Of a DNA stretch of 49,503 nt, positions 1-49,503 are shown in pieces. The position numbers were made by a program, and so were the translations under genes. Below the pieces are notes generated by a model. That model saw nothing but the letters and a program-made list of their open reading frames with translations. It was not told where the DNA came from and did not search any database. Position 1 is the first letter of the stretch, and every line of letters begins with the position of its first letter. Source of the DNA: Elusimicrobia bacterium GWB2_63_22 (GTDB lineage Bacteria > Elusimicrobiota > Elusimicrobia > Elusimicrobiales > UBA9959); the NCBI GenBank assembly GCA_001799735.1, contig MGUA01000014.1, forward strand, positions 22,037-71,539. The letters are read 5' to 3'.

Positions 1-20
1 TGTTTTATGGCGCGCGCGTC

Positions 21-1370
21 TTACTGCAGGCCTTCGAGGATGCGTTCGAATTTCATGGAGCGGGAGGCTTTTATCAGGAAAGAGCCGCGGCCGGTTTTAA
101 TGAGGTCGCGGGCCTCGTCTATCCAGCCGTCGAGGGTTTCAGCGTAGACCACGGCATTTCCGCCGGCGGCCAGGTAGGCCTCCACGGCGGGTTTCATCTC
201 GGGGCCGGCGAGGAACACTCTTTCGGCGCAGGTGTGCGCCAGCGCGGCTCCGAGGTCCCGGTGGTAATGGGCGGAGTGCTGGCCCAGCTCCTTCATGTCG
301 CCCAGCATGACGTAGAGGGGCTTGTCTTTGGCGCACAGTTCTTTGAGCGCCGAGGCCATGGACTGGGGGTTGGCGTTGTAGGCGTCCAGGATGATCAGCG
401 CGCCGCCGAGTTTGAACTCCTGCAGGCGCATGGGCGGGGGCGTGTAATTCTCCAGGCCCTGGGTTATAGCGTGGAAATCCAGGCCCGAGGCCAGGGCGGC
501 GGCGGCGGCCGCCGCGGCGTTGTAGTAGTTGTGCCCGCCGGCGTGGGGCAGGCGGATCTCGTGCAGTTTGTCGCAGTACTCCAGGTGCAGGTGGTCGCTG
601 TCCATTATGCGCAGGTCCGCCCCTGGGTCGCGGCCGAAAGTCAATTTCTTCAGGTCACGGCCGTTGAGGCGGGAGAGGTAGCGGTCGTCGTAATTGTAAA
701 CCAGGGTGCCGCCGGGGGCCAGGCAGGAGGCCAGCTCGGTCTTGGTGTCGAAGATGGTTTCGAGGCTGCCGAAATACTGTAGATGCGACGGGCCGATGTT
801 AGTGATAATCCCGACGGTGGGCCGGGCTACCTCTCCTATCTCCTTTATGTCCCCCCGGCGCGAGGCGCCGAGCTCGAAGACGCCGAATTTATGCGCGCCG
901 CCGAGTTCCAGCAGGGAGAGCGGCAGCCCGAACTGGTTGTTGAGGTTGCCGGCGTTGGAGCAGGTCTCCCCCGCCGCCGAGAAGATGCTCCTGAGCATTT
1001 CCTTGGTGGTGCTCTTGCCGTTGGAGCCGGTTATGGCGACCAGCGGTATCTGCCAGCGCTGGCGGTGCCAGGCGGCCAGGTCCTGCAGGGCTTTGAGCGT
1101 ATCCTTGACCGTCACTACCGCCGGGGGCAGCTCTTTGGCGGCTCCGGCGGCGTCCTCTCTGGCCAGCCAGCCGCTCACGCCCACCGGCACGGTCTGCGGC
1201 AGAAAGTCGTGCGCGTCGTAGGAGGCGCCTTTGAGGGCCCAGAAGAAATCCCCCGCCCTCAGCCGGCGGGTGTCGGTTACGAACTCGTCGAACCGGGCGG
1301 CGGGGTTTCCCTTGAGGAGCCGGCCGTTGACGGCTTTGGCTAGCGTGGCCAGGTCTATGCCTAGTTTCAT
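21..1370 (-). CDS. murF: UDP-N-acetylmuramoyl-tripeptide--D-alanyl-D-alanine ligase MurF
   Basis: Adds D-Ala-D-Ala to the UDP-MurNAc-tripeptide, the last cytoplasmic peptide-stem step of peptidoglycan synthesis. The 449-aa protein has normal Mur ligase length. The ATP loop ITGSNGKSTT lies at about residues 113-122, the central-domain segment N-x-NNQFGLPLSLL follows, and DAYNANPQSM marks the C-terminal domain. A run of nine alanines follows the HNYYN motif. The start overlaps the murE stop by 4 nt (ATGA), implying translational coupling. It is the last complete gene of the minus-strand dcw cluster; mraY would be expected beyond the left edge but cannot be seen. Confidence 0.97.
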   Translation of the reverse strand: MKLGIDLATLAKAVNGRLLKGNPAARFDEFVTDTRRLRAGDFFWALKGASYDAHDFLPQTVPVGVSGWLAREDAAGAAKELPPAVVTVKDTLKALQDLAAWHRQRWQIPLVAITGSNGKSTTKEMLRSIFSAAGETCSNAGNLNNQFGLPLSLLELGGAHKFGVFELGASRRGDIKEIGEVARPTVGIITNIGPSHLQYFGSLETIFDTKTELASCLAPGGTLVYNYDDRYLSRLNGRDLKKLTFGRDPGADLRIMDSDHLHLEYCDKLHEIRLPHAGGHNYYNAAAAAAAALASGLDFHAITQGLENYTPPPMRLQEFKLGGALIILDAYNANPQSMASALKELCAKDKPLYVMLGDMKELGQHSAHYHRDLGAALAHTCAERVFLAGPEMKPAVEAYLAAGGNAVVYAETLDGWIDEARDLIKTGRGSFLIKASRSMKFERILEGLQ

Positions 1371-2857
1371 GAGGTCTTCTTCCTTATCGCGGCGGCGGCG
1401 GTTTCCGCGTCGCTGAAATGTATGGTGCTGTCCTTGAGGATCTGGTAAGTCTCATGGCCCTTGCCGGCTATCAGCACGATGTCGCCCTTGGCGGCCTGCG
1501 CCACCGCGGCTTCTATGGCGTGCCGCCGGTCAGGGATAATTTCGAAATTGGTGAACTTGTCGACGATGCCTTTCTCTATGTCGTCGATGATGGCCATCGG
1601 GTCCTCGCTGCGCGGGTTGTCGCTGGTGACTATGGCCAGGTCGCTGAGCGCGCAGGCCACGGCTCCCATCGGCGCGCGCTTGGTGCGGTCCCTGTCCCCG
1701 CCGCAGCCGAACACCGTGATGATGCGGCGGTGCGGCATCAGCCCCAGGCCGGACAGCACGTTCTCAAGGGAGGCGTCGGTATGCGCGTAGTCCACGAAAA
1801 CGGTGAAATCCTGGCCGGCGTCCACGCGCTGCAGGCGTCCCGGCACATTGGCCAGGGCTCCGGCCCCGCCGGCAGCGGCCCGCGCGTCCACGCCGCCGCC
1901 GGCGGCCGCCGCTATGGCGGCCAGCGCGTTGTAGACGTTGTGCCGGCCGAGCAGGTTCAGCCTTACCGGGATCTCGCCGGCCGGTGTCTTGAGCGTAAAG
2001 CGGGTCATGTCGGCCAGTATCTCCACGTCCGCGGCGCGGAAATCGGCCTCGTTCTCTATGCCGAAGGTGACTGTCCTGACCCGGCCAGCCAGCTTTTTAA
2101 GCAGCCACGGAGCGCGCTCGTCGTCGGCGTTGATGACGGCGTACTTGTCCTTCTTGGGCGAGCGCTCCAGCAGGTCGAAAAGGCGGGCCTTGGCCAGGAA
2201 GTAGCTCTCCCTGTCCTTGTGGAAATCCAGGTGGTCGCGCTGCAGGTTGGTGAAGACCGCGCAGTCGAAGTCCACGTCCTCCACGCGGCCGAGGGCCAGC
2301 GCGTGGGAAGAAACCTCCATAACCACCGACGAGGCGCCCGCGGCCGCCATGCCGGCCAGGAGTTCCTGGAGGGTATGGGCCAGCGGCGTAGTGTTGGCGG
2401 CGGCGGCTATGACTTTTCCCCCGACGCGGTAATCTATGGTGCCGATCACCCCGGGGGACAGCCCTTGCCCCAACAGTATGTTCTCCAGCAGGTAGGCGGT
2501 GGTGGTTTTGCCCTTGGTGCCGGTGATGCCGTAAACTTTCAGCCTGCTGGAGGGATGCCCGTGGAAATTGGCGGCAGCTTTAGAGAGGGCGCGGTTCAGG
2601 TCGGGCGCCGTCAGGAACGCCGCGTGCGGGAAGGCGGACGCCGTCTCCGGGGGCACCGGCGCGGCCGTTATTACCGCCGCCGCGCCCCGTTCCAGGGCCT
2701 GTCGTATGAACAGGCTGCCGTCGGTCCGGGCGCCGGGCAGCGCGAAGAACAGCGAGCCGGGGCCGGCCAGGCGCGAGTCGTTTAGAACGGAGGAGACTAC
2801 CGGGTCGCGGCCTTCAACGGCCGTTCCGGACCCTTCGAGTACCTTTGAAAGTTTCAT
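1367..2857 (-). CDS. murE: UDP-N-acetylmuramoyl-L-alanyl-D-glutamate--2,6-diaminopimelate ligase MurE
   Basis: Adds the third stem residue to UDP-MurNAc-L-Ala-D-Glu. The 496-aa protein has the ATP loop GITGTKGKTTT near residues 110-120 and the C-terminal DNPRSEDP motif near 413-420. In this family DNPR marks meso-diaminopimelate rather than lysine specificity, so a DAP-type wall is inferred. It lies 44 nt downstream of ftsI. A TATTAT box is 7 nt before the ATG and there is no clear Shine-Dalgarno sequence, so it may also have its own near-leaderless promoter. It overlaps murF by 4 nt. Confidence 0.97.
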   Translation of the reverse strand: MKLSKVLEGSGTAVEGRDPVVSSVLNDSRLAGPGSLFFALPGARTDGSLFIRQALERGAAAVITAAPVPPETASAFPHAAFLTAPDLNRALSKAAANFHGHPSSRLKVYGITGTKGKTTTAYLLENILLGQGLSPGVIGTIDYRVGGKVIAAAANTTPLAHTLQELLAGMAAAGASSVVMEVSSHALALGRVEDVDFDCAVFTNLQRDHLDFHKDRESYFLAKARLFDLLERSPKKDKYAVINADDERAPWLLKKLAGRVRTVTFGIENEADFRAADVEILADMTRFTLKTPAGEIPVRLNLLGRHNVYNALAAIAAAAGGGVDARAAAGGAGALANVPGRLQRVDAGQDFTVFVDYAHTDASLENVLSGLGLMPHRRIITVFGCGGDRDRTKRAPMGAVACALSDLAIVTSDNPRSEDPMAIIDDIEKGIVDKFTNFEIIPDRRHAIEAAVAQAAKGDIVLIAGKGHETYQILKDSTIHFSDAETAAAAIRKKTS

Positions 2858-2901
2858 CCTGTAAATAATAGTAAATTAGGCGGCGGGGTCCGCAAGGCGG
2901 A

Positions 2902-4590
2902 TCAGTCGGAAATGCGCGCGGTCTGCGGCGCGCTTTTATGGGGTATGGGGGCGTCGGGCTTGATGCCCTTGAGGGTGATGATCTTCTTGGCGATCTCCTG
3001 GAAAGCCGGGGCGGCGGTCTCGCCGCCGTAGGTGAGGCCCTTGGGGTTGTCGAGCACCACCAGGATGGTGTACTGCGGCTCGGGGACCGGGAAGAAGCCC
3101 GCGAAAGAGGCGACGTTCTTGCCGGTGAGGTACTTGCCGGTGCGCGGGTCTATCTTTTTGGAGGTGCCGGTCTTGCCGGCTATGGAGTAGCCGGGCACGG
3201 CGGCGTTCTTGCCGGTGCCCTTCTCCACGACGTTGCGCAGTATGCGCTTCACCCGGCCGGAGATCCCCGGGGGTATGGCCTGGCGTATCACGGCCGGCGC
3301 GTGGTGGAAGATCTCTTCGCCCTCGTGATCGGTTATCCTCTCCACGAGGCGCGGCTCATAGAGCTTGCCGCCGTTGGCCAGCGCGGAGTAGGCGTTGAGC
3401 ACCTGCAGCGGGGTGGCCGCGATGCCGTGCCCGTAGGAGCCGACGGCCAGGTCTATCTGCTTGAAGCGCTCCAGCGGGCGCAGCAGGCCGGCGGATTCGC
3501 CGTAGAAACCGAGCCCGGACTTGGAGCCGAAGCCGAAGGCCTTGGTGTAGAGGTAGAAATCTTTGACGCCGAGCTTTAGCCCGATCTTGGCGGTGCCTAT
3601 ATTGGAGGAGCGCTCTATCACTTCGGAGAGGGTCAGGGTGTGCTCCGGCTCGTGGTCATGCAGGGTGATGCGGCTGCTGAAGGCCCAGGCGCCCTTCTCG
3701 CAGTAGTAGGTGTCCCGCTCGCTGGCTATGCCGGTGTCCAGGGCCGCGGCCAGGGTAATGGCTTTAAAGGTGGAGCCGGGCTCGTAGACCCACTCCACGG
3801 TCTCTATGCGCTCTACGTCCATCGGCCACGAGGCCATGGCCAGGATGCGGCCGCTTTGCGGGTCCTGCACCAGCGCCATGCCCAGCTCCGCCCTGCTCTT
3901 TTCCGTGATCCGCTGTATCGCCTCCTGGGCGAAATACTGGATGTTCTTGTCTATGGTGAGGTGCAGGTCGCGCGGCTTGGCCTCTTTCTCGCGCCTGTCC
4001 TCGAAGATGACCCGCCCGGCGGCGTCGCGCACCACTTCCCGTTTGCTGACCTTGCCGCTGAGCACCTTGTCGTAGAGCAGTTCTATGCCGGTGAGGCCCT
4101 TGTCCGTGCGCGTGACGCCTATGATCTGGCGGGCGATGTCGCCGGCGGGGTAGTAGCGGCTCTGCGACGGCTCCAGGGTGACGCCCTTGAGCTTAAGGGC
4201 CTTTACCGCCTCGAAGGCGTCGCGGTCGAGACCCTTCTTTACGGGGACGAAGTTCTTGTTTTTTCGGAATTTGTCGCGGAAGGAGCGCGGCAGGGAGAGG
4301 ACGCGGGTGAGCTCGGCCACCGCGCGCTCGGGCTCGGTCAGGTCTTTCTTGAACAAGCCGGCTTCCCAGGTGACTATGGATTCGGCCAGCAGTTCCCCGC
4401 CGGCGCCGAAGATCCGGCCCCTGGGGCCGATCTCCGACACGGTACGGTTGAATTCCTTAGAAGCGGTCTCTGAAAGATTTTCGTGCCGGACGGTCTGCAG
4501 CCAGAAAAGCCGGGCGCCAATCATCAAAACCGGAAGACCGGCTAAGACGGCGCAGGTGTGAATTCTTGTAATTAAGGTTTTTGCTATCAT
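2902..4590 (-). CDS. ftsI: FtsI/PBP3-type class B penicillin-binding protein (septal transpeptidase)
   Basis: A DD-transpeptidase that cross-links septal peptidoglycan. I chose the ATG giving MIAKTLITRIHTC (562 aa) because a single membrane anchor (about residues 10-30) follows directly; a start 36 nt upstream adds only an Arg/Pro-rich tail. The class B dimerisation segment comes first, then the transpeptidase motifs SxxK (PGSTFK, Ser about 273), SSN (about 328-330) and KTG (about 473-475). All active-site residues are present. It sits between ftsL and murE as in canonical dcw clusters. Its start codon lies inside a small open frame in another frame that has a good ribosome-binding site (see 4457-4675). 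Confidence 0.95.
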   Translation of the reverse strand: MIAKTLITRIHTCAVLAGLPVLMIGARLFWLQTVRHENLSETASKEFNRTVSEIGPRGRIFGAGGELLAESIVTWEAGLFKKDLTEPERAVAELTRVLSLPRSFRDKFRKNKNFVPVKKGLDRDAFEAVKALKLKGVTLEPSQSRYYPAGDIARQIIGVTRTDKGLTGIELLYDKVLSGKVSKREVVRDAAGRVIFEDRREKEAKPRDLHLTIDKNIQYFAQEAIQRITEKSRAELGMALVQDPQSGRILAMASWPMDVERIETVEWVYEPGSTFKAITLAAALDTGIASERDTYYCEKGAWAFSSRITLHDHEPEHTLTLSEVIERSSNIGTAKIGLKLGVKDFYLYTKAFGFGSKSGLGFYGESAGLLRPLERFKQIDLAVGSYGHGIAATPLQVLNAYSALANGGKLYEPRLVERITDHEGEEIFHHAPAVIRQAIPPGISGRVKRILRNVVEKGTGKNAAVPGYSIAGKTGTSKKIDPRTGKYLTGKNVASFAGFFPVPEPQYTILVVLDNPKGLTYGGETAAPAFQEIAKKIITLKGIKPDAPIPHKSAPQTARISD

Positions 4591-4675
4591 GGGCGGCCGC
4601 CACCGCGGCGAAGCCGGTCTCCCCAAGGACGGGGATCCTGTCGAACAGTTCTTTGAAGTTGCTTATCTCAGACAT
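4457..4675 (-). CDS. Possible 72-aa small ORF overlapping the ftsI start
   Basis: A small open frame lies between ftsL and ftsI. It begins MSEISNFKELFDRIPVLGE and is preceded by a strong purine-rich ribosome-binding site (GGGGGAG about 5 nt before the ATG), better than that of ftsI. Its first 28 codons fall in otherwise non-coding sequence and use GC-ending codons. The remainder overlaps the 5' end of ftsI in a different frame and looks less protein-like. It could be a leader peptide coupling ftsI translation, or chance. I do not recognise a family. Confidence 0.3.
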   Translation of the reverse strand: MSEISNFKELFDRIPVLGETGFAAVAAAHDSKNLNYKNSHLRRLSRSSGFDDWRPAFLAADRPARKSFRDRF

Positions 4676-4719
4676 CCGTCTCCCCCGGGCCGGGTTTCGG
4701 CCCCGCGGGTCCGGGCCGG

Positions 4720-5055
4720 TTACGACGCCTTATTCAGCCTGAACAGCCTTGCCAGCCAGCCCCTGCCCGCAGTTTTAGCGGCGGGCGTGCCGTCAAGCAT
4801 GACGACCGCGCCCGGTTCCGGATAGACCATGCCGAGCTTTACGGCCTCGGCTTCCAGTTTCTCCGGGGACAAGGAGATGCGTATTTCCTTCTTCAGGTAG
4901 GTGTTGGCGCTTTCGAGATCCTTGATCTCTCTTCGGAGTTTTTCGATGTTGTAGCCCAGCTTGACGGCCTGCACGTTCTCCCAGGCGAACAGGAAGAAAA
5001 CCGCGCATAGGCCGCCTATGATACCAAGCCTGTAGTTCCTCGTCCTCTTAAGCAT
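4720..5055 (-). CDS. ftsL: FtsL-like septum formation protein
   Basis: A small single-pass division protein of 111 aa, starting at MLKRTRNYRLG. It has a short basic N-terminus, one transmembrane helix (about residues 9-27), then a charged heptad-like stretch (EKLRREIKDLESANTYLKKE) as in FtsL/DivIC proteins that bridge FtsB, FtsQ and FtsI. The C-terminal part (SPEKLEAEAVKLGMVYPEPG) resembles the usual FtsL tail. Identity rests mainly on topology, size and position between rsmH and ftsI, because FtsL sequences are poorly conserved. The longer upstream reading (start 5124) was rejected because it overlaps the small gene at 5076-5246. Confidence 0.82.
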   Translation of the reverse strand: MLKRTRNYRLGIIGGLCAVFFLFAWENVQAVKLGYNIEKLRREIKDLESANTYLKKEIRISLSPEKLEAEAVKLGMVYPEPGAVVMLDGTPAAKTAGRGWLARLFRLNKAS

Positions 5056-5075
5056 TACAGTAGCCCCTTGTTGCG

Positions 5076-5246
5076 TTATTCCATGCTGAAAAGCTCGATG
5101 CGCTTTATGCCGTGCTTCTCCCACAGGTAGAAGATCTTGGTCGGAGACATGGCCGACTTAAGACCGTTGAACTTGCTGCGCGCGGCCCGGCCGTGCAGCA
5201 TCTTGTTGAACTTCGCCCCCACTTTCAGGATGTTCTCGGGATACAT
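5076..5246 (-). CDS. 56-aa conserved-looking small protein in the dcw cluster
   Basis: A small gene fills the 205-nt gap between rsmH and ftsL. It has a near-perfect Shine-Dalgarno sequence (TAAGGAGGG, 5 nt before the ATG) and encodes a 56-aa basic protein starting MYPENILKVGAKFNKMLHG and ending with TAA. Codon choice matches the neighbours (AAG, CTG, GGC, ATC). It has no signal peptide or membrane helix; it is rich in Lys/Arg and aromatic residues, with a C-terminal segment KIFYLWEKHGIKRIELF. I do not recognise a family. Position and ribosome-binding site argue that it is translated with rsmH and ftsL, possibly as a small division or ribosome-associated factor. Confidence 0.75.
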   Translation of the reverse strand: MYPENILKVGAKFNKMLHGRAARSKFNGLKSAMSPTKIFYLWEKHGIKRIELFSME

Positions 5247-5260
5247 ATGCCCTCCTTAAC

Positions 5261-6145
5261 TCACAGCTTCTCTATTACCCTCAGTTTCGCGCTGCGCGCC
5301 CTCTTGTTCGAGGCTATCTCCTCGTCGGAAGGCTTCACCGGCTTCCGCGTCACGGGCTCCCAACCGCCCATCTTGGCCATGATGCGGAAAGTCTCTTTTA
5401 CTATGCGGTCCTCCAGGGAGTGGAAGGTGATGATGCCCATCCGCGCCCCGGGTTTCAGCAGCGGCATGATCTTCTGGATGCCGCGGGTGAGATTGTCGAA
5501 TTCGTAGTTGACCGCCACGCGGAGTGCCAGGAAGGTCTTGGTGGCGGGGTGGATCTTCTCCCCCCGGGCCGGGGCGACGCGCTCTATGAGCGAGCTCAGC
5601 TCGGCGGTGGTCTCGAAGGGCTTCACCCTGCGGTCCTCGAGGATGGCGCGCGTGATGCGGCCGGAGTGGCGCTCGCCGCAGACGCGGATGAGGTGCTCTA
5701 TCTGCTCGTAGGGCCACTGGTTGATGATCGTGTAGGCCGTCAGCGGGTTGTCCGGGTTGATGCGCATGTCCAGCGGCCCGTCGTGCTTGAGGCTGAAGCC
5801 GCGCGAAGGCTTGTCGAAATGCAGCGAGGAGATGCCCAGGTCGAACAGCGCCCCGGAGATGGAGCGGATGCCTTCGCGGGCGGTGATCTCGTCTATGTTG
5901 GCGAAGTTGCCCTGGGCGATCTTGACGCGGTCGCCGAAGGGCTTGAGATTGTTGGCGGCGACGCCGGCCATTTCCGGGTCCCAGTCTATGCCGAGGACGC
6001 TGGCCTCGGGCGGCAGGGCCTCCAGCAGGCGCGCGGTATGGCCGCCCATGCCCAGCGTGGCGTCAACGTAGGTCCCTTTCTTTTCGGTTATCAGCAGGTT
6101 CACCACTTCTTCGGCCAGCACCGAAACGTGCGTATATTCGGTCAT
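5261..6145 (-). CDS. rsmH: 16S rRNA (cytosine(1402)-N4)-methyltransferase RsmH
   Basis: A SAM-dependent methyltransferase acting on C1402 in the ribosomal P site. The start MTEYTHVSVLAEEVV gives 294 aa. This ATG overlaps the mraZ stop as ATGA, whereas the longer frame runs back into mraZ. The N-terminal THVSVLAEEVV signature, SAM-binding LGMGGHT (about 31-37) and FDLGISSLHFD (about 101-111) are all present, along with the C-terminal RSAKLRVIEK end typical of the family. It is the second gene of the dcw operon and probably translationally coupled to mraZ. Confidence 0.97.
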   Translation of the reverse strand: MTEYTHVSVLAEEVVNLLITEKKGTYVDATLGMGGHTARLLEALPPEASVLGIDWDPEMAGVAANNLKPFGDRVKIAQGNFANIDEITAREGIRSISGALFDLGISSLHFDKPSRGFSLKHDGPLDMRINPDNPLTAYTIINQWPYEQIEHLIRVCGERHSGRITRAILEDRRVKPFETTAELSSLIERVAPARGEKIHPATKTFLALRVAVNYEFDNLTRGIQKIMPLLKPGARMGIITFHSLEDRIVKETFRIMAKMGGWEPVTRKPVKPSDEEIASNKRARSAKLRVIEKL

Positions 6146-6591
6146 AGGTCGAAGATCTTGCTGAATTTCTCTAAAGAAGGTTCCATGGTGTCTTTTTTGT
6201 ATTTGGACCAAGCCTGCGCATCCCATATTTCCGCCTTGTTCCCCACGCCCCTTATCAGTACGTCTTTTTTCAGTGAGGCGTAAATCTTCTGATTCTGGGG
6301 TATCAGTATCCTGCCCTGGTCGTCCAGCTGGGCGTCCGCCGCGTTGCCGAAGAAGTAGCGCTTGAAAGCCCGCTCCTCTTCCTTGTTCTCGGACTTGAAG
6401 ATCTCCATGTTATTGGCGATCAGTTCTTCCCATTTGGACGGCAGGAAAATGTAGAGGCAGCGGTCCAGGCCGATGCTGAGCATGAAATAGTTCTTGTCTT
6501 CCTTGCGGAGCTCCTCGCGGAAACGCGACGGAATGAAGACGCGCCCTTTGGCGTCCATCGCGTATGAATATTCTCCGTACAGTGAGCTCAT
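6142..6591 (-). CDS. mraZ: MraZ, transcriptional regulator of the dcw operon
   Basis: First gene of the dcw cluster: 149 aa with two SpoVT/AbrB-like domains, each with the DxKGR-type signature (MDAKGRVFIPSRFRE near the N-terminus; LDDQGRILIPQNQK near the middle). MraZ proteins are nucleoid-associated DNA-binding rings that repress their own operon by binding short direct repeats. Four such repeats with exact 10-bp spacing lie just upstream at 6638-6671. The Shine-Dalgarno sequence is weak. The stop overlaps the rsmH start by 4 nt. Confidence 0.97.
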   Translation of the reverse strand: MSSLYGEYSYAMDAKGRVFIPSRFREELRKEDKNYFMLSIGLDRCLYIFLPSKWEELIANNMEIFKSENKEEERAFKRYFFGNAADAQLDDQGRILIPQNQKIYASLKKDVLIRGVGNKAEIWDAQAWSKYKKDTMEPSLEKFSKIFDL

Positions 6592-6637
6592 AATAAAAAC
6601 TTTTTCTTTGCGCTTATCCAGTATACAACATTATTAA

Positions 6638-6671
6638 CCACAAAAAAACACTGTTCACCACTTTCCACCAC
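6638..6671 (-). promoter_or_regulatory. MraZ operator: four 10-bp direct repeats
   Basis: Read on the minus strand, GTGG / GTGG / GTGT / GTGG occur with an exact 10-bp period (plus-strand CCAC at 6638, ACAC at 6648, CCAC at 6658 and 6668). Two of the repeats share the longer core AGTGGTG-A or a close variant. This is the architecture known for MraZ boxes (GTGG-like repeats, one per helical turn). The repeats begin a few nt downstream of the predicted transcription start, so bound MraZ would block promoter clearance: autorepression of the whole division operon. Confidence 0.85.
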
Positions 6672-6681
6672 TTGAGTTATT

Positions 6682-6710
6682 AGTATATAGCATGCCCCCC
6701 CCCTTGTCAA
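6682..6710 (-). promoter_or_regulatory. Consensus sigma70-type promoter of the dcw operon
   Basis: On the minus strand there is a perfect -35 TTGACA (6705-6710), a 17-nt spacer and a -10 TATACT (6682-6687). The predicted start is near 6675. The spacer contains a run of nine G residues on the transcribed orientation (plus-strand C9, 6695-6703); a slippage there would change the spacer length. Confidence 0.88.
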
Positions 6711-6781
6711 TACCTTGGGGAAAAAGAGATTGTTTTAACGGTACTTTTTGCGTTCTGGGGAGGGAGGGAAAGCGTGAAAAC

Positions 6782-6805
6782 AGGGGTTGATTTCGGTCAA
6801 CCCCT
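6782..6805 (-). terminator. Hairpin downstream of the peptidase gene
   Basis: A perfect 9-bp stem (AGGGGTTGA / TCAACCCCT) with a 6-nt loop lies 32 nt after the peptidase stop. On the minus strand it is followed by TGTTTTC. It is a plausible intrinsic terminator separating this operon from the dcw promoter, although the T-run is short. Confidence 0.65.
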
Positions 6806-6836
6806 ATATATAGGAATATATATTAATACAGGAAGG

Positions 6837-7949
6837 TTATCTGTTAACGCCGGAGATCTTGCCGGTCTTGAGGTCGTAGCGCCAGGCGTACTCGAGCGAG
6901 GAGAGCTTGTTGTAGGGCATGCCGTAGGCCTGGTAGAGGGACTGCGCCGGCGGCCGCCCGTCGCGTATGCCCTTGCAGAAAACGTAGAAGGCGTCGCCGG
7001 CCTTGAGCTTCATCAGGAAGCGCACCACGCTGTAGGCCTGGGCGTACCAGAGGCGGACGTTGTCCTCGTCGGCGCCCTGCAGGTTCTCTATGCGCACCAG
7101 GTCGCCCAGCTTGAACCCGCTGCCCCCCTCCAGGAGTTTCAGATTCAGCGCCAGCCAGTTCGGGGTGGAGAAGCCGCGTTCGGCCTGTATGTAGGTGGCC
7201 ACGCCTTCGCTCAGCCAGAGCGGGCTGGGGTTGGTGGACGGGAAGAAGCTGTCGAAATAGATGTGCGTCAGCTCGTGCGCCAGGATGCCGAAGGCCTCGT
7301 CGCTCTTGTAGACGTAGATCTTGCGCTCGGAAAGCGACGCGGCGCCGCCGGACCAGGCCGGCCGGCCGGTGAGCTTGCGGTAGGTTTCCGGGGAGCTCGA
7401 GTAATAGATGAAGACTTTCTTCTCGCGCGTCCACGGCGAAAAGGCCACCAGGTCGAGCATGATGTTGCCGTGCAGGGATTCCAGCTGGTTCTCCAGTTCG
7501 TCAGACACCTCGGCGCCTTCTTCGTAGAGCACGAAGTGGCGGGTCACTTTTCTGGCGAAGCCGCCGGGGGCGTCGGGGTAATCCCCCTCTTCGCCCGTGG
7601 TGACGATCTGCGTCTTGTCCTGCTGCGAGTGCACAGGCATCATGGCCGTGGGGGCGATGTCTTTTACGTGGCCGCCGGTGTTGGTGACCAGGCCCAGGGA
7701 GCTCTGTCCGGCGACGGGGCGGGTGGAGGAGGCCACGGTATAGTTGCCGGGGTCCGGCGGGTAGGCCGGCGGCGCGGTATGTTTGAGCACCGGCGGCCGG
7801 GACGGCCTGTTGGAACTGAAAGGGTTGCTGACGATCTTGAATCTTTTGAGGGCGGACATGTCCTCGCTGACGTACTGGTACATAAAAAGCCCCCAGAGCC
7901 CTATGACCAGGCCCCAGAAGACTATTCGCAGTTTGGCTATTATGTCCAT
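6837..7949 (-). CDS. Membrane-anchored gluzincin metallopeptidase (peptidase MA-like)
   Basis: 370 aa with one N-terminal transmembrane helix (about residues 8-26), a Pro/Ser-rich linker to about residue 125, then a zinc peptidase domain. HELTH (about 225-229) supplies two zinc ligands and the catalytic glutamate. LSEGVATY (Glu about 248) supplies the third ligand, as in MA-like families related to M1/M48. The domain should face the periplasm. The C-terminal region repeats the WYAQAYSVVRFL pattern common to these proteins. The substrate is unknown; an envelope maturation or turnover role is inferred only from topology. It follows the small membrane protein by 31 nt in the rpmH-rsmG direction. 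Confidence 0.8.
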   Translation of the reverse strand: MDIIAKLRIVFWGLVIGLWGLFMYQYVSEDMSALKRFKIVSNPFSSNRPSRPPVLKHTAPPAYPPDPGNYTVASSTRPVAGQSSLGLVTNTGGHVKDIAPTAMMPVHSQQDKTQIVTTGEEGDYPDAPGGFARKVTRHFVLYEEGAEVSDELENQLESLHGNIMLDLVAFSPWTREKKVFIYYSSSPETYRKLTGRPAWSGGAASLSERKIYVYKSDEAFGILAHELTHIYFDSFFPSTNPSPLWLSEGVATYIQAERGFSTPNWLALNLKLLEGGSGFKLGDLVRIENLQGADEDNVRLWYAQAYSVVRFLMKLKAGDAFYVFCKGIRDGRPPAQSLYQAYGMPYNKLSSLEYAWRYDLKTGKISGVNR

Positions 7950-7980
7950 CGTTAAGGGCGGAACCCCGCCCCGGCCGCTT

Positions 7981-8499
7981 TTACCTCATCGAGTCGCGCA
8001 CTTTTACCACCATCTCGGCCATGGCGGCCGTGAACATGGAGAAGAAGATTATGAACACGGCCTGGGTGACGGCCATGCCCCAGAGCTGGGCGCCCATGCC
8101 GCCGCCTTCTCCGTAGGCGAGGCTGCGGACGTAGTACAGGGCTATCATTATGCCAGAAGAGAAAAGGGCGGTGAGGAAAACCTGCCATTTCTTCATGTAC
8201 ATGGCGCTGGCGGCGGGGGCGGTGAGGAACAATAGCCACATCGGCGACCAGTAGGGCGACAGGAGGTAGAAGAGGGCGCCGCTGACGGCCATGTTCATCC
8301 AGACGGTGAGGGCGCGGATGTGGCGGCTCCAGCGGAGGAACTTGTAGGTGTTGCGGCCGAGCCACCAGTTGGCGAAGAAGGCGGCGGCGAGGACGCCGAA
8401 GGAGAGGTAGGTGACCTGTTTCTCGGGCTCGGAGAAGAAGATTGCGAACAGTATGAGTATGACGGCGAACGGCGTGAAGTAGTAGTTTAATATGTGCAT
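7981..8499 (-). CDS. Small polytopic membrane protein, function unknown
   Basis: 172 aa starting MHILNYYFTPFAVILILF; the longer frame upstream overlaps rsmG out of frame and is Arg/Pro-rich, so I rejected it. About five to six hydrophobic helices are visible (starting near residues 8, 30, 65, 82, 105 and 140) with a short charged C-terminus. I recognise no family motif. It lies 23 nt after rsmG and 31 nt before the gluzincin gene, so it is probably co-transcribed with both. Confidence 0.7.
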   Translation of the reverse strand: MHILNYYFTPFAVILILFAIFFSEPEKQVTYLSFGVLAAAFFANWWLGRNTYKFLRWSRHIRALTVWMNMAVSGALFYLLSPYWSPMWLLFLTAPAASAMYMKKWQVFLTALFSSGIMIALYYVRSLAYGEGGGMGAQLWGMAVTQAVFIIFFSMFTAAMAEMVVKVRDSMR

Positions 8500-8522
8500 A
8501 GTTTTAAGTCGTGTGCCCCTGT

Positions 8523-9188
8523 TTACTTCCTCGCTTTCTTCCTGAAAACTAATATATGCCTGTCCTCGGTTTCGCCGGGGAGGCGGTAGCGGTAGTCTTC
8601 TGCCTGCTCGCCGCGGGCCTTGGCCAGGGCGGCTTCCACGTCGGGACGGCGCCCGGCCAGCTGGGCGGCGCTCTGCCAGGCCAGGAAGCTTCCTCCCCCG
8701 GACAGTATATTTAAGCATTGGGGCAGGATGTTTTCAAGGTGTCCCATGGCCCTTTCGGTCACGGCGGCGTACCGGCGCTCGGACCCGGGGCCGCCTTCGC
8801 CTACGCGGCGCCAGGCTACCTCGACGTTGGGACAGGGCATGGCGGCGGCGGCGCCGGTCAGGAATTCGCAGCGCTTGCTCCTGGAATCCAGCAGGTCGAA
8901 CTTGAATTCAGGCAGTACGGCCGCCAGGACCAGGCCGGGAAAGCCCGCGCCGGAGCCGGCGTCGGCTACGCTGGCGCCGGCTTTGAGCAGGCGCTTGAGC
9001 AGCGGGACGGCGGCGAGGGAGTCGAGGATGTGCCGCTCCCACAGCAGCGGCTCGTCGTTCCTGGAGACCAGGTTCTGCACGGCGTTCTTCTCCCTCAGCG
9101 CGGCCTCGAAGGCCTCCAGGCGGGCCAGGCTCTCGGCCGGCAATTCCACGCCCCAGGCCGCCAGGACGGATCTGAATTCTTCTTTCAT
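8523..9188 (-). CDS. rsmG: 16S rRNA (guanine(527)-N7)-methyltransferase RsmG (GidB)
   Basis: SAM-dependent methylation of G527 in the 530 loop of 16S rRNA. It is 221 aa from MKEEFRSVLAAWG. That ATG overlaps the mnmG stop by 4 nt and follows a G-run ribosome-binding site. The glycine-rich SAM motif DAGSGAGFPGLVLA lies at about 76-89, preceded by NLVSRNDEPLLWERHILDSL, which is the typical GidB N-terminus. The mnmG-rsmG pair is the classic gidA-gidB order. Confidence 0.95.
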   Translation of the reverse strand: MKEEFRSVLAAWGVELPAESLARLEAFEAALREKNAVQNLVSRNDEPLLWERHILDSLAAVPLLKRLLKAGASVADAGSGAGFPGLVLAAVLPEFKFDLLDSRSKRCEFLTGAAAAMPCPNVEVAWRRVGEGGPGSERRYAAVTERAMGHLENILPQCLNILSGGGSFLAWQSAAQLAGRRPDVEAALAKARGEQAEDYRYRLPGETEDRHILVFRKKARK

Positions 9189-10945
9189 TTCTTTCCCCCC
9201 CTGCGTTTTTCCAGCAGTATCCAGAGCAGCTGCACGTCGGCCGGAGTGACGCCCGGTATGCGCCCGGCCTGGGCCAGGGTGAGCGGGCGGTTCTTCTCCA
9301 GCTTGTGGCGCGCCTCGTTGGGCAGGGCCTTGATGGCGGCGTAGCTGAAATCGGCCGGGATGCGCAGCATGTCTATCCGCTTCATCTTCTCCGCTTCCCT
9401 GCGGTTGCGCTCGACGTATATGCCGTAGGTTTTTTCTATCGCGGCTTCGGCGCGGGCCTTCTCCAGGGTCCACGGCCCGCCCTGCACTTTATGCGGTTTG
9501 CCTCCGTCCTTGAGGGTTTGCACGGCCAGGCGGTAGGCTTCAAAATTATCTTTAAGGGACGGGGGCAGCAGGCCGAGGGCGAAGCCGCGCGGCGCGAGGC
9601 GCAGGTCGGCGTTGTCCTGGCGCAGCAGCAGCCGGTATTCGGCCCGGGAGGTGAAGATGCGGTAGGGTTCATCCACGCCCTTGGAGACCAGGTCGTCTAT
9701 CATCACGCCGATATACGCCTCGTCCCTGCGCAGGACCAGCGGTTGGCCGCCCAGCGCCAGGCGCGCGGCGTTTATGCCGGCCACCAGCCCCTGCGCCGCC
9801 GCCTCCTCGTAGCCGGTGGTGCCGTTGACCTGCCCGGCGGTAAAAAGGCCGGGCACAACCCGGGTCTCCAGCGTGTAGTCCAGCTGGCCGGGGTCTGAAT
9901 AATCGTATTCGATGGCGTAGCCGGCCCGCATGATCTCCGCCCTCTCCAGCCCGGGCACGGAGCGCACTATCTCTATCTGCGTCTCCTCCGGCAGGCTGGT
10001 GGACAGGCCGTTGACGTAGTACTCGGCCGTGTCGAAGCCTTCCGGCTCCAGGAACAGGTGGTGCTCGCCGTGATGCGGGAACTTTACCACTTTGTCCTCT
10101 ATCGACGGGCAATACCGGGGGCCGGTGGATTTTATCTTGCCGCTGTAGAGCGGGGAGCGGTGGAGGCTGCGGTTGATGATGGCGGCCGTCCGGGCGTTGG
10201 TACGCGTTATCCAGCAGGGCAGCTGCGGATTTTTTATGGCCGTCGTGAAATGGGAGAAGGGCTCCGGCGGCGAGTCGGGGGCCTGCCGCTCGCACTTGTC
10301 GAAATCTATGCCCCGGGCGTTGAGGCGCATGGGCGTGCCGGTCTTCATCCGCCCCAGCTTGAAGCCCAGCTCCTTCAGGTTCGCCGAGAGCTGCCCGCTG
10401 GGCGGGTGGTTGTACCTGCCGCCGGGGAAAGAATCCAGGCCTATGTGTATGATGCCGCGGAGGAAGGTGCCCGCGGTTATCACCACGGTCTTGGCGCGGT
10501 AGACGGTATTGCGCGTGGTGCGCACGCCGCAGGCCCGGCCGCTTTTGGTCAGGATCTCCGCGGCCTCGTCCTGCACCAGGAGCAGCCCGGGTTGAACCTC
10601 CAGGGTAGCCTTCATGGCGAACTGGTACATCTTCTTGTCGCACTGGGCGCGGCCCGAGCGCACGGCGGCGCCCTTGGAGGTGTTGAGCATATGCCCGCAG
10701 AGCATGGAGTGGTCGGCCGTCCTGGCCATAGCCCCGCCGAGCGCGTCTATCTCGCGCACCAGCTGGCCTTTGCCCACGCCGCCGATGGACGGGTTGCAGG
10801 ACATCTGCGCCACGGTGTCGAGGTCCTGGGTCAGCAGCAGCGTCCGGGCTCCCAGGCGCGCCGCGGCCAGCGCGGCCTCGCAGCCGGCGTGCCCGCCGCC
10901 TATCACGGCGACGTCGAAATGGTCCGGGTGGTTGAAGGCCGTCAT
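9185..10945 (-). CDS. mnmG: tRNA uridine-5-carboxymethylaminomethyl modification enzyme MnmG (GidA)
   Basis: The FAD-dependent partner of MnmE in making cmnm5U34 in tRNA wobble positions. At 586 aa it is slightly shorter than the usual 620-630. The dinucleotide fold VIGGGHAGCEAALAAARLG is at the N-terminus. CNPSIGGVGKG and the second GidA signature GTPMRLNARGID are present, as is GQVNGTTGYEEAAAQGL. The C-terminal helical MnmE-binding domain is complete. It overlaps the genes on both sides by 4 nt. Confidence 0.97.
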   Translation of the reverse strand: MTAFNHPDHFDVAVIGGGHAGCEAALAAARLGARTLLLTQDLDTVAQMSCNPSIGGVGKGQLVREIDALGGAMARTADHSMLCGHMLNTSKGAAVRSGRAQCDKKMYQFAMKATLEVQPGLLLVQDEAAEILTKSGRACGVRTTRNTVYRAKTVVITAGTFLRGIIHIGLDSFPGGRYNHPPSGQLSANLKELGFKLGRMKTGTPMRLNARGIDFDKCERQAPDSPPEPFSHFTTAIKNPQLPCWITRTNARTAAIINRSLHRSPLYSGKIKSTGPRYCPSIEDKVVKFPHHGEHHLFLEPEGFDTAEYYVNGLSTSLPEETQIEIVRSVPGLERAEIMRAGYAIEYDYSDPGQLDYTLETRVVPGLFTAGQVNGTTGYEEAAAQGLVAGINAARLALGGQPLVLRRDEAYIGVMIDDLVSKGVDEPYRIFTSRAEYRLLLRQDNADLRLAPRGFALGLLPPSLKDNFEAYRLAVQTLKDGGKPHKVQGGPWTLEKARAEAAIEKTYGIYVERNRREAEKMKRIDMLRIPADFSYAAIKALPNEARHKLEKNRPLTLAQAGRIPGVTPADVQLLWILLEKRRGGKK

Positions 10946-11712
10946 ATCAGCAGCAGCATCTCGAATACTTTGGCGCTCAGCAGGCCGAGGGTGTGCAGGG
11001 AAAAAGCGAAAGCCGCCGCGCCCAGCAGGGCGGGCAGTACGGCCGCGAAGGCCCTGGCGGCCGGTATCCCGGCCGCGACTGAAGTGCCGCGCACCAGCCA
11101 GCCCAGCGAAAGGAAAGCGAAGAAGAATTCCGCTCCCCTGTAGGCGCGGGGCGCGTCCGCCAGCGCCGCCGCGGCGCAGGCCAGGTCCGAGGCCAGGGCG
11201 AAAACGGAGAGGGCCAGGAGCAGCTTGAACATCGCGCCGAAGACGGCCCTGCCGCGCAGCGCCGCCCAGGCGGCGAAGGCCAGCGCCCCTGCGGCGGCCA
11301 GCCAGCCCGCGGCCCCCCCCGCGGCCTCGTCGAGGCGCAGGATAAAGAAGAGGGTGTAGCCGGCCACTGCTGCCAACGGCAGGGGCAGGCGGAACATAAG
11401 CCGCCCCCTGCCGATAAAAGCGGCGAAGGCCACGGCCAGGGCGCAGAAAAAAGCGTTGAAGGCCAGCCCGCCGGGCAGGACCGCGGCCAGGGCGGAGGCG
11501 AAAGTGATGCCGGCCGCGGTCGGCAGGTCGGAAGAAGCTCGCGCCAGGAAATCCGGGGAGATGTTGGTGATCAGCAGCGCCGAGGCCGCGGCGTCGGCCG
11601 CATAAAGGGCCAGCGGCCAGCCCCAGCCGGCGCGGCCGGCGGCGACGTCGGAGAAATACTCGGACGGTCTGAATACCAGTTTCAGGGGAGAAAAATCGGT
11701 CGTCATGGTCAT
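10942..11712 (-). CDS. Polytopic membrane protein between mnmE and mnmG
   Basis: 256 aa, extremely Ala/Leu/Phe-rich, with about six hydrophobic segments and short Arg-containing loops. The N-terminus FSPLKLVFRPSEYFSDVA resembles the lead-in of Yip1-like bacterial membrane proteins, but that is a weak impression rather than an identification. It overlaps both mnmE and mnmG by exactly 4 nt (ATGA), so it is translated as part of the tRNA-modification block. A second in-frame ATG six nt inside (MTTDFS) is possible. I cannot assign a function. Confidence 0.75.
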   Translation of the reverse strand: MTMTTDFSPLKLVFRPSEYFSDVAAGRAGWGWPLALYAADAAASALLITNISPDFLARASSDLPTAAGITFASALAAVLPGGLAFNAFFCALAVAFAAFIGRGRLMFRLPLPLAAVAGYTLFFILRLDEAAGGAAGWLAAAGALAFAAWAALRGRAVFGAMFKLLLALSVFALASDLACAAAALADAPRAYRGAEFFFAFLSLGWLVRGTSVAAGIPAARAFAAVLPALLGAAAFAFSLHTLGLLSAKVFEMLLLI

Positions 11713-13073
11713 TTCCCTACGCAGAAACTGCCGAAGATGCCGGCCAGCACTTCTTCCGGAGCGGTTTCCCCCAGTATCAGCGCCAGCTCGCCGAGGGCGA
11801 GCCGCAGCCGTTCCGCCGCCAGCTCGAGCGGCGGGTTCTTTGCGCGCAGCAGGGCGCGCAGCGCGGCCAGCTCGCGCCCGGCTCCGGTGAGGGCCTCAAA
11901 ATGCCGGGCCGAGGTGACCACGGCCTGCGCCCCGTCGGAGAAAGTTTTTTTCTGCCGCGCCACCAGGGCCGCCCGCAGGCGCCCGAGCCCCCGGCCGCTG
12001 CGGCACGAGACCAGCAGGCCGCCGGCGCAGGAGCGGCGCGCGGGCAGGTCGGTCTTGTTGAACACGCGCAGCACCGTGGCTTTCCCCGCCGCGTCTGAGA
12101 CCTCTTTTTCGGCGCGCAGGTCGCTGGCGCTGGCGCGGATGGAGGCGTCTTTCACCAGCAGCACCAGCTCGGCCGCGGCCAGCGCCTTGCGCGCGCGCGC
12201 CATGCCGGCCAGCTCAAGGCGGGAGGCGCGCCCGGCGTTAAGGCCCGCCGTGTCCGAAAACCTGACGGTGAAGCCGTCTATTTCCAGCGAGGCCTCCAGC
12301 ATGTCGCGCGTGGTGCCCGCCTCCCGCGAGACCAGGGCGCGGTCGTAGCCGAGCAGGGCGTTGAGCAGGGAGGATTTCCCCGAATTCGGGGCGCCGGCGA
12401 TCACCACGTTCAGTCCTTCCCGTATTCCCCTGCCGGCCTCGAACCCGGCCGCCAGGCTCAGTACCTGTTCATGCGCGGCCGCGGCGCTCCGGTCGAAGGC
12501 GCGCCGGTGGAGGGCCGGGATCTCCTCGTATGAATCGTCGAGCCGGGCCTCTATTTCGGATAGAAGTCCTACCAGCGCGGTCCTTGTTTTTTGCACCCGG
12601 GCCGAGAGCTCCCCCTCCGCCTGGGTGAGGGCGGCGCGGTGCGCGCCGGCCGAGGAGGAGGCGATAAGTTCCCCCACTCCCTCGGCCTGGGCGAGGTCGA
12701 GCTTGCCGTTGAGAAAGGCGCGCAGCGTGAATTCCCCCGGGCCCGCTATGCGCGCCCCGTTCTTTACGGCGAGGTTTAGGATGGTGCGGATTATGTAGGG
12801 CGAGCCGTGGCAGGAGATCTCCACGGTGTCCTGGCCGGTATAGCTGGCCGGCCCCTTGAAGAAAACCGCGACCACCCTGTCGATGAGGCGGCTCCCGTCT
12901 TTTACGGCCAGCACGTAGGCCCGGCGGTGGGCCGGCTTACCCGCCGGCGGAGAAAGGAAGGCCGCCGCCGCGGCGAAGGCCGCGGGACCGGTCAGCCGTA
13001 TCACGGCAATGGCCCCCGCTCCCGGCGGGGTGGCCTGGGCCGCGATAGTGTCGCTGGGGTCCGGGAGTTTCAT
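11709..13073 (-). CDS. mnmE: tRNA modification GTPase MnmE (TrmE)
   Basis: 454 aa. The N-terminal formyl-THF-binding domain begins DTIAAQATPPGAGAIAVIRL. The G domain has G1 GAPNSGKSS (about 227-235), G2 with TTRD (about 254-257), G3 DTAG and G4 NKTD. The extreme C-terminus is FCVGK, carrying the invariant cysteine of the family. With MnmG it modifies wobble U34. It is preceded by a terminator-like hairpin at 13089-13127 and has an AGGAG ribosome-binding site. Confidence 0.97.
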   Translation of the reverse strand: MKLPDPSDTIAAQATPPGAGAIAVIRLTGPAAFAAAAAFLSPPAGKPAHRRAYVLAVKDGSRLIDRVVAVFFKGPASYTGQDTVEISCHGSPYIIRTILNLAVKNGARIAGPGEFTLRAFLNGKLDLAQAEGVGELIASSSAGAHRAALTQAEGELSARVQKTRTALVGLLSEIEARLDDSYEEIPALHRRAFDRSAAAAHEQVLSLAAGFEAGRGIREGLNVVIAGAPNSGKSSLLNALLGYDRALVSREAGTTRDMLEASLEIDGFTVRFSDTAGLNAGRASRLELAGMARARKALAAAELVLLVKDASIRASASDLRAEKEVSDAAGKATVLRVFNKTDLPARRSCAGGLLVSCRSGRGLGRLRAALVARQKKTFSDGAQAVVTSARHFEALTGAGRELAALRALLRAKNPPLELAAERLRLALGELALILGETAPEEVLAGIFGSFCVGK

Positions 13074-13088
13074 TCTGATCTGCTCCTG

Positions 13089-13127
13089 AAAAAAGAACGG
13101 CGTGACAGCGCATGCGCCGTCACGCCG
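13089..13127 (-). terminator. Intrinsic terminator or attenuator between jag and mnmE
   Basis: On the minus strand a 9-bp stem (CGGCGTGAC / GTCACGCCG arms at 13119-13127 and 13098-13106) is followed by TTCTTTTTT. It lies in the 69-nt gap between jag and mnmE, so it probably gives partial termination and lowers mnmE-mnmG expression relative to the ribosomal and YidC genes. Confidence 0.75.
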
Positions 13128-13142
13128 GTTGCTCCGGGCAGA

Positions 13143-14237
13143 TTACTTCTGCTCGGTCGTCGCCTGCTCGGCCGGCTGGGCGGCTTCGGCGGGCTGTTCT
13201 GCTGCCGGCGCGGCGACCGGCTCGGCGGCCGGCGCGGCGACCGGCTCGGCGGCCGGCACGGCCTCCGGCTGGCTGGTCTCGATCTTGCGGATCACGACCT
13301 TGCGCCAGCGGCCTTCGCCCTCGGACACGGTTTCCATGTCGGGGTAGGAGGTCTTGACCAGGTTGTGCACGATCTTGCGCATCGACGCCGGCATGGGGTC
13401 CATGCGGAAGGGCTTGTTCTGGGCCTTGGCTTCGGCCACGCCTTCTTCTACGCGCTTGGAGATCTCTTTCTCCTTGCTGTCCCAGTAGCCGCCGGTGTCC
13501 AGGCGCAGGGCCAGGTGCGGCTCGCGCTTGCGGCTGACTATGGAGTTAAGGACGAACTGCAGCGACTGCAGGCCGCGGCCGTTATCGCCGGTGAAGGCGT
13601 CGGAGTTGGGGCATTCGAACCTTATGAAGAGCAGGTTCTCCGCGGTGTCGAGCTTTGCTTCGGTGACGGTGGCTTCCATGCCCATCAGTGAGACCAGCTT
13701 GAGCAGCACGGTCTTGGCCTGCTCTACGGGGTCCTGGGCGGGCTGTATGGCCAGGTAATCCGCGGCAAGGGGCTCTTCCTTGTAGACCCGGTCCACCCTG
13801 GGGCCGCGCTCGCGATGGTCCTCGCGCGCCGGGCGCTCGTCCCGGTTCTCTTCAGCCGGAGGAGGAAGGCGGGCGTCTTCGTAGCCGTACCGGCCGGGGC
13901 GCCTGGGGGCGGAAGAACGGCTTTCGCCGCGGTCCCCGCCTCGACTCCCGCGATCGCCGCCGCGGCCGCCACGGCCGCCGCGACCCCCGCGTTCACCACC
14001 GCCGCGCCCGCCGCGGCTGCTGCCGCCGCGGTGCTCACGGCCCTCTTCGGGCCTGCTGGCTCCCCAGCGCTTTTCCCTTAAAATAACGCAGGCTTTCTTG
14101 GCGCCAAAGCCGAGGAAGCCGCTTTTCCCCTCGCTCACTACAACAACTTCAACCTGGTCGCGCCGGAGGCCCATTTCAGCAAGGCCCTTTTCAACGGCGT
14201 CCTGTATCGTTTTAGCTTCTGTCTTTGTCTCTCTCAT
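13143..14237 (-). CDS. jag: Jag/KhpB-like RNA-binding protein with an RGG-rich linker
   Basis: 364 aa. An N-terminal Jag-N domain (AKTIQDAVEKGLAEMGL, then GKSGFLGFGAKKACVIL) is followed by a long disordered linker (about residues 60-150) full of RGG and RGGRGG repeats. A KH-type domain (about 180-265) and an R3H-type domain (FRMDPMPASMRKIVHNLV onward) come next. It ends in a Pro/Ala/Glu tail built on a tandem repeat. Jag/KhpB proteins bind RNA and are linked to cell elongation; the position directly after yidC is the usual one. The RGG region is much longer than in typical Jag proteins. Confidence 0.93.
   Translation of the reverse strand: MRETKTEAKTIQDAVEKGLAEMGLRRDQVEVVVVSEGKSGFLGFGAKKACVILREKRWGASRPEEGREHRGGSSRGGRGGGERGGRGGRGGRGGDRGSRGGDRGESRSSAPRRPGRYGYEDARLPPPAEENRDERPAREDHRERGPRVDRVYKEEPLAADYLAIQPAQDPVEQAKTVLLKLVSLMGMEATVTEAKLDTAENLLFIRFECPNSDAFTGDNGRGLQSLQFVLNSIVSRKREPHLALRLDTGGYWDSKEKEISKRVEEGVAEAKAQNKPFRMDPMPASMRKIVHNLVKTSYPDMETVSEGEGRWRKVVIRKIETSQPEAVPAAEPVAAPAAEPVAAPAAEQPAEAAQPAEQATTEQK
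13204..13251 (-). repeat. 24-bp tandem duplication in the jag C-terminal tail
   Basis: Two perfect copies of a 24-bp unit (13204-13227 and 13228-13251) are followed by the start of a third. They encode the repeated octapeptide AAEPVAAP in the acidic, disordered tail. Such a unit can expand or contract by slippage without breaking the frame. Confidence 0.9.
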
Positions 14238-14268
14238 TTTTTTCTCCTCTGAATGTGCGTGAGAAATA

Positions 14269-15879
14269 TCACGCCATTTTTTTCTGAAGGTACATGCTCT
14301 GGGCGAAGCCCCACGTGCTGTTGATCAGCCAGTACAGCACCAGTCCCGACGGGAACGTCAGGAACATGAAGGTGAAGATAACCGGCATCCATTTCATCAT
14401 GGCCGCCTGGGCCGGGTCAGAAGTCTGAGGGCTCAGGTGCTGCTGCAGGAACATGATGCCTCCCATTATGAGCGGGAGGACGTAGTACGGGTCTTTCGCG
14501 GAGAGGTCCTTTATCCAGAAAACGAAGTTGGCGCCGTGCAGGCTCCAGGAGTTCTTGAGCGCGGTGAACAGCGCGAAGAAGACGGGGATCTGCAGCAGCA
14601 TCGGCAGGCAGCCGCCGAGCGGGTTGGTGCCGTGGCGCTTGTAGAGGTCCATGACCTCCTGATTCATCCGTTTAGGATCTTCCTTGTAGCGCTTCTGTAT
14701 GGCCTGCATCTCGGGCTGGATCTTCTTCATCACCGCCATGGCCTTGTAGCTCTTGTAGCTGAGCGGGGTCAGGAGCAGCTGGATGAGGACGCTGAGGATG
14801 ATGATGGCCACGCCGTAGTTGCCGGTGAGCTTGTAGAAGTAGGCCAGCGAGGAATTGGCGAGCTTGGCGATAGGGGCGAAGAAGCCGAAATCCACGGCCC
14901 GGTCCAGGCCGTAGCCGAGCGCCTTGAGGCCTTCATAATCCTTGGGCCCGATGTAGAAGCGGGAGGTCCAGGATATTTTCTGGCCGGGGGCGAGGTGCGC
15001 GCCGGGCATGGGGATTATCAGAGAGGGAACTTCCTTCTTGTCGCCCACGGTCTCGTCGCGCCTGAAGGGGCGCGTGTTGCCGAAGTTAGCGTCGGCCAGG
15101 GCGGTCAGGAAATAGCGGTTGTTGAGGCCGGTCCAGACCCAGTCCTGGTCGGCGGGCTCGTCGTCCTCTATCTCTTTGAGCGTAGGGTGCTTGCGGCCTT
15201 CCTGCTTGTAGGTATATACGGCCTTGAGTTCGCTCTCGTTCTCCTTCATCTCGCTCTTGACCGTGTCCAGGCCGGGGCCCAGGCGCAGTTCCCACGGCGC
15301 GAGGGCCTGGTGCGCGGCGGAGGTGTTGACCGCCTCTATCTCGAGGAAATTCATGCCGTTGTCGGCGTCCAGGACGAACTTTTTGGTGATGCGGAGCCCG
15401 CCCTGCTGGGCGACGAACTCCAGGGTCTTGCCGGTGTTGGTTTTGAGCTTGAAGTCCCCGGGCAGGGTGGTATTGAAGAAGCCCTGGCCGGAGACGGGGA
15501 TCAACTCCACCGGGGCGACGGGGCCCTGGTAGACCACGCTGGCCAGCGAGGCGTTGGGAATGAAGAAGGCGTAGCGCGCTTTGCCGGCTTCCGCAAAGGT
15601 CGTCAGTTTCTCGGCGGGGACGCCGGAGTACTTGGCCGTTTTTTCGGGGGCGGAGGTGTCCAGGGCGTTGGCTTCTTTGAGAAGGGCCTGGGCTTCCTTA
15701 AGCAGGTCGCTGGAGGCCGCCGGGGTTGCCGGTTGGGCCGCAGGGGGCTGCGCGGCAGGCTGGGGCTGCGCCTGCTCCTGCTGGGCCTTCTGCGGCTGGA
15801 TCTTTTTCTCCATGAAGGAGTACCAGCCGATATAGACCACCGAGGAGAGTACTACCGCGAGTATCAGATTTTTCTGCAT
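14269..15879 (-). CDS. yidC: Membrane protein insertase YidC
   Basis: 536 aa: a first transmembrane helix (MQKNLILAVVLSSVVYIGWY), a Gln/Pro/Ala-rich linker, a large periplasmic domain typical of diderm YidC (to about residue 330), then the five-helix insertase core with the cytoplasmic hairpin KIQPEMQAIQKRYKEDPKRM and the NPLGGCLPMLLQIPVFFAL signature. It inserts and folds inner-membrane proteins alone or with SecYEG. It lies between yidD and jag. The periplasmic domain supports a Gram-negative cell plan. Confidence 0.97.
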   Translation of the reverse strand: MQKNLILAVVLSSVVYIGWYSFMEKKIQPQKAQQEQAQPQPAAQPPAAQPATPAASSDLLKEAQALLKEANALDTSAPEKTAKYSGVPAEKLTTFAEAGKARYAFFIPNASLASVVYQGPVAPVELIPVSGQGFFNTTLPGDFKLKTNTGKTLEFVAQQGGLRITKKFVLDADNGMNFLEIEAVNTSAAHQALAPWELRLGPGLDTVKSEMKENESELKAVYTYKQEGRKHPTLKEIEDDEPADQDWVWTGLNNRYFLTALADANFGNTRPFRRDETVGDKKEVPSLIIPMPGAHLAPGQKISWTSRFYIGPKDYEGLKALGYGLDRAVDFGFFAPIAKLANSSLAYFYKLTGNYGVAIIILSVLIQLLLTPLSYKSYKAMAVMKKIQPEMQAIQKRYKEDPKRMNQEVMDLYKRHGTNPLGGCLPMLLQIPVFFALFTALKNSWSLHGANFVFWIKDLSAKDPYYVLPLIMGGIMFLQQHLSPQTSDPAQAAMMKWMPVIFTFMFLTFPSGLVLYWLINSTWGFAQSMYLQKKMA

Positions 15880-15918
15880 TTAACCTCCCGTTAACTGCGG
15901 AAGGCTTCTTACCTAAGG

Positions 15919-16161
15919 TCAGGGGACCGGGTCGTAACCGCCCGGAGAGAAAGGACGACAGCGGGAGAGACGGCCTGCGGCCAGCCTCGAACCCTTTAAA
16001 ATCCCGTGTTTATCCAGCGCGTGGAACGCGTACTCGGAGCAGCTGGGTTGGAACCTGCAGGTTCCCGGTCCCAGCACAGGCCGGATGGTCCTGTATGCCG
16101 AGCGCAGCGTGATCAGCGCCAGTGATTTAAGATTTTTTGTGCCGGTCTTATTTGCCGTCAT
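15919..16161 (-). CDS. yidD: Membrane protein insertion efficiency factor YidD
   Basis: 80 aa with the hallmark [19 protein letters not shown] and a Cys-containing end [15 protein letters not shown] small amphipathic inner-membrane-associated protein that aids YidC-dependent insertion. Its start lies inside the 3' end of rnpA (14-nt overlap), and yidC follows. Confidence 0.95.
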
Positions 16162-16507
16162 CGTTAAGGCGCGCCCTGCGCCGGAGGGTATCCAGCGCGT
16201 TGCGGGCCTGAGCCAGGGTATCCATGGCGCAGCCCGCTTTCGGGTAAATTATAAGGCGCGTGCCTTCCTTTAACTCTGTGCTTGTCAGCCTGAACGCTTC
16301 TCTAAGAAGCCTCTTTAACCTGTTCCGCTTCACGGCGCCGCCGGTCTTTTTGGAGACCATGAGGCCGATCTTTTTTTTCTTGTCCCCGACCGGTAAGTGC
16401 CAGGCTACCAGGTCGCTGGTAACCGTCTTACTCCCGCCGTCGAAGACAGCCTCGAATTCCCGCTTGAGGCGCAGCCGTGAAGCTCTTGAAAAGGCGAACT
16501 TTTTCAC
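16148..16507 (-). CDS. rnpA: Ribonuclease P protein component RnpA
   Basis: 119 aa, basic, with the RNase P signature [15 protein letters not shown]. The protein subunit aids substrate binding by the catalytic RNA in tRNA 5' maturation. It begins [22 protein letters not shown] and lies 17 nt downstream of rpmH, the conserved arrangement. Confidence 0.96.
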
Positions 16508-16524
16508 TTAGTCCCGCTAAAGAA

Positions 16525-16671
16525 TTATTTCTTTATGTCGGGTATGAGTTCCCAGCGGCCCTTGGCGCGCCGGCGGGCGAGGGTTTTCCTGCCGCCCTTG
16601 GTCTTCATCTTGGCGCGGAAGCCGATGTGCTTCTTGCGCTTCTTAACATTAGGTCTGTATGTAGGTAGCAT
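16525..16671 (-). CDS. rpmH: 50S ribosomal protein L34
   Basis: A 48-aa basic protein starting [19 protein letters not shown], containing [18 protein letters not shown]. It matches L34 along its whole length, although the N-terminus is MLPTYRPN rather than the common MKRTYQPS. There is no Shine-Dalgarno sequence: a TATAAT box ends only 9 nt before the ATG, so the mRNA may be nearly leaderless. It is the first gene of the rnpA-yidD-yidC-jag block. Confidence 0.97.
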
Positions 16672-16680
16672 AGTGTGTTA

Positions 16681-16710
16681 ATTATATAAACTAATAGGGT
16701 CTCAAATCAA
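16681..16710 (-). promoter_or_regulatory. Promoter for rpmH and downstream genes
   Basis: On the minus strand TTGATT (16705-16710), an 18-nt spacer and a perfect TATAAT (16681-16686). The predicted start is about 16674, only 2-4 nt before the rpmH ATG. Confidence 0.7.
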
Positions 16711-16727
16711 ATCGGGCCGCCTGGCGC

Positions 16728-18116
16728 TCACCGCGCCGTCTTGAAGTAGGCGGTGATATGGTCGGCCAGCGCGTCGGCGGGGACCCGGATCTGCTTCATG
16801 GTGTCGCGGTCCCGGATGGTGACCATGCCCTGCAGCTCCTTGTTCTCCCCCTTGCCGATGGTGTCGAAGTCCACCGTGACGCACAGCGGGGTGCCTACCT
16901 CGTCGTGCCTGCGGTAGCTCTTGCCGATGTTGCCGGAGTTCTCGTAGTAGATGCGGCCGATGCCCAGCTTGAGCAGCATATCCTTTATCTCTTTGGCCTT
17001 CTCCACGATCTCCGGCTTGTTGCGGGCGAGCGGGATGACGGCCACCTTGATCGGGGCGAGGTGCGGCTTGAGCTTGAGGACGATGCGGTCCGTGCCGTTC
17101 TCCAGCTTCTCCTCGGTATAGGCCTCGGTCAGCACGGCCAGGATGCCCCTGTCCACGCCGGCGGAGGGCTCTATCACGAAAGGCACCAGCGGTTTCTGCG
17201 TGACGGGGTCGGGGGCGGTGAGCTTCACCACGGAATCGATGTTCTCCTCTACGCGGGCATTAAGGCCCAGCTCCTGCGGGTTCTTGGAGTGCGAGCCCAG
17301 GTCGAAGTCGGTGCGGTTGGCCACGCCTTCCAGTTCCTCCATGCCGTGCGGGAACCGGTAGAGGATGTCCACGGTGGCCTTGGAATAATGCGCCAGCTCT
17401 TCCTTGGGCTGGTGGAACTGCTGCAGGTTGTCGCTCTCGAGCCCCTGCTCCCGCCACCAGGCCACGCGCGCTTCCACCCATTTGGTATGCCAGTCCTCGT
17501 CGGTGCCCGGCACCACGAAGAACTCCAGCTCCATCTGTTCGAACTCGCGCACGCGGAACACGAAGTTCTTGGGGGTGATCTCGTTGCGGAAAGACTTGCC
17601 GATCTGCGCTATGCCGAAAGGCAGTTTGTTGGACGTGGAGTCTAAGACGTTCTTGAAGTTGCAGAAGATGCCCTGCGCGGTCTCGGGGCGGAGGTAGGCG
17701 AAATGCTCGTCGTCGGCTATCGGGCCCACCGTGGTCTTGAACATCAGGTTGAACGGGCGCGGCTCGGTGAGGTCGGTCGCGCCGCATTTCTCGCACTTGC
17801 CGTCCTTTATCTGGTCGGCGCGCCAGCGGCTTTTGCACTTGCGGCAGTCCACCATCGGGTCGGAGAAAGTGGCCTCGTGTCCGGAATGCTTCAGCACCGA
17901 GCGATGGGTGAGGATGGCGGAGTCGAGCCCTTCTATGTCGTCGCGCTCGTAGACCATAGCGCGCCACCAGGCCGCCTTCAGGTTGTTCTTGAGCTCCACG
18001 CCCAGCGGGCCGTAGTCGTACACGCCCTGCAGGCCGCCGTAGATGTCTGAGCTCTGGAAGATGAACCCCCGCCTTTTGCAGAGGTTGACCAGTGAATCCA
18101 TTGTTTTCGCGGACAT
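16728..18116 (-). CDS. glyS: Glycyl-tRNA synthetase, alpha2 (archaeal/eukaryal-like) type
   Basis: A class II synthetase charging tRNA-Gly. The start [17 protein letters not shown] gives 462 aa and follows an AGGAGA ribosome-binding site; the longer frame is not needed. The sequence [20 protein letters not shown], a Cys4 zinc knuckle (CRKC ... CEKC), [19 protein letters not shown] and the C-terminal anticodon-binding domain are typical of the single-chain alpha2 enzyme, not the bacterial alpha2beta2 enzyme. It stands beside and divergent from recO and the degenerate GlyQ-like and GlyS-like genes, suggesting that it replaced them. Confidence 0.96.
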
Positions 18117-18225
18117 TTTGTCTCCTAAAATATAAGCCCGCCGCGAACGGCGGCCGGATATTGATTTTAGCATATTGTCCGCCGTCGGTCCGGCTCCGCG
18201 GCCCCGCATTTTGTAGAATAGTGCC
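18117..18225. promoter_or_regulatory. Divergent promoter region glyRS / recO
   Basis: 109 nt between the two divergent genes. On the plus strand TAGAAT (18214-18219) sits 6 nt before the recO GTG, with no Shine-Dalgarno sequence. On the minus strand AT-rich TATATT and TAAAAT boxes and a small GC hairpin (CCGCCG / CGGCGG) precede the GlyRS ribosome-binding site AGGAGA. No good -35 elements are obvious. Confidence 0.5.
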
Positions 18226-18852
18226 GTGATTTTCTGCGATTACGGGATAGTGCTACAGCGGCGGCCGCTCAGGGAGAGCGACCGGATCGTGACCGTCTTC
18301 ACGCTGGAGCACGGCAAACTGGAGGTCAACTTCAAGGGCGTGAGGCTGGCCAAGGGAAAGCTGCGCGCGCTCAGCGAGGCCGTCACCTGGGGCGACTACC
18401 GGTTTTTCCTGAAGAAAGGCTCCAACTTCCCGGTCTGCACCGGGGGCAGCTCGCTGAGCGTTTTCCCGGGGATACGCCGGGACCTGGAGCGCCTCTACCT
18501 CGCCATGCATTACTGCGAGGTCGTCAACCGCCTCACCCCGGCGCAGAGCCCCTCCCCGGAAAAATACGAACTGCTGCTCGGCGCGCTGCACGACCTGGAA
18601 GCCTACGGCCCCGCCTTCTGGCTGCGCCGCGCCTTCACGCTGCGCGCGCTGGAATACGCCGGCTTCGGCTTCAGGGAGACCGCGGCCGGCCCGGAGGCCT
18701 CGTTCTGGGACGCGCTGCACGCCGGCACCTGGCTCGAGGTCCGCGCGCTCGGCGAGGACCAGGCGCAGGCGGATTTTATCGACGGCCTGTTCGCCCGGTT
18801 CTTCAGCGAGAGCCTCGGCGTGGACCTGCGGACGCTGGCGTTCGTGAAGTGA
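18226..18852 (+). CDS. recO: DNA repair protein RecO
   Basis: 208 aa starting at a GTG ([22 protein letters not shown]). The N-terminal OB fold shows the family pattern [19 protein letters not shown], followed by the helical domain ([15 protein letters not shown]). It is shorter than the usual 240-250 aa and lacks the Cys4 zinc site found in some RecO proteins. It acts with RecR to load RecA in the RecF pathway. It is followed by GlyQ-like and GlyS-like genes, the recO-glyQ-glyS order known in other bacteria. The transcript may be leaderless. Confidence 0.93.
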
Positions 18853-18907
18853 CCCGCGGGGAATATGTACAATATCGGTGCCGGCGGGAGGCCGCGGCGG
18901 AGACTTT

Positions 18908-19417
18908 GTGGATTTTCAGGACATAATTTTAAAACTTGACCGCTATTGGGCGAAACAGGGCTGCGCCCTGCTGCCGCCCGGCGGCGCCGTCAGGCGCGCC
19001 CCGGGCGGGCAGCTGTGTCTTGCCGGCGCCGCCGGCTGCGCCGCCCTCCCCCCCGACGGCCTGGAGGGGCGCTACCGTTACCGGGTGGTGCTGGACCCCG
19101 CCCCCGCAGGCGTCCGGCGCGTCTTCCTGGACTCGCTGCGGGCGGCCGGCCTGGACAGGTCCGAGCACGATGTCCGCTGGCTGGCTTTCGACGGGGAAGC
19201 CGGCACCGGCTGGGAGATCCTGCTGGATGGCCTGCCCCTGGCCAGGTTTATCTATCTGCCCGCGCCGGCAGGCGCGGGCTTCCGGCCCGCCGCCGCGGAG
19301 ATCGTGACCGGCCTCGAGCGCCTGGCGCTGGTGTCCCAGCGCAAGAAGCGGGCCGCCGACCTCTGCTGGTCCCGCCGGCTGACCTACGGCGAACTGCACG
19401 GCGGGGAGGGCCAATGA
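18908..19417 (+). CDS. Degenerate glycyl-tRNA synthetase alpha-subunit (GlyQ)-like protein
   Basis: 169 aa from a GTG with a GGAG ribosome-binding site, beginning MDFQDIILKLDRYWAKQGC, nearly the canonical GlyQ N-terminus. Further GlyQ landmarks are in order: RYRYRVVLDPAP (motif-2 strand), VFLDSLRAAGLDRSEHDVRW, GTGWEILLDGLPLARF and EIVTGLERLAL (about 131-141), then TYGEL. The segment holding the substrate and ATP contacts (VGAGT..HP through RRPTDGRYGENPNRLQ in GlyQ) is replaced by a short Ala/Gly-rich stretch, and the C-terminal helical domain (about 100 aa) is missing. Catalysis is therefore unlikely. The frame is intact, with normal codon use and a TACAAT box at 18868-18873. Confidence 0.85.
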   Translation: MDFQDIILKLDRYWAKQGCALLPPGGAVRRAPGGQLCLAGAAGCAALPPDGLEGRYRYRVVLDPAPAGVRRVFLDSLRAAGLDRSEHDVRWLAFDGEAGTGWEILLDGLPLARFIYLPAPAGAGFRPAAAEIVTGLERLALVSQRKKRAADLCWSRRLTYGELHGGEGQ

Positions 19418-20220
19418 CGCCGCGCGACGTCCTGCTGGAACTGCTCGCCGACCCCCTGCCCGCCGGCTGCGTCCGCTCCGCCGCGGAGCAGCTAAAGCGC
19501 CTGGCCGCCGAGGAATTTGCCGGAGCCGGCCTGGCCTGCGGCTCCGTAGAGGCTTACGGCACTTGCCGGCGCCTGGTGCTTTACGCCGCCGGGGTGACAG
19601 GCGGGCAGATGGTAAAAACTCTTTCCGATATTTTCCCCCGCATCTTAAGCCGGCTGGAGTTCCAGCAGGCCAGGGCCTGGGAGCCTTCGGGCTTCCGTTT
19701 CCCAAGGCCGGTGCGCGGCCTGCTCGCGCTGCACGGGGACCGGCTGGTGGCGTTCTCCGCCGCCGGCTTGCGGTCCGGCCGGACCACCGAGGGCCATGAG
19801 GCGCTGGGGCCGCGGCGGCTGAGCCTGGCTTCGGCGGAAAAGTATTTCAAGACGCTGGAGCACGCCTCTGTGCTGGTTAAGGAAGATGGCCGCCTGGAGG
19901 CCATGAATGCCGCGCTGGAGGCCGCCTCGCGGCGCATGAAGTTGGGGATAGAGGCGCACGAGGAGACGCTGGGCGAGTGCCTGTATTGCGCCGAGTACCC
20001 GGTGCCGGTGATCTCCGGCTTCGCGCAGGAATTCCTGGCGCTGCCGCCGGAGCGGCTGCGGGGGGTCCTGCGCTCGCTGAGGTTCTTCCCTGTTTCCGAC
20101 GACGACGGGCGCCTGCAGCCCTACTTCGCGGCTTTCCGCGACGGGGTTTCCAAGGGGCAGCGCAACGTGGAGGACGGCTTCCGCGCCGCCCTCGAATCCC
20201 GCCTGCAGCAGATTTCCTAA
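19414..20220 (+). CDS. Truncated glycyl-tRNA synthetase beta-subunit (GlyS)-like protein
   Basis: 268 aa, overlapping the GlyQ-like gene by 4 nt (ATGA), with a GGGGAGGG ribosome-binding site. It corresponds to the N-terminal part of bacterial GlyS (about 690 aa). Matches include AYGTCRRLVLYAAGV (GlyS: T/P-RRLAL), FRFPRPVRGLLALHGDRLV, a GH in TTEGHEALG, the helical ESLLEEV-like TLGECLYCAEYPVPV, and FLALPPERLRGVLRSLRFFPV followed by DGRLQPYFAAFRDG. It stops where GlyS continues into its HD-like and anticodon-binding regions. It is probably a retained fragment with a non-synthetase role or a slowly eroding relic; no internal stops are seen. Confidence 0.85.
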   Translation: MTPRDVLLELLADPLPAGCVRSAAEQLKRLAAEEFAGAGLACGSVEAYGTCRRLVLYAAGVTGGQMVKTLSDIFPRILSRLEFQQARAWEPSGFRFPRPVRGLLALHGDRLVAFSAAGLRSGRTTEGHEALGPRRLSLASAEKYFKTLEHASVLVKEDGRLEAMNAALEAASRRMKLGIEAHEETLGECLYCAEYPVPVISGFAQEFLALPPERLRGVLRSLRFFPVSDDDGRLQPYFAAFRDGVSKGQRNVEDGFRAALESRLQQIS

Positions 20221-20245
20221 ACTATATCTAGTTCATCCTAACCCA

Positions 20246-20403
20246 GGCAGCCCCCGGGGGACCGGAACGCAAAACACGCGGTCGGGACACACCGTGCCCG
20301 CCGCTCGTCTCACTGCAGTGGCCTTCGGCCACCCGGCCTTCGTAGCTTTGGAAAACTTAGGCCGACAAGACGGTTTTGCTAACCCGGTCCCCCGGTGACT
20401 GCC
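20246..20403. ncRNA. Candidate structured RNA or palindromic element between convergent genes
   Basis: The 206-nt gap between the convergent GlyS-like and Nudix genes folds as a long rod. GGCAG (20246-20250) pairs with CTGCC (20399-20403). After a 3x3 internal loop, CC plus GGGGGACCGG (20256-20265) pairs with CCGGTCCCCC (20384-20393) plus GG. Next GCAAAAC (20269-20275) pairs with GTTTTGC (20373-20379), then GTCGG (20281-20285) with CCGAC (20362-20366). An apical GTGGCC/GGCCAC hairpin (20318-20332) completes it. The outline recalls 6S-type rods, but I recognise no known family sequence and the strand is undecided. It could alternatively be a bidirectional terminator or a repeat element. Confidence 0.5.
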
Positions 20404-20426
20404 GGTATACTAATTATTTGCAGGTG

Positions 20427-20894
20427 CTAATTGCTGTCGCCTAGGTAGATAGGGCCGCGCAGTTTGCCTGCGGGGGTTATGAGGATCTTGAGGAGCGAGG
20501 GGTAGAGGCGTATTTTGCCGAGGCGGGAGAGCGGGATCCAGGCCGAGCCGGTCTGGCTCTGGTCGGGGGCGTGCGCCCGGCCGGCCTTCTTTACGAAAGT
20601 GCATTTAAACATGACCTCAACCTGGTGGAAGCCGCGGTTGACGCCGGCGAATTCGTGGTTGGCTGCGATATAGTCGCGCAGGTAGCGCGCCTCGCCCGGG
20701 CGCACCAGGATCCCGGTCTCCTCCAGGCATTCCCGCACCACGGCGCCGTGCAGCGTCTCGCCGCTCTTAACCCCCCCGCCCGGCAGCAGGTAGTAGGTCC
20801 CCGCGGCGTCGCGGGCGCGCATCAAGAGCACGCGCCCTTCCCGGATCACTATGGCTTTGGCGGAAACGCGCACCTTTTTGTTCCTGGTCAGCAT
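20427..20894 (-). CDS. Nudix hydrolase
   Basis: 155 aa. The Nudix box GX5EX7REUXEEXGU is complete: it starts at the GG in LPGGGVKSGE and ends with RECLEETGI (about residues 38-61). N-terminal strands KKVRVSAKAIVIREGRVLLM precede it. Family members hydrolyse nucleoside diphosphate-linked compounds; the substrate cannot be told from sequence. It lies 4 nt after the barrel-protein gene in the nadE operon, so NAD(H)- or nucleotide-related housekeeping is plausible but unproven. Confidence 0.88.
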   Translation of the reverse strand: MLTRNKKVRVSAKAIVIREGRVLLMRARDAAGTYYLLPGGGVKSGETLHGAVVRECLEETGILVRPGEARYLRDYIAANHEFAGVNRGFHQVEVMFKCTFVKKAGRAHAPDQSQTGSAWIPLSRLGKIRLYPSLLKILITPAGKLRGPIYLGDSN

Positions 20895-20898
20895 GGCG

Positions 20899-22266
20899 TC
20901 AGAAAGGATAGCCGATCTTGATGATGGCGTTGGTGCCTTCGGACCCGTAGGCGAAGTCCACCGTGGCCACCAACTGCGGCCTTATCACCAGCCGGGCCGA
21001 GACGCCGGGGCCGTACTTCAGGTCGCGCAGGCGGAAGCCGGAAACCTTGGAGAAGACGGTGCCCACGTCGATAAAAGGCGCGATCTCGGTCTCGCTGATG
21101 AACTTGTAGAAAGGCGTCTTGGAAAGGGTTATCCGCTCCTCCAGCGTGAAGACGAACTTGCCGCGGTCGGTGAAGCGGCCGTCGCCGGTCATCCGCAGGC
21201 CGGTGCTTTCGCCGAGCTGGGGCATGGCGTAGAACGGCAGCGTGTCGCCCCGCTGGAACTGCAGCAGGTAATGCGCGGCCGTGACGAAGCGCCCCTCTTC
21301 CTTATAGTTATAGTAATGCTTGACCTGCAGCGCGTAGGTGCGGTACTCGTAATCCGAGCCCAGCCGCTTGTTGGAGTAGAGCACCGAAGCGCTGGCGTAG
21401 GTGCCGATCTTGGGCAGGAAAGGGTGGTCGGTGTCGTCGTAGACCAGGGAGAAGCGGTTGGTATGGAAGGCGGCCATCTCCGAGGCCGCCGCGTAGTCGG
21501 CCGGGAATTCCTCTTTTACCTGGCCGTTGTCCACCGGGCCCACGCCGATGCGCTTGTCGAAATAGGAATGGTTGAAATTGAAGAAGAGGTTCTTTATCAG
21601 CGGGATGTCGGCAATGATCTCCTCGCCGGTCATCCTGAGAGAATAGTTGGCTTTGTCCCCGTGCTCCGAGTTTATGCCGTAGCCGTAGAAGGACGGCTTG
21701 CCGGTTATCCAGTGCTTTGCCTCCACGCTCAGGCGGATGTTGGAGCGGAACAGGCCCGGGGTGTAATAATACGCCATCAGCTCGCGCTCCACGCGCTCCG
21801 ACTTGGAGGCCCGCAGTATGAAATAGCGCTTGTCGTCGGGAAAGATGTAGTGGCGGTAGGTCAGGGTGGTGCGCAGGTTCTTGTTGTAGGTGACGGACGG
21901 GACCAGCACGGATCTTATCTCGCCGGTCTTTTTTTTCTTGAGCGCCAGGACCGGCATGATGCCGACGCTGGGCCCCAGGTCCTTGCTGGAGTCCGCCACC
22001 GGGAAAGGGATCACGGGGCCCCGGCTGGTGTCTATCGTTATCGCGTTGAGCACACGGCCGATGAAGCCTTCCCTGGGCGGGACGGGCCGCTCGACGGTCT
22101 TGAGGATGTCTTCCTTGGTCTTGGGTTCCGGCTTGACCAGCTCCTGCTTGGCTTTAGGGCCGGGCTTTACCAGCGCCCGTTTCTTTTTTTTGGGGGCTTG
22201 GGCGGACGCGGCCGCGGTGAGCAGCAGCGAGAAGGCCAGGGAGATAAGGGCGGCGCGCTTGAACAT
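20899..22266 (-). CDS. Omp85/D15-like outer membrane beta-barrel protein without POTRA domains
   Basis: 455 aa with a signal peptide (MFKRAALISLAFSLLLTAAASAQA), a Lys/Pro-rich linker (about 25-65) and then alternating beta strands to the C-terminal phenylalanine (KIGYPF), the usual barrel end signal. The segment from GDGRFTDRGKFVFTLEERI to IAPFIDVGTVF and the end GPGVSARLVIRPQLVATVDFAYG match the surface-antigen (D15) barrel pattern. No POTRA repeats are evident, so it is not a full BamA or TamA. It starts 1 nt after the nadE stop. Function unknown: an outer-membrane export or phospholipase-associated type barrel. Confidence 0.82.
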   Translation of the reverse strand: MFKRAALISLAFSLLLTAAASAQAPKKKKRALVKPGPKAKQELVKPEPKTKEDILKTVERPVPPREGFIGRVLNAITIDTSRGPVIPFPVADSSKDLGPSVGIMPVLALKKKKTGEIRSVLVPSVTYNKNLRTTLTYRHYIFPDDKRYFILRASKSERVERELMAYYYTPGLFRSNIRLSVEAKHWITGKPSFYGYGINSEHGDKANYSLRMTGEEIIADIPLIKNLFFNFNHSYFDKRIGVGPVDNGQVKEEFPADYAAASEMAAFHTNRFSLVYDDTDHPFLPKIGTYASASVLYSNKRLGSDYEYRTYALQVKHYYNYKEEGRFVTAAHYLLQFQRGDTLPFYAMPQLGESTGLRMTGDGRFTDRGKFVFTLEERITLSKTPFYKFISETEIAPFIDVGTVFSKVSGFRLRDLKYGPGVSARLVIRPQLVATVDFAYGSEGTNAIIKIGYPF

Positions 22267-22267
22267 C

Positions 22268-23911
22268 TTAATCGGTGAAGCCGAGGGCTTTTACTATGGG
22301 CATTTTTCTGCCGTAGCCGAAGGACTTTTCCGTGACCTTCAGGGCTATCGGCAGCTGCTTGCGCTTGTACTCGTTGAGCTCCAGCCGGCGCAGGATGGAG
22401 CGGACCAGCGCGGGCTTGAAACCGCGCGCGGCTATCTCCGCCGGGGTGCGGTTCTCTTCCAGGTAGAGCCGCAGGATCTCGTCGAGAGTCTTGTAGGGGG
22501 GCAGGTCGTCCTGGTCCTTCTGGCCGGGCTTTAGTTCCGCGGTGGGCGGGCGCTTTATGATGGCGCGCGGGATGAGCTCTCCGTCCCTGTTGAGGTAGTC
22601 GGCGAGGCGGTACACCTCGGTCTTGAAGAGGTCCGCTATCGGGGCCAGCGCCCCGGCGGTGTCGCCGTAAAGCGTGCAGTAGCCCACGGCTATTTCAGAC
22701 TTGTTGCCGGTAGTGAGGTTGAGCGCTCCGTTGGCGTTGGACAGCGCCATCAGCAGCGTGCCCCTGGCGCGGGCCTGCAGGTTCTGCATCGAGAGGGTTA
22801 TTTCTTTCCCCCCGCCGGCTCCGAGTTCTTTGAGGAAGGAACGGTAGATGCCCTTTATCGGGATAGTCTTCGTATTTATGCCCAGGCGGCCGGCCAGGTC
22901 CAGGGCTTCGTCTATGCTGCGCCGGGCGGTATATTCCGACGGCATCAGTACCCCGGTTACGTTGGCCGGGCCCAGCGCCCGGGCCGCCAGCGCGGCCACC
23001 ACCGCCGAATCTATGCCGCCGCTCAGGCCGAGCAGCGCCTTTGAAAAGCCCTGCTTGGCGAAATAATCTTTTATCCCCAGCGTAAGGGCCTCGCAGATCT
23101 CGGCCGTCACGTTCTGGGCCGCCCGCGGCCGGGCGGGGGCGGGGGCCCTCGTGTCGACCATTACCAGGTCCTCCGAGAAGCTTCCGGCCAGGGCGCTCAG
23201 GCGGCCGTTCGGGGCCAGGGCGAAGCTGTTCCCGTCGAAGATCAGCTCGTCGTTGGCGCCGGCCTGGTTGACGTAGACGATGTTCGCGCCCAGCCTCCTG
23301 GCCAGGGCCGAGAGGATGCTGCGGCGCAGCGCGCTTTTGCCGCGGTAGAACGGCGAGGCGGAAATATTGATGATGACCGAGGCTTTGCCTGCCCGCAGGG
23401 TCTTTACCGGGTCGTTGCGGTACAGCAGGCGGTGGGGCAGCAGGCTGGTGCCGGCCCAGATATCCTCGCAAACCGTAAGCCCGAGAGTTTCACCCCGGAA
23501 CTCTACCGGCAGGTTCTCCGCGGCGGGCTCGAAATAGCGGGCTTCGTCGAAAATATCGTAGGTCGGCAGCAGGGATTTGAAGCGCCTCGCGGTCACGCGG
23601 CCGCCGTCTATGAGGGCGATGGCGTTATGCAGCGGCTTGCCTTTCCTGGCCGGGTTGCGGTCCACGTAGCCTACGGCCAGCGCGGTCTTAAGCTTAAGGG
23701 CCGCCAGCTTCCCGAGGGCCGCCAGGTTGGCGTCTATGAAATTTTTCCTTTCCAGCAGGTCCAGCGGCGGGTAGCCGGTCAGGGCCAGCTCCGGGAAAAC
23801 GGCCAGGTCGGCCCCTGCGGCCTGGGCCCGGCGGGCGAAGGCCTCTATCAGCTCCAGGTTGCCGTCAATGTCCCCGACCCTGGGGTTTATCTGCGCTATG
23901 GCTATTTTCAT
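22268..23911 (-). CDS. nadE: Glutamine-dependent NAD+ synthetase NadE
   Basis: 547 aa from MKIAIAQINPRVGD. The N-terminal nitrilase-type glutaminase domain shows its Glu-Lys-Cys triad (FPELALTGYP, FKSLLPTYD, TVCEDIW). The C-terminal synthetase domain carries the PP-loop GLSGGIDSAVVAAL and TGNKSEIAVGYCTLYGD. It converts deamido-NAD to NAD using glutamine. A TATAAT box (23919-23924) lies 7 nt before the ATG with no good Shine-Dalgarno sequence, suggesting a leaderless mRNA. Two genes follow with almost no spacing. Confidence 0.96.
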   Translation of the reverse strand: MKIAIAQINPRVGDIDGNLELIEAFARRAQAAGADLAVFPELALTGYPPLDLLERKNFIDANLAALGKLAALKLKTALAVGYVDRNPARKGKPLHNAIALIDGGRVTARRFKSLLPTYDIFDEARYFEPAAENLPVEFRGETLGLTVCEDIWAGTSLLPHRLLYRNDPVKTLRAGKASVIINISASPFYRGKSALRRSILSALARRLGANIVYVNQAGANDELIFDGNSFALAPNGRLSALAGSFSEDLVMVDTRAPAPARPRAAQNVTAEICEALTLGIKDYFAKQGFSKALLGLSGGIDSAVVAALAARALGPANVTGVLMPSEYTARRSIDEALDLAGRLGINTKTIPIKGIYRSFLKELGAGGGKEITLSMQNLQARARGTLLMALSNANGALNLTTGNKSEIAVGYCTLYGDTAGALAPIADLFKTEVYRLADYLNRDGELIPRAIIKRPPTAELKPGQKDQDDLPPYKTLDEILRLYLEENRTPAEIAARGFKPALVRSILRRLELNEYKRKQLPIALKVTEKSFGYGRKMPIVKALGFTD

Positions 23912-23918
23912 CGACCCT

Positions 23919-23924
23919 ATTATA
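23919..23924 (-). promoter_or_regulatory. -10 box of nadE, 7 nt from the ATG
   Basis: A perfect TATAAT on the minus strand ends 7 nt before the nadE start codon. The transcript would start at or next to the ATG. No convincing -35 is seen. Confidence 0.6.
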
Positions 23925-23952
23925 GCAAAAGCCGTAAACCCTCCCCCCGGCA

Positions 23953-23980
23953 TTGAATGCGGCGCCCTGATTATGATAAT
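23953..23980 (+). promoter_or_regulatory. Promoter of the rpsB-tsf operon
   Basis: TTGAAT (23953-23958), a 16-nt spacer and GATAAT (23975-23980); TATGAT at 23973-23978 is an alternative -10. It is followed by an 80-nt leader. Confidence 0.65.
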
Positions 23981-23984
23981 ATTA

Positions 23985-24019
23985 CTCCAGCGGTAGAAAT
24001 CCTGCCCCTGGAGGGCGGG
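23985..24019 (+). promoter_or_regulatory. rpsB leader: candidate pseudoknot for S2 autoregulation
   Basis: CCTGCCC (24001-24007) pairs with GGGCGGG (24013-24019) around the loop CTGGA. The loop is complementary to the upstream CTCCAG (23985-23990), which can pair with CTGGAG (24008-24013). The result is either an H-type pseudoknot or two mutually exclusive hairpins, 40 nt before the rpsB ribosome-binding site. A conserved structured rpsB leader bound by S2 is known in enterobacteria; homology here is only inferred. Confidence 0.5.
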
Positions 24020-24060
24020 AAAAGAAACGCTAACGTATAAAGAACGGAGGAACAGCTAAA

Positions 24061-24885
24061 ATGTTGAACGTAACCATGAAAAGCATGTTAGAAGCCGGAG
24101 TCCACTTCGGTCACCAGACCTACAGGTGGAATCCCAAGATGGCCCGCTACATATTCGGCGAGCGCAACGGCATCCATATTCTCGATCTGCAGAAGACCGT
24201 CAAAGAAATAAAGAAAGCCTATACCTTCGTTAAAGACTCCGCCAAGGCCGGCAAGACCTTCCTGTTCGTCGGCACCAAGAAGCAGGCCAAAGAGATCATC
24301 CGCGAAGAAGCCATCCGCGCCGAAGTTTCGTGCGTGCACGAAAAATGGCTGGGCGGCACGCTGACCAACTTCGAGACCCTGCGCAAATCCCTCAAGCGCT
24401 TCGACGAGCTCGAGAAGTTCGAGAGCGACGGCCTGTTCAAGGTCATGTCCAAGAAAGAGGTTTCCCGCCTCTCCAAGGAGAAGGCCCGCCTGGTGAAGCT
24501 CCTTAGCGGCATCCGCAACCTGCGCAACCTCCCGGACATCATGTTCATCGTGGACCCGGTCAACGAGGCCAACGCCCTGCGCGAAGCCCACAAGCTCAAG
24601 ATCCCCGTAGTCGGCGTCTGCGATACCAACTGCGACCCCGACCAGCTCGACTGGCCGGTTCCCGGCAACGACGACGCCGCCCGCTCGATCAGGCTGTTCT
24701 GCGCCACCATGGCCGACGCCGTGATAGACGGCCGCGCCGAGGCCGAGGCCGAGAAGGCCGCCGCCCACCAGGTTGCCCAGCAGGCCGCCGCCGTGGAAGC
24801 CGGCGAGGCCCAGCCCGAAGGCGACCCCCTTAACCAGGTTGAGGAAGCCCCCGCCCTGGAAGAGCCGGTCCGCACCGAGGAATAA
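24061..24885 (+). CDS. rpsB: 30S ribosomal protein S2
   Basis: 274 aa. It has the S2 N-terminus [32 protein letters not shown] in the centre, [12 protein letters not shown] and GVCDTNCDP. An acidic Ala/Glu-rich tail of about 45 residues extends past the usual end. GGAGG ribosome-binding site. First gene of the translation and envelope operon; tsf follows after a terminator-like hairpin. Confidence 0.97.
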
Positions 24886-24902
24886 GACTTTCAGCGGCAA
24901 CA

Positions 24903-24938
24903 GGGGGCGCGGCTTTTACGCCGGCGCCCCCTTTTTTT
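24903..24938 (+). terminator. Intrinsic terminator (attenuator) between rpsB and tsf
   Basis: GGGGGCGC (24903-24910) pairs with GCGCCCCC (24924-24931), with additional GGC/GCC pairing inside, followed by T7. It is a strong intrinsic terminator within an operon, probably allowing partial read-through so that S2 and EF-Ts are made at different levels. Confidence 0.85.
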
Positions 24939-24962
24939 AACGCACAAGGAGAACCCCAAATC

Positions 24963-25859
24963 ATGGCAATCACCAGCGAACAGGTAATGACTCTCAGGAC
25001 CCAGACCGGCGCGGGCATCATGGACTGCAAAGGCGCCCTTAACGAATCCGGCGGCGACATTTCCAAGGCCGTAGAGATACTGCGCAAGAAGGGCCTGGCC
25101 GGCCTCGCCAAGCGCGCGGGCCGCACGATGAAGGAAGGCATAGTGGTCGCCAAAAATTCCGGCGCCGCCTACTCCCTCCTCGAAGTGAACTGCGAGACCG
25201 ACTTCGTGGCCAAGAACCCCGACGTCGCCGGCTTCGCCGCGGCCCTCGCGGCCGACATGCTTTCCGACGCCGCGCTGGCCAACCCGGCCGAGAGCGAAAA
25301 GGCCAAAGAGCGCCTGCAGGCCGTGGCCGTTAAGATGGGCGAGAACATGCAGATCCGCCGCGGCGTGGTCTACCAGGCCGCCGCCGACACCGCTGTCAAT
25401 TACTACGTTCACACCGACAACCGCAAGGGCGCCATCGTGGAGCTGTCCTTCGACGGCAATATGGCCGCCGCCAAGGCCGAGCTCGAGGCCCTCGCCAAGG
25501 AGCTGGGCATGCAGAGCGTGGCGATGAGCCCGAAGTACCTCAAGCGCGAAGAGGTGCCCGCGGACATCGTGGCCAAGGAAAAAGAGATCTACCGCGCCAA
25601 GATGGAAAAGGACGAGGCCGACGCCCAGGCCCGCGCCGTCGAGACCGGCAAGCCGTACAAGGCCAAGCCCGCCGAGGCCATAGAGAAGATGCTCGAAGGC
25701 CGCGTGAACAAGTACTACCAGGAACTGTGCCTGGTGGAGCAGGCCTACATCCGCGATTCCAAGCTGTCCGTGACCCAGGCCGTAAAGAACCTGGCCGCCA
25801 AGCTCGGCGGCAACATCACGGTAAAGCGCTTCAACTGCTTCATCGTCGGCATAGAATAA
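24963..25859 (+). CDS. tsf: Translation elongation factor Ts
   Basis: 298 aa. The N-terminal UBA-like helix region contains LRTQTGAGIMDCKGALNE, followed by the signature VNCETDFVAKNPD and then the dimerisation core. It recycles EF-Tu-GDP to EF-Tu-GTP. AGGAG ribosome-binding site 8 nt upstream. The C-terminal region (VEQAYIRDSKLSV) is typical. Confidence 0.97.
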   Translation: MAITSEQVMTLRTQTGAGIMDCKGALNESGGDISKAVEILRKKGLAGLAKRAGRTMKEGIVVAKNSGAAYSLLEVNCETDFVAKNPDVAGFAAALAADMLSDAALANPAESEKAKERLQAVAVKMGENMQIRRGVVYQAAADTAVNYYVHTDNRKGAIVELSFDGNMAAAKAELEALAKELGMQSVAMSPKYLKREEVPADIVAKEKEIYRAKMEKDEADAQARAVETGKPYKAKPAEAIEKMLEGRVNKYYQELCLVEQAYIRDSKLSVTQAVKNLAAKLGGNITVKRFNCFIVGIE

Positions 25860-25869
25860 CCGCCGTAAA

Positions 25870-25898
25870 CGCCGCCGGGGTTTAACGCCCCGGCGGCG
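25870..25898 (+). promoter_or_regulatory. Strong GC hairpin between tsf and pyrH
   Basis: A perfect 11-bp stem CGCCGCCGGGG / CCCCGGCGGCG with a 7-nt loop (TTTAACG) and no T-run. It is more likely an mRNA-stability or processing structure than a terminator. Confidence 0.6.
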
Positions 25899-25922
25899 AT
25901 CTTCCAGCTGCCCAGGAGACCT

Positions 25923-26627
25923 ATGTATAAGCGCGTCCTGCTCAAACTTTCCGGCGAGGCACTTGGTTCCCCCGGCGACAGCCGTTCCATTAACCCCCCC
26001 TCTCTCACTTTCATCGCCAAAGAGATCTCCAAGGGCCTGCGGCGCGGCACGCGCCTGGCGCTGGTCATCGGCGGCGGCAACATCTGGCGCGGCGCCCGCG
26101 ACGGCAGCGGCATGATAGACCGCGTCACGTCGGACAACATGGGCATGCTCGCCACCATCATCAACGCGATGGCGCTGCAGAGCGCGCTCGAGCACGAAGG
26201 CGTCTCCACGCGCGTGCAGACCGCCATAGAGATCTCCCGGCTGGCCGAGCCCTTCATCCGCCGCCGCGCCCTGCGCCACCTGGAGAAAGACCGCGTGGTC
26301 ATTTTCGCTGGCGGCACCGGCAACCCCTATTTCACCACCGACACCGCGGCCGCGCTGCGCGCCGCCGAGATCAACGCCGACGTGATCTTCAAAGCCACGC
26401 AGGTGGACGGCGTGTACACCAGCGACCCCAAGAAGGACCCGAAGGCCAAACTGATCAAGGACATCACCTACATGTCCGCCATCAACAAGGGCCTGAAGTT
26501 CATGGACGCCAGCGCGCTTACCCTCTGCATGGAGAACCATATCCCGATCCTGGTCTTCAACCTGCACACGCCGGGCAATATCCGCCGGGCCCTGGCCGGC
26601 GAACAGACCGGGACGCTGATCCACTGA
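25923..26627 (+). CDS. pyrH: Uridylate kinase PyrH
   Basis: 234 aa, amino-acid-kinase fold. KLSGEALG at the N-terminus, [30 protein letters not shown] and [12 protein letters not shown] are the bacterial UMP kinase motifs. It phosphorylates UMP to UDP for nucleic acid and cell-wall sugar nucleotides. AGGAG ribosome-binding site; gmhA begins 1 nt after its stop. Confidence 0.97.
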
Positions 26628-26628
26628 C

Positions 26629-27198
26629 ATGGAAGACAAGATCTCCTCAGCCATCTCCCGGCACATCGCCGCGGCCTCGGTCCTGGCCGGCGACCACGCC
26701 GCCCTGGCGCCGATAGCCGAACTGCTGGCCAGGACCGTTCTGGCCGGCGGGAAGATCCTGGTCTGCGGCAACGGCGGTTCCGCGGCCGACAGCCAGCATA
26801 TCGCCGCCGAGCTGGTGGGCCGCTTTAAAAAAGAGCGCCGGGCCATCGCCGCCATTTCCCTGACTACCGACACTTCCATCCTGACCGCGCTCGCCAACGA
26901 TTACGGGTTCGAGAGCGTTTTTGAGCGGCAGGTGGAGGCGCTGGGCCGCGAGGGCGACCTGCTGATAGCTATTTCCACTTCCGGTTCCAGCCCCAACGTG
27001 CTCAAGGCCGCCGTCAAAGCCAGAAAGGCCGGCCTGTCCGTGGTGGGCTTTTTCGGAAAGAACGGCGGCGCCATCCTGCCGCATTGCGACCTGGCTTTCC
27101 TGGCGCCCGAGACCGACACCCCGAGGGTGCAGGAACTGCATATCCTGGCCGCCCACATCATCTGCGAACTCGCGGAAGACGCGGTAGCGGGCAAATAG
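26629..27198 (+). CDS. gmhA: Sedoheptulose-7-phosphate isomerase GmhA
   Basis: 189 aa, a SIS-domain protein. CGNGGSAADSQHIAAELVGR, the acidic LTTDTSILTALANDYGF, ISTSGSSPNVLKA and the C-terminal TPRVQELHILAAHIICE (metal and active-site Glu/His) match GmhA. It makes D-glycero-manno-heptose-7-phosphate for LPS or S-layer heptoses. It is wedged between pyrH and frr, a place where those two genes are usually adjacent. It has no ribosome-binding site of its own, so coupling to pyrH is likely. Confidence 0.93.
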   Translation: MEDKISSAISRHIAAASVLAGDHAALAPIAELLARTVLAGGKILVCGNGGSAADSQHIAAELVGRFKKERRAIAAISLTTDTSILTALANDYGFESVFERQVEALGREGDLLIAISTSGSSPNVLKAAVKARKAGLSVVGFFGKNGGAILPHCDLAFLAPETDTPRVQELHILAAHIICELAEDAVAGK

Positions 27199-27234
27199 CC
27201 CCGCGACCGCTCCAAACACTTCCCATAAATATAA

Positions 27235-27240
27235 TATAAT
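27235..27240 (+). promoter_or_regulatory. Possible internal promoter (-10) before frr
   Basis: A perfect TATAAT in an AT-rich island (27225-27242), unusual for this GC-rich region, about 47 nt before the frr start. No good -35 is present. Confidence 0.4.
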
Positions 27241-27286
27241 TACCTCTGTGCGGAGGGGCTTTTACCCGCCGCCACAGGGAGGCATT

Positions 27287-27856
27287 ATGGCTGGATCTTC
27301 CGTAGAAGAAGTCATTTCCGAAGCCGAGATGGAAATGATGGAGAAAGTGGAGAAATTCAAGCGCGAGCTGACGTCGCTGCGCACGGGCCGCGCTAACCCG
27401 CAGCTGCTGGACAACGTTTACGTGGAATATTACGGGGCGCGCGTGCCGCTGAAACAGGTGGCCGCCGTCTCCATCCCTGAGCCCCGCACCCTCGAGGTGC
27501 GCCCCTGGGACGCCGGCGCGGTTGACGCCGTAGAGGCCGAGCTGATGAAGATGGATTTCGGCTCCTCCCCCAGCCGCAACGGCAACGTCATCCGCATCAA
27601 CCTGCCCCCGATGACCGAGGACCAGCGCAAGAAGATGGTGAAGGTCGTGCACAGCATGGGCGAGGATTCCCGCGTGCAGATGCGCAACGTGCGCCGCGAA
27701 GCGCTGGAGAAGATAAAGAAATCCCAGAAGGCCGGGGAGATCTCCGAGGACGACCTGAGCCGCCACGAGGAAGCCGTGCAGAAGCTCACCGACACCTACG
27801 TCGCCAATGTCGACGGGGTCGTGGCCTCCAAGGAAAAAGAGCTGCTGACGGTTTAA
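27287..27856 (+). CDS. frr: Ribosome recycling factor
   Basis: 189 aa from the ATG with AGGGAGG ribosome-binding site. KRELTSLRTGRANPQLLD, the domain II strand YGARVPLKQVA, and the C-terminal NVRREALEKIKKSQKAG helix bundle are typical. It splits post-termination ribosomes with EF-G. The upstream in-frame start gives an extra 13 residues not present in the family. Confidence 0.97.
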   Translation: MAGSSVEEVISEAEMEMMEKVEKFKRELTSLRTGRANPQLLDNVYVEYYGARVPLKQVAAVSIPEPRTLEVRPWDAGAVDAVEAELMKMDFGSSPSRNGNVIRINLPPMTEDQRKKMVKVVHSMGEDSRVQMRNVRREALEKIKKSQKAGEISEDDLSRHEEAVQKLTDTYVANVDGVVASKEKELLTV

Positions 27857-27874
27857 CTCCCCCCGCCACCGACG

Positions 27875-28579
27875 ATGCCGACCCGCGAAAAACCGGACCC
27901 AGCGCGCCTGCCCGCCCATGTAGCCATAATCATGGACGGCAACAGGCGCTGGGCCAAAAAGCGCGGCCTGCCCTCGGTGGCCGGGCACAAGGCCGGCGTG
28001 GATTCTGTGCACGCGGTGGTGAAGGCCGCCAGCGACGCCGGGATAAAGGCGCTCACCATCTACGCGTTCTCCACCGAGAACTGGAACCGCTCGAAACTGG
28101 AAGTCAGCGCCCTGATGTTCCTGCTCAAGCGGACCATCATCTCCTACGCGGACCAGCTGGACCGGGAGCGCGTCCGCCTGATGCTCTCCGGCCGCATAGA
28201 CGAGCTGCCGAAGCCCGCCCGCGAGGCCCTGCGCGCCGCCGAAGCGCGGCTGGCCGGGAATGCCGGCATGGTGCTCAACATCGCGCTCAATTACGGCGGG
28301 CGCCAGGAGATTCTGGACGCCGCCAACCGGGCGATCGCCGCGGGGCTTAAAAGCGTGGACGAGAAAACCTTCGCCTCCCTGCTCTACACCTCGCCGCTGC
28401 CGGACCCCGACCTGCTGATCCGCACCTCGGGCGAGATGCGCATCTCCAATTTCCTGCTGTGGCAGACGGCCTACTCCGAGTTCTACGTCACGGAGACCCT
28501 CTGGCCGGACTTCCGGGCGGAAGAGTTCAACAAGGCTTTACTGGAATACCAGGACCGCGAAAGAAGGAGAGGAAAATAA
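27875..28579 (+). CDS. uppS: Isoprenyl transferase (undecaprenyl diphosphate synthase) UppS
   Basis: 234 aa, cis-prenyltransferase. HVAIIMDGNRRWAKKRGL with the catalytic Asp at about residue 21, YAFSTENWNRS, and the C-terminal LLIRTSGEMRISNFLLWQ and YSEFYVTETLWPDF motifs. It makes the C55 lipid carrier for peptidoglycan and LPS. No clear Shine-Dalgarno sequence. Its stop overlaps the cdsA start by one base (TAATG). Confidence 0.97.
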   Translation: MPTREKPDPARLPAHVAIIMDGNRRWAKKRGLPSVAGHKAGVDSVHAVVKAASDAGIKALTIYAFSTENWNRSKLEVSALMFLLKRTIISYADQLDRERVRLMLSGRIDELPKPAREALRAAEARLAGNAGMVLNIALNYGGRQEILDAANRAIAAGLKSVDEKTFASLLYTSPLPDPDLLIRTSGEMRISNFLLWQTAYSEFYVTETLWPDFRAEEFNKALLEYQDRERRRGK

Positions 28580-29388
28580 TGCTTTTACCCAGAGTGCTTA
28601 CGGCCGTGTTCGGCATACCGGTGGTGCTGCTCCTGATCCGCGCCGGCGGGGCTGCCTACGCCGTCTTCGTTCTCGCCCTCATCGCCCTGTCGCTTTACGA
28701 GTTCGCCACCCTGATGAAGCTCGGGGCCAAGCCGGTGCAGGTCCCCACGCTCTACGCGTTCGGCCTGCTGATCCCGGCGGCGCTCTACTTCGACCGCTAC
28801 AGCGCTGCGGTCGCGGGCGGCAATAATTTCACAGGCTTCGTGATCGCCCTCACCGTGATCGGCGTCATGAGCTACGAGCTGTTCTCCGCCAAGAAGTACC
28901 TGGAGCGCATCGGCCTTACGCTGCTGGGCATCTTCATGATCTCCTGGTGCCTGTTCCACCTGGTCGCCATCCGCGACCTCCGCCCCGACGGCATGGGCCT
29001 CACGCTGATGCTGATCGTCACCGTCTGGATCATGGATACCGCCGCCTATTTCCTGGGCAAGTCGTTCGGCCGCCGGCAGCTTTCCACCATCAGCCCCAAG
29101 AAGACCTGGGAGGGCGCCGCCGCCGGCTTCATCGCCTCGGTGGTCACCGCCCTGGTCATCAGCCGGTTCATGAACGGCACGGTCTCCTACGCTTTCGCGG
29201 CCGGCGCGGGCGTCCTGATAGGGATCTTCGGCCAGGTCTCCGACATCGCCGAATCCATGCTCAAGCGCGCCGTCGGCGCCAAGGATTCCTCCAGCCTGCT
29301 GCCCGGCCACGGCGGCGTGCTGGACCGGTTCGATTCCTACATCTTCCTGGCCCCGGTGATCTATTACTACGCGGTCTTCGCCCGCTGA
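28579..29388 (+). CDS. cdsA: Phosphatidate cytidylyltransferase CdsA
   Basis: 269 aa, multi-pass membrane enzyme (about 7-8 helices) starting MLLPRVLTAVFGIPV. The C-terminal signature LKRAVGAKDSSSLLPGHGG followed by LDRFDS is the CdsA family mark. It makes CDP-diacylglycerol for phospholipid synthesis. It overlaps uppS and dxr by one base each (TAATG, TGATG). Confidence 0.96.
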   Translation: MLLPRVLTAVFGIPVVLLLIRAGGAAYAVFVLALIALSLYEFATLMKLGAKPVQVPTLYAFGLLIPAALYFDRYSAAVAGGNNFTGFVIALTVIGVMSYELFSAKKYLERIGLTLLGIFMISWCLFHLVAIRDLRPDGMGLTLMLIVTVWIMDTAAYFLGKSFGRRQLSTISPKKTWEGAAAGFIASVVTALVISRFMNGTVSYAFAAGAGVLIGIFGQVSDIAESMLKRAVGAKDSSSLLPGHGGVLDRFDSYIFLAPVIYYYAVFAR

Positions 29389-30569
29389 TGAACAAGAACG
29401 TCGTCATACTGGGTTCCACCGGCTCCATCGGCGTCAACGCCGTGAAGGCCGTCAAGAACCTCGGCAAGGGCTGGAGGGTGCTCGGCCTCGCCGCCAACTC
29501 CAACCTGAAGGCCCTGGCCGCGCAGATGCGCGAGGCCAGGCCGGCCTACGTGTCTGTTTTCGATTACGACGCCTGGAAAGAGCTTAAAGCCTCCGCGCCG
29601 CGCGGCGTGAAAGTGCTGCCGCCAGGAGTGGAAGGCCTCGCCGAGATGGCCTCGCTATCGGAGGCCGATATCGTTCTTAGCGCGGTTACCGGCGCGGTGG
29701 GCTTCGCCCCCCTGCTGGCCGCCATCCGCGCCTCCAAGCACATCGCCCTCGCCAACAAGGAGCCGATGGTGATGGCCGGGGAGCTGCTGATGCAGGAGGC
29801 CCAACGCTGGCAGGCCAGGATCCTCCCCGTGGATTCCGAGCCCTCGGCCATCTTCCAGTGCCTGGCGGGCGTGAAGCCGGGACAGTATGACGACGCGGTC
29901 TCGCGCGTTTTCCTGACGGCCTCCGGCGGGCCGTTCTACGCGCGCAAGGGCTCCCTCTCCGGAGTAACCCCGGCGCAGGCGCTCAAGCACCCGCGCTGGA
30001 GCATGGGCCCCAAGATCACAGTGGATTCTTCTACGCTGATGAACAAGGGGCTCGAGGCGATAGAGATAAAGAACCTTTTTTCGCTCCCGATCTCGAAGAT
30101 AGAGGTGCTCATCCACCCGCAGTCGGTGGTGCACTCCGGGGTGGAGTTCAAGGACGGCTCGGTGCTGGCCCAGCTCTCTAACCCGGACATGCGCCTGCCT
30201 ATCCAGTACGCGCTGACCTGGCCCGACAGGGCGCGCTCGCTCGCCGAACCGCTGGATTTTTTCAAGCTGGCGCGGCTCGACTTCGCCCGCCCCGACTTCC
30301 GCCGCTTTCCCTGCCTGGAGCTGGCTTTCGAGGCCGCAAAAAAAGGCGGCATCTACCCGGCGGTGCTCAACGCCGCCAACGAGGTGGCCGTTGAAAAGTT
30401 CATCGCGGGCCGGCTGGGCTTTACCGGCATCCCCGAAATAGTGGAGCGGACCCTGGCCGCCTGCCGCGGCGGGGCCGGGCGCCTTACGCTCGGGGCGGCC
30501 GTAGAGGCCGACGGCTGGGCCCGTCAGAAAGCCGCGGACCTTTCGGAAATCAAGAAGAGGAAAAAATGA
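29388..30569 (+). CDS. dxr: 1-deoxy-D-xylulose 5-phosphate reductoisomerase Dxr
   Basis: 393 aa. NADPH-binding ILGSTGSIGVNAV at the N-terminus, ALANKEPMVMAGELL, the metal-site VDSEPSAIFQCL and KITVDSSTLMNKGLEAIE are all present. First committed step of the methylerythritol phosphate isoprenoid pathway; with ispG (31647) and uppS in the same operon it feeds undecaprenyl carrier synthesis. Overlaps rseP by 4 nt. Confidence 0.97.
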   Translation: MNKNVVILGSTGSIGVNAVKAVKNLGKGWRVLGLAANSNLKALAAQMREARPAYVSVFDYDAWKELKASAPRGVKVLPPGVEGLAEMASLSEADIVLSAVTGAVGFAPLLAAIRASKHIALANKEPMVMAGELLMQEAQRWQARILPVDSEPSAIFQCLAGVKPGQYDDAVSRVFLTASGGPFYARKGSLSGVTPAQALKHPRWSMGPKITVDSSTLMNKGLEAIEIKNLFSLPISKIEVLIHPQSVVHSGVEFKDGSVLAQLSNPDMRLPIQYALTWPDRARSLAEPLDFFKLARLDFARPDFRRFPCLELAFEAAKKGGIYPAVLNAANEVAVEKFIAGRLGFTGIPEIVERTLAACRGGAGRLTLGAAVEADGWARQKAADLSEIKKRKK

Positions 30570-31645
30570 TCATATCCATACTAGCGGTGCTGTTTACCTT
30601 CGGCCTGGTGATATTCCTGCATGAGTTCGGCCACTTCATAGTCTGCCGGCTCTCGGGGATCAAGGTCGAAGCCTTCTCCTTCGGCTTCGGCCCGGAGCTC
30701 TGGGGCCGCACCAGCGGTCCCACCCGCTACTCGCTGCGCGCCATCCCGCTGGGCGGCTACGTCAAGCCCGCCGGCGAGAGCATTGACGAGGTTTCCGGGG
30801 CCCCCGACGAGTATTTCGCCAAGCCCTGGTACGTGCGCCTGGGCGTGGTGGCCGCCGGCCCGACGATGAACTACCTGCTGGCCTTCCTGCTGTTTTCCGG
30901 CGTGATACTTCTGGTCGGAGAGCCCGCCGTCTCCGACAAGCCGGTCCTCGGCGACATCTCCCAGGGCTACCCGGCCGAAGTCGCCGGCCTTAAGTCGGGC
31001 GACACGATAGTCAAGATAAACGGCGCCCCGGTGGACTCCTGGGCCGCGATGGCCGGCAAGATCTACGGCAGCGTGGAAAAAGAGATCTCCGTGACCTACG
31101 CCCGCGCCGGCGCCGAGGCCACCGTAAAAATGACCACCCGCAAGGCCCCGGACGCTTCCGGCCGCGGCGTGATAGGCATTTCCCCCGCCGTGATCTACAA
31201 GAGCGTGCCGTTCTTCAAGGGCATCGCCATGGGCGCCCACCAGTGCTGGTACTGGACGGCCTTCACGGTGAAGACGCTTGCCTCCAACATCTCAAAGCGC
31301 GAGAAGCCGGACCTCGCCGGCCCGATAGGCATTGTCAACATCGTCAGCAAGGCGGCCCATACCGGCCTGACCGACCTGGTTTTCCTGATCGGCCTCATCT
31401 CGGTGGCCGTCGGGTTCTTCAACCTGCTGCCCATCCCGCTGCTCGACGGCGGCCACGCCGTGCTCTATATTTTCGAGGGCATCTCCCGCCGCAAGCTGAC
31501 CCCGGATATCATGAAGTACGTTAACGCGGTCGGTATCGCGTTCATCCTCAGTATTTTTATTTTCGCCACGTACAGCGACATTATGCGCATCGTCACCTCG
31601 CGCTCGGCCAAGAAGGCGGCCGCGGCGCAGCAGCAGGAGAAGTAG
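30566..31645 (+). CDS. rseP: RseP/RasP-type site-2 membrane metalloprotease
   Basis: 359 aa. Zinc motif HEFGH (about 19-23) in the first transmembrane helix, one PDZ domain (about 110-200, GYPAEVAGLKSGDTIVKING) and the second metal-site motif NLLPIPLLDGGH (about 285-296). It cleaves transmembrane segments in envelope stress signalling and signal-peptide clearance. One PDZ domain rather than the two in E. coli RseP. Confidence 0.95.
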   Translation: MIISILAVLFTFGLVIFLHEFGHFIVCRLSGIKVEAFSFGFGPELWGRTSGPTRYSLRAIPLGGYVKPAGESIDEVSGAPDEYFAKPWYVRLGVVAAGPTMNYLLAFLLFSGVILLVGEPAVSDKPVLGDISQGYPAEVAGLKSGDTIVKINGAPVDSWAAMAGKIYGSVEKEISVTYARAGAEATVKMTTRKAPDASGRGVIGISPAVIYKSVPFFKGIAMGAHQCWYWTAFTVKTLASNISKREKPDLAGPIGIVNIVSKAAHTGLTDLVFLIGLISVAVGFFNLLPIPLLDGGHAVLYIFEGISRRKLTPDIMKYVNAVGIAFILSIFIFATYSDIMRIVTSRSAKKAAAAQQQEK

Positions 31646-31646
31646 T

Positions 31647-32747
31647 ATGGCCTGTTCCTGCCACGGCAAAACCCGCAAAACCCGCAAAGTAAAAGTCGGG
31701 CGTTTCTCCATCGGCGGCTCCAGCCCCGTCTCGGTGCAGTCGATGTGCAACACCGATACCCGGGACGTCAAGGCCACGGTGGACCAGGTACGCCGCCTGC
31801 AGGACGCCGGCTGCGAGATCATCCGGGTGGCCGTGCCCGACATGGAGGCCGCGCAGGCCCTCGGCCGCATCAAGAGCGGCATCTCCATCCCGCTGGTGGC
31901 GGACATCCATTTCGACTGGCGCCTTGCCGTCGAGGCCGTGCGCCAGGGCGCCGACAAGGTGCGCATCAACCCCGGCAATATCGGCGAGCGGGACAAGGTT
32001 AAAGAAGTGGTAAAGGCCTGCAAATCCGCCGGCATTCCCATCCGCATCGGCGTCAACGCCGGCTCGCTGAAGGCCCTCCGGGAGCACCCGAAGCCCGCCT
32101 GGAAGCCCTACGACTGGGCCCGGCAGATGGTCAAGGAAGCGCTCGACGAGGTCCGCATCCTCGAACGGTTAGATTTCCGCGATATCGTGGTCTCGCTGAA
32201 GGCCGACGATATAGAGCGCACGCTGATGGCCAACACGCTGTTCTCTTCCAAGTCCGACATCCCCCTCCACCTCGGCGTCACCGAGGCCGGCAGCTTCCTG
32301 GCCGGCACGGTAAAATCCTCCCTGGGCATCGGCCTGCTGCTGACGCAGGGGATAGGCGACACCGTGCGCGTCTCGCTGACCGAGGACCCGGTAATGCAGG
32401 TGCGCGCCGCCTACGAGATCCTCAAGGCCCTCGGCCTGCGCCGCTACGGCCCCGACCTGGTGTCCTGCCCCACCTGCGGCCGCTGCCAGGTGAACGTGGG
32501 CAAGGTGATCCACGAGCTCGAGGACCGCATCTATTCCGACCCGCAGCTGCTCAAGAAGTCGGAGGGCATGAAGATCGCCGTGATGGGCTGCGTGGTCAAC
32601 GGCCCCGGCGAGGCCCGCTCGGCCGACTTCGGCGTGGCCGGCGGCAAGGGCCGCGGCATCTGGATAGAGAAGGGCAAGCAGATCAAGGTAGTGAAAGAAT
32701 CCGAGTGGGTCAACGAAGTGATCCGCAAGATCCGGAGCTCGAAGTAA
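31647..32747 (+). CDS. ispG: 4-hydroxy-3-methylbut-2-en-1-yl diphosphate synthase IspG (GcpE)
   Basis: 366 aa. [4Fe-4S] ligands in CPTCGRCQ and CVVNGPGEA; N-terminal barrel with VQSMCNTDTRD and PLVADIHFDWRLA. Penultimate step of the MEP pathway. Starts MACSCHGKTRKTRK, so a short Cys/Lys extension precedes the domain. AGGAG ribosome-binding site overlaps the rseP 3' end. Confidence 0.96.
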   Translation: MACSCHGKTRKTRKVKVGRFSIGGSSPVSVQSMCNTDTRDVKATVDQVRRLQDAGCEIIRVAVPDMEAAQALGRIKSGISIPLVADIHFDWRLAVEAVRQGADKVRINPGNIGERDKVKEVVKACKSAGIPIRIGVNAGSLKALREHPKPAWKPYDWARQMVKEALDEVRILERLDFRDIVVSLKADDIERTLMANTLFSSKSDIPLHLGVTEAGSFLAGTVKSSLGIGLLLTQGIGDTVRVSLTEDPVMQVRAAYEILKALGLRRYGPDLVSCPTCGRCQVNVGKVIHELEDRIYSDPQLLKKSEGMKIAVMGCVVNGPGEARSADFGVAGGKGRGIWIEKGKQIKVVKESEWVNEVIRKIRSSK

Positions 32748-32775
32748 CCGTCATACAGAAGAGAGAAAAGGATTT

Positions 32776-34329
32776 ATGAACAAACCCGACAACCAGCAGA
32801 AGGCCGCGTCAGCCGCGGTCACCCCCCGCGCGCAGGATTACTCGCAGTGGTATCTCGACGTCATAAAGAACGCCTGCCTCGCCGAACATTCCCCGGTGCG
32901 CGGCTGCATGGTCATACGGCCTCACGGCTACGCCATCTGGGAAAAGATGCAGCGCGAGCTCGACGACCGCTTTAAGGAGACCGGGCACGAGAACGCCTAC
33001 TTCCCGCTCTTCATCCCGCTTTCCTTCCTCACCCGCGAGGAGAAGCACGCTTCCGGCTTCGCCAAGGAGTGCGCGGTGGTCACGCACCACCGCCTCAAAT
33101 CCGTGAACGGAGAGATCGTCCCGGACCCCGAGTCCAAGCTCGAAGAGCCACTTGTGGTGCGGCCCACCAGCGAAACCATCATCTGGGCGCAGTACAAGAA
33201 CTGGATCCAGAGCTACCGCGACCTGCCGCTCCTGATCAACCAGTGGGCCAACGTCGTGCGCTGGGAAATGCGCACGCGCCTGTTCCTGCGCACGGCGGAA
33301 TTCCTCTGGCAGGAAGGCCATACCGCGCACGCCACGGAGAAAGAGGCCATTGAGGAAACCTGGCGGATGCTGGACGTCTACGCCGATTTCGCCGAGAACG
33401 TAATGGCGGTGCCGGTGATCAAAGGGCGCAAGACCGAGGGCGAGCGCTTCGCCGGGGCCCTGGAGACGCTTTCCATAGAAGGCCTGATGCAGGACGGCAA
33501 GGCCCTGCAGATGGGCACCAGCCATTACCTGGGCCAGAACTTTTCCAAAGGCGCCGACGTTAGGTTTCAGAACAAGGACGGCCAGCTGGAATACGTTTAC
33601 GCCAGCAGCTGGGGCGTAAGCACGCGCCTCGTGGGCGCCCTGATCATGACCCATTCGGACGACGCGGGCCTGGTGCTGCCCCCGAAGCTGGCGCCGGTGC
33701 AGGTGATAGTGATACCGATCTACAAGAGCGACGAGGAGCGCGTCCGGACCGTGGAGGAGGCGAAGAAAGTGGCCGCGGAACTGAAGGCCCTCGGCGTCGC
33801 CGTAAAGGTGGACGACCGGGACGGGATCATGCCCGGCGCCAAGTATTACGAATGGGAAGGCAAAGGCGTGCCCCTGCGGATAGAAGTCGGCCCGAAGGAC
33901 CTTGAGAAGGGGTCGCTCTGCATCGCCCGCCGGTTCGTCGCCGAAATAAAAGGCGAAACGCCGGAGGCCCAGCGCAAACGCCGCAAGGCTTTCCTCCCCA
34001 GGGCGGAGGCTATAGCCTCCATCGTCCCCACGCTGGCGGCCATGCAGGGTGAGCTGCTGGAGCGCGCCCGGAACCTCAGGACCGAACGCACCCGGGTCAT
34101 CGACAAGCTCGAGGACTTCGAGAAATTCTTCGGCGAGGGCGGCGGCTTCGCCTGGGTCCACTGGGCCGGCGACGCCGCGCAGGAAGACGAGCTGGCCAAG
34201 CGGTTCGAGACCAGCATCCGCAACATCCCCTTCGAGGACCAGATCCCGGCGGAGGCCAAAGGCGAAGGCGTCTGCATCCTCACCGGCAAGCCGTCCAAGC
34301 AGCGGGTCCTGATGTCCAAATCCTACTGA
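32776..34329 (+). CDS. proS: Prolyl-tRNA synthetase, archaeal/eukaryal-like short type
   Basis: 517 aa. Class II core with VIRPHGYAIWEKMQRELD, VVRPTSETIIW, LFLRTAEFLWQEGHTAHA and MGTSHYLGQNFSK, an anticodon-binding domain, and a C-terminal extension ending in tyrosine (SKSY), as in the ProS type-3 subgroup. The large editing insertion of the long bacterial ProRS is absent. Last gene of the rpsB operon, followed by a clear terminator. Confidence 0.95.
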   Translation: MNKPDNQQKAASAAVTPRAQDYSQWYLDVIKNACLAEHSPVRGCMVIRPHGYAIWEKMQRELDDRFKETGHENAYFPLFIPLSFLTREEKHASGFAKECAVVTHHRLKSVNGEIVPDPESKLEEPLVVRPTSETIIWAQYKNWIQSYRDLPLLINQWANVVRWEMRTRLFLRTAEFLWQEGHTAHATEKEAIEETWRMLDVYADFAENVMAVPVIKGRKTEGERFAGALETLSIEGLMQDGKALQMGTSHYLGQNFSKGADVRFQNKDGQLEYVYASSWGVSTRLVGALIMTHSDDAGLVLPPKLAPVQVIVIPIYKSDEERVRTVEEAKKVAAELKALGVAVKVDDRDGIMPGAKYYEWEGKGVPLRIEVGPKDLEKGSLCIARRFVAEIKGETPEAQRKRRKAFLPRAEAIASIVPTLAAMQGELLERARNLRTERTRVIDKLEDFEKFFGEGGGFAWVHWAGDAAQEDELAKRFETSIRNIPFEDQIPAEAKGEGVCILTGKPSKQRVLMSKSY

Positions 34330-34355
34330 TCCGGGCACACCCGGAAGGGTCTCTC

Positions 34356-34383
34356 AAAAAGGCGCCGCCCCCGGCGCCTTTTT
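34356..34383 (+). terminator. Terminator of the rpsB-proS operon
   Basis: AAAAAGGCGCC, loop GCCCCC, GGCGCCTTTTT: a stem of GGCGCC extended by A-T pairs, with a T-run. Symmetric, so it could work in both directions. Confidence 0.9.
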
Positions 34384-34409
34384 GCCTTTATTTACCCCCC
34401 CGCATTTGT

Positions 34410-34415
34410 TAGAAT
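34410..34415 (+). promoter_or_regulatory. -10 box of the molybdenum-hydroxylase/AllFGH operon
   Basis: TAGAAT in an AT-rich stretch 55 nt before the cyclase ATG; a second possible box TATAGA lies at 34421-34426. The -35 region is weak (TTTATT near 34387). Confidence 0.5.
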
Positions 34416-34434
34416 TTTCCTATAGAAGAACGGC

Positions 34435-34464
34435 CCTCCGGCACCGGCGGGGCCCCCCCGGAGG
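34435..34464 (+). promoter_or_regulatory. Hairpin burying the Shine-Dalgarno sequence of the catabolic operon
   Basis: CCTCCGG (34435-34441) is perfectly complementary to CCGGAGG (34458-34464), which contains the ribosome-binding site of the first gene (ATG at 34470). The 16-nt loop is G/C-rich. In this fold the operon's first gene would be poorly translated until the hairpin opens. Confidence 0.6.
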
Positions 34465-34469
34465 ACACC

Positions 34470-35285
34470 ATGAAACCCAACGACTTCATTAAATTCCTTG
34501 ATAAGGCCAAGATGTACGACCTTACCCAGCCGCTCAGCATCCACACCCCCCCGTGGCCGAGCTACATGCCGCTGCAGCTGCAGTACTTCAAGCGCATAGC
34601 CGGCGCGCACATGGGCCAGGGCGCCAACGGCCAGATCATGACCACCTCCAACCACGTGGGCACCCACATGGACGGTGAGATCCATTTCTACAGCGCCGGC
34701 CGCACCATCGGCGAGGTGCCGATGAAGGAATGGGCCGGCCAGGCCGTCGTCGTGGACATTTCCAAGGACGTGGGCGACTACGACCTTTATGAGCCCGAGC
34801 TGCTCATGAAGCGCGCCGACATCCGCAAGGGCGACATACTCATCATCAACACCGGCTACCACAAGTACGCCTGGTACGAGAAGGGCACCTGCGACGAGGT
34901 CCGCTACTTCTGCAAGCACCCCGGCCCCGGCCCGCGCTTCCACAAGTGGGCGCTCGACATGAAATTCAAGTGGATAGGCGTGGACTGCGGCTCGGCCGAC
35001 CACCCCATGAACACCATCATCCGCAACTGGCATCCCAAGCTCTTCGTCGAGGCCGAGAACAAGCTGGTCAAGACCTACGGCAAGAAATGGGACGAGATGT
35101 TCCCCACCGAGGAGTTCTACCAGGTTATGCACCTCAAGCTCTTCCCCAAGCGCCTCGTGCACGCCGAGAACATCGGCGGCGAGATAGACAAGCTTTCCAA
35201 CAAGCGCTGCTGGCTGGGCTTCTTCCCCCTCAAGGGCATAGAGCTCGAGTCGGCGATGGGGCGCGTGGTGGCCTGGACCGCCTGA
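34470..35285 (+). CDS. Cyclase-family metal-dependent hydrolase (kynurenine formamidase-like)
   Basis: 271 aa. The family zinc/manganese signature HxGTHxDxxxH is present as NHVGTHMDGEIH (about 61-72). DLTQPLS near residue 17 and the C-terminal histidine region also fit. Relatives hydrolyse cyclic or N-acyl amides (N-formylkynurenine, isatin). First gene of an operon with a three-subunit molybdenum hydroxylase and AllFGH homologs, so ring opening of an oxidised N-heterocycle or ureide is a reasonable inference; the substrate is unknown. No signal peptide: cytoplasmic. Confidence 0.85.
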   Translation: MKPNDFIKFLDKAKMYDLTQPLSIHTPPWPSYMPLQLQYFKRIAGAHMGQGANGQIMTTSNHVGTHMDGEIHFYSAGRTIGEVPMKEWAGQAVVVDISKDVGDYDLYEPELLMKRADIRKGDILIINTGYHKYAWYEKGTCDEVRYFCKHPGPGPRFHKWALDMKFKWIGVDCGSADHPMNTIIRNWHPKLFVEAENKLVKTYGKKWDEMFPTEEFYQVMHLKLFPKRLVHAENIGGEIDKLSNKRCWLGFFPLKGIELESAMGRVVAWTA

Positions 35286-35296
35286 GCCGTCCCTGG

Positions 35297-35326
35297 CCGG
35301 GCCGGGAGCCTAGGCTTCCGGCCCGG
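35297..35326 (+). promoter_or_regulatory. Strong hairpin between the cyclase and FAD-subunit genes
   Basis: A 12-bp stem CCGGGCCGGGAG / CTTCCGGCCCGG (one G-T pair) with a 6-nt loop, followed by ACCATTTC. No T-run worth the name, so processing, stability or attenuation is more likely than full termination. Confidence 0.55.
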
Positions 35327-35350
35327 ACCATTTCTGGAGCGGGAGGATAA

Positions 35351-36244
35351 ATGCCGATAACTGCCGAATTTGACTACGTTAAACCCAAAGACATGGACGA
35401 GGCCCTCCAGGTCTTTTCGCGTTATGGGGACAAGGCCAGGGCCCTGGCCGGGGGCACCGACCTGGTGGTGCACCTCAAGGAAGGCCTGGCAAAACCCGAA
35501 GTAGTGGTGGATATAAAAGCCCTGGCCGAACTTTCCGGCTTCGCCCTGAAGGGAGGCGTCCTGCGCATCGGCGCCCTGGCGACTTTCGCGGAACTTATCG
35601 CCTCGCCTCTCATAAAGTCCAAATTCCCCGTCCTTTGGGAGGCCTCGCTGACCGTCGCCTCCGTAGGCGTGCGCAACCGCGCCACCGTAGCGGGCAACAT
35701 CTGCTCGGCGGTGCCTTCGGCGGACTCGGCGCCGGCCCTGGCCGTCTACGAGGCCGAAGTGCTGGTCCGCGGCCTGAAGGGCTTGCGCCGCATCCCCATC
35801 GGGGAGTGGTTCACCGGGCCCAAGAAGACCGCCCTGCTGCCCGGCGAGCTGGTGACGGCGCTGGAGCTTAAACTGCCGGAGAAAAAACACGGCGGCTGCT
35901 ATATGAAACTCGCCCGCTACGAGGGCGAGGACCTGGCGCAGGGCGGCGTGGCCGTGCTGGCGCTGGCCGACAACACTTACCGCGTAGCCGTCTGCGCCCT
36001 GGGGCCCAAGCCCGGGCGCTGCCCGAAGACCGAGTCGGCGCTGAACGCCAACAAGCTCTCCGACAAGGTGCTGGCGACGGCCAAAGAGGCGATACTGCAG
36101 GAGATCTCCCCTATCGGCGATATCCGCTCTTCTAAAGAGTACCGCCTGCATATGGCGCAGATCATGCTCGAGCGCGCCGCCGGCCACGCCGTGGCGCGGC
36201 TGTTCGGCAAAGGCCCCGCGTACGGAACGGAAAATATAGCTTGA
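35351..36244 (+). CDS. Molybdenum hydroxylase FAD-binding subunit (XdhB/CoxM family)
   Basis: 297 aa. FAD contacts ALAGGTDLVVHLKEG (about 31-45) and VRNRATVAGNICSAVPSAD (about 108-126), then the CO-dehydrogenase flavoprotein C-terminal domain. It passes electrons from the 2Fe-2S subunit to an acceptor. Genes for the 2Fe-2S and molybdopterin subunits are on the same strand; the latter is displaced by about 2.5 kb. GGAGG ribosome-binding site. Confidence 0.94.
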   Translation: MPITAEFDYVKPKDMDEALQVFSRYGDKARALAGGTDLVVHLKEGLAKPEVVVDIKALAELSGFALKGGVLRIGALATFAELIASPLIKSKFPVLWEASLTVASVGVRNRATVAGNICSAVPSADSAPALAVYEAEVLVRGLKGLRRIPIGEWFTGPKKTALLPGELVTALELKLPEKKHGGCYMKLARYEGEDLAQGGVAVLALADNTYRVAVCALGPKPGRCPKTESALNANKLSDKVLATAKEAILQEISPIGDIRSSKEYRLHMAQIMLERAAGHAVARLFGKGPAYGTENIA

Positions 36245-36249
36245 GACCT

Positions 36250-36720
36250 ATGAAAAAACACGATATCCAGTTCAAACTCAACGGCGAGAAGATCGCCATA
36301 ACGGTGGAGCCCAACGACGTGCTGCTGGACGTGCTGCGCGGCCGGCTGGGGATAAAGAGCCCCAAGGTGGGCTGCGACCGCGGCGACTGCGGCACCTGCA
36401 CCGTGCTGCTGGACGGCCGCACCATCCGCTCCTGCCTGGCGCTGGCGGTGGAGGCCGACGGGGCCGAGATCGTCACGCTCGAGGGCGCCAACACCACCCG
36501 CAAGTGGACGCAGCGGCTGCAGAAGAAGTTCCACGAGAAGAACGCCTTCCAGTGCGGCTTCTGCGCGCCGGGCGTCATCCTCTCCGCTACGGAGCTGCTG
36601 GAGACTAATCCCAAGCCGTCGGAGCACGAGATCAAGGAAGCCATCGCCGGCAACCTTTGCCGCTGCACCGGCTACGAGCCGATCGTCGAGGCCATCGCCG
36701 AGACGGTCAAAGGCAAATAA
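36250..36720 (+). CDS. Molybdenum hydroxylase [2Fe-2S] subunit (XdhC/CoxS family)
   Basis: 156 aa from the ATG (an in-frame TTG three codons earlier is less likely). The plant-type cluster uses Cys at about 42, 47, 50 and 62 (GCDRGDCGTC ... SC). The second cluster is in the four-helix domain at about 102, 105, 137 and 139 (QCGFCAPG ... CRC). All eight ligands are present. It begins 5 nt after the FAD-subunit stop. Confidence 0.95.
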   Translation: MKKHDIQFKLNGEKIAITVEPNDVLLDVLRGRLGIKSPKVGCDRGDCGTCTVLLDGRTIRSCLALAVEADGAEIVTLEGANTTRKWTQRLQKKFHEKNAFQCGFCAPGVILSATELLETNPKPSEHEIKEAIAGNLCRCTGYEPIVEAIAETVKGK

Positions 36721-36734
36721 CCGCGGGGGAGCTC

Positions 36735-37088
36735 ATGAAAAAACTATTCCTCGTTCCTTTCGCCGCGGCCGCCCTGGCCGGCTGCTGGTTCATGGGGCAG
36801 CCCAAGGCCGTGGTCCTCGTGACCGACCAGGCCCGCGCCAAGTCCCTGATGACGGCCCTGCAGCTGCAGAACACGGGCCTGCAGGAGTCGGAGATCGCGG
36901 TAAGGCTCGTAAAGAAGAACGATCCCGGAGAACTGCTGGAAGGCCTGAAGTGGGCTGCCGGCAAAGGGGTCAAGGCCATCGGGCTGGACAAGGACGCTTA
37001 TGCGCCCGGCGATCTCCAGATAGAGGCGATCCTGAAAGTCCTGAAAGACGACGGAATCTACGTGGCGGGGGTCGAGTTCGCGGGGTGA
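36735..37088 (+). CDS. Small predicted lipoprotein, family not recognised
   Basis: 117 aa. Signal peptide with lipobox (MKKLFLVPFAAAALAGC). The rest looks like a small alpha/beta fold: strand KAVVLVTD, helix, strand, and the pattern KGVKAIGLDKDAY resembling a reduced type-1 periplasmic-binding-protein lobe; this is an impression only. GC-rich codon use like the flanking genes. It follows the 2Fe-2S gene by 14 nt and is the first of four genes lying between that and the molybdopterin subunit. Confidence 0.7.
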   Translation: MKKLFLVPFAAAALAGCWFMGQPKAVVLVTDQARAKSLMTALQLQNTGLQESEIAVRLVKKNDPGELLEGLKWAAGKGVKAIGLDKDAYAPGDLQIEAILKVLKDDGIYVAGVEFAG

Positions 37089-37098
37089 CGGGGTATTT

Positions 37099-37491
37099 AT
37101 GAAACATTCCTTTCTTTTAGCGATGGCTCTCCTGCTGGCGGCCTGCTCCGTGCCGCAGGGCGGCGCGAAGCGGTCCGGGCCCGGGATCTTCGGGACCATC
37201 GGGCCGACCGCCGACCAGCCCTTCGTGGATGAAATCATAGAAGTTATCACCGAGCCCGCCGGGGCCAAGGTGCAGGTGAACGATGATTTCGCCGGCTACG
37301 CCCCGGTCAGGTATAAGGTGCGCCGCCTGTGGCGCGGCGAGCCCGGCAATATGACGCTCGAGACGGTAAAGATAGATGCCCTGCCGGTAGCCGGCGGCCA
37401 ATGCGCGCAGAGCGGGACCTACGGCCAGTACAACCTCAAAGTCCCCTTCCCCGTGCGTTTCAATATGACCAGTTGTCCCCAGATTCCTTAA
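37099..37491 (+). CDS. Small predicted lipoprotein with a PEGA-like segment
   Basis: 130 aa. Lipobox signal MKHSFLLAMALLLAAC. The segment IEVITEPAGAKVQVNDDFAGYAPVRYKVR resembles PEGA-type beta repeats (P-x-G-A-x-V then G-x-x-P), which occur in surface proteins. Two further cysteines (about 107 and 126) could pair. Its TAA overlaps the next possible ATG by one base. Function unknown. Confidence 0.68.
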   Translation: MKHSFLLAMALLLAACSVPQGGAKRSGPGIFGTIGPTADQPFVDEIIEVITEPAGAKVQVNDDFAGYAPVRYKVRRLWRGEPGNMTLETVKIDALPVAGGQCAQSGTYGQYNLKVPFPVRFNMTSCPQIP

Positions 37492-37502
37492 TGGCGCGGT
37501 TT

Positions 37503-38531
37503 ATGAAAAAACTGTTGTGTTCAGTAATAATTATTTGGACTTCGCTCTCGGCCGTATTTGCGGCTGAGGATTTGACTTTCTATTCGGTGTATAAAGATTA
37601 TAAAGTTCATTTAGGCTACCCTGTTCAATCCGTCCTTTCAGTTTCCCCGCTCGTATATTCAATTCTTGCGTCAACTAACGGCTCACCATTGTTCTCTCCT
37701 GTTCCGGTGTCTTCACAGCCGGTATTGACCTATCAGTTTTTGCCAAGTACGACAAACAACAAGACTGTCGTGAAAATATCAATGCGCCCGGTCTCTGTAT
37801 CCGGGCAGTCTTGGAATACTTGTTTTAATTACGCGTTCTACCCGTCCCACGCTGGGCATCTCCATGGCGGTCCGGGGCAGTTAGGAGGGGGCCCTCCCCC
37901 GTTGGACCTCCAAAGTAGTATTCCGGCGTACGATGTGCAGGGCTCATCTTGTGTCTACGAACTGGCTCAAAACACGGAACTTTCCTGGGTTATGATTTTG
38001 CCTGAGTTTTCCGCGGAAATCAATTTCCTCATAAGTGCTTATGGGGATTTTATGGATTACAAGCGCTTCAAAATTCAGGCAAAAGTGCCTGCTTTGGTGG
38101 CCTTGCCAGATTCCGATCTTTATTCTTCGACCGGTGCCACTAAGGCTCATCCCTTCAATTACTATGCGCGTCAGGATGTGATAGATAAGTTGAAAAACAT
38201 CGCGAAAGAGTATTCTGAAACGTTTCCAAAGGCCTTAGGCCTGGTATTCAATGATATGAGCCTGCCATGGGGAGGTTTATTCGATATCGGAGAGGAAGTT
38301 TTGTGTCCGGATGATAAACCATGTAAGTATTGGGTTGCGCCGCATAGGTCTCACCGGGATGGCTATAACGTGGATTTGAAAACTAATGGTTTGACTGCTG
38401 GCCAGCTTATTCAGATTAAGTCTATCGCGGAAAAGCAGGGCGCTTCTGTTTTGGATGAAGGGAACCATTACCACCTAAATTTCAAGAGCAAGTCGGATAA
38501 GGATTATGACGAGTACAATGTCTGCTATTAA
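37503..38531 (+). CDS. Secreted LAS-type zinc peptidase, M74 (MepA)-like
   Basis: 342 aa from MKKLLCSVIIIW (an in-frame ATG 12 nt upstream is possible), with a signal peptide ending near AVFA. The C-terminal third has NDMSLPWGG, then HRSHRDGYNVDL (HxxGxxxD zinc motif) and NHYHLNF (HxH): the LAS/M74 arrangement of penicillin-insensitive murein endopeptidases. The N-terminal 200 residues match nothing I know. Base composition is clearly AT-richer than the neighbours, with TTT, AAT and GAT codons common, so transfer is likely. It sits inside the molybdenum-hydroxylase operon without obvious functional connection. Confidence 0.75.
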   Translation: MKKLLCSVIIIWTSLSAVFAAEDLTFYSVYKDYKVHLGYPVQSVLSVSPLVYSILASTNGSPLFSPVPVSSQPVLTYQFLPSTTNNKTVVKISMRPVSVSGQSWNTCFNYAFYPSHAGHLHGGPGQLGGGPPPLDLQSSIPAYDVQGSSCVYELAQNTELSWVMILPEFSAEINFLISAYGDFMDYKRFKIQAKVPALVALPDSDLYSSTGATKAHPFNYYARQDVIDKLKNIAKEYSETFPKALGLVFNDMSLPWGGLFDIGEEVLCPDDKPCKYWVAPHRSHRDGYNVDLKTNGLTAGQLIQIKSIAEKQGASVLDEGNHYHLNFKSKSDKDYDEYNVCY

Positions 38532-39171
38532 ACTTCGCAATTGCCTGCCGATGGCGTTGTCGGTTGCACTAATTTTACTTCTCGGTTCCACAAGGAGCGT
38601 TGCGGCCGTTAAACTGGAAAAAAGCGAATATCCTGATGAGAAAAGCATGGTCGCTTTCTCAACTTACTCCGTGCTTGTATCTCCCCAGATGTATGAAGCG
38701 ATCAGTAGCCAGATAAAAGGTTTTGAACTGAGGCCGTTAAGCTATTATCCGACGGAAATCAGGCATGCCTACCCTTTTACTATATTCCAATCCCCTTCAG
38801 CGGTCTTCGGGGATTTTAACGGAGATAAAATTGAGGATGCTGTTTTTATCGGGAACGACAGTAAATACGCTTTTACCATTGTGATACTGTCCAAATATGA
38901 AGTCACGGGCAAAGTACACCAGGCGGTATCGTATTCCGTAAAGGAGTTCTCGAAAACACCTTTAGCAGAGGTGGGTGCCCTGCACGATGCAACCTGGTCA
39001 TACCTGGTTTTACGCGGGAAAGGCAGAATCATGATTCCAAACGATAGTTCAGAGTTGGAGACGTTCGAGCTTAAGAACGACGCCTTTGAAGTCATTACTT
39101 GGGGGAAAGCTGCGGTGATATATTATTTAGGCGAAGCCGACACCTTTAAAAAACTTATTTCAGCCGATTAG
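38518..39171 (+). CDS. Secreted protein of unknown function, AT-rich
   Basis: 217 aa from MSAIKLRNCLPMALS, overlapping the peptidase gene by 14 nt; an ATG four codons upstream is an alternative. N-terminal signal peptide, then VFGDFNGDKIEDAVFIG, a Ca-binding FG-GAP/dockerin-like D-x-N-G-D loop (about residue 100). As AT-rich as the peptidase gene, so probably acquired with it; a partner or cognate protein is possible. No family recognised. Confidence 0.65.
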   Translation: MSAIKLRNCLPMALSVALILLLGSTRSVAAVKLEKSEYPDEKSMVAFSTYSVLVSPQMYEAISSQIKGFELRPLSYYPTEIRHAYPFTIFQSPSAVFGDFNGDKIEDAVFIGNDSKYAFTIVILSKYEVTGKVHQAVSYSVKEFSKTPLAEVGALHDATWSYLVLRGKGRIMIPNDSSELETFELKNDAFEVITWGKAAVIYYLGEADTFKKLISAD

Positions 39172-39232
39172 GCACACAAAAGGTAAAAAACAATTCCCCT
39201 TATCTGGATAATCGTATATTTGAGAGGTAACT

Positions 39233-41632
39233 ATGGACCTTCAGAAACTTAGAACCAAGCCTAAAAAAGGCGCTAAAAACAAAATCGCCGCCGACGGCCT
39301 GGAGCTGGTCGGCAAGTCCGTGCAGCGCATCGACGGCTGGGAGAAGATCAAGGGCGCGGCGCAGTACACCGACGACCTGCAGTTCGGCCCCGGCCTGCTC
39401 TACGCCGCCCTGGTGGAAAGCCCCTGCGCCCACGCCAGGATAAAATCCCTCGATACCTCCGCCGCCGAAAAGCTGGAAGGGGTAGTGAAGGTGGTCACGG
39501 GCCGCAACTTCAAACAGAAGTTCGGGCTGTACATGAACGACCGCTACGTTTTTGCCACCGACACGGTGCGTTTCGTGGGCGAGCAGGTGGCTGCCGTGGT
39601 GGCCACCGATCCCAAGATAGCGCTGCGCGGCGCCGCGTTGGTAAAGGCGGAGTACCAGGAGCTGCCGGCGGTGATGGACCCCGTGAAGGCGCTGGAGAAG
39701 GATTCCCCCCTCGTGCACCCGAACCTCAAGGATTACACGCATGTGCCGTGGTTCTTTCCCAAGCCCGGCACCAACATAGCGCACTGGCGCAAGATCCGCA
39801 AGGGCGACCTGGAGAAAGGTTTTAAAGAAGCCGACCTCGTGCTGCAAGACACCTATATAGTGCCGCGCTACGCGCATTGCGCCATCGAGCCGCACTCCGC
39901 CATCGGCCTCTACGACGCCTCCGGCCGCCTGACCATGTGGACCTCTTCCCAGTCCCCCTTCACGCAGCGCCACGTGTTCGCCGAGACCCTCAAGTCTTTC
40001 GGCCTCAGCCACAAGGACGTGCGCGTCATCAGCACCTACATCGGCGGCGGCTTCGGCGGCAAGGCCGGCGTCACTATGGAGATCATCGCGGCCGCGCTGG
40101 CCATCGCCGTGCCCGGCCGGCCCATCAAGCTGCTGTGGAACCGCGCGCAGGAGTTCTACAATACCTACCAGCGCCTCGGCGTCACCGCCAAGATAAAGAT
40201 GGGCGTGACCAAAGCCGGCAAGATCACCGCGCTGGACTTTAAACTGCACTGGGACGCCGGCGCCTACGTAGAGTACGGCGCCAACGTGGTCAACGCGGCC
40301 GGCCTGTCGGCCAGCGGCCCTTACCGCGTGGACAATATCAGCGTGGACTCGATGTGCACCTACACCAACCTGCCCCCCTGCGGCGCCTACCGCGGCTTCG
40401 GCTACTCGGAGTTTCTCTTCGGGCTCGAGTCGCACATCACCCGCATGGCGACCGAGCTGGGCATAGACCCGGTGGAGTTCCGCAAGCGCAACGCCATCAA
40501 AGAGGGCGACACGCTGCCCTACGGCGCGCATATGAACCCCAACGGCATCCGCGAGGCCATAGAAAGGGTAGAGAAGGAAATTAAATGGGGCGTTAAAGAG
40601 AAGTCTAAAGATCCGAAGAAGGCCATAGGCAAGGCCGTGGTCTGCTTCTGGAAGTCCCCCGCCATGCCGCCCAACGCCAGCTCCAGCGCGTTCCTCAAGT
40701 TCAACGAGGACGGCAGCATCAACATCCTGGTCTCGGGCATGGAGATAGGCCAGGGCCTGCTGACCGTGATGGCGCAGATCGCCGGCGAAGTGCTGGCCAT
40801 GCCGGTGACCAAGATCCGCGTGGAGACGCCCGACACCGACCGCAACCCTTACGAGTGGCAGACCGTCGGCTCCCACGTGACCTGGGGCTGCGGCAACGCC
40901 GTAAAGCGCGCCGCCCTGGAGGCGCGCGAGCGCATCTTCGACCTGGTGCAGCGCGTGCACTGCCTGGATAAGAGCACGCTGTATCTGGCTGACGAGTGCG
41001 TGAAGTGCCGCACCAAGCCGTCCTTCGCGCTGCCGTTCAAAGACTTCGTCATCAACGGTATCCAGGCCGAGGACCATACCTTCAAGGGCGGGCCCATTAT
41101 GGGGTCCGGCGTGTTCATGCCGGAGTTCGCCTCGGCCATCAGCAACCCGGAGACCGGGCAGGGCGGCCATCCCAACGTGCATTATACGACGGGCTCGGCC
41201 GGCATCATCCTGGAAGTGGACCGCGAAACCGGCAAGATGAAGATCAAGAAGGTGGCGCTGGCCGTGGACTGCGGCAAGGCCATCAACCCGGACCTGGTGA
41301 AGGGCCAGGTGGTAGGCGGCCTGCTGCAGGGGTTCGCCACCGTGCTCTACGAGGATATGCGCTATAACGAGAAAGGGCGCCTGCTCAACCCCAACTTTTC
41401 GGACTACAAGATCCCCACGTCCATGGACATGCCCGACGTGGTGGTGCCGATAATAATAGAAGTGGCCCAGCCGGACGGCCCGTTCGGGGCGCGCGGCGTG
41501 GGCGAGCATACCATGATCCCCTGCGCGCCGCTGATCGCCAACGCGGTGGCCGACGCGCTGGGCGTGCGCATCAAGACCATGCCGGTCACCAAAGAGAAGG
41601 TGGCCCTGGCCGTCAAAGCGGCGTCGAAGTAG
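39233..41632 (+). CDS. Molybdenum hydroxylase large subunit, molybdopterin-binding (XdhA/CoxL family)
   Basis: 799 aa. Cofactor motifs YIGGGFGGK (about 269-277), GAYRGFG (384-390, with the Arg used by xanthine dehydrogenases) and the active-site GARGVGEH with the catalytic Glu about 758. The CoxL hallmark AYRCSFR is absent, so it is not a CO dehydrogenase. It hydroxylates a carbon next to nitrogen or an aldehyde; the substrate cannot be read from sequence. A 20-residue basic N-terminal extension precedes the first domain. Followed after 18 nt by the amidase gene. Confidence 0.94.
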   Translation: MDLQKLRTKPKKGAKNKIAADGLELVGKSVQRIDGWEKIKGAAQYTDDLQFGPGLLYAALVESPCAHARIKSLDTSAAEKLEGVVKVVTGRNFKQKFGLYMNDRYVFATDTVRFVGEQVAAVVATDPKIALRGAALVKAEYQELPAVMDPVKALEKDSPLVHPNLKDYTHVPWFFPKPGTNIAHWRKIRKGDLEKGFKEADLVLQDTYIVPRYAHCAIEPHSAIGLYDASGRLTMWTSSQSPFTQRHVFAETLKSFGLSHKDVRVISTYIGGGFGGKAGVTMEIIAAALAIAVPGRPIKLLWNRAQEFYNTYQRLGVTAKIKMGVTKAGKITALDFKLHWDAGAYVEYGANVVNAAGLSASGPYRVDNISVDSMCTYTNLPPCGAYRGFGYSEFLFGLESHITRMATELGIDPVEFRKRNAIKEGDTLPYGAHMNPNGIREAIERVEKEIKWGVKEKSKDPKKAIGKAVVCFWKSPAMPPNASSSAFLKFNEDGSINILVSGMEIGQGLLTVMAQIAGEVLAMPVTKIRVETPDTDRNPYEWQTVGSHVTWGCGNAVKRAALEARERIFDLVQRVHCLDKSTLYLADECVKCRTKPSFALPFKDFVINGIQAEDHTFKGGPIMGSGVFMPEFASAISNPETGQGGHPNVHYTTGSAGIILEVDRETGKMKIKKVALAVDCGKAINPDLVKGQVVGGLLQGFATVLYEDMRYNEKGRLLNPNFSDYKIPTSMDMPDVVVPIIIEVAQPDGPFGARGVGEHTMIPCAPLIANAVADALGVRIKTMPVTKEKVALAVKAASK

Positions 41633-41650
41633 ACTTTTAGGAGAACAACA

Positions 41651-42412
41651 ATGAAAGTAGCCCTCTGCCAGTACGACATCAAGTGGGAAGACAAGGAAGC
41701 CAACAAGCGAAAGATCGCGGACCTGCTGTCGGACTGCAAATGCGCCAAGGAGATAGACTGGCTGGTCTTCTCCGAGATGACCCTCTCAGGGTTCACCATG
41801 AACACGGCCGTGTCCGAACTTACGGACTCCGACCGCGCCTTCTTTACCGGCCTCGCCGCCGAGCACAATATCAACATCTCCTACGGCGGGGTGGAGAAGG
41901 GCTATAACAACCTGATCACCCTGGACCGCAAGGGCAACCGGGTGAATACCTACTCCAAGATCCACCTCTACGCCTTCGGCCAGGAGGACAAGTACTACAA
42001 GGCCGGAACCAAACAGGAGCTGTTCGAGCTGGAAGGCCTTAAAGTGATGCCGGCCGTCTGCTTCGACCTGCGTTTTCCGTACCTCTTCTGGAACCAGGCC
42101 CCCGCCGCCGACGTCTACGTGGTGATAGCCGCCTGGCCCATGCGCCGCTCCGAGCAGTGGATGACGCTGCTGCGCGCGCGGGCCGTGGAGAACCAGGCCT
42201 ACTGCATCGGCGTGGACCGCGTCGGGCTGGAAGGCAAGGTGGAATACTCCGGCAACTCCATGTGCTACGACCCGCTCGGCAAGACCGTCATCGACTCCGG
42301 TACGGCGGAGGGCATCTACATGGCCGAGGCCCCGCTGGACAAAGACCTGGTAAAGAAGACCCGGGAGCGCTTCCCCTTCCTGGGAGAAAGGAAAGTATTT
42401 CCCTGGCAATAA
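41651..42412 (+). CDS. Nitrilase-superfamily amidase (omega-amidase-like)
   Basis: 253 aa carbon-nitrogen hydrolase with the triad Glu42 (FSEMTLSG), Lys103 (YSKIHLYAFG) and Cys137 (AVCFDLRFPY). The CFDLRFP context is that of omega-amidase-like members acting on alpha-keto acid amides or small dicarboxylic acid amides. In this operon it could release ammonia from an oxamate-like or ureido product; this is inference. AGGAG ribosome-binding site. Confidence 0.9.
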   Translation: MKVALCQYDIKWEDKEANKRKIADLLSDCKCAKEIDWLVFSEMTLSGFTMNTAVSELTDSDRAFFTGLAAEHNINISYGGVEKGYNNLITLDRKGNRVNTYSKIHLYAFGQEDKYYKAGTKQELFELEGLKVMPAVCFDLRFPYLFWNQAPAADVYVVIAAWPMRRSEQWMTLLRARAVENQAYCIGVDRVGLEGKVEYSGNSMCYDPLGKTVIDSGTAEGIYMAEAPLDKDLVKKTRERFPFLGERKVFPWQ

Positions 42413-42416
42413 GACA

Positions 42417-43238
42417 ATGGACCTTATCTCTTACGGCGACAGCATTCCCGAGGGCGATTACCGCCTGCACTCGGCTTTCGCCAACGCCATCAACTTCCGC
42501 AAGGGCAAGGTGATAGTTTCGCTGGTCCCGCCGCGCGCCGGCGCGGGCCCCTTCAACGTAGTGCTCAAACAGCTGCCCCCCGGGGCCAAACGCCTGCGCT
42601 CCACCCGCTTCTATTTCTACATCGACGAGAACCGCCTGCGCAAGGAGCCCGAAGCCCGGTATTCCTCCGGCGTGCCGAATACCGACGCGGCGCCCGAAGC
42701 GGTGCAGGCGGGGGTGGAGGCGCTGGCCGTTATCCTCGCCCGCCGCTCCCCCCCGAAGAGCCTGGCTTTTATCTTCGACCCGGCGCTGGAAAAGGATTTC
42801 TCCCGCGTGTTCGAGCGGCACCTGCTGGCGCGGTTCAAGAAAGCCCTGGGCTTCTTTAAGGCCGGGGACTACGTCCACGGCGTAAAGACCATGCGCGGCC
42901 TGGGGCTGGGGTTCACCCCCTCCGGAGACGATTTCATCAGCGGCCTGCTGGCGGGTTTTAATTTCGCGCGCATAGGCCTGCGGTTCGACACCGGGGCGAG
43001 GATAGAACAGATCTTCTTCTGCGCCGAAGGCAGCAACCTGGTCTCCAACGCTTTCCTGCGGTGTTCCTACGAGGGCAAAGTGAACTCCCAGGTGCGGCGC
43101 CTGATGAAGGCCCTCGGCGGCGGCGACCCTGCCGAACTGGAAACCGCGGCGCAGCGGGCTCTGGAGAAAGGGCATACCTCGGGCGCGGATTTCTGCGCCG
43201 GGCTGGTTTTCGCGCTGCGCGAAGTCTTCGCGTCCTGA
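42417..43238 (+). CDS. allH: DUF2877 protein, AllH (YlbF)-like carbamoyltransferase component
   Basis: 273 aa. The two conserved family motifs are GLGLGFTPSGDDFISG (about 161-176) and GHTSGADFCAGL (about 252-263). In E. coli the equivalent YlbF (AllH) works with FdrA (AllF) and YlbE (AllG) as oxamate carbamoyltransferase, which releases carbamoyl phosphate from oxalurate. The two partner genes follow directly here. Starts 4 nt after the amidase stop. Confidence 0.87.
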   Translation: MDLISYGDSIPEGDYRLHSAFANAINFRKGKVIVSLVPPRAGAGPFNVVLKQLPPGAKRLRSTRFYFYIDENRLRKEPEARYSSGVPNTDAAPEAVQAGVEALAVILARRSPPKSLAFIFDPALEKDFSRVFERHLLARFKKALGFFKAGDYVHGVKTMRGLGLGFTPSGDDFISGLLAGFNFARIGLRFDTGARIEQIFFCAEGSNLVSNAFLRCSYEGKVNSQVRRLMKALGGGDPAELETAAQRALEKGHTSGADFCAGLVFALREVFAS

Positions 43239-43261
43239 CGCGGCACTATAACGGAGAACAT

Positions 43262-44815
43262 ATGATAAAAACTGTGATCAAGAAAGGCGCGTATTTCGAT
43301 TCCGTCTCGCTGATGCAGGTGGCCAAGAAGCTCAACTCCGTTCCCGGCGTGCTGGACTCGGCCGTGGTGATGGCGACGAAAGAGAACAAGGGTATCATCA
43401 AGGCCTCCGGCCTGCTGACGCCCGAGATCTTAAAAGCGGGAGATAGCGACCTGGCCATAGCGGTCAGCGCCAAAACCCCCGCCGCCGCCGAGGCCGCCTT
43501 TAAGGCCGCCGACGAACTTCTCAACAGGAAGCCGGCGCAGCCGTCCGGAGGGGCGGACCGTAAGGCCGCCGGCCTCGACGACGCTTTCAAGTCTCTCGAG
43601 GGCGCCAACCTGGCCGTCATCTCCGTAGCCGGTCGCTTCGCCGGGGCGCTGGCCGCGGACTGCCTGGAGAAAGGGCTCAACGTCATGCTGTTCTCCGACA
43701 ATATCCCGGTGGAGACCGAAGTGGCGCTTAAGAAGGCCGCGGTAAAGAAAGGCCTGCTGGTGATGGGCCCCGACTGCGGCACCGCCATAATCAACGGCGC
43801 CCCCATAGCTTTCGCCAACTCCGTGCGCCGCGGCAATATCGGCGTGGTAGCCGCCGCGGGCACCGGCCTGCAGGAAGTGACCACCTTGATCTCCAACGAG
43901 GGCGCGGGCATCTCGCAGGCTATCGGCACCGGCGGCCGCGACGTTAAACTGGAGGTGGGAGCGCTCACTTTCATCCAGGCCCTCAGGATGCTGGCCGCCG
44001 ACCCCGGCACAGAGGTGATACTGCTGGTCTCCAAGCCCCCCCACCCGGCGATACTTAAAAAGATCACCGCCGAGATTAAAAAAATAGAGAAGCCGGTGGT
44101 AGCCGTCTTCCTGGGCGGAGAGATAAAGGAAAAGCTCAAAGAGAACTTCTACCCGGCCAAAACCCTGGAAGAAGCCGCCTATAAGGCCGCCTGCCTGGGC
44201 CGGGGTTGGGCGATAGCCAAGGCCCGCGAGATGATCTACGACATGAACCTGAAATCGCTCGCGCTGGCCAAAAAGGAAGCCTTGAGGAAAAAGAAAACCT
44301 CCTGCCTGCGCGGCCTGTTCACCGGCGGCACGTTCGTCAGCGAGGCCCAGGTGATACTGCCGGAGATGCTCGGCGCGGTGCTCTCCAACGCCCCGCTCGA
44401 CAAAAAGAACAAGCTGAAGAACTCCATGCAGCTCTCGGGCCACGCGGTGATAGACCTGGGCGAGGACGAGTTCACCGTCGGCCGCCCCCACCCGATGATA
44501 GACTTCTCCCTGCGCAACAAGCTGATAGTCTCCGAGGCCAAGCGGCCGGAGGTCTCGGTGCTGCTGCTGGACCTGGTGCTGGGTTACGGCGCCAACCTGA
44601 ACCCTCTCGAGGATATCATGCCCTCGCTCGTAGAGGCCTTCATCCAGAACAAGGAGCTCTCTATAGTGGCCTCGGTGACCGGCACCGAAACCGACCCGCA
44701 GGCCCGCTTTAAAGTGGTGAAGGCGCTGGAGGCCGCCGGGGTGCTGGTGATGCCTTCCAACGCCGGGGCCTGCCGCCTGGCCGGCGAGATAATCCGTATG
44801 GCGGCCAAGAGGTAA
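43262..44815 (+). CDS. allF: FdrA-like protein, AllF carbamoyltransferase component
   Basis: 517 aa from MIKTVIKKGAYFDSV with GGAG ribosome-binding site. It resembles the alpha subunit of succinyl-CoA synthetase: MGPDCGTAIINGAPI and GTGGRDVKLEVG in nucleotide/CoA-fold positions, a central GLFTGGTFVSEAQ, and a C-terminal DLVLGYGANLNP. FdrA proteins are not proven ligases; E. coli FdrA (AllF) is reported as part of oxamate carbamoyltransferase. Adjacent to AllH and AllG homologs. Confidence 0.88.
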   Translation: MIKTVIKKGAYFDSVSLMQVAKKLNSVPGVLDSAVVMATKENKGIIKASGLLTPEILKAGDSDLAIAVSAKTPAAAEAAFKAADELLNRKPAQPSGGADRKAAGLDDAFKSLEGANLAVISVAGRFAGALAADCLEKGLNVMLFSDNIPVETEVALKKAAVKKGLLVMGPDCGTAIINGAPIAFANSVRRGNIGVVAAAGTGLQEVTTLISNEGAGISQAIGTGGRDVKLEVGALTFIQALRMLAADPGTEVILLVSKPPHPAILKKITAEIKKIEKPVVAVFLGGEIKEKLKENFYPAKTLEEAAYKAACLGRGWAIAKAREMIYDMNLKSLALAKKEALRKKKTSCLRGLFTGGTFVSEAQVILPEMLGAVLSNAPLDKKNKLKNSMQLSGHAVIDLGEDEFTVGRPHPMIDFSLRNKLIVSEAKRPEVSVLLLDLVLGYGANLNPLEDIMPSLVEAFIQNKELSIVASVTGTETDPQARFKVVKALEAAGVLVMPSNAGACRLAGEIIRMAAKR

Positions 44816-44818
44816 ATT

Positions 44819-46213
44819 ATGAAACTTTTCGAAACCGAACTCAGGGTGATCAATATCGGGCTGGAATCTTTCAGGCAGGGCCTGAACGATTGCGGCGTGA
44901 AGAGCGTGCAGGCGCAGTTCAAACCGCCGCTCTCGGCGGAGGCTGGGCTTTTTGCCAAGGCGGCCAAACATTCGGCGCGGATAGCCAAGGCCAACGGGAA
45001 AGCCCTGGGCCGGATCCTCGCCGCCAAGCCGGCGCTGGTCGGCATGGGCATAGCTCTCGACGTTATTCCCGGCATGAAGCGGGACCTGATCCTGCACGCT
45101 GGCCCTCCCGTTACCTGGGAGCGGATGTGCGGCCCCATGCGCGGCGGCATCATGGCCGCGCTGATGTACGAGGGCCTGGCCGCCAACCCCAAGGAGGCCG
45201 AAAAGCTGGCCGCCTCCGGCCGGATCAAGTACGAGCCCTGCCACGAGCATAACGCCGTGGGGCCGATGGCCGGCATCATCTCGGCCTCGATGCCCGTCTT
45301 CATCGTCAAGAACGAGGAGCACGGCAACTTCGCCTATGCCACGCAGAACGAGGGCCTGGGCAAGGTGCTGCGCTACGGCGCCTATGGTCCCGAGGTGATA
45401 GAGCGCCTGAAGTGGATGGAAAAGACTCTTTACCCGACGCTGAAGGCGGCTATAGAGTCGCTGGGGCGCATAGACCTGAAGACCATGGTGGCGCAGGCGC
45501 TGCACATGGGCGACGAGGTGCATAACCGCAACCGCGCCGGCACGTCGCTGCTCTATCGCGCCCTCGCCCCCGCCGTGATCAAGACCTGCAAGGACCCGGA
45601 GACGGCGGCGAAGTCCCTGGAGTTCATCAACGGCAACGACCATTTCTTCCTGAACCTCTCGATGGCGCTGTCCAAGGCCTCGCTCGACGCCGGCCGCGGC
45701 GTGAAGGACTCCAGCGTGGTCGTGGTAATGGCCCGCAATGGCACGGACTTCGGCGTGCAGCTCTCCGGTACCGGCGGGCGCTGGTTCACCGGCCCGGCCC
45801 AGGTGCCGGACGCGCTGTATTTCCCCGGCTACTCCAAGGCTGACGCCAACCCGGACATAGGCGACTCGGCCATTACGGAGACCAACGGCCTGGGGGGCTT
45901 TGCCATAGCGGCGGCGCCGGCCATTGTGCAGTTCGTGGGCGGCAAGGCCGCGGACGCGCTGAACTATACGCTGGCGATGTACGAGATCACGGCGGGCGAG
46001 AGCAATATCTACAAGATCCCGGCTCTGGACTTCCGCGGCACGCCGACGGGTATAGACGTGATAAAGGTGGCGCGTAGCGGCATCCTGCCGTTCATCGATA
46101 CCGGCGTGGCCCACAAGAACGCCGGCGTGGGCCAGGTAGGCGCCGGCGTCCTCAGCGCCCCCCCCGAGCCCTTCACCAAAGCCTTCGAATACTTCGCCAA
46201 GAACTTGAAGTAA
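44819..46213 (+). CDS. allG: DUF1116 protein, AllG (YlbE)-like carbamoyltransferase component
   Basis: 464 aa. DUF1116 landmarks: VTWERMCGPMRGGIMAAL, CHEHNAVGPMAGIISASMP, HMGDEVHNRNRAGTSLL, and ITETNGLGGFAIAAAPAIV. Third of the allH-allF-allG triad, 3 nt after allF and followed by a terminator. A carbamate kinase gene, the usual partner that turns carbamoyl phosphate into ATP, is not in this window. Confidence 0.88.
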   Translation: MKLFETELRVINIGLESFRQGLNDCGVKSVQAQFKPPLSAEAGLFAKAAKHSARIAKANGKALGRILAAKPALVGMGIALDVIPGMKRDLILHAGPPVTWERMCGPMRGGIMAALMYEGLAANPKEAEKLAASGRIKYEPCHEHNAVGPMAGIISASMPVFIVKNEEHGNFAYATQNEGLGKVLRYGAYGPEVIERLKWMEKTLYPTLKAAIESLGRIDLKTMVAQALHMGDEVHNRNRAGTSLLYRALAPAVIKTCKDPETAAKSLEFINGNDHFFLNLSMALSKASLDAGRGVKDSSVVVVMARNGTDFGVQLSGTGGRWFTGPAQVPDALYFPGYSKADANPDIGDSAITETNGLGGFAIAAAPAIVQFVGGKAADALNYTLAMYEITAGESNIYKIPALDFRGTPTGIDVIKVARSGILPFIDTGVAHKNAGVGQVGAGVLSAPPEPFTKAFEYFAKNLK

Positions 46214-46234
46214 AGCGAAGACTGCACTAATTGG

Positions 46235-46258
46235 AAAAGCCCCGCAAAGGGGCTTTTT
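46235..46258 (+). terminator. Terminator of the catabolic operon
   Basis: AAAAGCCCC, loop GCAAA, GGGGC then TTTTT: a standard intrinsic terminator 22 nt after allG. Confidence 0.92.
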
Positions 46259-46285
46259 CATTTCACAATAGCAACGATAGCCAGT

Positions 46286-46428
46286 CGGGGGCTGACCGGG
46301 GCGGGGTCCCGTGCTCCTGGCTGACCGCAGGGAAACCGTTGCGCGGTTTCCCCCCCGCCTTTCGGAAAATTATGGCGGGGCCCCCCTTTCCCCAAAGTCG
46401 CCCGGGACCCCGCCCCGGCCATCCCCCG
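46286..46428. repeat. Foldable palindromic element B (three-way-junction shape)
   Basis: A perfect 16-bp inverted pair, CCGGGGCGGGGTCCCG (46296-46311) and its complement (46403-46418), is extended after a 4x4 internal loop by CGGGGG/CCCCCG (46286-46291, 46423-46428). It encloses two hairpins: GGGAAACCG/CGGTTTCCC (46330-46352) and CCCCGCC/GGCGGGG (46353-46380). No gene is seen in this stretch. It could be a mobile palindromic repeat or a structured RNA; strand unknown. Confidence 0.6.
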
Positions 46429-46474
46429 CAGTTTCTCTTTACGACGTGGAAGCTAGTGTCGCTGGAGAATGCAA

Positions 46475-46604
46475 GGGGCAGGCGAGGGTATGCCTTCGCA
46501 GGGGCCTCACGAGGGCGAGGCTTGCGCAGCGACGAGCCCGAGTGAGAGAGCGAGGCCACGGTGTGGCCGAGCGTACCCGGAGAAGGCATACCCTCGCTTG
46601 CCCC
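46475..46604. repeat. 130-bp element C with 23-bp terminal inverted repeats
   Basis: The ends (46475-46497 and 46582-46604) are inverted repeats matching at 22 of 23 positions, beginning GGGGCA and containing GCGAGGGTATGCCTTC. The 84-nt interior is GC-rich with a GGCCAC/GTGGCC hairpin. Size and ends suggest a MITE-like or REP-like element; no target-site duplication is obvious. With element B it accounts for most of the 430 nt lacking genes between allG and the MFS gene. Confidence 0.65.
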
Positions 46605-46638
46605 CACGGTAGGACGCCCGATGTGGAATGGCTATAAA

Positions 46639-46667
46639 GAAAAACCGCCGGATGCTCCGGCGGTTTT
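46639..46667 (-). terminator. Terminator of the MFS transporter gene
   Basis: AAAAACCGCCGG, loop ATGCT, CCGGCGGTTTT. Read on the minus strand it ends in a T-run after a 7-bp GC stem; the reverse direction also works, so it may be bidirectional. Confidence 0.9.
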
Positions 46668-46687
46668 CTGATTGGCTGAGTTACCTG

Positions 46688-48130
46688 CTAGGTGCCGGGC
46701 TGGTATTCGGGCTCGGCGGGGACGGCTACGGGTTTGGCGGCCTTCTTGGGGAGGGCGTTCCAGATCTTGATGGAGAGGAGGAAGCCGATGATGGCGAAAG
46801 GGATCAGGAAGACGGGCCACATCTTCCAGTTGTTCGGGTCCTTGGCCAGTTCCCCCACCGGCGTAATATGGCCGATGACGATGGACTGCATGCCCGTGCC
46901 CAGGTACACCATGCCGTCCACAATACCCGTGGCCGCGCCGGCGTTCTTGGCGCCGCCGAAGTCGGTCGTCGACGTGCCGGAGAGAATACCGTGCACGCCC
47001 GTCACCGACATCGAGATCAGCATCGTGGCGATACCTGCCCACCAGATGTTCGCGCCCAGCATCAGCGCCATGATGCCAGCGCTGGCACCCATCACGCCGT
47101 AGAGAATGGCCGCCATCGGGCCGCGGCGGGAGTTGAAGATCTTGTCCGAGCACCAGCCCGTCAGGAAAGACCCCGCCAGGCCCGTCAGCAGCAGCATCAG
47201 GCCCCAGTTGTCGGTGATCCAGAAACCTTTCTTGAAGCCCACTTCTCCGGCGAACAGCGGGTACCAGTGCATGATGCCGTTGCGCAGCACGCCGCTGCAG
47301 AACTCTATGGCGCAGACCACGATCAGTACCGGGTGCGTGATGATCTTCAGGAACACCTGCTTCACCGGCAGGCGCTCGCCGGTGGCCGATACCGATTCCT
47401 CGCCGGTGTCGAAGTCCTTGTAGCCGGCTTCGCCGGGCGTGTTGCGCAGGAAGAAGAACATGATGAGCCAGAAGAAAGCCAGCATCACGGCGGGGATGAA
47501 GAAGATCCACCAGTTCTGGTCCACGCCCGCGCCGCCCAGGCCGAAGACGGCGGCGAAGATCCGGGCCATGACGGAAGGGTCAGTTCCTGCCACCGCGCGG
47601 CTGGCCTCGGCCACCGCAAAGCCCCAGTCGAAGGCGAAGTACAGGCCGAAGGCTATCATCGCGCCGAAGATAGTGGAGAAGGTGCCGCGTTCGCGCACGT
47701 GGAACCAGGGGGCCTTCACCGTGACGATGGAGATGGCGCCGTAGCTCTGGAAGTGCATGTTCAGCGCGTAGAGGAACATGAAGGAGCTGAAAACGGAAAC
47801 GGTCCAGCCCCAGTTGGCCATGCCGTAGAGCGTGATGCCCATCAGCAGGTTCACCAGCAGCGAGCCGCCGGTGCCTATCAGCATGGCCAGGCGGCCGCCC
47901 AGCTTGTCGGCCAGCGGGCCCGTCACCAGGAACGAGAGCGCGTACACCCAGGCGCCCACGGCGAAGATCTCGCCGAACTGCGCCTTGGTCATCAGCGCGT
48001 CGCCCATCACGCTCTTTGAGACCGTCAGGTTGTAGCGGCCCATGTAGAGGAAAGCGTAGGCGAAGCCGAGAGGGACCCAGTTAAGGGCCCGGCGGAAACG
48101 GTATGCTCCGGAATGAGTAGGTGTATCCAT
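46688..48130 (-). CDS. MFS transporter, organophosphate:phosphate antiporter (OPA)-like
   Basis: 480 aa with 12 predicted helices and a central loop (about 215-255). The N-terminal RALNWVPLGFAYAFLYMGRYNLTVSK pattern and NWGWTVS..F...YALN.HFQS fit the GlpT/UhpT-type OPA family rather than sugar or drug MFS groups. Substrate unknown: a phosphate ester or an organic anion exchanged for phosphate. It converges on the catabolic operon, so it may import the operon's substrate or export its anion product, but this is only proximity. Leaderless-looking start. Confidence 0.85.
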   Translation of the reverse strand: MDTPTHSGAYRFRRALNWVPLGFAYAFLYMGRYNLTVSKSVMGDALMTKAQFGEIFAVGAWVYALSFLVTGPLADKLGGRLAMLIGTGGSLLVNLLMGITLYGMANWGWTVSVFSSFMFLYALNMHFQSYGAISIVTVKAPWFHVRERGTFSTIFGAMIAFGLYFAFDWGFAVAEASRAVAGTDPSVMARIFAAVFGLGGAGVDQNWWIFFIPAVMLAFFWLIMFFFLRNTPGEAGYKDFDTGEESVSATGERLPVKQVFLKIITHPVLIVVCAIEFCSGVLRNGIMHWYPLFAGEVGFKKGFWITDNWGLMLLLTGLAGSFLTGWCSDKIFNSRRGPMAAILYGVMGASAGIMALMLGANIWWAGIATMLISMSVTGVHGILSGTSTTDFGGAKNAGAATGIVDGMVYLGTGMQSIVIGHITPVGELAKDPNNWKMWPVFLIPFAIIGFLLSIKIWNALPKKAAKPVAVPAEPEYQPGT

Positions 48131-48136
48131 GAGAAA

Positions 48137-48142
48137 ATTATA
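48137..48142 (-). promoter_or_regulatory. -10 box of the MFS gene, 6 nt from the ATG
   Basis: A perfect TATAAT on the minus strand, followed by TTTCTC and the ATG. No Shine-Dalgarno sequence. TTCAAA about 18 nt upstream is a weak -35. Confidence 0.6.
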
Positions 48143-48217
48143 ACTTTTTGCATTGCGGCGTTTGAACCGGGCGGGTGTAAAATGCGTGTAAAGTCTTGCC
48201 GGGTCCCGTTTCCGGCC

Positions 48218-48247
48218 TTGCCTTTTACAGAATGGAATTGCTATTAT
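48218..48247 (+). promoter_or_regulatory. Promoter of the rimP-nusA operon
   Basis: TTGCCT (48218-48223), an 18-nt spacer and TATTAT (48242-48247) in an AT-rich stretch, 66 nt before the rimP ATG. Confidence 0.55.
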
Positions 48248-48261
48248 TATATATGGAAGGT

Positions 48262-48286
48262 GGCTGAAGTTCAGGCCGCTTTTTTT
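48262..48286 (+). terminator. Weak hairpin plus T7 in the rimP leader (candidate attenuator)
   Basis: GGCTGA (48262-48267) can pair with TCAGGCC (48271-48277) with one bulged G, followed by GC and seven T residues (48280-48286). It lies between the rimP promoter and start codon, so it would act on the operon's own transcript. A weak stem with a U-tract is the kind of terminator that depends on NusA. Confidence 0.45.
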
Positions 48287-48313
48287 GATAAATAGGGCAT
48301 TTCAGGGATTTCT

Positions 48314-48778
48314 ATGGATAAGTCCAAATTAGAGGCGGAAATTGAGAAGACGCTGGAACAGGGCGGTTTCGAGCTGGTAGACCTCAAGCTGGCCAGCCAT
48401 AACGGCAAGCCGCTGATCCAGCTCTTCGTGGACCGCGAGGCCGGCGGCGTGCTGCTGGACGACTGCGCGGTGCTCAGCGAGAAGGTCGGGGAATTCCTCG
48501 ACACCAACAATTTTTACGAGAACGGGTACTTCCTGGAGGTTTCCTCCCCCGGCATAGACCGCGTCCTCAAGAAGGAAAAAGATTTCAAACGCTTCATGGG
48601 CCAGCACGCCAAGGTGCGCCTGAAGCGGCCGGTCAACAATTCGCGCGTGTACTACGGCGACATAGCCGGCTTTGAAAACGGGCAGGTGCTCCTGTCCGGC
48701 GACTTAAAATTCAGCCTGGAGGATATCGAAGAGGCCCGGCTTCATCCGACCGACGACGAGATCCTGAAGGGAAAATAA
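48314..48778 (+). CDS. rimP: Ribosome maturation factor RimP
   Basis: 154 aa. N-terminal domain with GFELVDLKLASHNGKPLIQLFVD, the family segment LEVSSPGIDRVLKKEKDFKR, and a C-terminal SH3-like domain (GQHAKVRLKRPV onward). Needed for 30S subunit maturation. It is followed by nusA, the conserved rimP-nusA pairing. Confidence 0.95.
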   Translation: MDKSKLEAEIEKTLEQGGFELVDLKLASHNGKPLIQLFVDREAGGVLLDDCAVLSEKVGEFLDTNNFYENGYFLEVSSPGIDRVLKKEKDFKRFMGQHAKVRLKRPVNNSRVYYGDIAGFENGQVLLSGDLKFSLEDIEEARLHPTDDEILKGK

Positions 48779-48798
48779 CACAGGGGTAAGATAAAAAA

Positions 48799-49503
48799 AT
48801 GACCACTAACAAGGAACAGAAGAACAAATCGGACCTTTTGCTGGCGCTCGAACAGCTTGAGCGCGAGAAGAACATAAAGCGCGAAGACGTCTTCAAGACG
48901 ATCACCGACTCGCTGGTGAGCGCGCTGCGCAAGTATTTCGGCAAGACCGCCCAGATCATGGCCGGCATCGACCCCGACACCGGCGAAATGGCCGGCTTCC
49001 TGGTCAAGAAGGTGGCCGACCCCGTGGTCACCCCCGAACTCGAGATCACCGTCGAGGAGGCGCAGAAGCACATGCCGGACGCCAAGCTCGGCGACGACGT
49101 GCACATCCCCGTGCCGATCCAGGATTTCTCCCGCATAGCGGCCCAGACCGCCAAGCAGGTGCTCATCCAGAAGATCCGCGAGATCGAGAAGGTCCGCATC
49201 TTCGACGAATACAAGCCCCGCGAAGGCGAGATCGTCACCGGCCTCGTGCACCACGTGGCCGGCCGCGACATCTTCGTGGACCTCGGCAAGGCCGAGGCCA
49301 TCCTGCCCTTCTCCGAGCAGATCCGCCGCGAGCACTACAGCGTCAACCAGCGCGTGCGCGCCATCATCCACCGCGTGGACAAGGAGAACAAGGGCCTGCA
49401 GATCGTCCTCTCCCGCGCCTCCGGCAACTTCCTGAAAGCCCTGTTCGAGGCCGAAGTGCCCGAGATCGCCGAGAAGGTCATCGAGATCGTGGACGTGGTC
49501 CGC
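48799..49503 (+). CDS. nusA: Transcription termination/antitermination factor NusA (5' part, cut by window end)
   Basis: The first 235 codons, open at the right edge. N-terminal domain with LLALEQLEREKNIKREDVFKT and QTAKQVLIQKIREIEK, then the S1 domain (GEIVTGLVHHVAGRDIFVDLG, residues about 138-158) and the start of KH1 (LSRASGNFLKALFEAEVPE). NusA binds RNA polymerase and controls pausing and termination. It starts 20 nt after rimP, without a strong ribosome-binding site (GGGGTAAG is present). Confidence 0.95.
   Translation, partial: MTTNKEQKNKSDLLLALEQLEREKNIKREDVFKTITDSLVSALRKYFGKTAQIMAGIDPDTGEMAGFLVKKVADPVVTPELEITVEEAQKHMPDAKLGDDVHIPVPIQDFSRIAAQTAKQVLIQKIREIEKVRIFDEYKPREGEIVTGLVHHVAGRDIFVDLGKAEAILPFSEQIRREHYSVNQRVRAIIHRVDKENKGLQIVLSRASGNFLKALFEAEVPEIAEKVIEIVDVVR

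Follow-up and report, generated by a model that had tools for sequence, protein, structure and literature searches.

The window analysed here, a 49,503 bp stretch of DNA from a member of the Elusimicrobiota, carries an operon (34470–46213, all genes on the + strand) that probably encodes a pathway by which uracil is oxidised anaerobically with conservation of energy. The operon comprises genes for a PF04199 cyclase/hydrolase, a three-subunit molybdenum (Mo) hydroxylase, a CN_hydrolase amidase and an AllH-FdrA(AllF)-AllG carbamoyltransferase. With slightly less confidence, we consider this an anaerobic route from uracil to ATP that has not been described before and that has spread both vertically and horizontally over many candidate phyla. 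Searches of the open-access literature found no account of anaerobic barbiturate breakdown involving carbamoyl phosphate; subscription papers may exist.

Organisation of the operon

All of the genes named by a sequence-only reading of this DNA were found in place on the + strand by Pfam and NCBIfam profile matches. The operon is flanked by terminator-like stems at either end. The first (34355–34384, + strand), a 13-pair stem with a T-rich tail that matches by consensus only, lies between proS and the first operon gene, setting the operon apart from the rpsB-tsf-pyrH...proS genes that precede it. The second (~46235–46258, + strand) has the structure AAAAGCCCC-GCAAA-GGGGCTTTT followed by TC; it was read directly from the sequence and was not listed by the terminator scan.

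The first gene (34470–35285) encodes a metal-dependent cyclase/hydrolase (PF04199, 111 bits), the predicted ring opener, for which we propose the role of barbiturate hydrolase. At E<0.001 the cyclase model matched only PF04199-type folds, including isatin hydrolase and kynurenine formamidase, and the protein scored 49 bits against the kynurenine formamidase equivalog TIGR03035, under the cut-off of 223. Its metal motif HVGTHMDGEIHF was near invariant in homologues, and the HxxxHxD motif is present as HVGTHMDGEIH. Cyclase identity was 69–91% over about 20 labelled, largely uncultured bacterial groups, some of these labels being automatic MAG bins.

The Mo hydroxylase is encoded by a FAD subunit (35351–36244; PF00941, 160 bits; PF03450, 54 bits), a 2Fe-2S subunit (36241–36720; PF01799, 103 bits; PF00111, 32 bits) and a molybdopterin subunit (39233–41632; PF02738, 250 bits; PF20256, 227 bits; PF01315, 100 bits), the last being the proposed uracil C6 hydroxylase. 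Each of the three kinds of domain was over its Pfam cut-off, giving a three-subunit architecture as in xanthine dehydrogenase (XDH). The motifs GGGFGGKAG, AYRGFGYSE and GVGEHTM were identified in the Mo subunit; GGGFGGKAG was found in 59 of 63 homologues and the remaining four had no match to the pattern.

Four small ORFs (36735–37088, 37099–37491, 37503–38531 and 38518–39171, + strand) form an insert at 36735–39171, between the 2Fe-2S and Mo subunits, which the sequence-only reading omitted. Two of them begin with a lipobox signal peptide, and a Pfam search of all four gave no match. The last two have an unusually low GC3 (about 0.5 vs about 0.87); the first two have relatives at the same position in some genus and family members, and other relatives of the operon carry different inserts. 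Because of the absent family matches, the atypical composition and the differing inserts elsewhere, these ORFs were rejected as parts of the pathway, to which the insert is probably unrelated.

Downstream of the Mo subunit is a nitrilase-superfamily amidase (41651–42412; PF00795, 123 bits), the proposed malonamate amidase. An alignment showed the E, K and C triad residues of the superfamily, as in omega-amidase/YafV, and the closest NCBIfam model was the YafV amidohydrolase NF007757 (146 bits, under the cut-off of 249). The carbamoyltransferase subunits follow: an AllH-like protein (42417–43238; PF11392, 80 bits, over the cut-off), FdrA/AllF (43262–44815; NF004760, 495 bits, cut-off 433) and AllG (44819–46213; PF06545, 326 bits, over the cut-off). 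These had 34% identity over 129 aa, 41% over 521 aa and 45% over 414 aa, respectively, to AllH, AllF and AllG of E. coli.

Conservation of the gene set across lineages

The gene set recurs in the genus, family and class of the source genome and in many other phyla, with an order that varies between families. Of the 66 loci with 3 kb or more of upstream sequence, 58 have AllG no further than 6 kb from the cyclase, and the Mo subunit is near the cyclase in 39/56 loci having at least 4.5 kb downstream. Analysis of 341 Elusimicrobiota genomes revealed 63 with both AllG and the cyclase, 6 and 5, respectively, with one of them alone, and 267 with neither. The linkage of the operon genes is more than chance. 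Gene content, synteny, co-occurrence and family assignment were established in this way, and the predicted combination of Mo hydroxylase, ring-opening hydrolase, AllFGH-type carbamoyltransferase and amidase is supported by gene content and by its retention in relatives.

A carbamate kinase and molybdenum cofactor genes, expected elsewhere in the source genome, were both present; with the co-conservation above, this means that none of the refuting observations named by the sequence-only reading and open to sequence analysis was borne out. Statements about the whole genome are based on family searches. The carbamate kinase, encoded on another contig outside the operon, is divergent: it has 366 aa, including an insert, and scored 253 bits with TIGR00746, under the cut-off of 358. 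The cofactor genes encode MoaA (327 bits, cut-off 284) and MoaC. Canonical carbamate kinases over the cut-off were found in other Elusimicrobiota. Outside the window's family, 24/26 operon-bearing Elusimicrobiota genomes had a carbamate kinase vs 6/256 others; within the family there was no significant association between kinase and operon (43/5/8/3).

The amidase slot is taken by three different groups, namely the window type, that of L052/L081 and a signature amidase, so amide hydrolysis looks to be required. The nearest solved structure to the signature amidase, which occurs in 18 loci, was malonamidase E2 (170 bits vs 150 for GatA). This likeness turned up after malonamate had already been predicted.

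A candidate uracil pathway and its alternatives

We infer all of the substrates and all of the reactions of the pathway. The Mo hydroxylase would take uracil to barbiturate by oxidation at C6, the PF04199 metal hydrolase would open the barbiturate ring to give ureidomalonate, and AllFGH, as with oxalurate in E. coli, would convert ureidomalonate and Pi to malonamate and carbamoyl phosphate. Malonamate would be hydrolysed to malonate and NH3 by the amidase (nitrilase type in the window; malonamidase-like signature amidase in other phyla) and carbamoyl phosphate would be converted to ATP, CO2 and NH3 by the carbamate kinase encoded outside the operon. Activation of malonate in relatives is probably the task of a class III CoA-transferase. 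A GNAT gene beside the operon in other phyla was rejected as a malonyl-CoA decarboxylase, the model matching generic GNAT folds only; this gene was not found in the source genome.

Uridine phosphorylase was found beside or near the cyclase in 8 loci of relatives, adjoining it in L107, L123, L128, G236, G332, G335 and G336 and lying one gene off in L121. The best match was TIGR01718, with L123 at 285 bits (cut-off 280) and the other loci just under. L107 and L165 each have a cytosine deaminase gene adjoining the cyclase, scoring 388 and 391 bits, respectively, under the cut-off of 438. Both genes lie within the operon only in other lineages, and a family search of the source genome for uridine phosphorylase gave no match.

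The permease evidence on the substrate was mixed. A UraA-type permease lies downstream in 7 Cloacimonadota loci (359 bits to the uracil permease model vs 223 to that of xanthine permease); against structures it scored 256 bits to solved UraA and 70 to uric acid-xanthine permease. The NCS2 permease of the source genome is also RutG/UraA-like (371 and 354 bits vs 202 for PbuX). Three Caldisericota loci have a PbuX (xanthine)-like permease (236 bits vs 133 for uracil permease), and an AzgA-like permease is in the operon of G169/L052/L073. The E/Q residue of these permeases was rejected as a discriminator between uracil and purine because the aligned uric acid-xanthine permease chain also carries E there.

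The PbuX-like and AzgA-like permeases, together with the position of the Mo subunit within the XDH superfamily, favour a route for purines similar to the xanthinase pathway of clostridia. Here the Mo enzyme would interconvert hypoxanthine, xanthine and urate, and xanthine would be opened at its pyrimidine ring by the cyclase, giving a ureido-imidazole carboxylate whose carbamoyl group AllFGH would release as carbamoyl phosphate. An anaerobic xanthinase pathway has precedent in Clostridia and Bacilli (PMC12507026). We nevertheless consider this route unlikely: it needs an amidase at no step, yet an amidase is present and its slot is filled by three groups, imidazole-degradation genes were not recognised in the neighbourhoods, and uridine phosphorylase, cytosine deaminase and the UraA-type permease are pyrimidine genes. 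Additionally, the Mo hydroxylase was under all XDH equivalog cut-offs (XdhA 508/780, XdhB 205/310 and XdhC 172/217 bits), and the Mo subunit, which retains the catalytic Glu, has Ala at the place of the purine-binding Glu of xanthine oxidase (after GGxFGGK). We take this residue to be Glu802 of the bovine enzyme, a rule to which E. coli XdhA is presumably an exception.

The sequence-only reading had proposed that a cyclic ureide, for example hydantoin, is converted through parabanate to oxalurate, then to oxamate and carbamoyl phosphate, with oxamate giving oxalate. AllFGH is known to act only on oxalurate/oxamate (PMC11326118), oxalurate being its sole proven substrate, and the class III CoA-transferase of 19 loci was closest to a CoA:oxalate enzyme (374 bits, under the cut-off of 522). 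The source genome also has an orphan hydantoinase/dihydropyrimidinase-like gene (G000:C31:94355), which stands alone with no recognisable pyrimidine or ureide genes around it. That reading's further statement that allantoin genes are absent holds within the window, and a whole-genome search with an allantoinase model gave sub-cut-off matches only, to other cyclic amidohydrolases. However, the neighbourhoods contained no recognised hydantoin or allantoin genes, and the genes recognised in relatives' operons were uridine phosphorylase, cytosine deaminase, the UraA-type permease and the malonamidase-like amidase. The series uracil, barbiturate, ureidomalonate, malonamate is therefore a better fit, and the hydantoin series now appears quite improbable.

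Reductive use of the operon is also very improbable. The Mo enzyme would act as a reductase, as E. coli XdhD does on urate, or the cyclase would open a dihydropyrimidine and AllFGH would phosphorolyse the ureido acid to a beta-amino acid. XdhD provides precedent in one cluster with a carbamoyltransferase and carbamate kinase (PMC12507026); the XDH superfamily includes reductases and the top solved relative of the Mo subunit was 4-hydroxybenzoyl-CoA reductase. Against this, beta-ureido acids leave the amidase without an amide, and dihydropyrimidine dehydrogenase was not recognised in the neighbourhoods. Least probable of all is a linked gene set in which this clade's AllFGH has ceased to make carbamoyl phosphate and transfers another group, or in which the ureido acid is only hydrolysed, as a source of nitrogen and without ATP. 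The succinyl-CoA-synthetase-like nature of AllF (Pfam), the weak conservation of AllH and the lack of a carbamate kinase in the window operon might suggest this, but AllF and AllG match their E. coli counterparts over most of their length and the kinase tracks the operon outside the window's family.

Implications and comparison with known systems

If the uracil pathway is correct, the operon supplies genes for a Mo-type uracil dehydrogenase, a ureidomalonate carbamoyltransferase and a barbiturate hydrolase that has no kinship with barbiturase, and hence candidates for oxidative uracil catabolism beyond the AtzD/barbiturase family. Beside the oxidative, reductive, Rut and URC routes already described for pyrimidines there would be an energy-conserving branch that needs no oxygen, and the role of AllFGH would be wider than allantoin breakdown. 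It would also suggest RNA-base use by uncultured lineages, e.g. Cloacimonadota, Riflebacteria, Caldisericota and Elusimicrobiota, and would tie the scavenging of nucleotides in anaerobic sediments and digesters to malonate and ATP.

The operon cyclase is like isatin hydrolase and kynurenine formamidase (PF04199) in fold, metal-binding motif and amide-opening chemistry, but identity is only 15–19% over the structural matches. Comammox bacteria and ammonia-oxidising archaea have allFGHK clusters with biuret hydrolase (PMC12625717), in which AllFGH is outside an allantoin operon, as in the window. The contents given for those clusters are biuret and triuret genes, and the text of that paper, where a cytosine permease likewise led to the suspicion of pyrimidine products, does not contain the words cyclase or xanthine dehydrogenase.

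In E. coli and C. difficile, the pathway that breaks down uric acid reductively (XdhD, YgfK, SsnA, HyuA, YgeW and carbamate kinase; PMC12507026) likewise unites, in a single anaerobic route, an XDH homologue with ring opening, a carbamate kinase and a carbamoyltransferase. Its ring openers (PF01979) and YgeW (PF00185) are, however, unrelated to the cyclase and AllFGH of the operon, and its substrate is a purine whereas uracil is proposed here. The E. coli allantoin operon, encoding AllFGH (oxamic transcarbamylase) and the carbamate kinase AllK (PMC11326118, PMC9843812), has AllF, AllG and AllH homologues in common with the window, where carbamoyl phosphate and ATP are also predicted. Unlike that operon, the one described here has no allantoinase, allantoate amidohydrolase or ureidoglycolate dehydrogenase, joins AllFGH to a Mo hydroxylase, a PF04199 hydrolase and an amidase, and has its carbamate kinase on another contig.

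Barbiturate, ureidomalonate and malonate, the intermediates proposed here, also occur in the oxidative pyrimidine pathway of aerobic actinobacteria, which uses uracil/thymine dehydrogenase, barbiturase and ureidomalonase (Hayaishi and Kornberg 1952, Soong et al. 2001-2002, summarised in PMC3758960). A search of the source genome for the AtzD-family barbiturase (PF09663) gave no match, with a model that also matched no control genome. The actinobacterial pathway opens the ring by an enzyme of the AtzD/barbiturase family and hydrolyses ureidomalonate to urea in aerobes, whereas the operon, whose host lineages are largely anaerobic, has a PF04199 ring opener and would phosphorolyse ureidomalonate to carbamoyl phosphate, and so to ATP.

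Organisation and co-conservation of the operon

The operon (window 34470-46213) encoded a PF04199 metal hydrolase (the cyclase; 34470-35285), the FAD, 2Fe-2S and molybdopterin (Mo; 39233-41632) subunits of a hydroxylase, a CN-hydrolase amidase and the carbamoyltransferase triad AllFGH, in the order AllH, FdrA (AllF) and AllG, all on the + strand and flanked by two terminator-like stems. Its 5′ neighbours were housekeeping genes (rpsB, tsf and pyrH through to ispG and proS), and at the 3′-end it was followed by an MFS gene on the opposite strand and then rimP. Family searches confirmed the operon genes and coordinates of the sequence-only reading, which had nevertheless overlooked four signal-peptide ORFs inserted between the 2Fe-2S gene and the Mo subunit gene (36735-39171, + strand). 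The GC3 of the last two insert ORFs was ~0.5, whereas that of the surroundings was ~0.87. By eye, the third ORF (37503-38531) showed an M15/LAS-peptidase-like pattern (HRSHRDGYNVDL ... GNHYHLNF), and it had no Pfam match. Two of the other retrieved loci, L098 and L103, had operons broken by other, different genes.

Among 341 Elusimicrobiota genomes, AllG (PF06545) was found in 69 and the cyclase in 68; 63 genomes had both, six AllG alone, five the cyclase alone and 267 neither. The same genes were grouped in 39 genome neighbourhoods in an order that varied by family, being cyclase-FAD-FeS-Mo-amidase-AllH-FdrA-AllG in the family of the window and AllH-FdrA-AllG-cyclase-FAD-FeS(-Mo) in the rest of the class. 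A gene set that persists while its order is shuffled points to a common function and not to frozen ancestry. In four loci from the deepest Elusimicrobiota lineages (L066:8192, L067:10669, L068:2647 and L069:2284), the gene for what by eye was a phosphoribosyltransferase-like protein (~323 aa) lay between those for FdrA and AllG.

Scanning a single genome of each species with the cyclase alignment, to reach beyond the phylum, revealed 270 relatives. The best 80 of these, which were retained, came from Riflebacteria, Cloacimonadota, Caldisericota, Hydrogenedentota, KSB1, Fermentibacteria, Zixibacteria, Myxococcota, Bacteroidota, Verrucomicrobiota/Lentisphaerae, Bdellovibrionota and others, several of these labels being automatic MAG names that are unreliable singly. 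Cyclases in the aligned sample shared 69-91% identity with the window copy, and the deepest Elusimicrobiota cyclases 50-57%. Where the upstream sequence sufficed, AllG lay ≤6 kb from the cyclase in 58 of 66 loci; where the downstream sequence sufficed, the Mo subunit was present in 39 of 56. In L059-L062 (family f15) the FAD and 2Fe-2S genes adjoined the cyclase, and the Mo subunit was not found in the retrieved neighbourhood.

Companion genes and a predicted uracil route

A uridine phosphorylase gene adjoined the cyclase on the same strand in L107, L123 and L128, and was one gene off in L121. It also adjoined the cyclase in four more Elusimicrobiota genomes (G236, G332, G335 and G336). Uridine phosphorylase (TIGR01718) was the best-matching family: the L123 protein scored 285 bits, above the cut-off, and others 266-277 bits, just below it. 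Against purine nucleoside phosphorylase the same proteins scored only ~105-135 bits, clearly placing them outside that family. At L107 and L165 the cyclase had a cytosine-deaminase-like amidohydrolase gene as its neighbour, in the consecutive order CodA-cyclase-Udp, and a UraA-type permease was encoded downstream in seven Cloacimonadota loci. The source genome itself (G000) encoded a RutG/UraA-like permease; family searches found no uridine phosphorylase in it, a point against the pyrimidine reading. A PbuX-like permease was encoded in three Caldisericota loci and an AzgA-like permease in the L052/L073 operon, which makes a purine substrate a possible, though less likely, alternative.

Taken jointly, the companion genes fit a predicted route from uracil through barbiturate, ureidomalonate and malonamate to malonate. 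The Mo hydroxylase would convert uracil and H2O to barbiturate and 2[H], and the cyclase would hydrolyse barbiturate to ureidomalonate. AllFGH would then split ureidomalonate with Pi into malonamate and carbamoyl phosphate, the amidase would hydrolyse malonamate to malonate and NH3, and carbamate kinase would use carbamoyl phosphate and ADP to form ATP, CO2 and NH3. The Mo subunit retained the catalytic Glu and the Arg880 equivalent but had Ala at the Glu802 position, as did all 59 homologues with a readable motif. The cyclase structure model, of low confidence at residues ~23-77, matched PF04199-type folds only (E<0.001); among them were isatin hydrolase and kynurenine formamidase, both of which hydrolyse amide bonds. 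In E. coli, AllFGH has been shown to carry out acyl-urea phosphorolysis of oxalurate (PMC11326118); the proposed step would be the same reaction on a substrate one CH2 longer.

The amidase slot was filled by three groups, namely a window-type CN hydrolase, an L052/L081-type CN hydrolase and a signature amidase. That three unlike groups occupy it suggests that hydrolysis of the amide product is an essential step. The signature amidase followed a class III CoA-transferase in 18 loci, mainly of Cloacimonadota and Bacteroidota, and its nearest solved structure was malonamidase E2; malonamate had been named as the expected amide ahead of the structure search that returned this enzyme. The CoA-transferase was nearest to oxalate enzymes, a poor fit to the malonate route. 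Close to the cyclase-Udp pair of G332, at a distance of a few genes and in convergent orientation, L164 (2050-4893) held beta and alpha genes of succinyl-CoA-ligase type together with a CN-hydrolase amidase, a set that could possibly serve malonate activation.

Carbamate kinase, cofactor supply and side modules

Outside the family of the window, carbamate kinase was encoded by 24 of 26 operon-bearing genomes against 6 of 256 operon-less ones (raw counts, relatedness ignored); inside the family it was nearly universal and hence uninformative. The source genome, of 3.06 Mb and 95% complete (window at G000:C14:22037-71539), had a divergent carbamate kinase of 366 aa with an insert relative to TIGR00746 (G000:C8:20750-23090; L033:7736-10084), followed by a threonine-synthase-like gene, and a kinase resembling this form was present in nearly all family members.

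The source genome also encoded MoaA and MoaC, with more cofactor-type genes alongside. Genes in this region (G000:C35:14000-26000; L173) resembled, by eye, those for MoeA, a tungstate transporter of the TupABC type and a tungsten-dependent aldehyde:ferredoxin oxidoreductase, and such tungsten-type neighbours could cast doubt on which metal the Mo hydroxylase cofactor carries. Several near-complete, operon-bearing members of the family had no match to PF06463 (MoaA C-terminal). The near-complete genomes with AllG and cyclase but no such match were G107, G108, G110, G113, G120, G122, G140 and G153; this would leave their Mo subunit without cofactor, unless their MoaA is divergent or falls in an assembly gap.

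A lone D-hydantoinase/dihydropyrimidinase-like gene (G000:C31:94355-95740; L174:9856-11241) scored 370 bits against a cut-off of 393, and no pathway genes were recognisable among its neighbours; the presence of this gene does not sit well with the uracil route. Beside the operon in L138 (3709-5648), L144 (2690-4982), L075 (10993-13300) and about ten other loci, across many phyla, was a module of GNAT-fold, thiolase-like and ChsH2/DUF35-type OB-fold genes; family searches found no GNAT gene in the source genome, a further point that fits poorly. The module thiolases were mostly 73-80% identical and lacked the nucleophile Cys (ENGPASGASA) in 15 of 15 copies checked, which is reminiscent of Ltp2-type aldolases or decarboxylases.

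Relation to known systems

Beyond allantoin operons, AllFGH is known from comammox and ammonia-oxidising archaea, where it adjoins biuret genes (PMC12625717). For urate, an anaerobic pathway is known in which a homologue of XDH, a ring-opening step, a carbamoyltransferase and a carbamate kinase act together (PMC12507026), the enzymes being unrelated to those of the operon. The classic oxidative pyrimidine route, which is rare, uses barbiturase and ureidomalonase (PMC3758960). No description of the operon's gene combination was found in the open-access papers searched and, on these comparisons, the operon is predicted from its gene content to degrade pyrimidines oxidatively, using enzymes other than those of the classic route and conserving energy.
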